A stretch of 30,421 bases of DNA from a virus. Below, one piece after another: positions 1-30,421 of the stretch. The stretch lies in the IMG/VR virus record IMGVR_UViG_3300030451_006426, positions 1 through 30,421 of that record. One strand, given 5' to 3'. Position 1 is the first letter of the stretch. The number at the start of each line of letters is the position of its first letter. The translations under genes were made by a program, and so were the position numbers. The notes beneath the pieces were generated by a model that worked only from the letters and a program-made list of their open reading frames with translations, searched no databases and was not told the DNA's origin.

Positions 1-1373
1 GCTATGGCAGCGAATCGTCGACCAGCGTCCACGACAAAACCTAAAAGTTGAAATAAGGTTCCATCGGGTCCTTTGTAAGGAAGAGGCATTAACGCATTTC
101 GTAAATCTCCACCCGGTGCATCGACATCTCTGAACTCACCAGGCATCAAAGGTTCTTCATCATCTCTGACACGAAGACCTCTTGATTTAAAACCAGCAGG
201 TAAGTTGGATAATGTACCTGCATCTAACAATGCTCGAAGCGCTGCTGTGGCTGTTCGAGTCAAACCACCGAGCATGTGTACTAAACCAAAACCATAAAAT
301 CCAAGACCGGGTAAGAACTTGTAATGGACAAAATATTTTTGTCTCATAAACATCGGATCGTTTTCTAAATAGTTTCGATAGATAGATAAAATTTTTCCTG
401 TACTCTGTTCCAGTGTTACGACATAAGGTAATTTTAGCCCTGTGGGGGTACCGTCATTACCCATGTTCTCGTAGCCTTCTAAATCTAAATCAACGTGCAT
501 TTCTAGTAATTGATACTGCCCTGCGTAATCTCCTTTTTTGACTCCTTCTAATTCGTCATACTTTTCTTGAATATCAGAATAGTCAGAATAAAGATCGTCT
601 CCTTCTTCCATGTTCACATCTCTGTAAAAACCAGATAGCATTTGTCGTTTTAAATCGTTCGGAGAAATTTTTATAACGTGCGTAATTCTTTCTGCATCGT
701 CTAATTCTGATGCACCGTAGTTCACGACTAAATCTTCACTCGGAATAAATTTTGCACACGGTCTTCCCATGTTGCCATCGTAATAAATTTTCTTAAATGC
801 ACTTCCTGCGAGGGGTAAGTGAAATAACATTTGATCCATCTCAGGATCGTATTCTTTCATCTTGTAAGTAATTTCATAGTTCATGAATTCTTTGACTCGC
901 TCTGCTTGTTCTTCTACCTCGGGTGTTGCGGCACCGACGATAGATGTTTTGACGGGACCGCCCGCAGGAAGAAGTTCTTTATAAGCTCCTGCTTGAAACT
1001 GCGTGACGGCCTCTGCGAGTAGTGGATGAGAAACTGATGCGGCGCCTCTGAAAGGTTCAGAGGTTTCTGTATATTTAAAACCTAAAAGGTCTAATCCTCT
1101 AATGTAAGATTGTTCCCAATCTTTTCTTGATGTGTGATCGACAGAGAACTGTGATCGTAATTCATTTGATAACTTTGCGAGAGTTTCTTCTTCTATGACT
1201 TCGGCTAAATTGTCTGCGAACCCTGCTCCGGTGTCCGTGGGCGACGGCTCAATGCTCACGGCCTCTTGTCCTTCGACCTCTACTTCCATAGGACCGTCGG
1301 TTATAGTTTGTTCAACAATCTCTTCCTCCACACCTTGCGGTGCTTCAACTAACGTTTTATCAATTTCAGCCAT
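1..1373 (-). CDS. Phage portal protein (C-terminus outside window)
   Basis: I translated this leftward frame by hand because it runs off the left edge: about 457 residues are visible from the ATG at 1371-1373 and no stop is reached. The portal is the dodecameric ring through which DNA enters and leaves the capsid, and the docking site for TerL. After an acidic N-terminus the protein has a long body with FKYTETSEPFRGAASVSHPL near residue 100, then AYKELLPAGGPVKT, LPLAGSAFKKIYYDG, FIPSEDLVVNYG and KFLPGLGFYGFGLVHMLGG. That pattern is characteristic of podovirus-type portals with a conserved head-tail-connector core. It lies 14 nt downstream of TerL on the same strand, the usual terL-portal order. 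It is recognised by sequence pattern only. The truncation is a window effect, not a mutation. Confidence 0.85.
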   Translation of the reverse strand, partial: MAEIDKTLVEAPQGVEEEIVEQTITDGPMEVEVEGQEAVSIEPSPTDTGAGFADNLAEVIEEETLAKLSNELRSQFSVDHTSRKDWEQSYIRGLDLLGFKYTETSEPFRGAASVSHPLLAEAVTQFQAGAYKELLPAGGPVKTSIVGAATPEVEEQAERVKEFMNYEITYKMKEYDPEMDQMLFHLPLAGSAFKKIYYDGNMGRPCAKFIPSEDLVVNYGASELDDAERITHVIKISPNDLKRQMLSGFYRDVNMEEGDDLYSDYSDIQEKYDELEGVKKGDYAGQYQLLEMHVDLDLEGYENMGNDGTPTGLKLPYVVTLEQSTGKILSIYRNYLENDPMFMRQKYFVHYKFLPGLGFYGFGLVHMLGGLTRTATAALRALLDAGTLSNLPAGFKSRGLRVRDDEEPLMPGEFRDVDAPGGDLRNALMPLPYKGPDGTLFQLLGFVVDAGRRFAAI

Positions 1374-1387
1374 TTGTTATTTATACC

Positions 1388-2872
1388 CTAAGATCCATAA
1401 AATGCAATCTTGCGCTTAGGTCTCCAATCTTCTACAGGTTCATCATCTTCATGAACTAATGCACCGAACTGTCGATAACGCATCAATGCTTGTGTCATAC
1501 TATCGACATAGTCGTCGTTTCTACCATAGGGGAAAGCTGCGCATTCTTCAATCACTTCTTCTGCCCATTTATACGGTGGATACCAAACTAATCCACTCTC
1601 AAAAAGAGGGGACACAGAGTTGACTCTGACCATTTTGTCGTTTCCTCTACTTGGTGTAAAGTTAATCACCGGGATTCCCATGGCTTGAAGCTCGTGAGTA
1701 AGAGGAAGTCCACTTGCTTTCGCCTCGACAATGATTTGTTCGGGCTGCCAATACTGATTTTTCTCTAATGCAATTCTTTTTAGCTCAGGAAAGTCCCATC
1801 TTCCTCGATCTGCTTCCATTAACAGCAAATTTTGCTTCCCTGTCACCTCATTATAGAAAACTCCCCACGTTGTAATCGCCGAATAGTCCGATGTGGTCTT
1901 CGAAGAGAACGCTGTATCGTAACTTTGAATGATATATTGCAAAGGTGGCTGTTCTTTCTTCCATTCTTGCCACCATTCTCGCTTAATAATGGAAGTTTCC
2001 TCAGAAGTTGGCTGTTGTTGCCACTGTGCGTTCCATTTTGCCATGGGTAATGAGGCTTTGACCGCCTCTAATTGGTCTTTTTTCCAATATTCGGGCCATT
2101 GAGGTTGGCCGTCGTCCGTGATCGCTGGAAAATCTACGATATGCCACTTGTCCGCCATCGGATCTTTAGCTTGAGCTTCCATTAAACGCTCTGTTAAGTC
2201 GTCTTCTGACCATCTTGTCATGACAACAACGATGGCTCCGCCTGGTTGAAGACGCTGACGGGGACCTGATGTGTACCATTCCCACGCATTTTCCATAGCC
2301 GTCTTCGAAAGAGCGTCTTGTTCGGAGTGTGGATCGTCGATAATGAGTAAATCTGCACCACGCCCGGTTATCGAACCACCGACACCTGCCGCAAAATACT
2401 CGCCCCCATGATTTGTTTCCCATCTTCCTGCAGCTTGGGAGTCCGCTCGTAGCTCCGTGTCCGGGAATACTGACTTGTAATCTTGTTCATTCATCAAATT
2501 TCTGACTTTTCTACCAAAACGATAGGCTAGTTCTGCCGTATGGGTGGTTTGAATAATTTTCAATTTAGGGTTATGCCCCATCATCCAAGCAGGGAACAGA
2601 TAACTAGCAAATTCTGACTTAGTATGTCTTGGTGGCATGTTCACTATCAAACGATTAATTTTTTTATTCTTGATGGCTTCTAATTTTTTAGAAATGATTT
2701 TATGGTGTTGCCCCTCTATGAAGTCGGGCCATATACTTTTTACAAAATTACCAAAGGAGTCCCTAGAACTTCTTGCTGATTCTAGTTGAACCTTCTTTAG
2801 TTCTAGTTTTTTTAAGAATAGCAAACGCTCCTCTTGGGACATCTGGCTCAGATCTGGTAGAAAATCGCTCAT
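1388..2872 (-). CDS. terL: Terminase large subunit (TerL), ATPase-nuclease
   Basis: This is the DNA-packaging motor that cuts concatemeric phage DNA and pumps it through the portal. The 494 residues have a normal length and both domains. The ATPase has a Walker-A-like loop VNMPPRHTKSEF (about residues 77-88), Walker B LLIIDD (175-180) and coupling motif VVMTRWSEDDL (216-226). The RNase-H-fold nuclease has SYDTAFSSKTTSDYSA (317-332, first acidic residue), VEAKASG (382-388) and a late NDDYVDSM (452-459). The start ATG at 2870-2872 lacks a strong Shine-Dalgarno; an AT-rich stretch with TATA-like words lies just upstream, so the leader may be very short. The portal follows after 14 nt. TerS is not adjacent but about 4.4 kb upstream, behind an accessory cassette, which is unusual. 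Confidence 0.95.
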   Translation of the reverse strand: MSDFLPDLSQMSQEERLLFLKKLELKKVQLESARSSRDSFGNFVKSIWPDFIEGQHHKIISKKLEAIKNKKINRLIVNMPPRHTKSEFASYLFPAWMMGHNPKLKIIQTTHTAELAYRFGRKVRNLMNEQDYKSVFPDTELRADSQAAGRWETNHGGEYFAAGVGGSITGRGADLLIIDDPHSEQDALSKTAMENAWEWYTSGPRQRLQPGGAIVVVMTRWSEDDLTERLMEAQAKDPMADKWHIVDFPAITDDGQPQWPEYWKKDQLEAVKASLPMAKWNAQWQQQPTSEETSIIKREWWQEWKKEQPPLQYIIQSYDTAFSSKTTSDYSAITTWGVFYNEVTGKQNLLLMEADRGRWDFPELKRIALEKNQYWQPEQIIVEAKASGLPLTHELQAMGIPVINFTPSRGNDKMVRVNSVSPLFESGLVWYPPYKWAEEVIEECAAFPYGRNDDYVDSMTQALMRYRQFGALVHEDDEPVEDWRPKRKIAFYGS

Positions 2873-2984
2873 TTTATTTCTATATATTTATATACTAGCT
2901 ACGTACTGTGTACTATTGAATTTAGGGTGTACCCCCTTCATTGTCAATTGTAATGTATTACTTCGTAATTCCTTAGTATCTCTT

Positions 2985-3023
2985 TAACCAAAAAAAATTT
3001 CATTCTTCAATTTTTTTTGGTTA
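2985..3023. terminator. 15-bp perfect inverted repeat, probable terminator
   Basis: Arms 2985-2999 and 3009-3023 are perfect reverse complements (TAACC followed by eight A and TT) around a 9-nt loop. Because the arms are A8/T8, a transcript from either side carries a U-run at the end of the stem. It sits in the gap between the leftward amidotransferase gene and TerL, so leftward read-through from the accessory cassette would meet it. Termination is inferred from geometry only. Confidence 0.6.
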
Positions 3024-3069
3024 GGCGAAAAAAAAATAATTTTCATGCACACGGATTTTTCGAGGGGTG

Positions 3070-3100
3070 GTCCTTGTGCAAGGATTAAATGCACAAGGAC
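3070..3100. terminator. 11-bp perfect GC-containing hairpin downstream of the amidotransferase gene
   Basis: GTCCTTGTGCA at 3070-3080 pairs perfectly with 3090-3100 across a 9-nt loop. It lies just past the stop of the leftward amidotransferase gene. On the leftward transcript it is followed after several bases by a short A-run rather than a U-run, so it may be a 3'-end protecting hairpin or a Rho-assisted terminator rather than a classic intrinsic one. Confidence 0.45.
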
Positions 3101-3110
3101 GTTTGGGGCA

Positions 3111-3131
3111 AGTCGGCTATGCCGACTTTTT
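3111..3131. terminator. Hairpin AGTCGGC-TAT-GCCGACT with T-run on the plus strand
   Basis: AGTCGGC (3111-3117) pairs with GCCGACT (3121-3127) over a 3-nt loop and is followed on the plus strand by TTTTT, the form of an intrinsic terminator for rightward transcription. The stop codon of the leftward amidotransferase gene (3117-3119) is inside it. It may insulate the cassette from antisense transcripts. Confidence 0.45.
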
Positions 3132-3920
3132 CATAAGATTTTTATATTTGAAAATAATATCGGCTATGACATCAACTCGTTGATGGTCCATACAACTTTC
3201 AACATAATCGTAAATCTCATTATTATTTAATTCTAAGACATCTGATATATCGAGATCATTAAACCAATCATATTGATAATCGTCCCATGAATTTAAATGT
3301 CCTCCGTAATAATTTATTTTATTATCATTTTGAGATTTAAAAGTAGTTATTGGTTGGTCCTGCCAATAGGTATTTGAAAACCAATTCGCACCTTTAAAGT
3401 TTCCTAACTTCTCATTGATGATAATAAATTTATTCGACTGACTATCTAATAAGACTAACTTATCCTTATCAATAAATTCAGCTAACTCATCTTGATAATC
3501 TTTATTTAAAATAATATTCGGATTATCCTGCAATACTGATTTTAAATAGTGTTGATTAAAATGCCATGTATCTGAACTACCATTATGAATTATCGGTATT
3601 GGTAATCGTGGTCCATTGTGCATTAAACCAATAGTTCGATTATTTTTTTGATAACTAATAAATGGGTGGCAATTCTTTTTATTAATCGCTCCTTCAGTTT
3701 TAAATCTAAAGTGGATTGCCATTTGATCAGTTTTCTTTTTATGATAATTAAAAAACTTTTTTAACTCATTGAAGTTTTTTGGACAGAATTTATCTGAAAC
3801 AAAGTTCTTTTTATTATCAAGATACATAACTCCGAAGCCGTCGGAATTTCTTTTGTAAGCCGTTTCTAAATCTTTATAGTTTAAAGATTTAAGATCATTA
3901 GCAACAATTATTAAACACAT
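3117..3920 (-). CDS. Class II glutamine amidotransferase (Ntn-hydrolase fold)
   Basis: Class II amidotransferases hydrolyse glutamine and deliver ammonia, using an N-terminal cysteine exposed after removal of the initiator Met. I start at ATG 3918-3920 rather than the in-frame TTG nine bases upstream: this start gives MCLIIVA, placing the catalytic Cys at position 2, and has GGAG at a good distance. Supporting motifs are NSDGFGVMY (residues 25-33), MAIHFRFKTEG (67-77, equivalent of GHxRxAT), NCHPF (83-87) and GLMHNG (98-103, the oxyanion-hole NG). Length is 267 residues, a single amidotransferase domain with no fused synthase, so it should act with a partner. The partner is probably the amidoligase immediately upstream, whose stop (3922-3924) is 1 nt away. 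The C-terminal 130 residues are Asn/Asp-rich and unrecognised. The actual substrate is unknown. Confidence 0.85.
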   Translation of the reverse strand: MCLIIVANDLKSLNYKDLETAYKRNSDGFGVMYLDNKKNFVSDKFCPKNFNELKKFFNYHKKKTDQMAIHFRFKTEGAINKKNCHPFISYQKNNRTIGLMHNGPRLPIPIIHNGSSDTWHFNQHYLKSVLQDNPNIILNKDYQDELAEFIDKDKLVLLDSQSNKFIIINEKLGNFKGANWFSNTYWQDQPITTFKSQNDNKINYYGGHLNSWDDYQYDWFNDLDISDVLELNNNEIYDYVESCMDHQRVDVIADIIFKYKNLMKKSA

Positions 3921-3921
3921 T

Positions 3922-5310
3922 TTATTCAACTCCTTCCTGTATTAATAGTTCATTGTTTATTCTAAAATCCTCAACAACTGATTTAAACTCTTCGTAAATC
4001 GGTTGCCATGTTTCTATATTTTCTAAATGATCAAAATATTTTTTGTCATCTAGGAACACTAAAAGATTTGAATAATCCTTGTGAATATTTTTCAACAAGT
4101 AATCCATGTAATCAGTCCATAATAAATTTTCACCATTGTTTTGATGTCCTGCTCTGATCCATGAATTAACACTATGCACAAATTCTAAATATTTAAAAAA
4201 AGAAATTTGTTTAATGTTCGATCTAAATATTCTGATTTCAACTGTATCTCTATTATCAAGATTAATAACCGAATACTTTTCGCCCTGCGTTTTAATCGGT
4301 GAATTAAAATCTCGATTAGGTTGAAATCTACAATATTGATTTTCATCTCGTCCTGCAATATCAACAATCAACTTTCTGTTTTCTGAATTATTATAAAAAC
4401 AGTTTAATCTTTTAATTTGATTTGTTGTAAATGCCTCACGACTGAAATGAATATGTAAACCACAATCTTTTCCGTGCCAAGCTTTGCATAAATTGTTCGG
4501 TGATTTTTTGAAAAATGATTTCCAAAAAACTTCCTTGTGATATTCAAATGAACAATTTGTGCTGACAACTTCAAAGCCTTGTTGAGTATCCAAGCTTCCG
4601 TCTTGTTTAAATAGAATTTGATCATTGTTAAAACAATCTCTTAATTCCTCAACTGTATCGTATCGATCATCTCGTGCATGAAGTTCGACTTCAATTCCAT
4701 AAAATAATTTTTCAATTATTTCTGTGCCTTCAGTTAAAACAAGATATGCGAGAAAAACTCGTGTTCGATAATTATCTAAATAATCGGAGTCCTCGTTGTA
4801 ATCCTCATCATGATCACAATCGCAGTTTTCGTTTTCGTGCATATACTCATCACAACGTTCACAATTGTATCCTTGGTTATCATAACAACTTTCGCAATAG
4901 ATACCTTGATAATTATTAAATTGTCTTTCATTATCAATATGGTCGATCTCTTCGCAACTATCACAAGTGAAATAGTGATCATCATAAGCTTCGGAACAAA
5001 TGGTGTCATTGTTGGTTGTATTGATTACTTCGGACTCATCAATTAATTCAAATGCAAGATGTTCATAACAATAAATTAAATCTAGTCCTGCTTCCTCAAT
5101 CGGAGTCCTGCTCTTAATTAACTTAATTAAGCTATTGTTAAAATTATCTCTTTTATATCTGTAAAAATTATTCACTGAGTCAAATTTTTGTTGAAAAGTT
5201 TTTAATCTTTCCTCACAAAAATTTTGAACTTCAACGAAAATTTTATTGAGATACTCCTCGTCATTTTTATCATACTGATTAACGTATGAAATGATTTCTC
5301 TAATATTCAT
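3922..5310 (-). CDS. Amidoligase-family (Amidoligase_2, COOH-NH2 ligase) protein with Cys-rich insert
   Basis: The C-terminal half carries the glutamine-synthetase-like fold signature of the amidoligase family, which uses ATP to join a carboxylate to an amine. Motifs are FYGIEVEL (residues 203-210, metal-binding Glu), KQDGSL...GFEVVS (236-250), CGLHIHF (283-289) and NLDNRDTVEIRIFRS (350-364). N-terminal to it is a helical region (1-95) and a cysteine-rich segment: C116/C119, C139/C142, C150/C153, C163/C165, with nearby His and Asp. These CxxC pairs look like a zinc-ribbon module and are followed by a highly acidic stretch. The start ATG 5308-5310 has an AGAAAGGA-type ribosome site. It is directly coupled to the class II glutamine amidotransferase, suggesting glutamine-derived ammonia as co-substrate. 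The acceptor is unknown. The gene is Asn/Asp/Lys-rich and more AT-rich than TerL, consistent with acquisition as a cassette. Confidence 0.85.
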   Translation of the reverse strand: MNIREIISYVNQYDKNDEEYLNKIFVEVQNFCEERLKTFQQKFDSVNNFYRYKRDNFNNSLIKLIKSRTPIEEAGLDLIYCYEHLAFELIDESEVINTTNNDTICSEAYDDHYFTCDSCEEIDHIDNERQFNNYQGIYCESCYDNQGYNCERCDEYMHENENCDCDHDEDYNEDSDYLDNYRTRVFLAYLVLTEGTEIIEKLFYGIEVELHARDDRYDTVEELRDCFNNDQILFKQDGSLDTQQGFEVVSTNCSFEYHKEVFWKSFFKKSPNNLCKAWHGKDCGLHIHFSREAFTTNQIKRLNCFYNNSENRKLIVDIAGRDENQYCRFQPNRDFNSPIKTQGEKYSVINLDNRDTVEIRIFRSNIKQISFFKYLEFVHSVNSWIRAGHQNNGENLLWTDYMDYLLKNIHKDYSNLLVFLDDKKYFDHLENIETWQPIYEEFKSVVEDFRINNELLIQEGVE

Positions 5311-5403
5311 AATTGTTTTTTCCTTTCTGAATATTCTTTCTTGATTATATATAAAAAATCCTGTAATTATATAATTAATTTAAAAAAATATTCGGAGTGA
5401 AAA

Positions 5404-5541
5404 ATGATCAATAAATCAATGACTGATAAAGAAATTCAAAAAAAAGAAATTGAAATGAAAATTCGCTATTGGGAGGGAAAAATGAAATATGCTAAAATGC
5501 GAATTGAAGTAAATAAAAAAAAGCTGGACCAGCTCCAATAA
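5404..5541 (+). CDS. Small helical protein, 45 aa
   Basis: This ORF, too short for usual cut-offs, starts at ATG 5404 with GGAG at 5394-5397, six bases upstream, and ends at TAA 5539-5541. The product is rich in Lys, Glu, Met and Ile with periodic hydrophobic residues (EIQKKEIEMKIRYWEGKMKY), so it is probably one coiled-coil helix. It runs divergently from the amidoligase gene, whose start is 93 nt away. The final codons contain GCTGG-A-CCAGC, the first of the CCAG/CTGG words that fill the repeat region immediately downstream. I do not recognise a family. Confidence 0.6.
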   Translation: MINKSMTDKEIQKKEIEMKIRYWEGKMKYAKMRIEVNKKKLDQLQ

Positions 5542-5555
5542 AAACTGGGTAAAAA

Positions 5556-5879
5556 GTAATAAAATATTACCACGCTGGTTCAGGTCCCGAGTAATAAAAT
5601 ATTACTTTTCCAGGAGCATGGCTCTGCCCCAGACTAAACGTAATAAAATATTACTCGACGAGCACAGGCTCAGGCACAACTGGAAAAAATTTTTAAATGA
5701 ACACGCACACAGTTTCAAGCACAAGCTCATGCACAGGCAGCAGATCCGGCCACAAGCAGAAAGTAATAATTTATGACGAATCACGCACCAGCGTCACCTG
5801 GAGAAGACCAGGTAAAAAGTAATAATTTATTACTACGGCTGCACCAGGTCCTGACTGGATCTGGGTAATAAAATATGAC
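5556..5879. repeat. Cluster of six 15-bp dyad repeats GTAATA-N3-TATTAC
   Basis: The roughly 400 nt between the genes at 5404-5541 and 5940-6248 hold no convincing gene. Instead there are six copies of a 15-mer dyad. Exact GTAATAAAATATTAC occurs at 5556-5570, 5591-5605 and 5640-5654; variants are at 5764-5778, 5819-5833 and 5865-5879. A seventh, with one change, is at 6472-6486. Half-sites are GTAATA and TATTAC or TATGAC, and the central triplet is AAA or ATT. The spacers (20 to about 110 nt) are clearly more GC-rich and contain CCAG/CTGG inverted words, for example ACCTGG-N6-CCAGGT at about 5797-5814. The spacing and symmetry suit protein-binding sites (operator array, partition-like or origin iterons) better than CRISPR. 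The function is inferred only. Confidence 0.7.
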
Positions 5880-5889
5880 CATTTTTTTA

Positions 5890-5917
5890 TTGACAAACTG
5901 GTTAATATTTATAGGAT
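5890..5917 (+). promoter_or_regulatory. Sigma70-type promoter
   Basis: A perfect -35 TTGACA (5890-5895) is followed after 16 bp by TAGGAT (5912-5917) as -10. It ends the repeat cluster and reads into the gene at 5940, whose AGAAAGGA ribosome site lies at about 5925-5932. The last dyad repeat (5865-5879) is immediately upstream, so a protein bound there could control this promoter. Confidence 0.6.
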
Positions 5918-5939
5918 ATTATATAGAAAGGATGGAAAT

Positions 5940-6248
5940 ATGAAGTTTCAAATTAAAGACTTAGAGTTAGAAGTTATCGCAACATTTGAAGATAATGAAC
6001 AAGATATGTTTCAGATAACTAGAATCTATGCAGATGATTTGAAAAGCGAAAAAAGTCTTTTGTCTATGATAAAAGATCAGTTAAGTTTTGTAAAAAATGA
6101 GACTACAGGCTTACCAAGATCATCTAAAGATTTAGTCAAGCTTTCGCTATGTTGGATTTGTAAAAATATCAAACCCTATGCGAAGAACCCGACTATCAAA
6201 GCGACTTTAGAAAAAAACGGAAAATACTTTTTCGGATCGTGGGCTTAG
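5940..6248 (+). CDS. Hypothetical protein, 102 aa
   Basis: The ATG start has a good purine-rich ribosome site (AGAAAGGA, then GGAAAT) and a TTGACA/TAGGAT promoter just upstream, so it is a convincing gene although I recognise no family. The first 40 residues alternate as beta strands (KFQIKDLELEVIATF), and the middle is a basic/hydrophobic helix ending with LVKLSLCWICKNI. There is no signal peptide or membrane segment. It is the first gene after the dyad-repeat cluster and may be regulated by it. Its stop codon TAG lies in the loop of a 7-bp hairpin. Confidence 0.65.
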   Translation: MKFQIKDLELEVIATFEDNEQDMFQITRIYADDLKSEKSLLSMIKDQLSFVKNETTGLPRSSKDLVKLSLCWICKNIKPYAKNPTIKATLEKNGKYFFGSWA

Positions 6249-6256
6249 GGCCCACG
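6238..6256 (+). other. Hairpin enclosing a stop codon
   Basis: CGTGGGC (6238-6244) pairs with GCCCACG (6250-6256) around a 5-nt loop. The TAG stop of the preceding gene (6246-6248) spans loop bases. No U-run follows, so this is more likely an mRNA stability or coupling element than a terminator. The ribosome site of the next gene begins 7 nt later. Confidence 0.45.
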
Positions 6257-6274
6257 ACCGATGGAAAGGAAAAA

Positions 6275-6475
6275 ATGACTATAACTAAAAAACATCTAAA
6301 CGAACTAGCCGACATCGTTTACATGGCACATCATTCGTCTATGGTATCAGATCAACCACATGCAGATCTAGAAACTATTTCAAACGAAATAAAAAGTTTT
6401 GCCAAGCGACACGCACCAAACTTTGACGAATCCAGGTGGCGTGATTATCTCCACAAGTTAGAGCAGCGAAAGTAA
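6275..6475 (+). CDS. Hypothetical protein, 66 aa
   Basis: I place the start at ATG 6275, preceded by GGAAAGGA (6263-6270), rather than at the GTG 36 bases upstream, which falls inside the hairpin and would overlap the previous stop. The product is a small, mostly helical protein with several His residues (VYMAHHSS, KRHAPNFDESRW) and a charged C-terminus. No family was recognised. The last codons run directly into the seventh dyad repeat (6472-6486). Confidence 0.6.
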   Translation: MTITKKHLNELADIVYMAHHSSMVSDQPHADLETISNEIKSFAKRHAPNFDESRWRDYLHKLEQRK

Positions 6476-6513
6476 TAAAACATTACCGACTGGGTCCTTC
6501 CGGACCTGGTCGG
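6472..6513 (+). repeat. Seventh dyad repeat followed by a two-step hairpin
   Basis: GTAATAAAACATTAC at 6472-6486 is a one-base variant of the 5556-5879 repeat. It abuts a strong hairpin: CCGAC (6486-6490) and GGTCC (6493-6497) pair with GGACC (6502-6506) and GTCGG (6509-6513) around TTCC, with TG/TG bulges. This ends the short rightward operon and faces the leftward nuclease gene that finishes at 6540, so it may separate the two transcription units. Confidence 0.55.
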
Positions 6514-6539
6514 GATGCGGACGAAAATTTCTCCAATAA

Positions 6540-7112
6540 TCAAGGGACATGCACAAGCACACGCCTGATGGCAGGCTCAAGCTCATGCGTCCACGGCTGA
6601 CGGACCACGAACAAGGGATCCACACTTTTGTAATCGGTCACAAGCTCACGCACAAGCGCCCCTGGCCAAAAGAAAATAGACCTCTCTTCTACCCCCTTTG
6701 CCATAATAAAATTGTCTTGGCAAAGAGAATAACGCTTTAAATTCCATGAAATTTGAAAGGGCGATAGATCGAGTTTGTTTCCTTTTGTTAGCTTGAGTTC
6801 GACCCAAAAAGATATGTTTCGTTTTAATTTTTCATCAACAAAAACACCAAGTAAATCAGGGATACCTGGAGTTCCGTATGTTTCCATACGAGTCCAAGAA
6901 ATGCTAGGAGTTATTGATCTAACATTCTTCCAGAAAGTCGATTCCTTTCCTCGCTTTGTTGTGGAACCTTTTTTCTTTTCTTTGCCTCTTACTGATCGTT
7001 TCTCTCTTTTCAACAATCCTAATCTCATCTCCTTCGACAAGGACGAGTCGGACTCCAAGTTCTTTTTGTTTTGGTTTGAGTTTATTTCCTGTTCCTCCGA
7101 TAGACTTTCCAT
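6540..7112 (-). CDS. PD-(D/E)XK-type nuclease, VRR-NUC/resolvase-like (start uncertain)
   Basis: The conserved block (from the 7112 start) is METYGTPGIPDLLGVF (76-91), then ISFWVELKLTKGNKLDL (100-116) and SPFQISW (117-123). The D...E-x-K arrangement followed by Q is typical of small phage structure-specific nucleases of the VRR-NUC/Holliday-resolvase type, which could trim branched replication products before packaging. The start is unclear: ATG at 7112 has no ribosome site, and ATG at 7028 directly abuts AAGGAG (spacing too short). Any start that keeps residues before METYG forces more than 100 nt of overlap with the upstream nuclease gene in another frame. The Lys/Arg-rich N-terminal 60 residues may not belong. 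The C-terminal codons lie in sequence resembling the CACAAGC-rich spacers of the repeat cluster. Confidence 0.65.
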   Translation of the reverse strand: MESLSEEQEINSNQNKKNLESDSSLSKEMRLGLLKREKRSVRGKEKKKGSTTKRGKESTFWKNVRSITPSISWTRMETYGTPGIPDLLGVFVDEKLKRNISFWVELKLTKGNKLDLSPFQISWNLKRYSLCQDNFIMAKGVEERSIFFWPGALVRELVTDYKSVDPLFVVRQPWTHELEPAIRRVLVHVP

Positions 7113-7302
7113 TAATTATTGTGCTCGGACCTTTAGATGTTTTAATATCAAAAAAGTGAGTTCTGCCATTCGCTGGGTTGACAACCACAATATCAATTGG
7201 ACCCTGTTCGCAGATGTTTGTATAGACGTAATACCCTTGTTCAAGAAATTTGTTGATCGCTTTGTTCTGACTGATCGTTGCTTTGTATTGCCTCGGATTC
7301 AC
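6919..7302 (-). CDS. Small PD-(D/E)XK-like endonuclease, 127 aa
   Basis: This product has ISQNKAINKFLEQGYYVYTN, then GPIDIVVVNP, and FFDIKTSKGPS. The D...DIK spacing (about 15 residues) and the trailing Lys/Gln-rich helix (KPKQKELGVRLVLVE) match the core of restriction-like/group I-type PD-(D/E)XK nucleases. The proposed start is GTG at 7300-7302, inside the end of TerS (62-nt overlap), and no better start exists downstream. The gene ends at 6919, well inside the next nuclease frame. It is co-directional with TerS, so probably translated from the same message. A role in packaging or recombination is inferred from position. The catalytic motif uses Asp rather than Glu before x-Lys. Confidence 0.65.
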   Translation of the reverse strand: MNPRQYKATISQNKAINKFLEQGYYVYTNICEQGPIDIVVVNPANGRTHFFDIKTSKGPSTIINGKSIGGTGNKLKPKQKELGVRLVLVEGDEIRIVEKRETISKRQRKEKRFHNKARKGIDFLEEC

Positions 7303-7840
7303 TCGTATTCATATCCCTGTTGTCGATGATAGCTGTTTTTCTTAAATCTTGCAACAGGCTATCAACCTCCTCTAGTGTCAAGTTGTCAATACCTTTCCCG
7401 GTCTTCTTCTCTTTCTTTTCATAATATCCTGCAGCTTTACCTCTGCTAATCTCAGCAGCTAAGGCAGTCTTGAGATCTGGCTTCATATCAAATTCATTTA
7501 TATCTTTACTGTTAGGATTCTCTGCACGAAGACCAATCTCGTGGAGTCTACGCATATGTGTAGCCGGAGAGATCTTGTATTTATTCCAAAGGTCTTCTTG
7601 TAATGCTCTAATGTAGGCATGGACTTTAGGAAACTCTTTTGCGCTTTGTAATTTAGAAGCAGTTATTCTTGCTGAGTGTTCAGCATATCCTGCCATGACA
7701 GCACATTCAGTTGCAGTCTTTCTATTCTCTTGAGCTACAAGATGTTCAGCAAAAGCTACTTGTTTTGGGGTGAGTTCATCTCTCATAGCCGAGAGTTCCT
7801 TCGTCAAGATTATTTCATCTCCAGGTTTTCTAAACTTCAT
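7241..7840 (-). CDS. terS: Terminase small subunit (TerS)
   Basis: TerS recognises phage DNA and loads TerL. The N-terminal half has the Terminase_2-type helix-turn-helix arrangement: LTPKQVAFAEHLVA (23-36), TATECAVMAGYAEHSARITA (42-61), then EFPKVHAYIRALQEDLW. The middle helix (PATHMRRLHEIGLRAE) and ALAAEISRGKAAGYYEKKEKK are the usual oligomerisation region. The C-terminus is Ser/Gln/Asp-rich. The start ATG 7838-7840 has AAGGG at suitable distance. The length of 199 residues is normal. In most phages terL is next; here two nuclease genes and a 3.5-kb accessory block intervene. Confidence 0.85.
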   Translation of the reverse strand: MKFRKPGDEIILTKELSAMRDELTPKQVAFAEHLVAQENRKTATECAVMAGYAEHSARITASKLQSAKEFPKVHAYIRALQEDLWNKYKISPATHMRRLHEIGLRAENPNSKDINEFDMKPDLKTALAAEISRGKAAGYYEKKEKKTGKGIDNLTLEEVDSLLQDLRKTAIIDNRDMNTSESEAIQSNDQSEQSDQQIS

Positions 7841-8219
7841 ATATCCCTTATAAGAAGAAATATAACAAAATCAATAACATTTTAATTACAGTTCAGATCT
7901 GCGAGCCCCCTCAGAAGAATAAGTTGTTCTTCTGAAGAATGACTAGAAGAATGAATATTTATGCTATTATTATTGATATACTTTGATAATAGCTTGTCGA
8001 AGAATGAAAGAATGGATTTCGTAGATTTTTAAAAAAATATTTTTTATTTTGAAAATATTCTTCTTATAGAGTATCTTATTCTTTGTCCATGGTCAGTGGC
8101 CAGTGATTCGTTCTTATCCTTTCAGCGAATCCTATGCAAACTTTTTCCTCCTTTCTTTTTGTTCTCATTGACCTTGGGCATTGACTTATATATAAAAATA
8201 CCTATATTAAATACTAGAA
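7841..8219. promoter_or_regulatory. Divergent AT-rich control region between TerS operon and rightward early genes
   Basis: No gene is seen in these 379 nt. Features: a 9-bp inverted repeat TCAGAAGAA/TTCTTCTGA (7911-7919/7927-7935); three direct copies of GAAGAATGA (7934-7942, 7946-7954, 7999-8007); an 8-bp dyad GCTATTAT/ATAATAGC (7963-7970/7986-7993); a run of A7-TA-T6 (8032-8046); and a rightward promoter at the end (8181-8208). Repeats beside a very AT-rich melting-prone tract are compatible with an operator region or replication origin. Neither is shown by sequence alone. Confidence 0.5.
8181..8208 (+). promoter_or_regulatory. Sigma70-type promoter for the rightward early operon
   Basis: TTGACT (8181-8186), 16-bp spacer, TATATT (8203-8208). 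Transcription would begin near 8214-8216, only a few bases before the ATG at 8220, and there is no Shine-Dalgarno, so the first message may be essentially leaderless. Confidence 0.55.
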
Positions 8220-8426
8220 ATGGACATAACAGTTAGGGTTTCTCCACTAAATGGAGATAGTTTTTCAAAGACCTTTATCGGTAGTAAAAAAGATATTTTA
8301 CCTTCGATAAGGGCTTATATTAGAAAGCATGGCGAACATCAAATAGACGTTGTAAGTCAAGAAGACAAACCAGATTTAACATGGTATGATCTATTTACAG
8401 AAAGAAAAGAAGATGAAGAAAGATAA
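8220..8426 (+). CDS. Hypothetical early protein, 68 aa
   Basis: First gene of the rightward operon. The N-terminal half reads as alternating beta strands (MDITVRVSPLNGDSFSKTFI) and a helix (SIRAYIRKH); the C-terminus is acidic. No family was recognised. No ribosome site precedes the ATG, but the -10 element of a promoter lies 11 nt upstream, suggesting leaderless initiation. Its end overlaps the next gene by 14 nt. Confidence 0.6.
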   Translation: MDITVRVSPLNGDSFSKTFIGSKKDILPSIRAYIRKHGEHQIDVVSQEDKPDLTWYDLFTERKEDEER

Positions 8427-8643
8427 TATAATACAATTTAGGAAACCAGGTAAAAAGAAAAAACCTAGCCTAGATAAAGAAGGCAAAACATTTGTCGCAA
8501 GACTACCCTATCCTATAACCATAGATGTATTGGTGGATATTGTAGAGCGTATGGGCATTGAACATGAGGGCACGGTGTTGCCAAGTTTAAAGTTCATACA
8601 AAGAAAAATAATGAAAAAAGAAATGGAGAAAGACGATGAATAA
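8413..8643 (+). CDS. Basic hypothetical protein, 76 aa
   Basis: I choose ATG 8413, preceded by purine-rich AAAAGAAG, over the upstream ATG at 8386, which would lengthen the overlap with the previous gene. The product begins MKKDNIIQFRKPGKKKKPS and is strongly basic, followed by a conserved-looking beta/helix region (FVARLPYPITIDVLVDIVE) and a basic C-terminal helix. It could bind nucleic acid. No family was recognised. It overlaps the next gene by 8 nt. Confidence 0.55.
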   Translation: MKKDNIIQFRKPGKKKKPSLDKEGKTFVARLPYPITIDVLVDIVERMGIEHEGTVLPSLKFIQRKIMKKEMEKDDE

Positions 8644-8818
8644 AGTAATCATTATGTTGCAGCTATGCCTACCCAACGACGGAGCAGTGGAATGTATCTT
8701 TTCAAAGCATGATGTCCCTGACCATCAAACGTGTGAAAGAGAAATAGAACAGTTAGAGCATGAGTTCTCTGATATGGCTGAGATATTCAATGTTAAATGC
8801 GAGGAGGTAAAAGCATGA
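8636..8818 (+). CDS. Small Cys-containing protein with hydrophobic N-terminus, 60 aa
   Basis: ATG 8636 is preceded by GGAGAAAG. The N-terminal MNKVIIMLQLCL is short and hydrophobic, then Cys residues at 10, 20, 33 and 55 are spread through an acidic helical body. The pattern resembles the 67-residue protein encoded at 14078-14281 (Cys at 10, 22, 38, 59), so the two may be distant paralogues of a small phage protein type, possibly exported or membrane-associated. The function is unknown. Confidence 0.55.
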   Translation: MNKVIIMLQLCLPNDGAVECIFSKHDVPDHQTCEREIEQLEHEFSDMAEIFNVKCEEVKA

Positions 8819-9000
8819 AATACAAAAATAAAGAGCGAGTTATTATTGAACAACACAAGTTTATTGAACAACACAAGTTCAAAAGAATTCATATACGAAC
8901 AGAAGCGGACATGGACAAATTGTGGAAAACTTATGGTAAAGACTGCTTACACTTAGGTGATAAAGGTATCATATTGGTTGATCACACAAAAAGGAGATAA
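8815..9000 (+). CDS. Small basic protein with internal tandem duplication, 61 aa
   Basis: ATG 8815 has an excellent ribosome site (GAGGAGGT, 6 nt spacing) and overlaps the previous stop. An exact 18-nt tandem duplication gives IIEQHKFIEQHKF near residues 10-22. The rest is basic at first (KRIHIRTEADMDKLWKTYG), then ends in GIILVDHTKRR. No family was recognised. Confidence 0.6.
   Translation: MKYKNKERVIIEQHKFIEQHKFKRIHIRTEADMDKLWKTYGKDCLHLGDKGIILVDHTKRR
8844..8879 (+). repeat. 18-bp perfect tandem duplication inside a gene
   Basis: TATTGAACAACACAAGTT occurs at 8844-8861 and again at 8862-8879 with no mismatch. It keeps the reading frame (six added codons). Identity of both units suggests a recent slippage event or selection for the repeat. 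Confidence 0.85.
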
Positions 9001-9004
9001 AGGC

Positions 9005-9118
9005 ATGACATACAACTACGATCACATAATAAAAATTTTAAAAGAAAAACACGGTTGGACGAAGGTGCCACTAATTGAGTTTGAGTGGTGGAAAAAAATT
9101 AAGGATGTGAGGTTTTAA
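9005..9118 (+). CDS. Very small hypothetical protein, 37 aa
   Basis: ATG 9005 follows AAAAAGGAGAT at good spacing, and the TAA (9116-9118) abuts the methyltransferase ATG at 9119. The peptide ends with an aromatic/basic stretch EFEWWKKIKDVRF. The AGGAGAT site and tight packing argue that it is translated. No family was recognised. Confidence 0.5.
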   Translation: MTYNYDHIIKILKEKHGWTKVPLIEFEWWKKIKDVRF

Positions 9119-9757
9119 ATGTATAAATATTTAGATATACCAGGTTGGTTTAATATGCACGACGCATATATGAACCTTGTCAAATACTGTGAGGATGGCG
9201 ACGACATTGTCGAGATAGGATGTTTTGCAGGTCGGTCCACAAGATTTCTGATGGACTCTTTGGATTATGCAGGTAAACACAAAGTCACCGTTCATGTGAT
9301 TGATACCTTTGAAGGCTCGGGAGACGAGCATAAGAACGTCAATTGCAATACAATGTATGATGATTTCATGAGAAATTTAGACGATTATATTCAAGACGAA
9401 AGGGTAATAGTTAATGTTAACAGATCCGATAACACCAATATTCTTGATTCTTTTAATGATGGGACTGTATTTGGGGTCATTGTAGATGGCGCCCATACCT
9501 ACGAAGCAGTCAGAGATGACGTGCAAAATTGGTGGCCCAAAATAAAAGATGGTGGCATGATAGTAGGTGATGATGTAGATTGGAAGTCAGTATACTACGG
9601 AGCTGCAGAAGGATTTAAGAAGTTTAAAATTGACAGATTTAATATCATTAATGGCAGAGAAGCATGGTTCGCATTAGTAAAGAACGACCGAAGCAACGAA
9701 GTGACGGACAGTTTAAAACTAATCCCAGGGCTAAACTCTATGAGGTCAGATGGCTAG
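9119..9757 (+). CDS. Class I SAM-dependent methyltransferase
   Basis: Rossmann-type methyltransferase of the Methyltransf_24-like group. The SAM loop is DIVEIGCFAGRSTRFL (29-44), the motif II strand is VHVIDTFEG (58-66), and VIVDGAHTYEAVRDD (120-134) plus GGMIVGDDVDW (145-155) resemble metal-dependent sugar or small-molecule O-methyltransferases (D, H and DD as putative metal ligands). At 212 residues it is a single domain. The start abuts the previous stop. There is no DNA-recognition domain, so the target is more likely a sugar, small molecule or protein than DNA. It is co-transcribed with the PP-loop protein, whose role is also unknown. Confidence 0.75.
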   Translation: MYKYLDIPGWFNMHDAYMNLVKYCEDGDDIVEIGCFAGRSTRFLMDSLDYAGKHKVTVHVIDTFEGSGDEHKNVNCNTMYDDFMRNLDDYIQDERVIVNVNRSDNTNILDSFNDGTVFGVIVDGAHTYEAVRDDVQNWWPKIKDGGMIVGDDVDWKSVYYGAAEGFKKFKIDRFNIINGREAWFALVKNDRSNEVTDSLKLIPGLNSMRSDG

Positions 9758-9969
9758 ACGCCTATGAAATGGAATCTGGATGGCATAGTATGGGGGACGC
9801 CATGAAAATTACACCGCCCGAAGTTTGTTCGGTTGGGTATGTGCTCAAAGAAACAGAAGACTATATCTTGTTAGCTGCTGATATTGGTTCTGATAAGATG
9901 GACAATGATGTCGGCAGAGTGCAAGTGATCCCCGGGCAGTGGGTCGTGGACAAAAAAATAATAATATGA
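9664..9969 (+). CDS. Hypothetical phage protein, 101 aa
   Basis: The conserved-looking core is KLYEVRWLDAYEMESGWHSM, then VCSVGYVLKETEDYILLAAD and GRVQVIPGQWVVDKK. It is an all-beta small protein of a type common in phage genomes, where it lies beside early genes. Starting at ATG 9664 gives a 94-nt overlap with the methyltransferase and a basic 27-residue N-terminal extension; no better-supported start lies closer to the core. It ends with ATGA, overlapping the next gene's ATG at 9966. The function is unknown. Confidence 0.6.
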   Translation: MVRISKERPKQRSDGQFKTNPRAKLYEVRWLDAYEMESGWHSMGDAMKITPPEVCSVGYVLKETEDYILLAADIGSDKMDNDVGRVQVIPGQWVVDKKIII

Positions 9970-10799
9970 AACAACATTTAAGAGTTCTTTCGCTAGGAGC
10001 AGGAGTTCAATCAAGTGCGTTAGCATTAATGATTGAGAAGGGAGAGATTCCCATGGTCGATTGTGCGATCTTCGCTGACACCGGAGCGGAACCACAGAAA
10101 GTTTACGAATGGTTAGAGTATATTAAATCGCAAGTATCTTATCCTGTTCATATCGTTCAATGGAGAAATTTAAAAGACGATTTATATTCAGCAGCCAAAG
10201 GAGAGTATAAAGGATTTACGGCCCCCTTTCATACTCGCAATAGAGATACAGGTAAGACAGGAATATTAATGAGACAATGCACTCATGACTATAAAATCAA
10301 ACCCGTCTTAACTAAAATTAGAGAGCTGCTCGGCTTACGCAAAGGACAAAAAGTTAAACCAGGAATGTCCGTAGAACAAATCATGGGTATCTCTTGGGAC
10401 GAATTGCAAAGACAAAAGATTAATCGACTTCCTTACATTACTAATGTCTACCCGTTAGTCGAAAGACAAATGAGAAGACATAACTGTATTAATTGGATGG
10501 AGAAAAATGGATACCCAAGACCTCCTCGAAGTGCGTGCACATTCTGTCCGTTCAGATCAAACATAGAATGGAGAGCTATCCAGGAGAACCCAAAGGAATG
10601 GGCAGAGGTCCTAGAAATAGACGAAATGATTAGAGATCAAGAGAAGTTTAAGAAGAACAAAGATGGGTCTAAAAAATTCAATGATGATCTTTATCTTCAT
10701 AAGTCCGCCAAACCCTTGAAAGAAGTAGATCTTCGTAGCGCTGAAGAGAAGGGACAATACTCCCTGCTCGACGAATGCGAAGGAATGTGTGGAATCTAA
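9966..10799 (+). CDS. PAPS reductase-like adenine nucleotide alpha hydrolase (PP-loop) protein
   Basis: PP-loop ATPases activate a substrate by adenylation. The loop is LSLGAGVQSSALALM (near residues 7-21), followed by FADTGAEPQKVYEWL. Cysteines in RQCTHDYKIKPV and SACTFCPFRSNIEW could hold an Fe-S cluster or zinc, and the C-terminus DECEGMCGI is a hallmark of a phage subfamily I recognise. ATG 9966 overlaps the upstream TGA (ATGA), so translation is probably coupled. The alternative start 27 nt upstream would only add residues. It is unlikely to act in sulfate assimilation, since no other pathway gene is present. Modification of nucleic acid or a small molecule, as for related PP-loop enzymes, is an inference. 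Confidence 0.8.
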   Translation: MKQHLRVLSLGAGVQSSALALMIEKGEIPMVDCAIFADTGAEPQKVYEWLEYIKSQVSYPVHIVQWRNLKDDLYSAAKGEYKGFTAPFHTRNRDTGKTGILMRQCTHDYKIKPVLTKIRELLGLRKGQKVKPGMSVEQIMGISWDELQRQKINRLPYITNVYPLVERQMRRHNCINWMEKNGYPRPPRSACTFCPFRSNIEWRAIQENPKEWAEVLEIDEMIRDQEKFKKNKDGSKKFNDDLYLHKSAKPLKEVDLRSAEEKGQYSLLDECEGMCGI

Positions 10800-10868
10800 A
10801 AGTCAAGAACTTTATTTAAATTTTTATGTAGATATTGACTTGCAATCTTTGATATACTAGAAGTTCTC

Positions 10869-11045
10869 ATGAAAAAATTTGACCTAGACCACAAAGCAAT
10901 AAGCGAGTTTGAGCTTAGAAACCTAATGATAGCATCATTACAAAACAAATTATCTATTGAGATGTCCAAAGACAAATGTCTTTGTGGCGAGGATGAGCCT
11001 GCAAAAAAAGAGAAAGAAAATCTTAGCTACAGTCAATCTAGCTGA
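10869..11045 (+). CDS. Small hypothetical protein, 58 aa
   Basis: ATG 10869 to TGA 11043-11045. A helical N-terminal half (AISEFELRNLMIASLQNKL) precedes DKCLCGEDEP and a charged tail. An AGAAG word upstream is a weak ribosome site, and TTGACT plus TATACT words upstream are too closely spaced for a standard promoter. It overlaps the convergent gene at 11033-11257 by 13 nt. No family was recognised. Confidence 0.5.
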   Translation: MKKFDLDHKAISEFELRNLMIASLQNKLSIEMSKDKCLCGEDEPAKKEKENLSYSQSS

Positions 11046-11257
11046 GGTTGAAAAGCTTTAGGCTCTACAATAAAAGCCTTTTCGAGCATAGAATCTACTT
11101 GTTCCATCATGTTATCCCAATCTTCTTCGAGATAACCGTTCACCATTCCATCAGCAAAAGTCACTAAGACTTTACCTACCGTGTCTTTCAACACTGGATC
11201 GTATACCTGCTGTCGTTGGACAGCTAGCACGATTTTTGTTTTTATATCGTTCAACAT
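11033..11257 (-). CDS. Small hypothetical protein, 74 aa
   Basis: Leftward gene with AAAAGGACAAC before the ATG at 11255-11257. The predicted helical protein has KIVLAVQRQQVYD, VLVTFADGMVNGYLEEDWDNMMEQV and an acidic core. It is the last gene of the leftward island and converges on the rightward operon. A GC-rich 8-bp inverted repeat occupies its leader. No family was recognised. Confidence 0.6.
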   Translation of the reverse strand: MLNDIKTKIVLAVQRQQVYDPVLKDTVGKVLVTFADGMVNGYLEEDWDNMMEQVDSMLEKAFIVEPKAFQPQLD

Positions 11258-11274
11258 AGCGTTGTCCTTTTAAA

Positions 11275-11309
11275 AGCGGGAGAATCGAAACAGGGTAAAC
11301 ACTCCCGCT
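11275..11309. promoter_or_regulatory. 8-bp inverted repeat in the leader of the 11033-11257 gene
   Basis: AGCGGGAG (11275-11282) and CTCCCGCT (11302-11309) flank 19 nt. In the leftward transcript the hairpin ends only about 8 nt before the AAAGGA ribosome site, so it could limit ribosome access or mark a 5' processing site. It is unusually GC-rich for this region. Confidence 0.45.
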
Positions 11310-11356
11310 CTTATGGATATTTATATAGGTTTTGTGGATAAATTAATAGGGAAAAG

Positions 11357-11470
11357 TCAAGCGTCTTTTTCAACAACTTTAATTGTTCGACGCTCAATCT
11401 CTGATTTTACTTGTTTTTCAAGGTTTTTTAACTCTTCGATTGATAATTCTTTCAATAAATTTTTGTCCAT
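11357..11470 (-). CDS. Very small helical protein, 37 aa
   Basis: ATG at 11468-11470 has an ideal AAGGAGAG ribosome site and the frame ends at TGA (11357-11359). The peptide (LLKELSIEELKNLEKQVKSE) has a leucine/isoleucine heptad pattern and is almost certainly a short coiled coil. It sits just downstream, in the leftward direction, of the structured noncoding segment. The longer plus-strand ORF across the same bases has no comparable ribosome site and is treated as a shadow. Confidence 0.6.
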   Translation of the reverse strand: MDKNLLKELSIEELKNLEKQVKSEIERRTIKVVEKDA

Positions 11471-11490
11471 TTTTCTCTCCTTTTTTGGAC

Positions 11491-11754
11491 CAGAGGTGTG
11501 CGGGGATATGATTGCAACACCTCTGATCGGTCGTGCGAGTGAATAACACAGATCTCATCCATCTGTTTGGGAGGTAGACTTCAGAGAAGATTACCAACTC
11601 TCGCTGTCAGTAATCAAGAGAAGAGGTATGCTCACTTACTATAGTTATTTGCAAGAGACATTCGATTTAGTGAATTTAAGCAAACAATACCTTTCCAGGC
11701 ACACCAGCGAGCCCTTAAACTATTATTTACCATACCCCTTCTCTTCATTACTGA
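11491..11754. ncRNA. Structured noncoding segment, candidate small RNA
   Basis: The 277 nt between the genes at 11357-11470 and 11748-11942 hold no convincing gene but dense secondary structure. (1) A 9-bp hairpin 11491-11499/11517-11525. (2) A three-way-junction-like fold: outer stem GCGAG/CTCGC (11535-11539/11600-11604) enclosing ACAGAT/ATCTGT (11548-11553/11561-11566) and a stepped hairpin 11573-11595. (3) A long stem, 11607-11630 with 11731-11754, pairing 22 of 24 bases across a 100-nt loop that itself contains ATAGTT/AACTAT. The strand is unresolved because the stems are symmetric. Short ORFs inside have poor ribosome sites. Either an RNA element or a DNA site is possible. Confidence 0.45.
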
Positions 11755-11942
11755 AACTTGTATTTGTCTAAAATCTTTTGTCTTCTACCTCTTAGCTGCT
11801 CAAACCTATTTCGGTTCTCTGGAGCAACCCATAGGTGATGAGAATTTTCATCACCAACGTGCTTAGAGATTCTATTCATCGCCATAGAAATCTTTAGTTG
11901 AATTCTAAAAGCTTTTTCAGATAAACTGTAAATGCTAGACAT
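11748..11942 (-). CDS. Hypothetical protein, 64 aa
   Basis: ATG at 11940-11942 follows AAGGAGAGACCAA and overlaps the end of the ribbon-helix-helix gene by 8 nt, so the two are translationally linked. The product is basic and helical (EKAFRIQLKISMAMNRISKH, then FEQLRGRRQKILDKYKFQ). The stop codon lies inside the right arm of the 24-bp inverted repeat. No family was recognised. Confidence 0.6.
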   Translation of the reverse strand: MSSIYSLSEKAFRIQLKISMAMNRISKHVGDENSHHLWVAPENRNRFEQLRGRRQKILDKYKFQ

Positions 11943-12090
11943 TTGGTCTCTCCTTCTTTTTATTCCATTCTTTCTCTACTAGCTGTGAAACTACACCAGA
12001 GATCTTTCTATCTCTACCTGCTAGTTCTTTTAATTTCTTGTGAGTATCTACTCTCACAATAATTGATTTGTATCTAGTGCTGTCAGTCAT
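11935..12090 (-). CDS. Ribbon-helix-helix-like DNA-binding protein, 51 aa
   Basis: This short ORF has AAAGG before ATG 12088-12090. A basic strand YKSIIVRVDTHKKLKELAG is followed by a second helix ISGVVSQLVEKEW: the strand-helix-helix order and size of Arc/MetJ/CopG-type repressors, which bind DNA as dimers through the paired strands. A TTGACT/TATTAT promoter lies directly upstream. As the only small DNA-binding regulator I can identify here, it is a candidate binder of the dyad repeats in the window. That link is inference. The fold assignment is from pattern, not from a profile search. Confidence 0.55.
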   Translation of the reverse strand: MTDSTRYKSIIVRVDTHKKLKELAGRDRKISGVVSQLVEKEWNKKKERPNV

Positions 12091-12115
12091 GTTAGCCTTT
12101 CTTAATCTATATGTA

Positions 12116-12145
12116 ATAATATATATATTTATCTATAAAAGTCAA
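12116..12145 (-). promoter_or_regulatory. Sigma70-type leftward promoter
   Basis: On the minus strand, TTGACT (12140-12145) and TATTAT (12116-12121) are separated by 18 bp. It lies in the last codons of the cyclotransferase-like gene and reads into the ribbon-helix-helix gene, giving the downstream small genes their own promoter. Confidence 0.5.
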
Positions 12146-12608
12146 GTCTCTCTGCAGAATATTCTACAGCTTTTTCTAAAGGGTCTGTGGATATCTCACA
12201 ATCTTGATAACCACCAACAATTGTGCTTAGATATCCTTCTGAAGGGGGATAAACTAATTGTTTATCAACCATACTGTAGAACATTATCTTTTGTGGCAAA
12301 AACTTATTCATATCGTCGTGCCATCTATTAACATACTTTTTAGTGTAAAGATTAGGGTATCCTTCATAGACATCCAAAGCTCTTTCACAATTCTCTGTTA
12401 TCTCGAATAATGCTCCGATCACAGAACTATCTTTAGACTCTTGCACATCTGCAACGCCTCTAAATACTAGCTCGTATCCAGGTAATGTATATGTCCCTAC
12501 GTATTTTGCTTGAGGACACCTTATTTTCATATGCGCATGATTCATATTGGAACCATAGGCAAAATAATAATTTATTACTTTTTCTTTTTCTTGCTTTCTA
12601 TTAGCCAT
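12129..12608 (-). CDS. Gamma-glutamylcyclotransferase-like (AIG2/GGCT fold) protein
   Basis: The signature NYYFAYGSNMNHAHM (residues 13-27) is the substrate-binding loop of the GGCT family, and ALDVYEGYPNLYTKKYV contains the expected catalytic Glu (YEG). GGCT enzymes release 5-oxoproline from gamma-glutamyl-amine conjugates. The 159-residue length fits a single domain. It overlaps the end of the SNF2 helicase gene by 34 nt, so it is in the same leftward unit. A phage use is not established, but the phage also encodes an amidoligase and a class II glutamine amidotransferase, and cyclotransferases act on the kind of gamma-glutamyl bond such ligases make. That functional link is inference, since the genes are about 7 kb apart. 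Confidence 0.75.
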   Translation of the reverse strand: MANRKQEKEKVINYYFAYGSNMNHAHMKIRCPQAKYVGTYTLPGYELVFRGVADVQESKDSSVIGALFEITENCERALDVYEGYPNLYTKKYVNRWHDDMNKFLPQKIMFYSMVDKQLVYPPSEGYLSTIVGGYQDCEISTDPLEKAVEYSAERLDFYR

Positions 12609-14041
12609 TCTTTCAATGTTTCTCCTAATGATTGTGATGCCAAGTCAATTTTATTTCGTAAACTACTGACGATATTTTCATCGACTGTGTTCTCACATAT
12701 TATATCTATATAAGTCACGTTATTTTTTTGACCTATTCTATGTGCTCTATCTTCTGATTGTATTCTTTTCTCTAAGTCATAGTTGTTAGAGAAATATACA
12801 ACAGTGTGAGCTTGTGTTAGTGTTAATCCATAGCCACCTGTTTGTTGATTAGCTACAAAGAAACGAACAGGACTTTCGGGGTCCTGGAATCTCTTTACTA
12901 TATCCTGTCTATCTTGATCTTTGGTGTCTCCAAAATAAGTTACGACAGTTTCTTCACCATACTTCTTTGCCAACGTATCTTTGATATCAAAAATACTTTG
13001 TCGATAGTTTGCCCAGATGATGACCTTGCCCTCTGTTTCTTCGAGAACATTTAGCAGTTCGTCCATGCGATTGTTCTTTAAAGGAACGTTCGGTTGGCCG
13101 TCGTCCGTGGGCAAGTAGCCACAAGTAATCTGATGTAGGCGTAGAAGCATGGTCATTGTATTATTAACCGTAAGCGTCTGTCCTTCTAGCTGCGCAATCG
13201 CAAATGTCGCTAGATCATTGTAAGCTTTCTCTTGTTCTTTACTTAGCTCAATGTATCTAGGTGAATAAATCTTCGAAGGAAGATCTAAACAATCTTCTTT
13301 CAATACTCGAAAAGAAAAGAACGCCAGCTTACGAGACAGTTCATCTAAATTTCTAAATCCTACAATGTGAGGAAACGCATGAGTTGAAGTATGTCTTTTT
13401 ACTTCGATCGCATATCTAGATTTGTATGCCCAATAAGAACTAAAGCCGAGCAAGTCTTCATTAAGAAAAGCACACTGAGAATAAAGGTCCATCGGATTTT
13501 TTGTGACCGGGGAACCTGTCAGTATTCTTCTATACTTCGCTAGTCTTGCAACCTTAATAATATTTTTTGTGCGTCCTGCACTTTGTGTTTTAATCGTGGT
13601 GCTTTCGTCCACGGCAAGTAAACTATTTGTAGATAATAAATATCTTTCTAAAAATTGTGCAGCAGGTTTACTCGATAAAGCTTCGACGTTCATCAAGAAA
13701 ATATCTAAGCCATCAAAACTTTCTGATAACTTTTCAATATTCTTTTTGTCTTCTTTAGTGCGAGAGCTCGGTGCTACCCAGGTAGTGATCCTTGTTTGTA
13801 TGTGATCAGGTAAGTGATTAGGAATTTCTAATCGTTCCCAATTTCGATACACACCTTTCGGTGCAATCACCACTGCTGCATTAATCTTTCCTTGATCATA
13901 GAGCATGGCAATATTATCAATTAATACTTTTGATTTGCCTGTCCCCATTTCCATGAAGTATGCAAAATCTGTTTTATCCCAACTACAACCTAATGCTTGT
14001 AATTGATGAGTAAACGGCTTCGTCTTAAAATTCGGATACAT
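12575..14041 (-). CDS. SNF2/DEAD-type superfamily 2 helicase
   Basis: All SF2 motifs are visible: motif I MEMGTGKSK (30-38), Ia VVIAPKGVYRNW, II AVDEST (143-148), III LTGSP (174-178), V GGYGLTL and VI RAHRIGQ, the last typical of SNF2 translocases. The length of 488 residues leaves room for little beyond the two RecA lobes. Such proteins are common in phage replication modules and may remodel forks or strip proteins from DNA. It lies on the opposite strand to the replication operon. There is no strong ribosome site before ATG 14041. An exact 18-nt match to the TerL gene occurs at 13092-13109, in the same coding frame. Confidence 0.9.
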   Translation of the reverse strand: MYPNFKTKPFTHQLQALGCSWDKTDFAYFMEMGTGKSKVLIDNIAMLYDQGKINAAVVIAPKGVYRNWERLEIPNHLPDHIQTRITTWVAPSSRTKEDKKNIEKLSESFDGLDIFLMNVEALSSKPAAQFLERYLLSTNSLLAVDESTTIKTQSAGRTKNIIKVARLAKYRRILTGSPVTKNPMDLYSQCAFLNEDLLGFSSYWAYKSRYAIEVKRHTSTHAFPHIVGFRNLDELSRKLAFFSFRVLKEDCLDLPSKIYSPRYIELSKEQEKAYNDLATFAIAQLEGQTLTVNNTMTMLLRLHQITCGYLPTDDGQPNVPLKNNRMDELLNVLEETEGKVIIWANYRQSIFDIKDTLAKKYGEETVVTYFGDTKDQDRQDIVKRFQDPESPVRFFVANQQTGGYGLTLTQAHTVVYFSNNYDLEKRIQSEDRAHRIGQKNNVTYIDIICENTVDENIVSSLRNKIDLASQSLGETLKEWLIESKKKKK

Positions 14042-14077
14042 GTTTTTAAACTTTCTAAGTTCTTTATATAGGATAAC

Positions 14078-14281
14078 TTATATGTCTGTCAAGAGCTTTT
14101 TACTACAAAAAGTTGTGAGGTATATCCCTGGCTCTCTTATTCTTTCGTAGGCTTGCGTCGCAGCTATTCGACATTCTTCTATTGTATCAAATCTTTGAGG
14201 AGGAATGTCCTCAACACAAGTGCTTCCTAATGGAATAAAAGGGTCGTTGATACAAAGCCAAATCATCATGACATATTTCAT
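14078..14281 (-). CDS. Small Cys-containing protein with hydrophobic N-terminus, 67 aa
   Basis: The product starts MKYVMMIWLCIND and carries Cys at 10, 22, 38 and 59 in an otherwise polar helical body (DTIEECRIAATQAYERI). The layout is close to the 60-residue protein at 8636-8818. The N-terminus is long enough to touch a membrane but short for a signal peptide. It is transcribed divergently from the DNA methyltransferase, with 50 nt between start codons, and lies upstream of the SNF2 helicase. The function is unknown. Confidence 0.55.
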   Translation of the reverse strand: MKYVMMIWLCINDPFIPLGSTCVEDIPPQRFDTIEECRIAATQAYERIREPGIYLTTFCSKKLLTDI

Positions 14282-14331
14282 ACTTGAAATCTTACAGTAA
14301 ATACTCTAGTTATTGTAGGAAGAATTATAGA

Positions 14332-15150
14332 ATGTTGTCACACTTAGATTTATTTAGCGGTATAGGTGGATTTAGTTTAGGATTAGAATCTGCAGGGCTA
14401 GTTGAAACAGTTGCGTTTTGTGACTTTGATGACTACTGTCAGAAAGTTTTAAAAAAGAATTTTCCAGGTGTGCCTATCTATAATGATGTAAAGGAATTAA
14501 ATTATGACAAACTCAAAACAGATGGAATTAACACAATCGACATCATCACAGGAGGATATCCTTGCCAACCTTTCTCCGTCGCAGGTCGTCAAAAAGGTGA
14601 GCAAGATTCGAGACACGTCTGGCCAGAAATGTTTAGACTTATCCAAGAGCTCCGGCCGTCTTGGGTCATTGGAGAAAACGTTGCTGGGCACATTAAACTC
14701 GGTCTCGACACCGTTCTCGAGAACTTGGAGAGTGAAGGCTACTCCGCAAGGACGTTTAGTATTTCAGCTTCTAGCATCGGCGCCAACCACAAGAGAGAAC
14801 GCATCTGGATCGTGGCCAACTCCGAGAGCATCGGCAGCCATGGCAGAGAAGACAGAGAACATATGGAGCAGAGGAACACAGAGAGGAAAGCTAGAGGAGA
14901 AAGTAGCCATGTTTCCCACACCAACTACGAGAGATTGGAAGGACTCTGGGAAAAACACCAATTACGAGAAGGCAAGAGAGAAGAGCAGATTAGCTGGAAT
15001 GGCTGGTGGGAGATTGAACCCGACGTGGGTCGAGTGGCTTATGGGGTACCCAAAAGCATGGACAGACTTAAATGTTTAGGAAATTCTGTTGTGCCTCGTA
15101 TTCCTTATTTGATAGGATTAGCAATAAAAGAAACGATAGAAAATGAATAA
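14332..15150 (+). CDS. DNA cytosine-C5 methyltransferase
   Basis: I start at ATG 14332 (AGGAAG nine bases upstream; product MLSHLDLFSGIGGFSLG) and not at the upstream TTG. Motifs in order: I LDLFSGIGGFSLGLES (5-20), IV GGYPCQPFSVAGRQ (74-87, catalytic Cys78), VI GENV (114-117), VIII KRERIWIVA (154-162), then a short target-recognition region (163-225), and IX/X VGRVAYGVPKSMDRLKCLGN with SVVP. At 272 residues it is compact. It may protect phage DNA from host restriction; the target sequence cannot be predicted. No partner endonuclease is visible. Codons 58-249 also encode a second conserved-looking reading frame (next entry). The stop overlaps the next ATG. Confidence 0.9.
   Translation: MLSHLDLFSGIGGFSLGLESAGLVETVAFCDFDDYCQKVLKKNFPGVPIYNDVKELNYDKLKTDGINTIDIITGGYPCQPFSVAGRQKGEQDSRHVWPEMFRLIQELRPSWVIGENVAGHIKLGLDTVLENLESEGYSARTFSISASSIGANHKRERIWIVANSESIGSHGREDREHMEQRNTERKARGESSHVSHTNYERLEGLWEKHQLREGKREEQISWNGWWEIEPDVGRVAYGVPKSMDRLKCLGNSVVPRIPYLIGLAIKETIENE
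14504..15079 (+). CDS. Overprinted ORF inside the DNA methyltransferase gene, 191 aa
   Basis: This same-strand, different-frame ORF lies wholly within the methyltransferase gene. It has its own ATG with AAAGGA (14490-14495) eight bases upstream. Its sequence does not look random: DTSGQKCLDLSKSSGRLGSL (38-57), SRTWRVKATPQGRLVFQL (72-89), GSWPTPRAS (102-110), AMFPTPTTRDWKDSG (135-149) and a C-terminus GGRLNPTWVEWLMGYP (168-183). From memory, these blocks match a widespread family of uncharacterised phage proteins that sit with cytosine methyltransferases. The methyltransferase frame is equally conserved over the same bases, so both frames appear to code. The product's role is unknown; an accessory factor of the methyltransferase is a guess. 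The alternative is that the family is a recurrent shadow of conserved methyltransferase codons. Confidence 0.55.
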   Translation: MTNSKQMELTQSTSSQEDILANLSPSQVVKKVSKIRDTSGQKCLDLSKSSGRLGSLEKTLLGTLNSVSTPFSRTWRVKATPQGRLVFQLLASAPTTRENASGSWPTPRASAAMAEKTENIWSRGTQRGKLEEKVAMFPTPTTRDWKDSGKNTNYEKAREKSRLAGMAGGRLNPTWVEWLMGYPKAWTDLNV

Positions 15151-15463
15151 AATATATGTGACTACAAATACTAAATTACCTAATGGTGGGTATAGAGATA
15201 TTTCAGACTGTGAAAGATTTGGTTTACCAATCATTATGTTTGAAAATCCAAAGCAAATTCAAGTTAATTCCAATAGATTTGTTTTCTCAATAGAGAATAA
15301 ATTAAAAGATTTCACATCAAAAGATTACTTATTATTGATGGGGGACCCGGTATTAATCGGCATGGTTTGTGCGGTTGCTGGGAAAATTACAAATAATAAT
15401 TTTAAGGTATTGAAATGGGATAGAGAAAGTGCTATATATATTCCTATAACAATAGAATTATAA
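15143..15463 (+). CDS. Hypothetical phage protein, 106 aa
   Basis: The start ATG lies within the methyltransferase stop region (ATGAATAA), so translation is coupled. The C-terminal half contains KDYLLLMGDPVLIGMVCAVA and VLKWDRESAIYIPITIEL, a pattern common in small phage proteins next to replication genes. It is mostly beta with one short hydrophobic helix and no signal peptide. The function is unknown. Confidence 0.65.
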   Translation: MNKIYVTTNTKLPNGGYRDISDCERFGLPIIMFENPKQIQVNSNRFVFSIENKLKDFTSKDYLLLMGDPVLIGMVCAVAGKITNNNFKVLKWDRESAIYIPITIEL

Positions 15464-15474
15464 GAGGTACAAAT

Positions 15475-16038
15475 ATGGGTCTATTAGATAAAGCATATGA
15501 GCAATCAAAGATTAATACTTTAGATAGCTCAGAAGTAAAAGATCTCGGTGAAGCTTGTAACGAATTAAGTGATATTCGTAAATTCATCGCCGATAAAGAA
15601 GCAGAAATAAAAAATGCAAAAGACAGAGAGTTTCAATTAGAGAATGAAGTTATTCCTTCGATGATTGAAGGAGCAGGAGTAAAATCTCTTACTCTAAATG
15701 ACGGCTCAAAAGTTTCCGTCAAAGATCAACTACGTGCAAACATTACCATGGAAAACGAAGACTATTGTTTTTCTAGGTTGCAAGAACTAGGGCTTGATGA
15801 TGTCATCAAGAACGAAGTAAAGTTGACCTTTGGTCGTGGTCAAGATTCCGACGCTACTAATTTAATTACAGAGTTGCAAGACAGAGGTCTGTATCCGAGT
15901 AATAAAAAGGCAGTGCCCTGGAATACACTCTCCAAATTATTAGAGGAACAGATTGCCAAAGGTTCGATGACATCTGTTGATCAAGAAAAGTTTGGAGTTT
16001 ACACCTTTAAGAAGGTGAAGATCGAACGAAAAAAATAA
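15475..16038 (+). CDS. Conserved phage replication-module protein, 187 aa
   Basis: An N-terminal coiled coil (SDIRKFIADKEAEIKNAKDR) is followed by VIPSMIEGAGVKSLTLNDG, DDVIKNEVKLTFGRGQDSDA and a C-terminal FGVYTFKKVKIERK. I recognise this layout from many phages, where it lies just before the SSB-like gene and primase. The biochemical role is unknown to me; binding to DNA or to the SSB is plausible from position. The ribosome site is AAGAGGTAC before ATG 15475. Confidence 0.65.
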   Translation: MGLLDKAYEQSKINTLDSSEVKDLGEACNELSDIRKFIADKEAEIKNAKDREFQLENEVIPSMIEGAGVKSLTLNDGSKVSVKDQLRANITMENEDYCFSRLQELGLDDVIKNEVKLTFGRGQDSDATNLITELQDRGLYPSNKKAVPWNTLSKLLEEQIAKGSMTSVDQEKFGVYTFKKVKIERKK

Positions 16039-16055
16039 CAAAGGACAAATAAAAA

Positions 16056-16856
16056 ATGACAAATCAAAAAGCAAACGGTGCTGTCACCGCAAAGGCAGAA
16101 ACTTTACCTGCTGCACAAATCGAGGCTCTCGAAAAAATGGCAGGTGCAGGTTTGGAGACCGTCACAGTTGACGATCTACCACAACCAAGACTAAAAGTCT
16201 TACAAGCTATATCTCCAGAAGTAGCTGGGGGCAAAGACAGAAAAGCAGTCGAAGGTGCTAAAGCAGGATTAATTTATAACAATACTACTGATTCTTGTTA
16301 TCCTGAAGAGGGCATTGATGTTGTCGTCTGTGGTTATGAAAAAACTTGGGTTGAATGGCAAGAGAGGGGCACGGGTGGACCGGGCGCTCCTATTAATGTT
16401 TTCATGCCAAATAATAAACCAAGTGATGTAGTACGTGGAGATGACGGAAAATTCAGAATGTCTAATGGAAACTACCTAGAGGAAACAGCAAACTTTTATA
16501 TGCTTGTTTTAAATCAAGGACCAACACCAGAAGCTGTTGTTATGTCCTTATCAAAGACAGGTTTAAAAGTTGCAAGGAATTGGGCTTATAGTTTGAAGAA
16601 TGAATTTATTCAAAATCCTAAAACTAAAAAACTATTCTTGGCTCCCTCTTACTACAGGATCTATAGATTAAGCACTGAATTTACGGACAATACTAAAGGT
16701 GCTTGGTGGGCATTGAAGTTTGAAAAAGGAGATTTTCTAAATGATGAAAAAATCTTTGACACAGCTTCTGCTTTCAGTGAGCAAGTTAGAATGGGTAAAG
16801 TATCAGTGGACTATTCAGATGAGGAGAGTTCTACTACCGAAGATACTCCATTTTAA
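16056..16856 (+). CDS. Putative phage single-stranded DNA-binding protein
   Basis: A 266-residue protein with a beta-rich centre (GIDVVVCGYEKTWVEW, NFYMLVLNQGPTPEAVVMSL, KLFLAPSYYRIYRLST) and a C-terminus that is acidic and Ser/Thr-rich, ending EDTPF. That ending imitates the SSB interaction tip (acidic residues then PF). Its place between the coiled-coil protein and the primase agrees. The stop TAA shares its last base with the primase ATG (TAATG). AAAGGA precedes ATG 16056. The SSB call rests on tail, composition and position, not on a recognised OB-fold motif. Confidence 0.65.
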   Translation: MTNQKANGAVTAKAETLPAAQIEALEKMAGAGLETVTVDDLPQPRLKVLQAISPEVAGGKDRKAVEGAKAGLIYNNTTDSCYPEEGIDVVVCGYEKTWVEWQERGTGGPGAPINVFMPNNKPSDVVRGDDGKFRMSNGNYLEETANFYMLVLNQGPTPEAVVMSLSKTGLKVARNWAYSLKNEFIQNPKTKKLFLAPSYYRIYRLSTEFTDNTKGAWWALKFEKGDFLNDEKIFDTASAFSEQVRMGKVSVDYSDEESSTTEDTPF

Positions 16857-18418
16857 TGGAACCAAGGGTCTCTAAATTTAAAGAGATCTTTCTAGGGTTG
16901 GAGCGTGCGTATGGTACGTTCCAACCTAAAGAGAGTCTCCGAGAAGATAATAAATCTGAAGGCGAAACCTGGATACGCAAAAATCCTGTCGAGGATTCTT
17001 TGTGGGAGAGTCATCTAAAAGGTTTATGGCCTAGCATTGGCATCTTTCCAATCAACGACGAAGACAAATGTCGTTGGGGTTGTATTGATGTTGATGAGTA
17101 TCCTATTGATCATGTGAGCATAGCTCAAAAGATTGCTGGGAAAAATTTACCTTTCATTGTTACTAAATCTAAAAGTGGTGGCGCTCACATCTTTTTATTT
17201 TTCAAAGAGTATGTTAACGCAGGTATTGTTCATCACAAGATAAGAGACCTTGCGTCGTCCATGGGCCTTGGGCACTGTGAAGTTTTTCCTAAACAAGAGA
17301 AACTATTACGAGAGGGAAATGAAAGTGATTGGGAAGTTGGCAGCTTTCTTAACATGCCTTATCACAACGGACTAGATCAAACAGATAGATATGCTTTTGA
17401 TGACAAAGGTAATGTTTTAAATCTCGATGGCTTCTTAGAAGAGGTCGAAAAGAAATCTCTTACAACAGAAGAGTTAAAAAAGTTATCACTTAAAAAAGAA
17501 AAATCAGAGTTTCACGATGCACCCTATTGTATCGAAGCATACCTTACAGAGAATGGTAAGGTGCAAAAAGGTAGTAGAGACAACTTCTTATTTCAATATG
17601 CAGTGTTCGCAAAAAAGAAATATGGAGAGTCTTACGAAGATGAAGTGCACAAGTTTCATCACAAATATTTTGAGGAAGCACTTCGACCAAAAGAAATTGA
17701 AAAGATTATTAAGCAGGCAGATAAAAAAGATTGGGGCTACAAATGTAAAGACCAACCCATGTGTCAGTTCTGTAATAAATCTTTATGTCGTATTAGAAAG
17801 TTTGGTATTGGTGAAGACAGTGTCATCACAGATGTAGGCAACGTCACACAATATGGAAACAACGACGATGCTATTTATCATATTACAATTAATCAAGAGA
17901 GCACGATTGTTTGCACAGTCGAAGAACTTTACGATCAACACAAGTTTAGAAAAAAATGTTTAGTAAAAACTAAATCAATGCCTCCGATGATGTCTCGAAA
18001 TGACTACGATGCTTTTGTCACTTCGTTAGTTTCGAAAGCTATTGAAGTTAAAACAGATGAAGAGATGACACCTGAGGGACAGTTCAAGATTGTTTTAGCA
18101 AAGTATATTTCTAATCAAGCTAATGCTGTGGACATTGATGACATTCTCAATGGGCAGTGTTTCGTGGACGATGAAGAAAACAAAGTGTACTTTCGTATTG
18201 ATCAACTACAAGAGTACATGCGAAACAGAAAGCATGCAGCTCTGAGCACTAACCAAGTCGCTGTGTTTATCAGATCGCTTGGTGGAGATTCAACAAAAAG
18301 AAAACTAAATAATAAACCGGGTCAGTTGGTTTGGTTTGTAGCTAACGATAAGTTTAATTCAGTAGAAAGAATAGAGGCAGAGGAGCCTGCGGAGAAAGAA
18401 GAGGACATCCCATTCTAG
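16856..18418 (+). CDS. Archaeo-eukaryotic-type primase with SSB-like C-terminal tip
   Basis: The N-terminal half has the AEP catalytic signatures RWGCIDVDEYP (residues 73-83, DxD metal site) and TKSKSGGAHIFLFF (103-116, sGGxHxxxxF), with GSFLNMPYHNG later. A Cys cluster, CKDQPMCQFCNKSLC (about 295-310), probably binds zinc. The helical region before it (KKYGESYEDEVHKFHHKYFEE, KEIEKIIKQADK) resembles a primase C-terminal (PriCT) module. The protein lays primers for the phage polymerase. It ends AEKEEDIPF, nearly the bacterial SSB tip, and the preceding gene also ends in PF. The length of 520 residues fits. No helicase domain is fused; the separate UvrD-like gene follows. Confidence 0.8.
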   Translation: MEPRVSKFKEIFLGLERAYGTFQPKESLREDNKSEGETWIRKNPVEDSLWESHLKGLWPSIGIFPINDEDKCRWGCIDVDEYPIDHVSIAQKIAGKNLPFIVTKSKSGGAHIFLFFKEYVNAGIVHHKIRDLASSMGLGHCEVFPKQEKLLREGNESDWEVGSFLNMPYHNGLDQTDRYAFDDKGNVLNLDGFLEEVEKKSLTTEELKKLSLKKEKSEFHDAPYCIEAYLTENGKVQKGSRDNFLFQYAVFAKKKYGESYEDEVHKFHHKYFEEALRPKEIEKIIKQADKKDWGYKCKDQPMCQFCNKSLCRIRKFGIGEDSVITDVGNVTQYGNNDDAIYHITINQESTIVCTVEELYDQHKFRKKCLVKTKSMPPMMSRNDYDAFVTSLVSKAIEVKTDEEMTPEGQFKIVLAKYISNQANAVDIDDILNGQCFVDDEENKVYFRIDQLQEYMRNRKHAALSTNQVAVFIRSLGGDSTKRKLNNKPGQLVWFVANDKFNSVERIEAEEPAEKEEDIPF

Positions 18419-19926
18419 ATCACGTTCATAAGATTATTGGTCCCCCAGGAACAGGTAAGACAACCACATTACTGAGGTTTGTCGAGGATAATTTAAAACA
18501 AGAATTAGAACCTGATCGCATAGGATATTTTTCTTTCACCAGAAAAGCTGCCAATGAAGCTATCTTTCGAGCCGTTAATAAATTCAAGATAGAGAGAAAA
18601 GAATTCAAATGGTTTCGAACTTTACATTCTTTAGCCTATCAATTTTTAGGTTGCACTCACACAGATATTATACAAGATCAAGACTTTGAAGAGTTTAAAA
18701 AAGAATTCGGTGTGGATATTTCTAATTCAATAAACGGAACTACGATGGTATCAGGCAGAGATCCAGATGGTATTCATTTGATTGATTTATATCGAGTAAA
18801 AAATACTACATTGTATGAAGAGTTTAGAAAAGCAGGGCACATTCAAGGGGGCTTTGAAAGGTTACAAAAGATAGACAAGAACTATCGTATGTTTAAAAAA
18901 AGAAAAGGCATCAAAGATTATACAGATTTAATTACAGAATTTAATAAAACAAAATCATCTCCAAAGTTAGATGTGGTTATTGTAGATGAGGTGCAAGACT
19001 TGAAAGCTTCTGAGTGGGACATGGTGAATACTATGATGAAGCAAGCCAAGACAGTTTACTTAGCTGGGGACGATGATCAGGCTATCTATGGTTGGAGTGG
19101 AGCGGAAGTATCTAAGTTGATTAATTTAAATTGTCACTTAAAAGTTTTGAATCAATCGTATAGAATACCAAGAAATGTTTTTTTAAGATCGAATAGATTG
19201 ATAGGTAGAATTAAAAATAGAATTCCAAAAGAATGGAAATCGAGAGAAGCTCTCGGGACTGTCTCTAATATTAATTTTGAAAGATTAAATTTAAGAGAAA
19301 ACGAATGGCTTATCTTATGTAGGACTAATTATTATCTAAATGAAATAGCTTCTGATCTAAGAGCTAAAGGATATTTGTTTGAAAAGAATAATAAATTATC
19401 CATCAAAGATGATGTCTTGGTAGCTTATAATTGTTGGAGGCATCTACAAAATCTACAAGAAGTTTCTTTATCTGATGTTAAAACTATGTATCAATACATC
19501 AGATCTGGAGAGAATGGAATTGCTCGTGGTAAAAAGAAAATGCCGGGTGCTGATGAAGAGAAGAAATATAACTATGATTTATTGTCCAAAGAATGGGGGT
19601 TGAAAGTAGATATTAAAACTCCTTGGGACGTTGCACTCAGTGGTATTGGAGAGAATGAGGTTAGCTACATGAGGCAAATCTTAAAGAGAGGCTATGATTT
19701 AGATAAGAAAGCAAGTGTAAAGCTATCTACAATTCATGGCGCAAAAGGCGGGGAGAGTCAGAATGTTGTTTTATTTTCTGACATATCCAAAAGAATCGTT
19801 GATGAAATGGCTGTAAATAGGGACGATGAAAGAAGAGTTTTTTATGTTGGTATGACTAGAGCCAAGGAAAATCTTTTTGTTATTCCCTCCACTTCACAAT
19901 ATGAATTTGAGGAGATACTAAGATGA
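18412..19926 (+). CDS. UvrD-like superfamily 1 helicase (probable AUU start)
   Basis: SF1A motifs in order: I GPPGTGKTTT (10-19), Ia YFSFTRKAANEA, Ic RTLHSLAY, II VVIVDEVQDL, III LAGDDDQAIYGWSGAE, IV NQSYRIPRN, V STIHGAKGGESQNVVL, VI RRVFYVGMTRAKENL. The open frame has no ATG, GTG or TTG before motif I; the first GTG in frame (18712) would delete the ATP-binding loop. ATT at 18412, with GAGGA six bases upstream and the primase stop overlapping by 7 nt, gives ILDHVHKIIGPPGTGKT and is the best start. The helicase probably unwinds DNA for the adjacent polymerase. It ends in ATGA with the polymerase start. Confidence 0.85.
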   Translation: MLDHVHKIIGPPGTGKTTTLLRFVEDNLKQELEPDRIGYFSFTRKAANEAIFRAVNKFKIERKEFKWFRTLHSLAYQFLGCTHTDIIQDQDFEEFKKEFGVDISNSINGTTMVSGRDPDGIHLIDLYRVKNTTLYEEFRKAGHIQGGFERLQKIDKNYRMFKKRKGIKDYTDLITEFNKTKSSPKLDVVIVDEVQDLKASEWDMVNTMMKQAKTVYLAGDDDQAIYGWSGAEVSKLINLNCHLKVLNQSYRIPRNVFLRSNRLIGRIKNRIPKEWKSREALGTVSNINFERLNLRENEWLILCRTNYYLNEIASDLRAKGYLFEKNNKLSIKDDVLVAYNCWRHLQNLQEVSLSDVKTMYQYIRSGENGIARGKKKMPGADEEKKYNYDLLSKEWGLKVDIKTPWDVALSGIGENEVSYMRQILKRGYDLDKKASVKLSTIHGAKGGESQNVVLFSDISKRIVDEMAVNRDDERRVFYVGMTRAKENLFVIPSTSQYEFEEILR

Positions 19927-21803
19927 TATTTGAACAGCAGATGGATCTGCTAAAAAAACAAAACAAACCAGAGTGGACAAGACCTAAGTTTCCTGATGTC
20001 ACTCAGATAAAACAAGTAGCAATAGATTTAGAAACATATGATCCTGAGATTAAAACTCTCGGTGGTGGGTGGGCAACGAACAAAGGTTTTGTTGTAGGTG
20101 TTGCCATATCCTTTGAAGGGTTTGACGGATACTTCCCGGTACGTCATGAGCGAGGGGGAAACTTTCCTGAGGAAGATGTAAAGAAGTGGTTAAAAAAATT
20201 ATTCAAACAAGATCCTATAGTCATATGTCATAATGCCGTTTACGATTTAGGTTGGCTTCGACGTTGGGGTGTAGAGTGTGATGTCACTAAAGTTTACGAT
20301 ACTTTAATAGCTGCTCCATTAGTTGATGAAAACAGATTTAGTTATAGCTTAAATAATTTATCTAAAGATTATTTAGGAGAGAGAAAGCAGGGAAATGTTT
20401 TAGAAGACTTTGGTAAAGAGCATGGATTCAAGGCGATAGAAAATATGCATTGGGTTCCTGTGGAATACGTAGGAGTTTATGCAGAGCAAGACACTAGACT
20501 TACTTATAAGTTGTGGGAGGTTCTAAGATTAGAAATACAAAAGCAAGGATTGACCGATGTGTTTAATTTAGAAACAGATCTGCTTCGTCTTTTATTGGAG
20601 ATGAGATGGAAAGGTGTCCGGGTTGATTTAGAAAAAGCAGAAGAAACAAAAAAGTTTTTTAAAAAAGAAGAAGAAAAAATTTATTCTAATATTAAAAAAG
20701 AAACAGATATTAAAATTGATGCTTCTGATATTTATACAGCGGCTTCTCTACAAAAAATATTTGATAAGCTCGGAGAGAAGTATGAATATACAGAGAAGAA
20801 TAAGCAGGCAAAAATTAGTAATGAGGCGATGAAAGAAAGTGAGAATCCTTTGATTCAATCTCTTTCAGTAGCGAGAGAATACAACAAAGCTCACACCACC
20901 TTTATTGATTCTATCTTGAAACATCAAGTGGATGGCAGGATTCATGCTGAGATTAATCAGCTCAAGGGAGAGTTTGGGGGCACGGTCAGTGGGCGGTTGT
21001 CCATGAACAATCCTAACTTACAACAGGTCCCTTCTCGCAACGAAATCATAGGTCCCAAGATACGATCTTTGTTCCTACCAGAAGAGGGAGAAAAGTGGGC
21101 TTCTTTGGATTATTCTCAACAAGAGCCTAGATTGCTCGTGCATTATGCCAAAAAACACGATTTAGAGGGCGCTGAGACCCTAATTAAGTTCTTTCATGAA
21201 GGAAAGGACTTCCATCAAGTAACCGCTGACATGGCGCAAATATCAAGGAAAGAAGCTAAGACCATAGGATTAGGATTAATGTATGGCATGGGGATTGCGA
21301 AGTTAGCTGCCTCTCTAGATATCAGCCAGAATAATGCCAAAGCTTTGAAGAAAAAATACAATGACAATGTTCATTTTTTAAATAACATAATTGTTCGTGC
21401 TACTAGATACACAGAACAGAATGGATATATCAACACACTGCTTGGACGCAAATGTCGTTTTGATTTATGGGAGAACAAAGACTTCCATGACAAAAGAATG
21501 ATGTCTCATGAGAACGCCAAGAAGACTTGGGCGTGGAACGAAATGAAAAGAGCAGGGACCTATCGTGCATTGAATAGGTTAATACAAGGTTCAGCAGCAG
21601 ATCAAACCAAAAAAGCCATGGTGGATCTGTGGAAAAAGTTAGGCATGGTTCCTATGATTCAAATACATGACGAACTCAACGTCTCAATAGCCAATGAGAC
21701 CCAGGTGACGGAGATAAAAGAGATAATGGAATCTGCTGTTGAACTTCACGTGCCCGTTAAATGCGAGGCTAAATTAGGAATCAATTGGGGAGAGATAAAA
21801 TGA
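19923..21803 (+). CDS. polA: Family A DNA polymerase with 3'-5' exonuclease domain
   Basis: The replicative polymerase of the phage. Exonuclease motifs: AIDLETYD (33-40), CHNAVYDLGWL (102-112), YAEQDTRLTYKLW (186-198). Polymerase: SGRLSMNNPNLQQVP (356-370), motif A ASLDYSQQEPRLL (393-405), motif B KEAKTIGLGLMYGMG (443-457) and motif C MIQIHDELNV near 585. There is no 5'-3' exonuclease domain, normal for phage enzymes. In the O-helix the position equivalent to Escherichia coli Phe762 is Leu (L450); comparative studies of viral PolA have linked Leu to slower, possibly temperate lifestyles. The start overlaps the helicase stop (ATGA) and the stop overlaps the next ATG (ATGA). Confidence 0.95.
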   Translation: MIFEQQMDLLKKQNKPEWTRPKFPDVTQIKQVAIDLETYDPEIKTLGGGWATNKGFVVGVAISFEGFDGYFPVRHERGGNFPEEDVKKWLKKLFKQDPIVICHNAVYDLGWLRRWGVECDVTKVYDTLIAAPLVDENRFSYSLNNLSKDYLGERKQGNVLEDFGKEHGFKAIENMHWVPVEYVGVYAEQDTRLTYKLWEVLRLEIQKQGLTDVFNLETDLLRLLLEMRWKGVRVDLEKAEETKKFFKKEEEKIYSNIKKETDIKIDASDIYTAASLQKIFDKLGEKYEYTEKNKQAKISNEAMKESENPLIQSLSVAREYNKAHTTFIDSILKHQVDGRIHAEINQLKGEFGGTVSGRLSMNNPNLQQVPSRNEIIGPKIRSLFLPEEGEKWASLDYSQQEPRLLVHYAKKHDLEGAETLIKFFHEGKDFHQVTADMAQISRKEAKTIGLGLMYGMGIAKLAASLDISQNNAKALKKKYNDNVHFLNNIIVRATRYTEQNGYINTLLGRKCRFDLWENKDFHDKRMMSHENAKKTWAWNEMKRAGTYRALNRLIQGSAADQTKKAMVDLWKKLGMVPMIQIHDELNVSIANETQVTEIKEIMESAVELHVPVKCEAKLGINWGEIK

Positions 21804-22030
21804 GAATATCTTATGACAACGGTAAATTAAATTTATCCTTAACTAATGAAGAAGTAGATCACATTACTGATAATAAAGGTAGAAGTATACCGATGGATAT
21901 TAGTTGGTTAAAAGTTTTACACGAAGACATATCTAAATGTGTCTTGGCTCATTGGTCAAGAGTTGAAGTATGGGATGCATTGGAGTCACATCAGAGGACT
22001 GTAAAAAGCATGACTAAAAATAAAAAATAA
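21800..22030 (+). CDS. Hypothetical protein, 76 aa
   Basis: ATG 21800 overlaps the polymerase stop (ATGA) and follows GGGGAGAGAT; the ATG 15 nt further up would only extend into the polymerase. The product has beta-type MRISYDNGKLNLSLTNEE and a helix with ISKCVLAHWSRVEVWDALE. Polymerase-linked position suggests an accessory role, but no family was recognised. Confidence 0.6.
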   Translation: MRISYDNGKLNLSLTNEEVDHITDNKGRSIPMDISWLKVLHEDISKCVLAHWSRVEVWDALESHQRTVKSMTKNKK

Positions 22031-22041
22031 CATTATATTCC

Positions 22042-22057
22042 CCTTGAAATAACAAGG
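22042..22057 (+). promoter_or_regulatory. Short hairpin covering the ribosome site of the 22066 gene
   Basis: CCTTG (22042-22046) can pair with CAAGG (22053-22057) over 6 nt. The right arm contains the first bases of the AAGGAG ribosome site of the next gene, so folding would limit its translation. Confidence 0.35.
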
Positions 22058-22065
22058 AGATAATA

Positions 22066-22245
22066 ATGTTTAATTTAACTAATAAAGCAAAAGATCACTT
22101 CTTAAATTTTTTTAAGAGTGATGATAAAAAAGAAGAAGAGTTAATAGACTTCTTAAAAGCAGAATATAAAAAAGACTGGAAAGCAGCTTACGCTTGGTAT
22201 TTAGAAGAAGGTACTTTACCTAACTATATTAGGAGGACGCTGTAA
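22066..22245 (+). CDS. Small helical protein, 59 aa
   Basis: ATG 22066 has AAGGAGATAATA ahead of it. The product is Lys/Glu/aromatic-rich (FKSDDKKEEELIDFLK, KKDWKAAYAWYLEEG) and helical, ending NYIRRTL. It is the last gene of the rightward operon and overlaps the end of the convergent zinc-ribbon gene by 17 nt. No family was recognised. Confidence 0.6.
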   Translation: MFNLTNKAKDHFLNFFKSDDKKEEELIDFLKAEYKKDWKAAYAWYLEEGTLPNYIRRTL

Positions 22246-22342
22246 TTACTGGAAGACTTCCTTGTCCTCCACAAAAAGGACAAGGCTTGCCTTCTATTTC
22301 TCCTGAGGCATTACATTCAATACAGGGTCTAGGTGTTTGCAA
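22229..22342 (-). CDS. Zinc-ribbon peptide, 37 aa
   Basis: A short leftward frame with CIECNASGEIEGKPCPFCGG: two CxxC knuckles 12 residues apart, as in DnaJ-type or rubredoxin-like zinc ribbons. The only start is TTG at 22340-22342, immediately after an in-frame TAG and overlapping the end of the lysozyme gene by 14 nt. There is no clear ribosome site, so it would depend on coupling to lysozyme translation. The CxxC spacing is the main reason to believe it. It overlaps the convergent gene at 22066-22245. Confidence 0.5.
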   Translation of the reverse strand: MQTPRPCIECNASGEIEGKPCPFCGGQGSLPVITASS

Positions 22343-22778
22343 CTATTTCAGCTAAAGATTCACAGCGCTTCGGTGTTTGTGAATGCCATCTAGAATCTTT
22401 CATTTCAGCCGCCGCAGTTTCCCACTGCTTGACTCTCATCGCTTTCCACATTTTTTTAAACTTTGATACCCCGGTAGTTCCAAGTTGAAATACCATTTCT
22501 AGAATAACTTCGCCTACGTGTTGTGGTAAGTCGTGTCCGATGTTGTCTTGTATCAACATATCTGCTCCTGCTGCAGCTCTGTTTAAATCCATTTCAAATA
22601 TTTCCATGATTTCATCCATAGGTATCTCTACCCCTTCAGCAAATCTTTCCCTTTCATGTGGTTGAATGAGATGCCCGATGCCCACAGTGGCCTTTCCTAA
22701 ACTATCTAAATACATAGATGTGCGCAGACCTTCATGGTCCTGTACCCGTGCTTTCAGTGCGTCTGTAATTTTAATCAT
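22329..22778 (-). CDS. T4-type lysozyme (glycoside hydrolase family 24), endolysin
   Basis: Cleaves peptidoglycan glycan strands to release progeny. DHEGLRTSMYLDSLGKATVG (residues 14-33) holds the E-8-D-5-T catalytic triad, followed by IGHLI. The later region DMLIQDNIGHDLPQHVGEVI resembles the family's helical lobe, and RWHSQTPKRCESLAEI the C-terminal helix. I start at ATG 22778, which has AGGAGGTAC; the upstream start adds seven residues before it. No signal peptide is visible, so export through a holin is expected, but no holin was identified. Length is 149 residues. Confidence 0.9.
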   Translation of the reverse strand: MIKITDALKARVQDHEGLRTSMYLDSLGKATVGIGHLIQPHERERFAEGVEIPMDEIMEIFEMDLNRAAAGADMLIQDNIGHDLPQHVGEVILEMVFQLGTTGVSKFKKMWKAMRVKQWETAAAEMKDSRWHSQTPKRCESLAEIVANT

Positions 22779-22799
22779 TTTGTACCTCCTATGCCCCAA

Positions 22800-23099
22800 T
22801 TACTTTCGTGTTCGTCTTTGTTTTGTTTTCTTTTTCTGTGCTTCAATAAATTTTCTATATACCGCAGCGGGTTTTGTTTTACCAGCAACCCTTGCTCTTT
22901 GCTCCATCGCAATAGCAGCTTGAGTTTTATGAGCGTGCGTTCGACCGCTTCTACGAATCTTAGAAACGCTACGGCGAGCTGATGATGCATCTTTAAAACC
23001 AAGTCCTTTAATTGTTCCTTTTGGATTCTCATCGGTATAGAGATCCGAATGTAGTTTAGATTTAGCGGGTTGTCCACTTTTTCTTGGTATTCTCTTCAT
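22800..23099 (-). CDS. Small very basic conserved protein, 99 aa
   Basis: The central block SDLYTDENPKGTIKGLGFKD, then SARRSVSKIRRSGRTHAHKT and QAAIAMEQRARVAG, matches a small domain of unknown function I recognise from phage and bacterial proteins (typically in DNA-associated basic proteins). ATG 23097-23099 overlaps the upstream TAA (TAATG). Very high Lys/Arg content suggests nucleic-acid binding. It lies in the late operon between the virion protein and lysozyme. A different-frame leftward ORF over the same bases is considered a shadow. Confidence 0.7.
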   Translation of the reverse strand: MKRIPRKSGQPAKSKLHSDLYTDENPKGTIKGLGFKDASSARRSVSKIRRSGRTHAHKTQAAIAMEQRARVAGKTKPAAVYRKFIEAQKKKTKQRRTRK

Positions 23100-24625
23100 T
23101 ACTTTTTAGAAGAAATAATACCACCGTACATCTTCTTATCCATTAAACCGCCTTCAGCAACCATCGCTAGATAACGATTAGCTATATCTGGCTTATTTTC
23201 AAATCGAATAAATCTTTTTAATAGTTCGTCCTCTTCTCCGGGATCAACTTTGTCTCCTACGCCTTCTTTTACAAAGCTCACATAGTTGTCAAATGAATCT
23301 GGGTTGGTTTCTTTAGGTGCGAACTCTCCTATAATTTTCTCAACATCTCCATCGTATCTATCTGTTTTAATTTTTAAATCATTCTTAGCTGCCGCTATTC
23401 CTGTTTCTGCATCGGGAAATACTGCAAAGCCTTCACCATAAGTTTCGCCTGTGGTCCCTGCTTGTCCCACATCTGTTAAATTTAAAGGGTTGTTATACTT
23501 CGTTACTTGTGTTCGGTCAGTATTTAAAGAAGCTTGATCGTCATCAGAAACAATCGTTGAGCCTGTCTCTACCTCTACATCCCCTGTGTATTCTCCAGCT
23601 ATAATCTGTCTTGTGATTTGATTTACTACTGATTGAATTTGAAGTTCGTCAAATCCTTGATCTTCTAAACCCTTTTTAAGGTCTCCAATTGTTTGCTCTC
23701 TTCCCGGTATTTTTGTAGAATCAGGTAAAGGTTCTTGTGTGTTTGGATCATCGACAGAGATAATGCCTGATTTTTCTAAATCTCTTTTAAAATCACCAGA
23801 TTCTACATAGTCATCACCCGCAGATTCAACAGATATTTTTGGTGTAGGTAAAGCTGTTAAGCCTGCTCCTGCTTGATAGCCCGAGCCCGGAGCTCTTAAA
23901 AAAGCTTCTTGCTCTGCTCCTGCTTGATAGCCTGATCCAGGCTGGCTTATAAATCCTAAATCTTTTTCAGCTTCTGCTACTAAATCTCTAAAATTTTTTA
24001 CTTGTTTTACTTTTTCTATTTGAGAAGCGAGAGTATATTTATCTTCGTTATCAATGATCTCTTTTTGTACATCGGTTAATTTATTATACCCATCTGTAGC
24101 TTTGTTATATCCATACTTGATAACTTCATTTATAGCTCCAAGAAAACCAAGACCTCCACTCAATGCTTTCTCTCCCATGGCACCTAAAATTTTTCCACCA
24201 GCATAGGTGACATCACTCATGATCTCACTAAACGTAGGACCATATTTATTAGCTAGTCTCATTCTTTCGTCAGCTACAGTTGTGGTTACATATTGACCAA
24301 ACGTAGGACTTGATGAATCAGTATCAAATACAGTTGCATCCTTTGCTTGAGTTAAGCCTTTTACTACACCAGTGACGTTGCCTTCTGAATCTACAATGTT
24401 TACTGGCTTAGTAAATTTTTCTTTAAAAGAAGCTATTCCTTCCGCTTGTTTTCTTCTACGATCTAGTCGATCGTCACTTATATCTGGTCGATTATCAAAA
24501 TAAGTTTTACGAGTTATTTCTCTGTCTAAATCTCTTGCGATATCTGCCTTGGTAGTTCTAGCTCTACTAGCGTCAGCTCGCATTTGTGAAAATCTACTTG
24601 TTTTTTGTGCGAATGGTGGTGCCAT
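23099..24625 (-). CDS. Virion protein with structural-lysozyme-like C-terminal region
   Basis: 508 residues. The N-terminal third is basic and helical; ADERMRLANKYGPTFSEIMS and GGKILGAMGEKALSGGLGFL resemble internal virion proteins. A 17-residue tandem repeat (PGSGYQAGA) lies near residue 240. The C-terminal part has YNNPLNLTDVG, GEGFAVFPDAETGIAAAKND and VEKIIGEFAPKETNPDSFDN, like structural peptidoglycan-degrading domains that follow the NNPxNx...FxxxxxG pattern of phage transglycosylase-type proteins. It ends GLMDKKMYGG. The TAATG junctions on both sides place it in the late operon. A role in piercing the cell wall at injection is likely but inferred. Confidence 0.65.
   Translation of the reverse strand: MAPPFAQKTSRFSQMRADASRARTTKADIARDLDREITRKTYFDNRPDISDDRLDRRRKQAEGIASFKEKFTKPVNIVDSEGNVTGVVKGLTQAKDATVFDTDSSSPTFGQYVTTTVADERMRLANKYGPTFSEIMSDVTYAGGKILGAMGEKALSGGLGFLGAINEVIKYGYNKATDGYNKLTDVQKEIIDNEDKYTLASQIEKVKQVKNFRDLVAEAEKDLGFISQPGSGYQAGAEQEAFLRAPGSGYQAGAGLTALPTPKISVESAGDDYVESGDFKRDLEKSGIISVDDPNTQEPLPDSTKIPGREQTIGDLKKGLEDQGFDELQIQSVVNQITRQIIAGEYTGDVEVETGSTIVSDDDQASLNTDRTQVTKYNNPLNLTDVGQAGTTGETYGEGFAVFPDAETGIAAAKNDLKIKTDRYDGDVEKIIGEFAPKETNPDSFDNYVSFVKEGVGDKVDPGEEDELLKRFIRFENKPDIANRYLAMVAEGGLMDKKMYGGIISSKK
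23864..23932 (-). repeat. 51-bp-spaced in-frame repeat in the virion protein gene
   Basis: An 18-nt block is repeated at 23864-23881 and 23915-23932, exactly 51 nt (17 codons) apart. It encodes the repeated PGSGYQAGA. It looks like a short linker duplication. Confidence 0.8.
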
Positions 24626-27600
24626 TATGTATTCCTTTGTTTAGCTAACTCTTGATAAATTGCGTCATCGCCTATTAATGTATCAATTGCTAGAGCAGAA
24701 TCAAGGTTTTGTGTTCCTCCAAAACCTGAAACTACACTACCTGCTGTAGAACTTATCGGTTTGGTCGTGGTCGGTGGGGCGGGAGGCGTGATCTCTTCTT
24801 GTTTGAACCCTTCTGGTATAACAAAAGTTGAATCAAAATCGCCATCGTTAACATTAATTTTCATATTATTTTTTCTAATTTTCATAATCTCTGGATACGC
24901 TAGATTAAATGGATTGACTATATCTCTACCCAATTCTTGTCTTAGTTCTCTAAAGTTTTGATTAAATGCCTGTCTCACACCTTCCCCTGGAGTATAAGGT
25001 AAGTATCTTCCTGTAATTATAGCTTGTCTTTCAGCTTTTGTGACACGACTTAGTTCTTTTAAAACTTTTCCTCTTTTAGCTCCTAACAATAATGCGTCTT
25101 TGTATAGGTTGTGCATCTGTTTAAAGTTTTGAAATCTCACTCTTTCTGATTTAATGTATTGATCTACAATTTCAGCAGGAGAAACAAAACCTCCTTTTAA
25201 TACATCACCAACAAAAGATGCTCTTGCACTATCATTCTTTTTATTAAAATCTGTTACTATAAAAGGCATCGCTTTTACAGGATCAGCTTCGATGGCTCTG
25301 AACCCAAAGATACCGCCGAACTCATCGCTCATATCAAAAACTTGTCCATACTTATCTGGTCGTTTATCTGTCAAACCAAAGGTTCCTGCTTTAAATAATC
25401 TATTTATCTGACTTACTGAACCAGGAGCAAATGTTTCTAGAACATGCATTCCTCCTTTATAAATTTTTTCTCCTGTAGAATCTCCAGGTCTAAAGACTTG
25501 TCGACCATCTCTTGACCTTCCGTTTCTTGCAACGATGTCTGCAAAAGCTTCAAAGAAAATAGACTCTGAGATAAAAGGTTTTGATAATTCAAAGAAGCTA
25601 ACTGCTCCAGCATCTAGTAAATATTTATTTAAACTTTCTCCTGACTGTTGTCCTTTAGCTGCTTCATTAAGGATTGTATTTACAGGTCTAATCAGTGTGT
25701 CGTATGGAAAGATATAACTTAAATCCATGTATTTTACTTTACCTGTTTCTTCATCTCTACTGACAGGCATCAACAAACCATTAGTTGACCAAGAAGGAAC
25801 AAAACTTCTAAGTGCTCTCATCTCATCATCAGTCATATTAGCTAATGATTTACCAAACTCCACTAGCCCAGCAGGGACAACTGCTGCTGTTGTAGCAACA
25901 CCTGCTAATCTTCGAAGTCCCGTTTGTTTAAATCCTTCAACTTGTAGTTCTCTTAAACCTCTTTGAATTGTGTTGTAGCCCGTTCTAATAATCTCAGCCG
26001 GGAAAGCTACAAAGGTACCGAGAGGTAATCTTCTTAATGTTTTAATAAACTCTCCTACATATTCGTAGTTAGGTATGTTGTGTTTTGTAATCTGAGCAGC
26101 CATGTTTTCATAGAAAGTTTCTAGTAATTTATCCCCCTCCATTTTAACTCCTCCAGTCATATTTAAAAATTTACCATCAGGACTTATATCAACCACTCGG
26201 TCAAAGATAGGATCATTCCTTGTTACCTTTCTACCAAGAAGTTTACTGTATGCCATGAGATTTTTAGGATCAAAAATATTATCTGCTGTCACCCCTAATG
26301 CATCAAAGTTCTTTTTGATAGAGATTAGTTCCGCTTCAAAATTAAAATTTTTCCATAGATTATCTTCAGCTAGGTAAGCACGTCTTGCTTTATCTGCTAA
26401 TTTAGAAACGCTAGTTAAAGTTTTGTTCATACCTTCATTAAAATTGCCTGTATAAAAATCTGTTCCTACATCCTTTGCTAATCTATCTGCCTCTCCAGCC
26501 ACAGGGTTTGTGCCATTAATTCCTAAACGAGCGTTTCTTAATCTTCTTGCTTTATCTAATGCGCTGTTGCCTGTTACATCTTTTAAAGCAGCTCTGAAAA
26601 GCCTCGCTGTTTGAGCAGGGTTTTGAAATAAAATATTACCATTCATGGTAGTAAATAAAGCTGCGGATATCACGTTTCTAATATGAGTAAAAGGAGAGTA
26701 AATAGTTTTAGCTTGTTGAGATAAACTCTTTGGTACTAATACCATCCACTTGTATAAATTATTTAGAACGCTGTCTTTTAACATTTGATCGGTGCTATTG
26801 ATTGCGTCAGCCACTGGTTTAAAAGTATACTTACCATCTAATACGCTTGGAACTATATCAGCATTATTAGTTTTAATTTCAACTATGTCGTCCTTTAAGT
26901 TATCAAGATTTAAATTAACATCTTTATACTCTGGTAAAATTTTTATTGCATCAATAGCATCTTGCTGTGAATCGAAAAATAAACGACTTTTCACTGCTCC
27001 CCCTGACCTTGGCATAATCTTTAGAGTGTCTTGATAAAGTTTATTGTGAGTTTGAAGTTGAGCCATTATCTGTGCTTGTTTAGAATTTGTGTTAGCGATA
27101 TTATAAAAAGGATCTTCTATTTCTCCTAATAACTCTCTAATTACAGGGTTTTTCAAAGTTCTTTGTTTAAATAATCCTTCATCTAATTCTATTTTTGCTT
27201 CGTCTTTTAATAGTTTTTTAAAACCCACCATACCGATATCAGGCTTGTCAAACAAACTTCTACCTCTAGTGTTTACTATCATCTCAACAGCCTCTTTAGC
27301 TTTTTGTGGAGCAGTGTTTTCAAAATAATCTTTGGCATCTGCATCTATTTGTTTTTCAATGCGAGATTGTAGTTCCTTTCCTCTAGCTCTTTCTACTCTA
27401 GGATCTACTCTTTGAGGTTGAGCAGCCTGTTCCTCAGCGAATTTAGCTTTTACTTTATTTGTAGCGGCTCTTCTAGTTTCATCACTATTTTTATAAGCTT
27501 GAGTTAGGGCGACTCTATATACTCTTTCCGCTTTTTTCATTATTTCTGCTGTGGGTCTAAACTGACCATCAGAAAATAATTTATTCATCAATCCCTTCTC

Positions 27601-29085
27601 TGTTTTAAATATTTTATATTCTCTGTTCATATATTTACCTAATTGAGTAGAGAATGTGTTACTTAATTCTTCAAGTGTTGTTTTGATTTCTCTAACTTTG
27701 TCTAATTCTTTTTGAGGTAAGCTAGCTTCATCAAGAACATCTTTAGCCTCTTTGATTAAAGGCTTTAAAAAAGATTCGTTAAGTCTTAAAGAATTCAAAT
27801 CTATTTGATATCTGCTTTCATATAATAAATTTTCTAATTTTGTTATATCATCGTCGGACGCTTTTAGAGTATTCTTCATATAGTCATGAAGTCTTTGTCT
27901 TTTTTGAAAAGCAGGGTTGTTAACTTCAAACTCTCTGCCTCTAGCGTTGACTTTGGTTTTTGTTCTTGGAATAGAATAAGAGGTATTAGCTGCAGGGCCG
28001 TCAACGATAAGTCCTTTTTCATCAACTACAAAATCTGTTTTTTTGAAGTCACCAAAATCTTTTAATCTTTCATCTATTAATTTTGTAAACTTGGTAAATA
28101 CTTCTTGCTTGTCGCCACCTGCAACCTTCAAACCTTGCTTTGCAATTTTCTCTGCAAGTTGTCCTAGATCTTCACTTATCTGTTGAGACTTTAAAACAAA
28201 TGTAGTAGCTGCTTGATCGCCATCTTTTAAAATATTAAAAGCTCTACCACCTAATACACCATCAGATGTAAGTTTATTTAAACCTGCACCTATTTTACTT
28301 TGAATAGTGCTACGATCAAATTGTCTAGCTAAAGGTGTTTTCTTTACAGCTTGTGATATACCAGAGATGGTGGCTCCAAGACCTGCACCAATGGCTCCAC
28401 TTTCAACTGCAAACTTAAAACGATTAGTAAATTTTCTAAAAGCCTCTTCTCTGCCTTCTAGTCCTTCATTTTTATTTGTTTCTGTAGGGCCTCCAATTGT
28501 GTCTCCGATTGTTCCAAAGTCCTCAGTGTACGCTAAGCCCTCACCAACTGTTGATCCTAATAATCCTCCACCGCCAATTCTTAATTTACTTTTTAAATCT
28601 AATTTAAATAGGTCTTTATCAATATCTTGTCTTTCTCTTAAACTTTTTCCAACAACATTTTTATCAGCGTATTGCCCTGCTCTTTTTGCATTAACTGCTC
28701 TCTTAGCAAGACCTGCGCCTATTCTATAACCTGCAACTCCCGGTATACCTAATTGTATAAGTCCTTCAGTTAGTTTTCCTGTTAAGGTTTCTTCTGCTAT
28801 TTCTTCAAATGGATTTATCTTATCAAAGAATTCTTCAACACCTGTGGCTGTATCTGTGTCTAACCCTAAATCAATAAGTTCTGCTCCTAGAGAGAAGACC
28901 CCCTCTGGTATTTTTAAAGCACCTGATGCTATACCTGCAAAAAAAGATTTAAAAAAGCCGGGAGACTTATCTTCTTTCTTTTCTTTTTCTTGGTTTAGAA
29001 AATTTTTTATTTTTACTTCGGCTTCTTGTTGAGAGAGGCCGTCTTTTAATTCAAACTTTTCGCCTTGATATTCATAGATGGCCAT
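24625..29085 (-). CDS. Large internal virion (ejection) protein, 1486 aa
   Basis: By far the longest gene. The N-terminus MAIYEYQGEKFELKDGLSQQ resembles the short beta-helix cap common to phage internal virion proteins. Then come amphipathic, Gly/Ala-rich helices (FFAGIASGALKIPEGVFSLG, GAIGAGLGATISGISQAV), a long charged coiled-coil-like centre, and a C-terminal region with GLRRLAGVATTAAVVPAGLV and Pro/Thr-rich ITPPAPPTTTKPISSTAGSV. Ejected proteins of this size usually form a trans-envelope channel for DNA. It sits between two other virion genes, with TAATG coupling downstream. No transglycosylase motif was found in it; that activity may be in the following 508-residue protein. Confidence 0.7.
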   Translation of the reverse strand: MAIYEYQGEKFELKDGLSQQEAEVKIKNFLNQEKEKKEDKSPGFFKSFFAGIASGALKIPEGVFSLGAELIDLGLDTDTATGVEEFFDKINPFEEIAEETLTGKLTEGLIQLGIPGVAGYRIGAGLAKRAVNAKRAGQYADKNVVGKSLRERQDIDKDLFKLDLKSKLRIGGGGLLGSTVGEGLAYTEDFGTIGDTIGGPTETNKNEGLEGREEAFRKFTNRFKFAVESGAIGAGLGATISGISQAVKKTPLARQFDRSTIQSKIGAGLNKLTSDGVLGGRAFNILKDGDQAATTFVLKSQQISEDLGQLAEKIAKQGLKVAGGDKQEVFTKFTKLIDERLKDFGDFKKTDFVVDEKGLIVDGPAANTSYSIPRTKTKVNARGREFEVNNPAFQKRQRLHDYMKNTLKASDDDITKLENLLYESRYQIDLNSLRLNESFLKPLIKEAKDVLDEASLPQKELDKVREIKTTLEELSNTFSTQLGKYMNREYKIFKTEKGLMNKLFSDGQFRPTAEIMKKAERVYRVALTQAYKNSDETRRAATNKVKAKFAEEQAAQPQRVDPRVERARGKELQSRIEKQIDADAKDYFENTAPQKAKEAVEMIVNTRGRSLFDKPDIGMVGFKKLLKDEAKIELDEGLFKQRTLKNPVIRELLGEIEDPFYNIANTNSKQAQIMAQLQTHNKLYQDTLKIMPRSGGAVKSRLFFDSQQDAIDAIKILPEYKDVNLNLDNLKDDIVEIKTNNADIVPSVLDGKYTFKPVADAINSTDQMLKDSVLNNLYKWMVLVPKSLSQQAKTIYSPFTHIRNVISAALFTTMNGNILFQNPAQTARLFRAALKDVTGNSALDKARRLRNARLGINGTNPVAGEADRLAKDVGTDFYTGNFNEGMNKTLTSVSKLADKARRAYLAEDNLWKNFNFEAELISIKKNFDALGVTADNIFDPKNLMAYSKLLGRKVTRNDPIFDRVVDISPDGKFLNMTGGVKMEGDKLLETFYENMAAQITKHNIPNYEYVGEFIKTLRRLPLGTFVAFPAEIIRTGYNTIQRGLRELQVEGFKQTGLRRLAGVATTAAVVPAGLVEFGKSLANMTDDEMRALRSFVPSWSTNGLLMPVSRDEETGKVKYMDLSYIFPYDTLIRPVNTILNEAAKGQQSGESLNKYLLDAGAVSFFELSKPFISESIFFEAFADIVARNGRSRDGRQVFRPGDSTGEKIYKGGMHVLETFAPGSVSQINRLFKAGTFGLTDKRPDKYGQVFDMSDEFGGIFGFRAIEADPVKAMPFIVTDFNKKNDSARASFVGDVLKGGFVSPAEIVDQYIKSERVRFQNFKQMHNLYKDALLLGAKRGKVLKELSRVTKAERQAIITGRYLPYTPGEGVRQAFNQNFRELRQELGRDIVNPFNLAYPEIMKIRKNNMKINVNDGDFDSTFVIPEGFKQEEITPPAPPTTTKPISSTAGSVVSGFGGTQNLDSALAIDTLIGDDAIYQELAKQRNT

Positions 29086-29096
29086 AGCCTAGCCCT

Positions 29097-30239
29097 CTAT
29101 TCTACTTTTCTTACTTCAGGTTCAGGTTTAGTAAACATAGGTGTTCCGAATTCTTGTTCAATAGCGTCGTTTGCTTTCTCTCTTGCCTCATCTCCAGCAC
29201 CTAACTCTGACTCATAAAATCTTAAATACTCTGTAAATCTTTCATTTTTTAACTCAGCAATTGTTTTACCTGATCTTGCTGTTGTAATTTCAATGGCCTT
29301 TTCTCTTGCCCCTGCTAAATCTAGTGTGGAATCTGATGCCATTAAATCCTCTACTAATTGACCAAAAGTCCCTTTCTTCTGCCCTCTAGCCAACTCATCC
29401 TCTGCACCTTTGATTGCTAGCATGTCAATTGCTCTTTCGTCTTTAATTGCTTCTCTACCTAAAGCTGCAAAAGTTTGTAATGGATCTTTCGCAGATTTAG
29501 CAACCTTCTCTGCAAAATTACCACCTCTAGCAGACGCTAGATTTAAACCAAACTGTGCTAGTTGTAATAAGCCCTGTTGCTTTAGTCCCTCTCTAGGATC
29601 GCCTAAAATCTTTTTATATAAATCAGATCTCTCTCTTACTAATGCTTCTAATTCTGATAGTTTATCCTTTTCAGGCCCGAGAGGATCTCTTTGATTTTCT
29701 TGTTCTTCAATCTTTTCTTTTATTTCGATATCTTGCCCTGGTCCCTCTTGAACCACTAATGATTCTTTTACCTTTTCAACATCACCTGTTTTAAGAGCAT
29801 CTGTAAGATCTTCTGGCACGGGGGTGGCTTTATCTTCTACTGCTTTGACCTCTTTTTGTTCTTGAACTAATTGACTTTTTAAATTAGCTAATTCAGCTTT
29901 GTCAGCAGAAGCGTCTATTCCGTTTGCTTCTTTATATGCAATTGTTTTTTCTAATAAAGCTATTTGATCTTTAAGATTGGAAGCAGTAGAGAAAAACTGT
30001 CCTTGTTTGATTGCGTCTTGTTTAGCTTCTGTATCAAGCATTTCCGTTGTGGCTTCATCAAATTTTTGTTTTACGTTAATAGGCTTTGTAAAATTTTCTG
30101 AATAATCACGTTTATTTGCCTCTCCCCCCGGTGCAAACTTTCTAACTACACCACCATTAGCAAATGCAGGTAAACCATACATACGTAGCTGGTCCTTGGT
30201 CGGACGGCGTTGAAACATTGGTCTATCTAAAATAGCCAT
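29097..30239 (-). CDS. Putative internal virion/structural protein, 380 aa
   Basis: The N-terminus MAILDRPMFQRRPTKDQLRM leads into PAFANGGVVRKFAPGGE, a Gly-rich pattern often seen at the start of phage virion proteins. A long charged region follows with coiled-coil character (NLKDQIALLEKTIAYKEANG, LANLKSQLVQEQKEVKAVED), then GLLQLAQFGLNLASARGGNF. ATG overlaps the upstream TAA (TAATG). It is the gene before the large ejection protein, the usual place for a smaller partner. The exact role is unknown. Confidence 0.6.
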   Translation of the reverse strand: MAILDRPMFQRRPTKDQLRMYGLPAFANGGVVRKFAPGGEANKRDYSENFTKPINVKQKFDEATTEMLDTEAKQDAIKQGQFFSTASNLKDQIALLEKTIAYKEANGIDASADKAELANLKSQLVQEQKEVKAVEDKATPVPEDLTDALKTGDVEKVKESLVVQEGPGQDIEIKEKIEEQENQRDPLGPEKDKLSELEALVRERSDLYKKILGDPREGLKQQGLLQLAQFGLNLASARGGNFAEKVAKSAKDPLQTFAALGREAIKDERAIDMLAIKGAEDELARGQKKGTFGQLVEDLMASDSTLDLAGAREKAIEITTARSGKTIAELKNERFTEYLRFYESELGAGDEAREKANDAIEQEFGTPMFTKPEPEVRKVE

Positions 30240-30421
30240 TATGTTGTTCCTAGTAACGAGCTAATACCACCCGTTCCCCCTAAGGCACCTAAGGTGCTAA
30301 GACCTGCGATACCTAACCCTGCAACCTGTTGTAATACAGATGGCGTAGGTGTTTGTGTGTATCTAATTTGTGAAGAAGGAACACCTCGTAAAATATCAGA
30401 TGCAAATGTTACTCTTCTAAA
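30239..30421 (-). CDS. C-terminal end of a structural protein (N-terminus outside window)
   Basis: Sixty residues are readable to the TAA at 30239-30241: VTFASDILRGVPSSQIRYTQ, then TPSVLQQVAGLGIAGLSTLG and a Gly/Ser tail. The small-residue, repeat-like GLG pattern is usual at the end of virion proteins. It continues beyond the right edge and is coupled to the next gene by TAATG. It is too short for a family call. Confidence 0.6.
   Translation of the reverse strand, partial: FRRVTFASDILRGVPSSQIRYTQTPTPSVLQQVAGLGIAGLSTLGALGGTGGISSLLGTT

Follow-up and report, generated by a model that had tools for sequence, protein, structure and literature searches.

Two reading frames at the methyltransferase locus

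The IMG/VR virus record IMGVR_UViG_3300030451_006426, analysed here as a single stretch of 30,421 nucleotides (the window), encodes a C5-cytosine methyltransferase, termed alpha, and a second protein, termed beta, whose gene is overprinted within the alpha gene on the same strand (Table 1). Alpha most likely starts at the ATG given in the table, which follows a probable ribosome-binding site and replaces the TTG at 14284 given in the ORF finder listing.

Table 1. Positions of the overlapping genes and their features in the window
Feature	Position	Strand	Basis
Likely alpha ribosome-binding site (GTAGGAA-like)	14315..14321	+	sequence reading
Alpha subunit, C5-cytosine methyltransferase, 272 aa	14332..15150	+	PF00145, PHROG 363, AlphaFold2 model
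Beta ribosome-binding site AAAGGA, within the alpha codons for K-E	14490..14495	+	motif and codon bias
Beta subunit, overprinted gene, 191 aa	14504..15079	+	frame +1 of alpha; PHROG 1008; frame-specific selection
Beta N-terminal region, ~103 aa, over alpha motifs III/IV–VIII	14504..14812	+	both frames constrained
Beta module 1, type F, WPTPRASAAMAEK..., candidate target-recognition module	14813..14911	+	module catalogue
Alpha linker facing the beta modules, probably disordered	14818..15012	+	pLDDT, composition, dN/dS
Beta module 2, type A, FPTPTTRDWKDSG..., candidate target-recognition module	14912..15004	+	module catalogue
Beta motif-IX-like segment, LNPTWVEWLMGYP	15014..15052	+	mostly invariant in 54 homologues; low dN/dS
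Alpha motif X (GNSVVP), begins the alpha-only C-terminal part	15079..15096	+	alignment A2

Alpha possesses C5-methyltransferase motifs I, IV (PCQ), VI (ENV), VIII and X, and the segments DLFSGIGG, GGYPCQPFS, ENV, RERIW and GNSVVP are mostly invariant in alignment A2, including residues G250, N251 and P255 of motif X. It matches PHROG 363 (E 5e-77) and PF00145 (E 2e-43), the latter over profile positions 1–220 of 324 only. AlphaFold2 models most of the catalytic domain and the C-terminal helix (residues 256–271, predicted to follow motif X) with confidence, and the closest PDB structure to the model is M.HhaI. Neither a TRD nor motif IX was seen in alpha, in which the Pfam match ends at position 220 of 324 and residues 167–227, a linker, are modelled as disordered (pLDDT < 50). 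Across the family S, E, R, G, T, N and Q are abundant in this linker and hydrophobic residues make up 18% of it, compared with 30% of the beta modules and 40% of alpha motifs I–VIII. Alpha therewith fits the large polypeptide of the M.EcoHK31I type, with motifs I–VIII and X and without IX. The initial annotation had placed motifs IV to X of the methyltransferase over the bases shared with beta; motifs III/IV–VIII do lie there, followed by the linker, motif IX was not seen in this frame, and motif X sits at and past the end of the overlap.

The ORF call for beta in that annotation (ATG 14504, stop ending at 15079, 191 codons) proved exact and lies in frame alpha+1, with AAAGGA eight bases before the ATG and with both quoted blocks, SWPTPRAS and GGRLNPTWVEWLMGYP, in its product. 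Beta matches PHROG 1008 (E 9e-31) and no Pfam or NCBIfam family. The openness of its frame bears on whether the ORF could be a non-functional shadow that the codon use of the methyltransferase happens to keep open. Synonymous shuffles that preserve alpha place on average 8.4 stops in the beta frame and leave it open in 0 of 20,000 trials; resampling by the codon usage of the window gives 10.8 stops and an open frame in 0 of 5,000; and the third frame over the same overlap holds 13 actual stops.

Distribution of the overlap and selection in both frames

Searches of IMG/VR with beta and with alpha yielded 158 viral loci with both ORFs, the window included; some contigs are present twice, and 109 loci are unique and complete. 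Beta is in frame alpha+1, open and homologous in all 158. Among the 140 viral loci with complete ends the overlap spans 498–1259 bp, over which the third frame contains 13–36 stops. A search of bacterial genomes revealed the +1 overlap in 78 of 80 loci. The exceptions are L201, in which alpha has an HNH-type insertion, and L224, which has a frameshift; L207, counted among the overlapping loci, is a frame-broken copy. The initial annotation had stated that proteins with such features recur beside phage cytosine methyltransferases; this holds for the second product, homologues of which occur throughout viruses and bacteria. It had also named stops in relatives as a mark of a shadow, and stops do not break the second frame in these relatives. 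We also considered beta as an independent gene that overlaps by accident and rejected this, as no convincing free-standing beta was found among the loci examined.

By record titles the genomes from the bacterial search include Bacteroidota, Bacillota, several proteobacterial classes, Actinomycetota, Acidobacteriota, Chlorobiota, Verrucomicrobiota, Synergistota, Nitrospirota and others, and named phages with the pair infect Paenibacillus, Lacticaseibacillus, Escherichia, Salmonella and Mycobacterium. Both genes are annotated in some phage records (as an ‘internal gene’, g55, in Paenibacillus phage Shelly, and as ‘Mte8-like’ in E. coli phages) and alpha alone in others. In a phylum sample for one Paenibacillus genome (G002), 4 of 299 genomes matched at 1e-8, G002 included, and the overlap family is therefore widespread yet sparse. 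Two bacterial loci have unusual arrangements. In L201 (1144–2774) an HNH-like stretch, possibly an intron or other mobile element, interrupts alpha after its N-terminal part and before motif IV, and further downstream the same ORF continues into beta. In L231 (2427–4650), from an Actinoplanes genome, the beta frame is open for ~740 aa into an apparent downstream gene, a possible fusion.

Beta is not confined to the overlap. In L048, L052, L062/L063, L069, L078 and L079 it runs 72–230 codons beyond the alpha stop, where the alpha frame has 6–19 stops and the third frame 3–17, and in all of these loci except L052 the extension resembles modules found inside the overlap elsewhere (in one case with 76% identity over 51 aa). 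Non-overlapped stretches of the beta family, which the initial annotation had proposed to look for, thus exist, and because several relatives extend beta beyond the alpha stop, beta is not a shadow.

Substitution rates were compared in 37 disjoint pairs of unique loci, with changes classified by their effect in both frames for dN/dS and with statistics that ignore phylogeny. Synonymous change at unchanged alpha residues falls from 12.5% outside the overlap to 5.0% inside it. Within the overlap alpha codons vary most at their first position, which coincides with the third position of beta codons. Upstream, before the overlap begins, alpha is constrained (dN/dS 0.18) and the beta frame is neutral-like (0.79 [0.57–1.13]). 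Over the alpha catalytic motifs, along beta codons 1–100, both frames are constrained (alpha 0.18, beta 0.39 [0.29–0.50]); in the variable region beta remains so (0.29) and alpha is nearly neutral (0.79 [0.69–0.96]); and over the final 30 beta codons the values are 0.15 for beta and 0.49 for alpha. Bacterial loci show the same tendency, with third-position differences in alpha of 0.27 inside and 0.47 outside the overlap in 15 independent pairs. Constraint is divided between the two frames, and the earlier suggestion that both are conserved is borne out by rates that show selection on each, the changes not being synonymous solely in the methyltransferase frame. Beta is a real, selected coding gene. 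The shuffles, the frame-specific rates and the extensions past alpha together refute the shadow reading, for which no supporting observation was found and to which we assign next to no probability.

The start signals of beta are likewise under selection. A motif of the AGGA/GGAG/AAGG type lies just before beta in 101 of the 109 unique loci, and the alpha lysine codon within this site is AAG in 85 of 87 loci, compared with 255 of 723 lysine codons elsewhere in alpha (p 1e-32). The alpha tyrosine codon that supplies the AT of the beta ATG is TAT in 56 of 56. This codon bias favours independent initiation over frameshifting. A programmed +1 frameshift could be imagined to fuse alpha motifs I–VIII to the TRD and motif IX of beta, as the beta modules begin at 14813 and alpha motif VIII ends at 14817, so that a shift there would join both. 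We regard this as very unlikely, given the strong selection on the beta ribosome-binding site and start codon, the selection on the N-terminal 100 beta codons even though they would be absent from such a fusion, and the lack of motif X in the product that would result.

A modular variable region and a motif-IX-like end in beta

The variable region of beta is a tandem array of 1–6 units of ~40 aa that start with WPTP or a similar sequence, a length similar to that of the TRDs in multispecific phage methyltransferases. Modules were cut by regular expression and then clustered by single linkage, and on this basis 107 unique loci contain 336 modules, which fall into 56 clusters and are arranged in 70 different orders; boundaries and cluster numbers depend on both steps. 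Common module types are found in as many as 20 neighbour contexts. The two types in the window each have 11, among 16 occurrences of type F and 33 of type A.

Module turnover by whole-module gain and loss is evident among close relatives. The array of the window is F-A and that of its closest relative (L082) is J-F-A, their constant 5' parts being 98.7% identical, and two other loci with an identical constant 5' part, L086 (G-I-E) and L089 (G-E), are one whole module apart. Such gains and losses of whole modules separate loci whose 5' DNA is up to 100% identical, and 337 of 397 pairs (which are not independent of one another) with at least 88% identity in the 5' part differ in their array. A strict filter for modules that had moved recently between distant backgrounds (identity of at least 90% in the module and at most 78% in the 5' part) returned none, and turnover is therefore shown among close relatives only.

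The end of beta, LNPTWVEWLMGYP, resembles C5-methyltransferase motif IX (compare PRRLTPKECQKLQGFPDWF in a canonical enzyme), with a moderate likeness, and is placed just before motif X of alpha. With a broad profile of this segment the motif-IX window ranked first in 12 of 28 canonical enzymes (2.7 expected, p 4e-6), although about half of these 12 top matches come from one clade and are non-independent, and two are not recognisable motif IX; a narrow profile ranked it first in 3 of 23, which is not significant. In L062 (4112–4803), L069, L078 and L079, extra WPTP modules follow the motif-IX-like segment, beyond alpha.

Modelled by itself, beta did not reach a confident fold (pLDDT 45), and its N-terminal region was predicted, with low confidence, as a helix and a beta-hairpin. 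Comparison of beta with Pfam and PDB recovered no relative, Foldseek matches were meaningless, and profile comparison with single-chain enzymes of the SPbeta type gave no match.

A probable split methyltransferase

We posit that the two overlapping ORFs encode one split, heteromeric C5-cytosine methyltransferase of the M.EcoHK31I kind, a reading that we consider highly probable. Alpha, with motifs I–VIII and X, would form the catalytic domain, and beta, translated from its own ribosome-binding site inside alpha, would supply the target-recognition region, which in the window would consist of the two tandem WPTP modules. The motif-IX-like segment of beta would pack against motif X of alpha, and the alpha linker could be a largely unconstrained, disordered tether that needs only an open frame to reach motif X. 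The assignment of catalysis to alpha and recognition to beta follows from the apparent division of labour, namely the limit of the Pfam match, the disordered linker and the motif-IX-like end. The two proteins would act as a complex in which the modules recognise DNA, presumably one target per module, and the purpose of such an orphan phage methyltransferase may, most simply, be to shield phage DNA from host restriction. Beta most likely represents the subunit of this enzyme that carries the TRD and motif IX, and is therefore probably essential to activity, not an optional modifier. The initial annotation had suggested that the second protein may assist, regulate or diversify the specificity of the methyltransferase; of these roles target specificity is the best supported, and that of an optional modifier appears less apt.

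Some observations count against a split enzyme: beta lacks a confident model, a Pfam or PDB match and a profile match to the SPbeta-type enzymes, and its end is only moderately similar to motif IX. The absence of detectable homology to known TRDs would also suit a beta that is selected but separate, for example an anti-restriction, DNA-mimic or regulatory accessory, with alpha a reduced enzyme that keeps its recognition residues in the linker. The near-neutral evolution and modelled disorder of the alpha variable region argue against this, as do the motif-IX-like segment with which beta ends right before motif X, the occurrence of beta only together with alpha in viral and bacterial loci, and the turnover of its modules in the manner of specificity modules. 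We thus consider a separate accessory unlikely and favour the split enzyme.

Among known systems M.EcoHK31I is the closest in kind. Its small polypeptide is translated from an overlapping alternative frame, and activity requires both polypeptides; M.EaeI is also a two-polypeptide C5-methyltransferase. Compared by description only, M.EcoHK31I and the alpha/beta pair share the two polypeptides, a large polypeptide with motifs I–VIII and X but without IX, and the overlapping frame. With this precedent and the widespread occurrence of the family, the initial description of such a sense overlap as rare has to be qualified, although the overlap is unusually long and deeply conserved for one on the same strand, with a measurable division of labour across many bacterial groups and phages. 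M.EcoHK31I (target YGGCCR) has motifs I–VIII and X in its large polypeptide and motif IX in the small one, with its predicted TRD in the large subunit (PMC3404938). That prediction counts against the split enzyme proposed here and in favour of a separate accessory; in the present family, unlike M.EcoHK31I, it is the small subunit beta that appears to hold the TRD, as a variable array of modules. M.AquI, a C5-methyltransferase naturally split into two polypeptides, is divided inside its variable region and its small subunit holds motifs IX–X (PMC3404938); it is a split enzyme like alpha/beta but differs in having both of these motifs in the small subunit. The Bacillus phage enzymes M.SPRI, M.phi3TI, M.H2I and SPbeta mtbP are single-chain C5-methyltransferases with several tandem TRDs (PMC8936443). 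Such multispecific enzymes resemble beta in that separable modules stand in tandem between motifs VIII and IX, in their case within one polypeptide and one frame, whereas the beta modules lie in a second frame and a second protein.

The alpha/beta family combines features of M.EcoHK31I and of the tandem-TRD phage enzymes. PHROG 1008 and PHROG 363 already cover beta and alpha as a pair of families; both are labelled only ‘DNA methyltransferase’, and their entries do not record a split-enzyme role, the overlap or the module structure. A search confined to the open literature yielded nothing specific on this overlap in phages and no description of a split enzyme combined with a module array in a second frame. 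The array of interchangeable modules in the second frame, as the variable region of beta, is what is new beyond the initial annotation. It appears reasonably likely that a widespread phage and prophage family keeps changing its recognition modules in a second frame, such that specificity would evolve through dual-frame cassettes and the alpha linker would be mainly a by-product of another gene. The family provides a large natural data set for research on overlapping genes, with more than a hundred distinct alleles. It also suggests that many annotations as ‘DNA cytosine methyltransferase’ describe half-enzymes, the specificity subunit of which is often unannotated, and target sequences predicted from alpha alone would therefore be wrong. 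Should each module read a single target, the catalogue of modules would serve as an inventory of parts from which to predict the restriction systems that a phage evades.

Other genes in the window include a second, unrelated methyltransferase (Methyltransf_24/TylF-like; 9119–9754, + strand) and two ORFs on the minus strand, of 1486 aa (24628–29085) and 380 aa (29100–30239), with no PHROG match at E 0.001. Genes for a gamma-glutamyl cyclotransferase (AIG2-like; 12132–12608), a class-II glutamine amidotransferase-like protein (3120–3929) and a weakly amidoligase-like protein (3925–5310), all on the minus strand, form a possible set for peptide or amide modification. Directly 3' of alpha, two plus-strand genes (15143–15460 and 15475–16035) match Pfam families named after gp32 and gp33 of phage Pam3, a cyanophage, and these genes may point to a cyanobacterial host.
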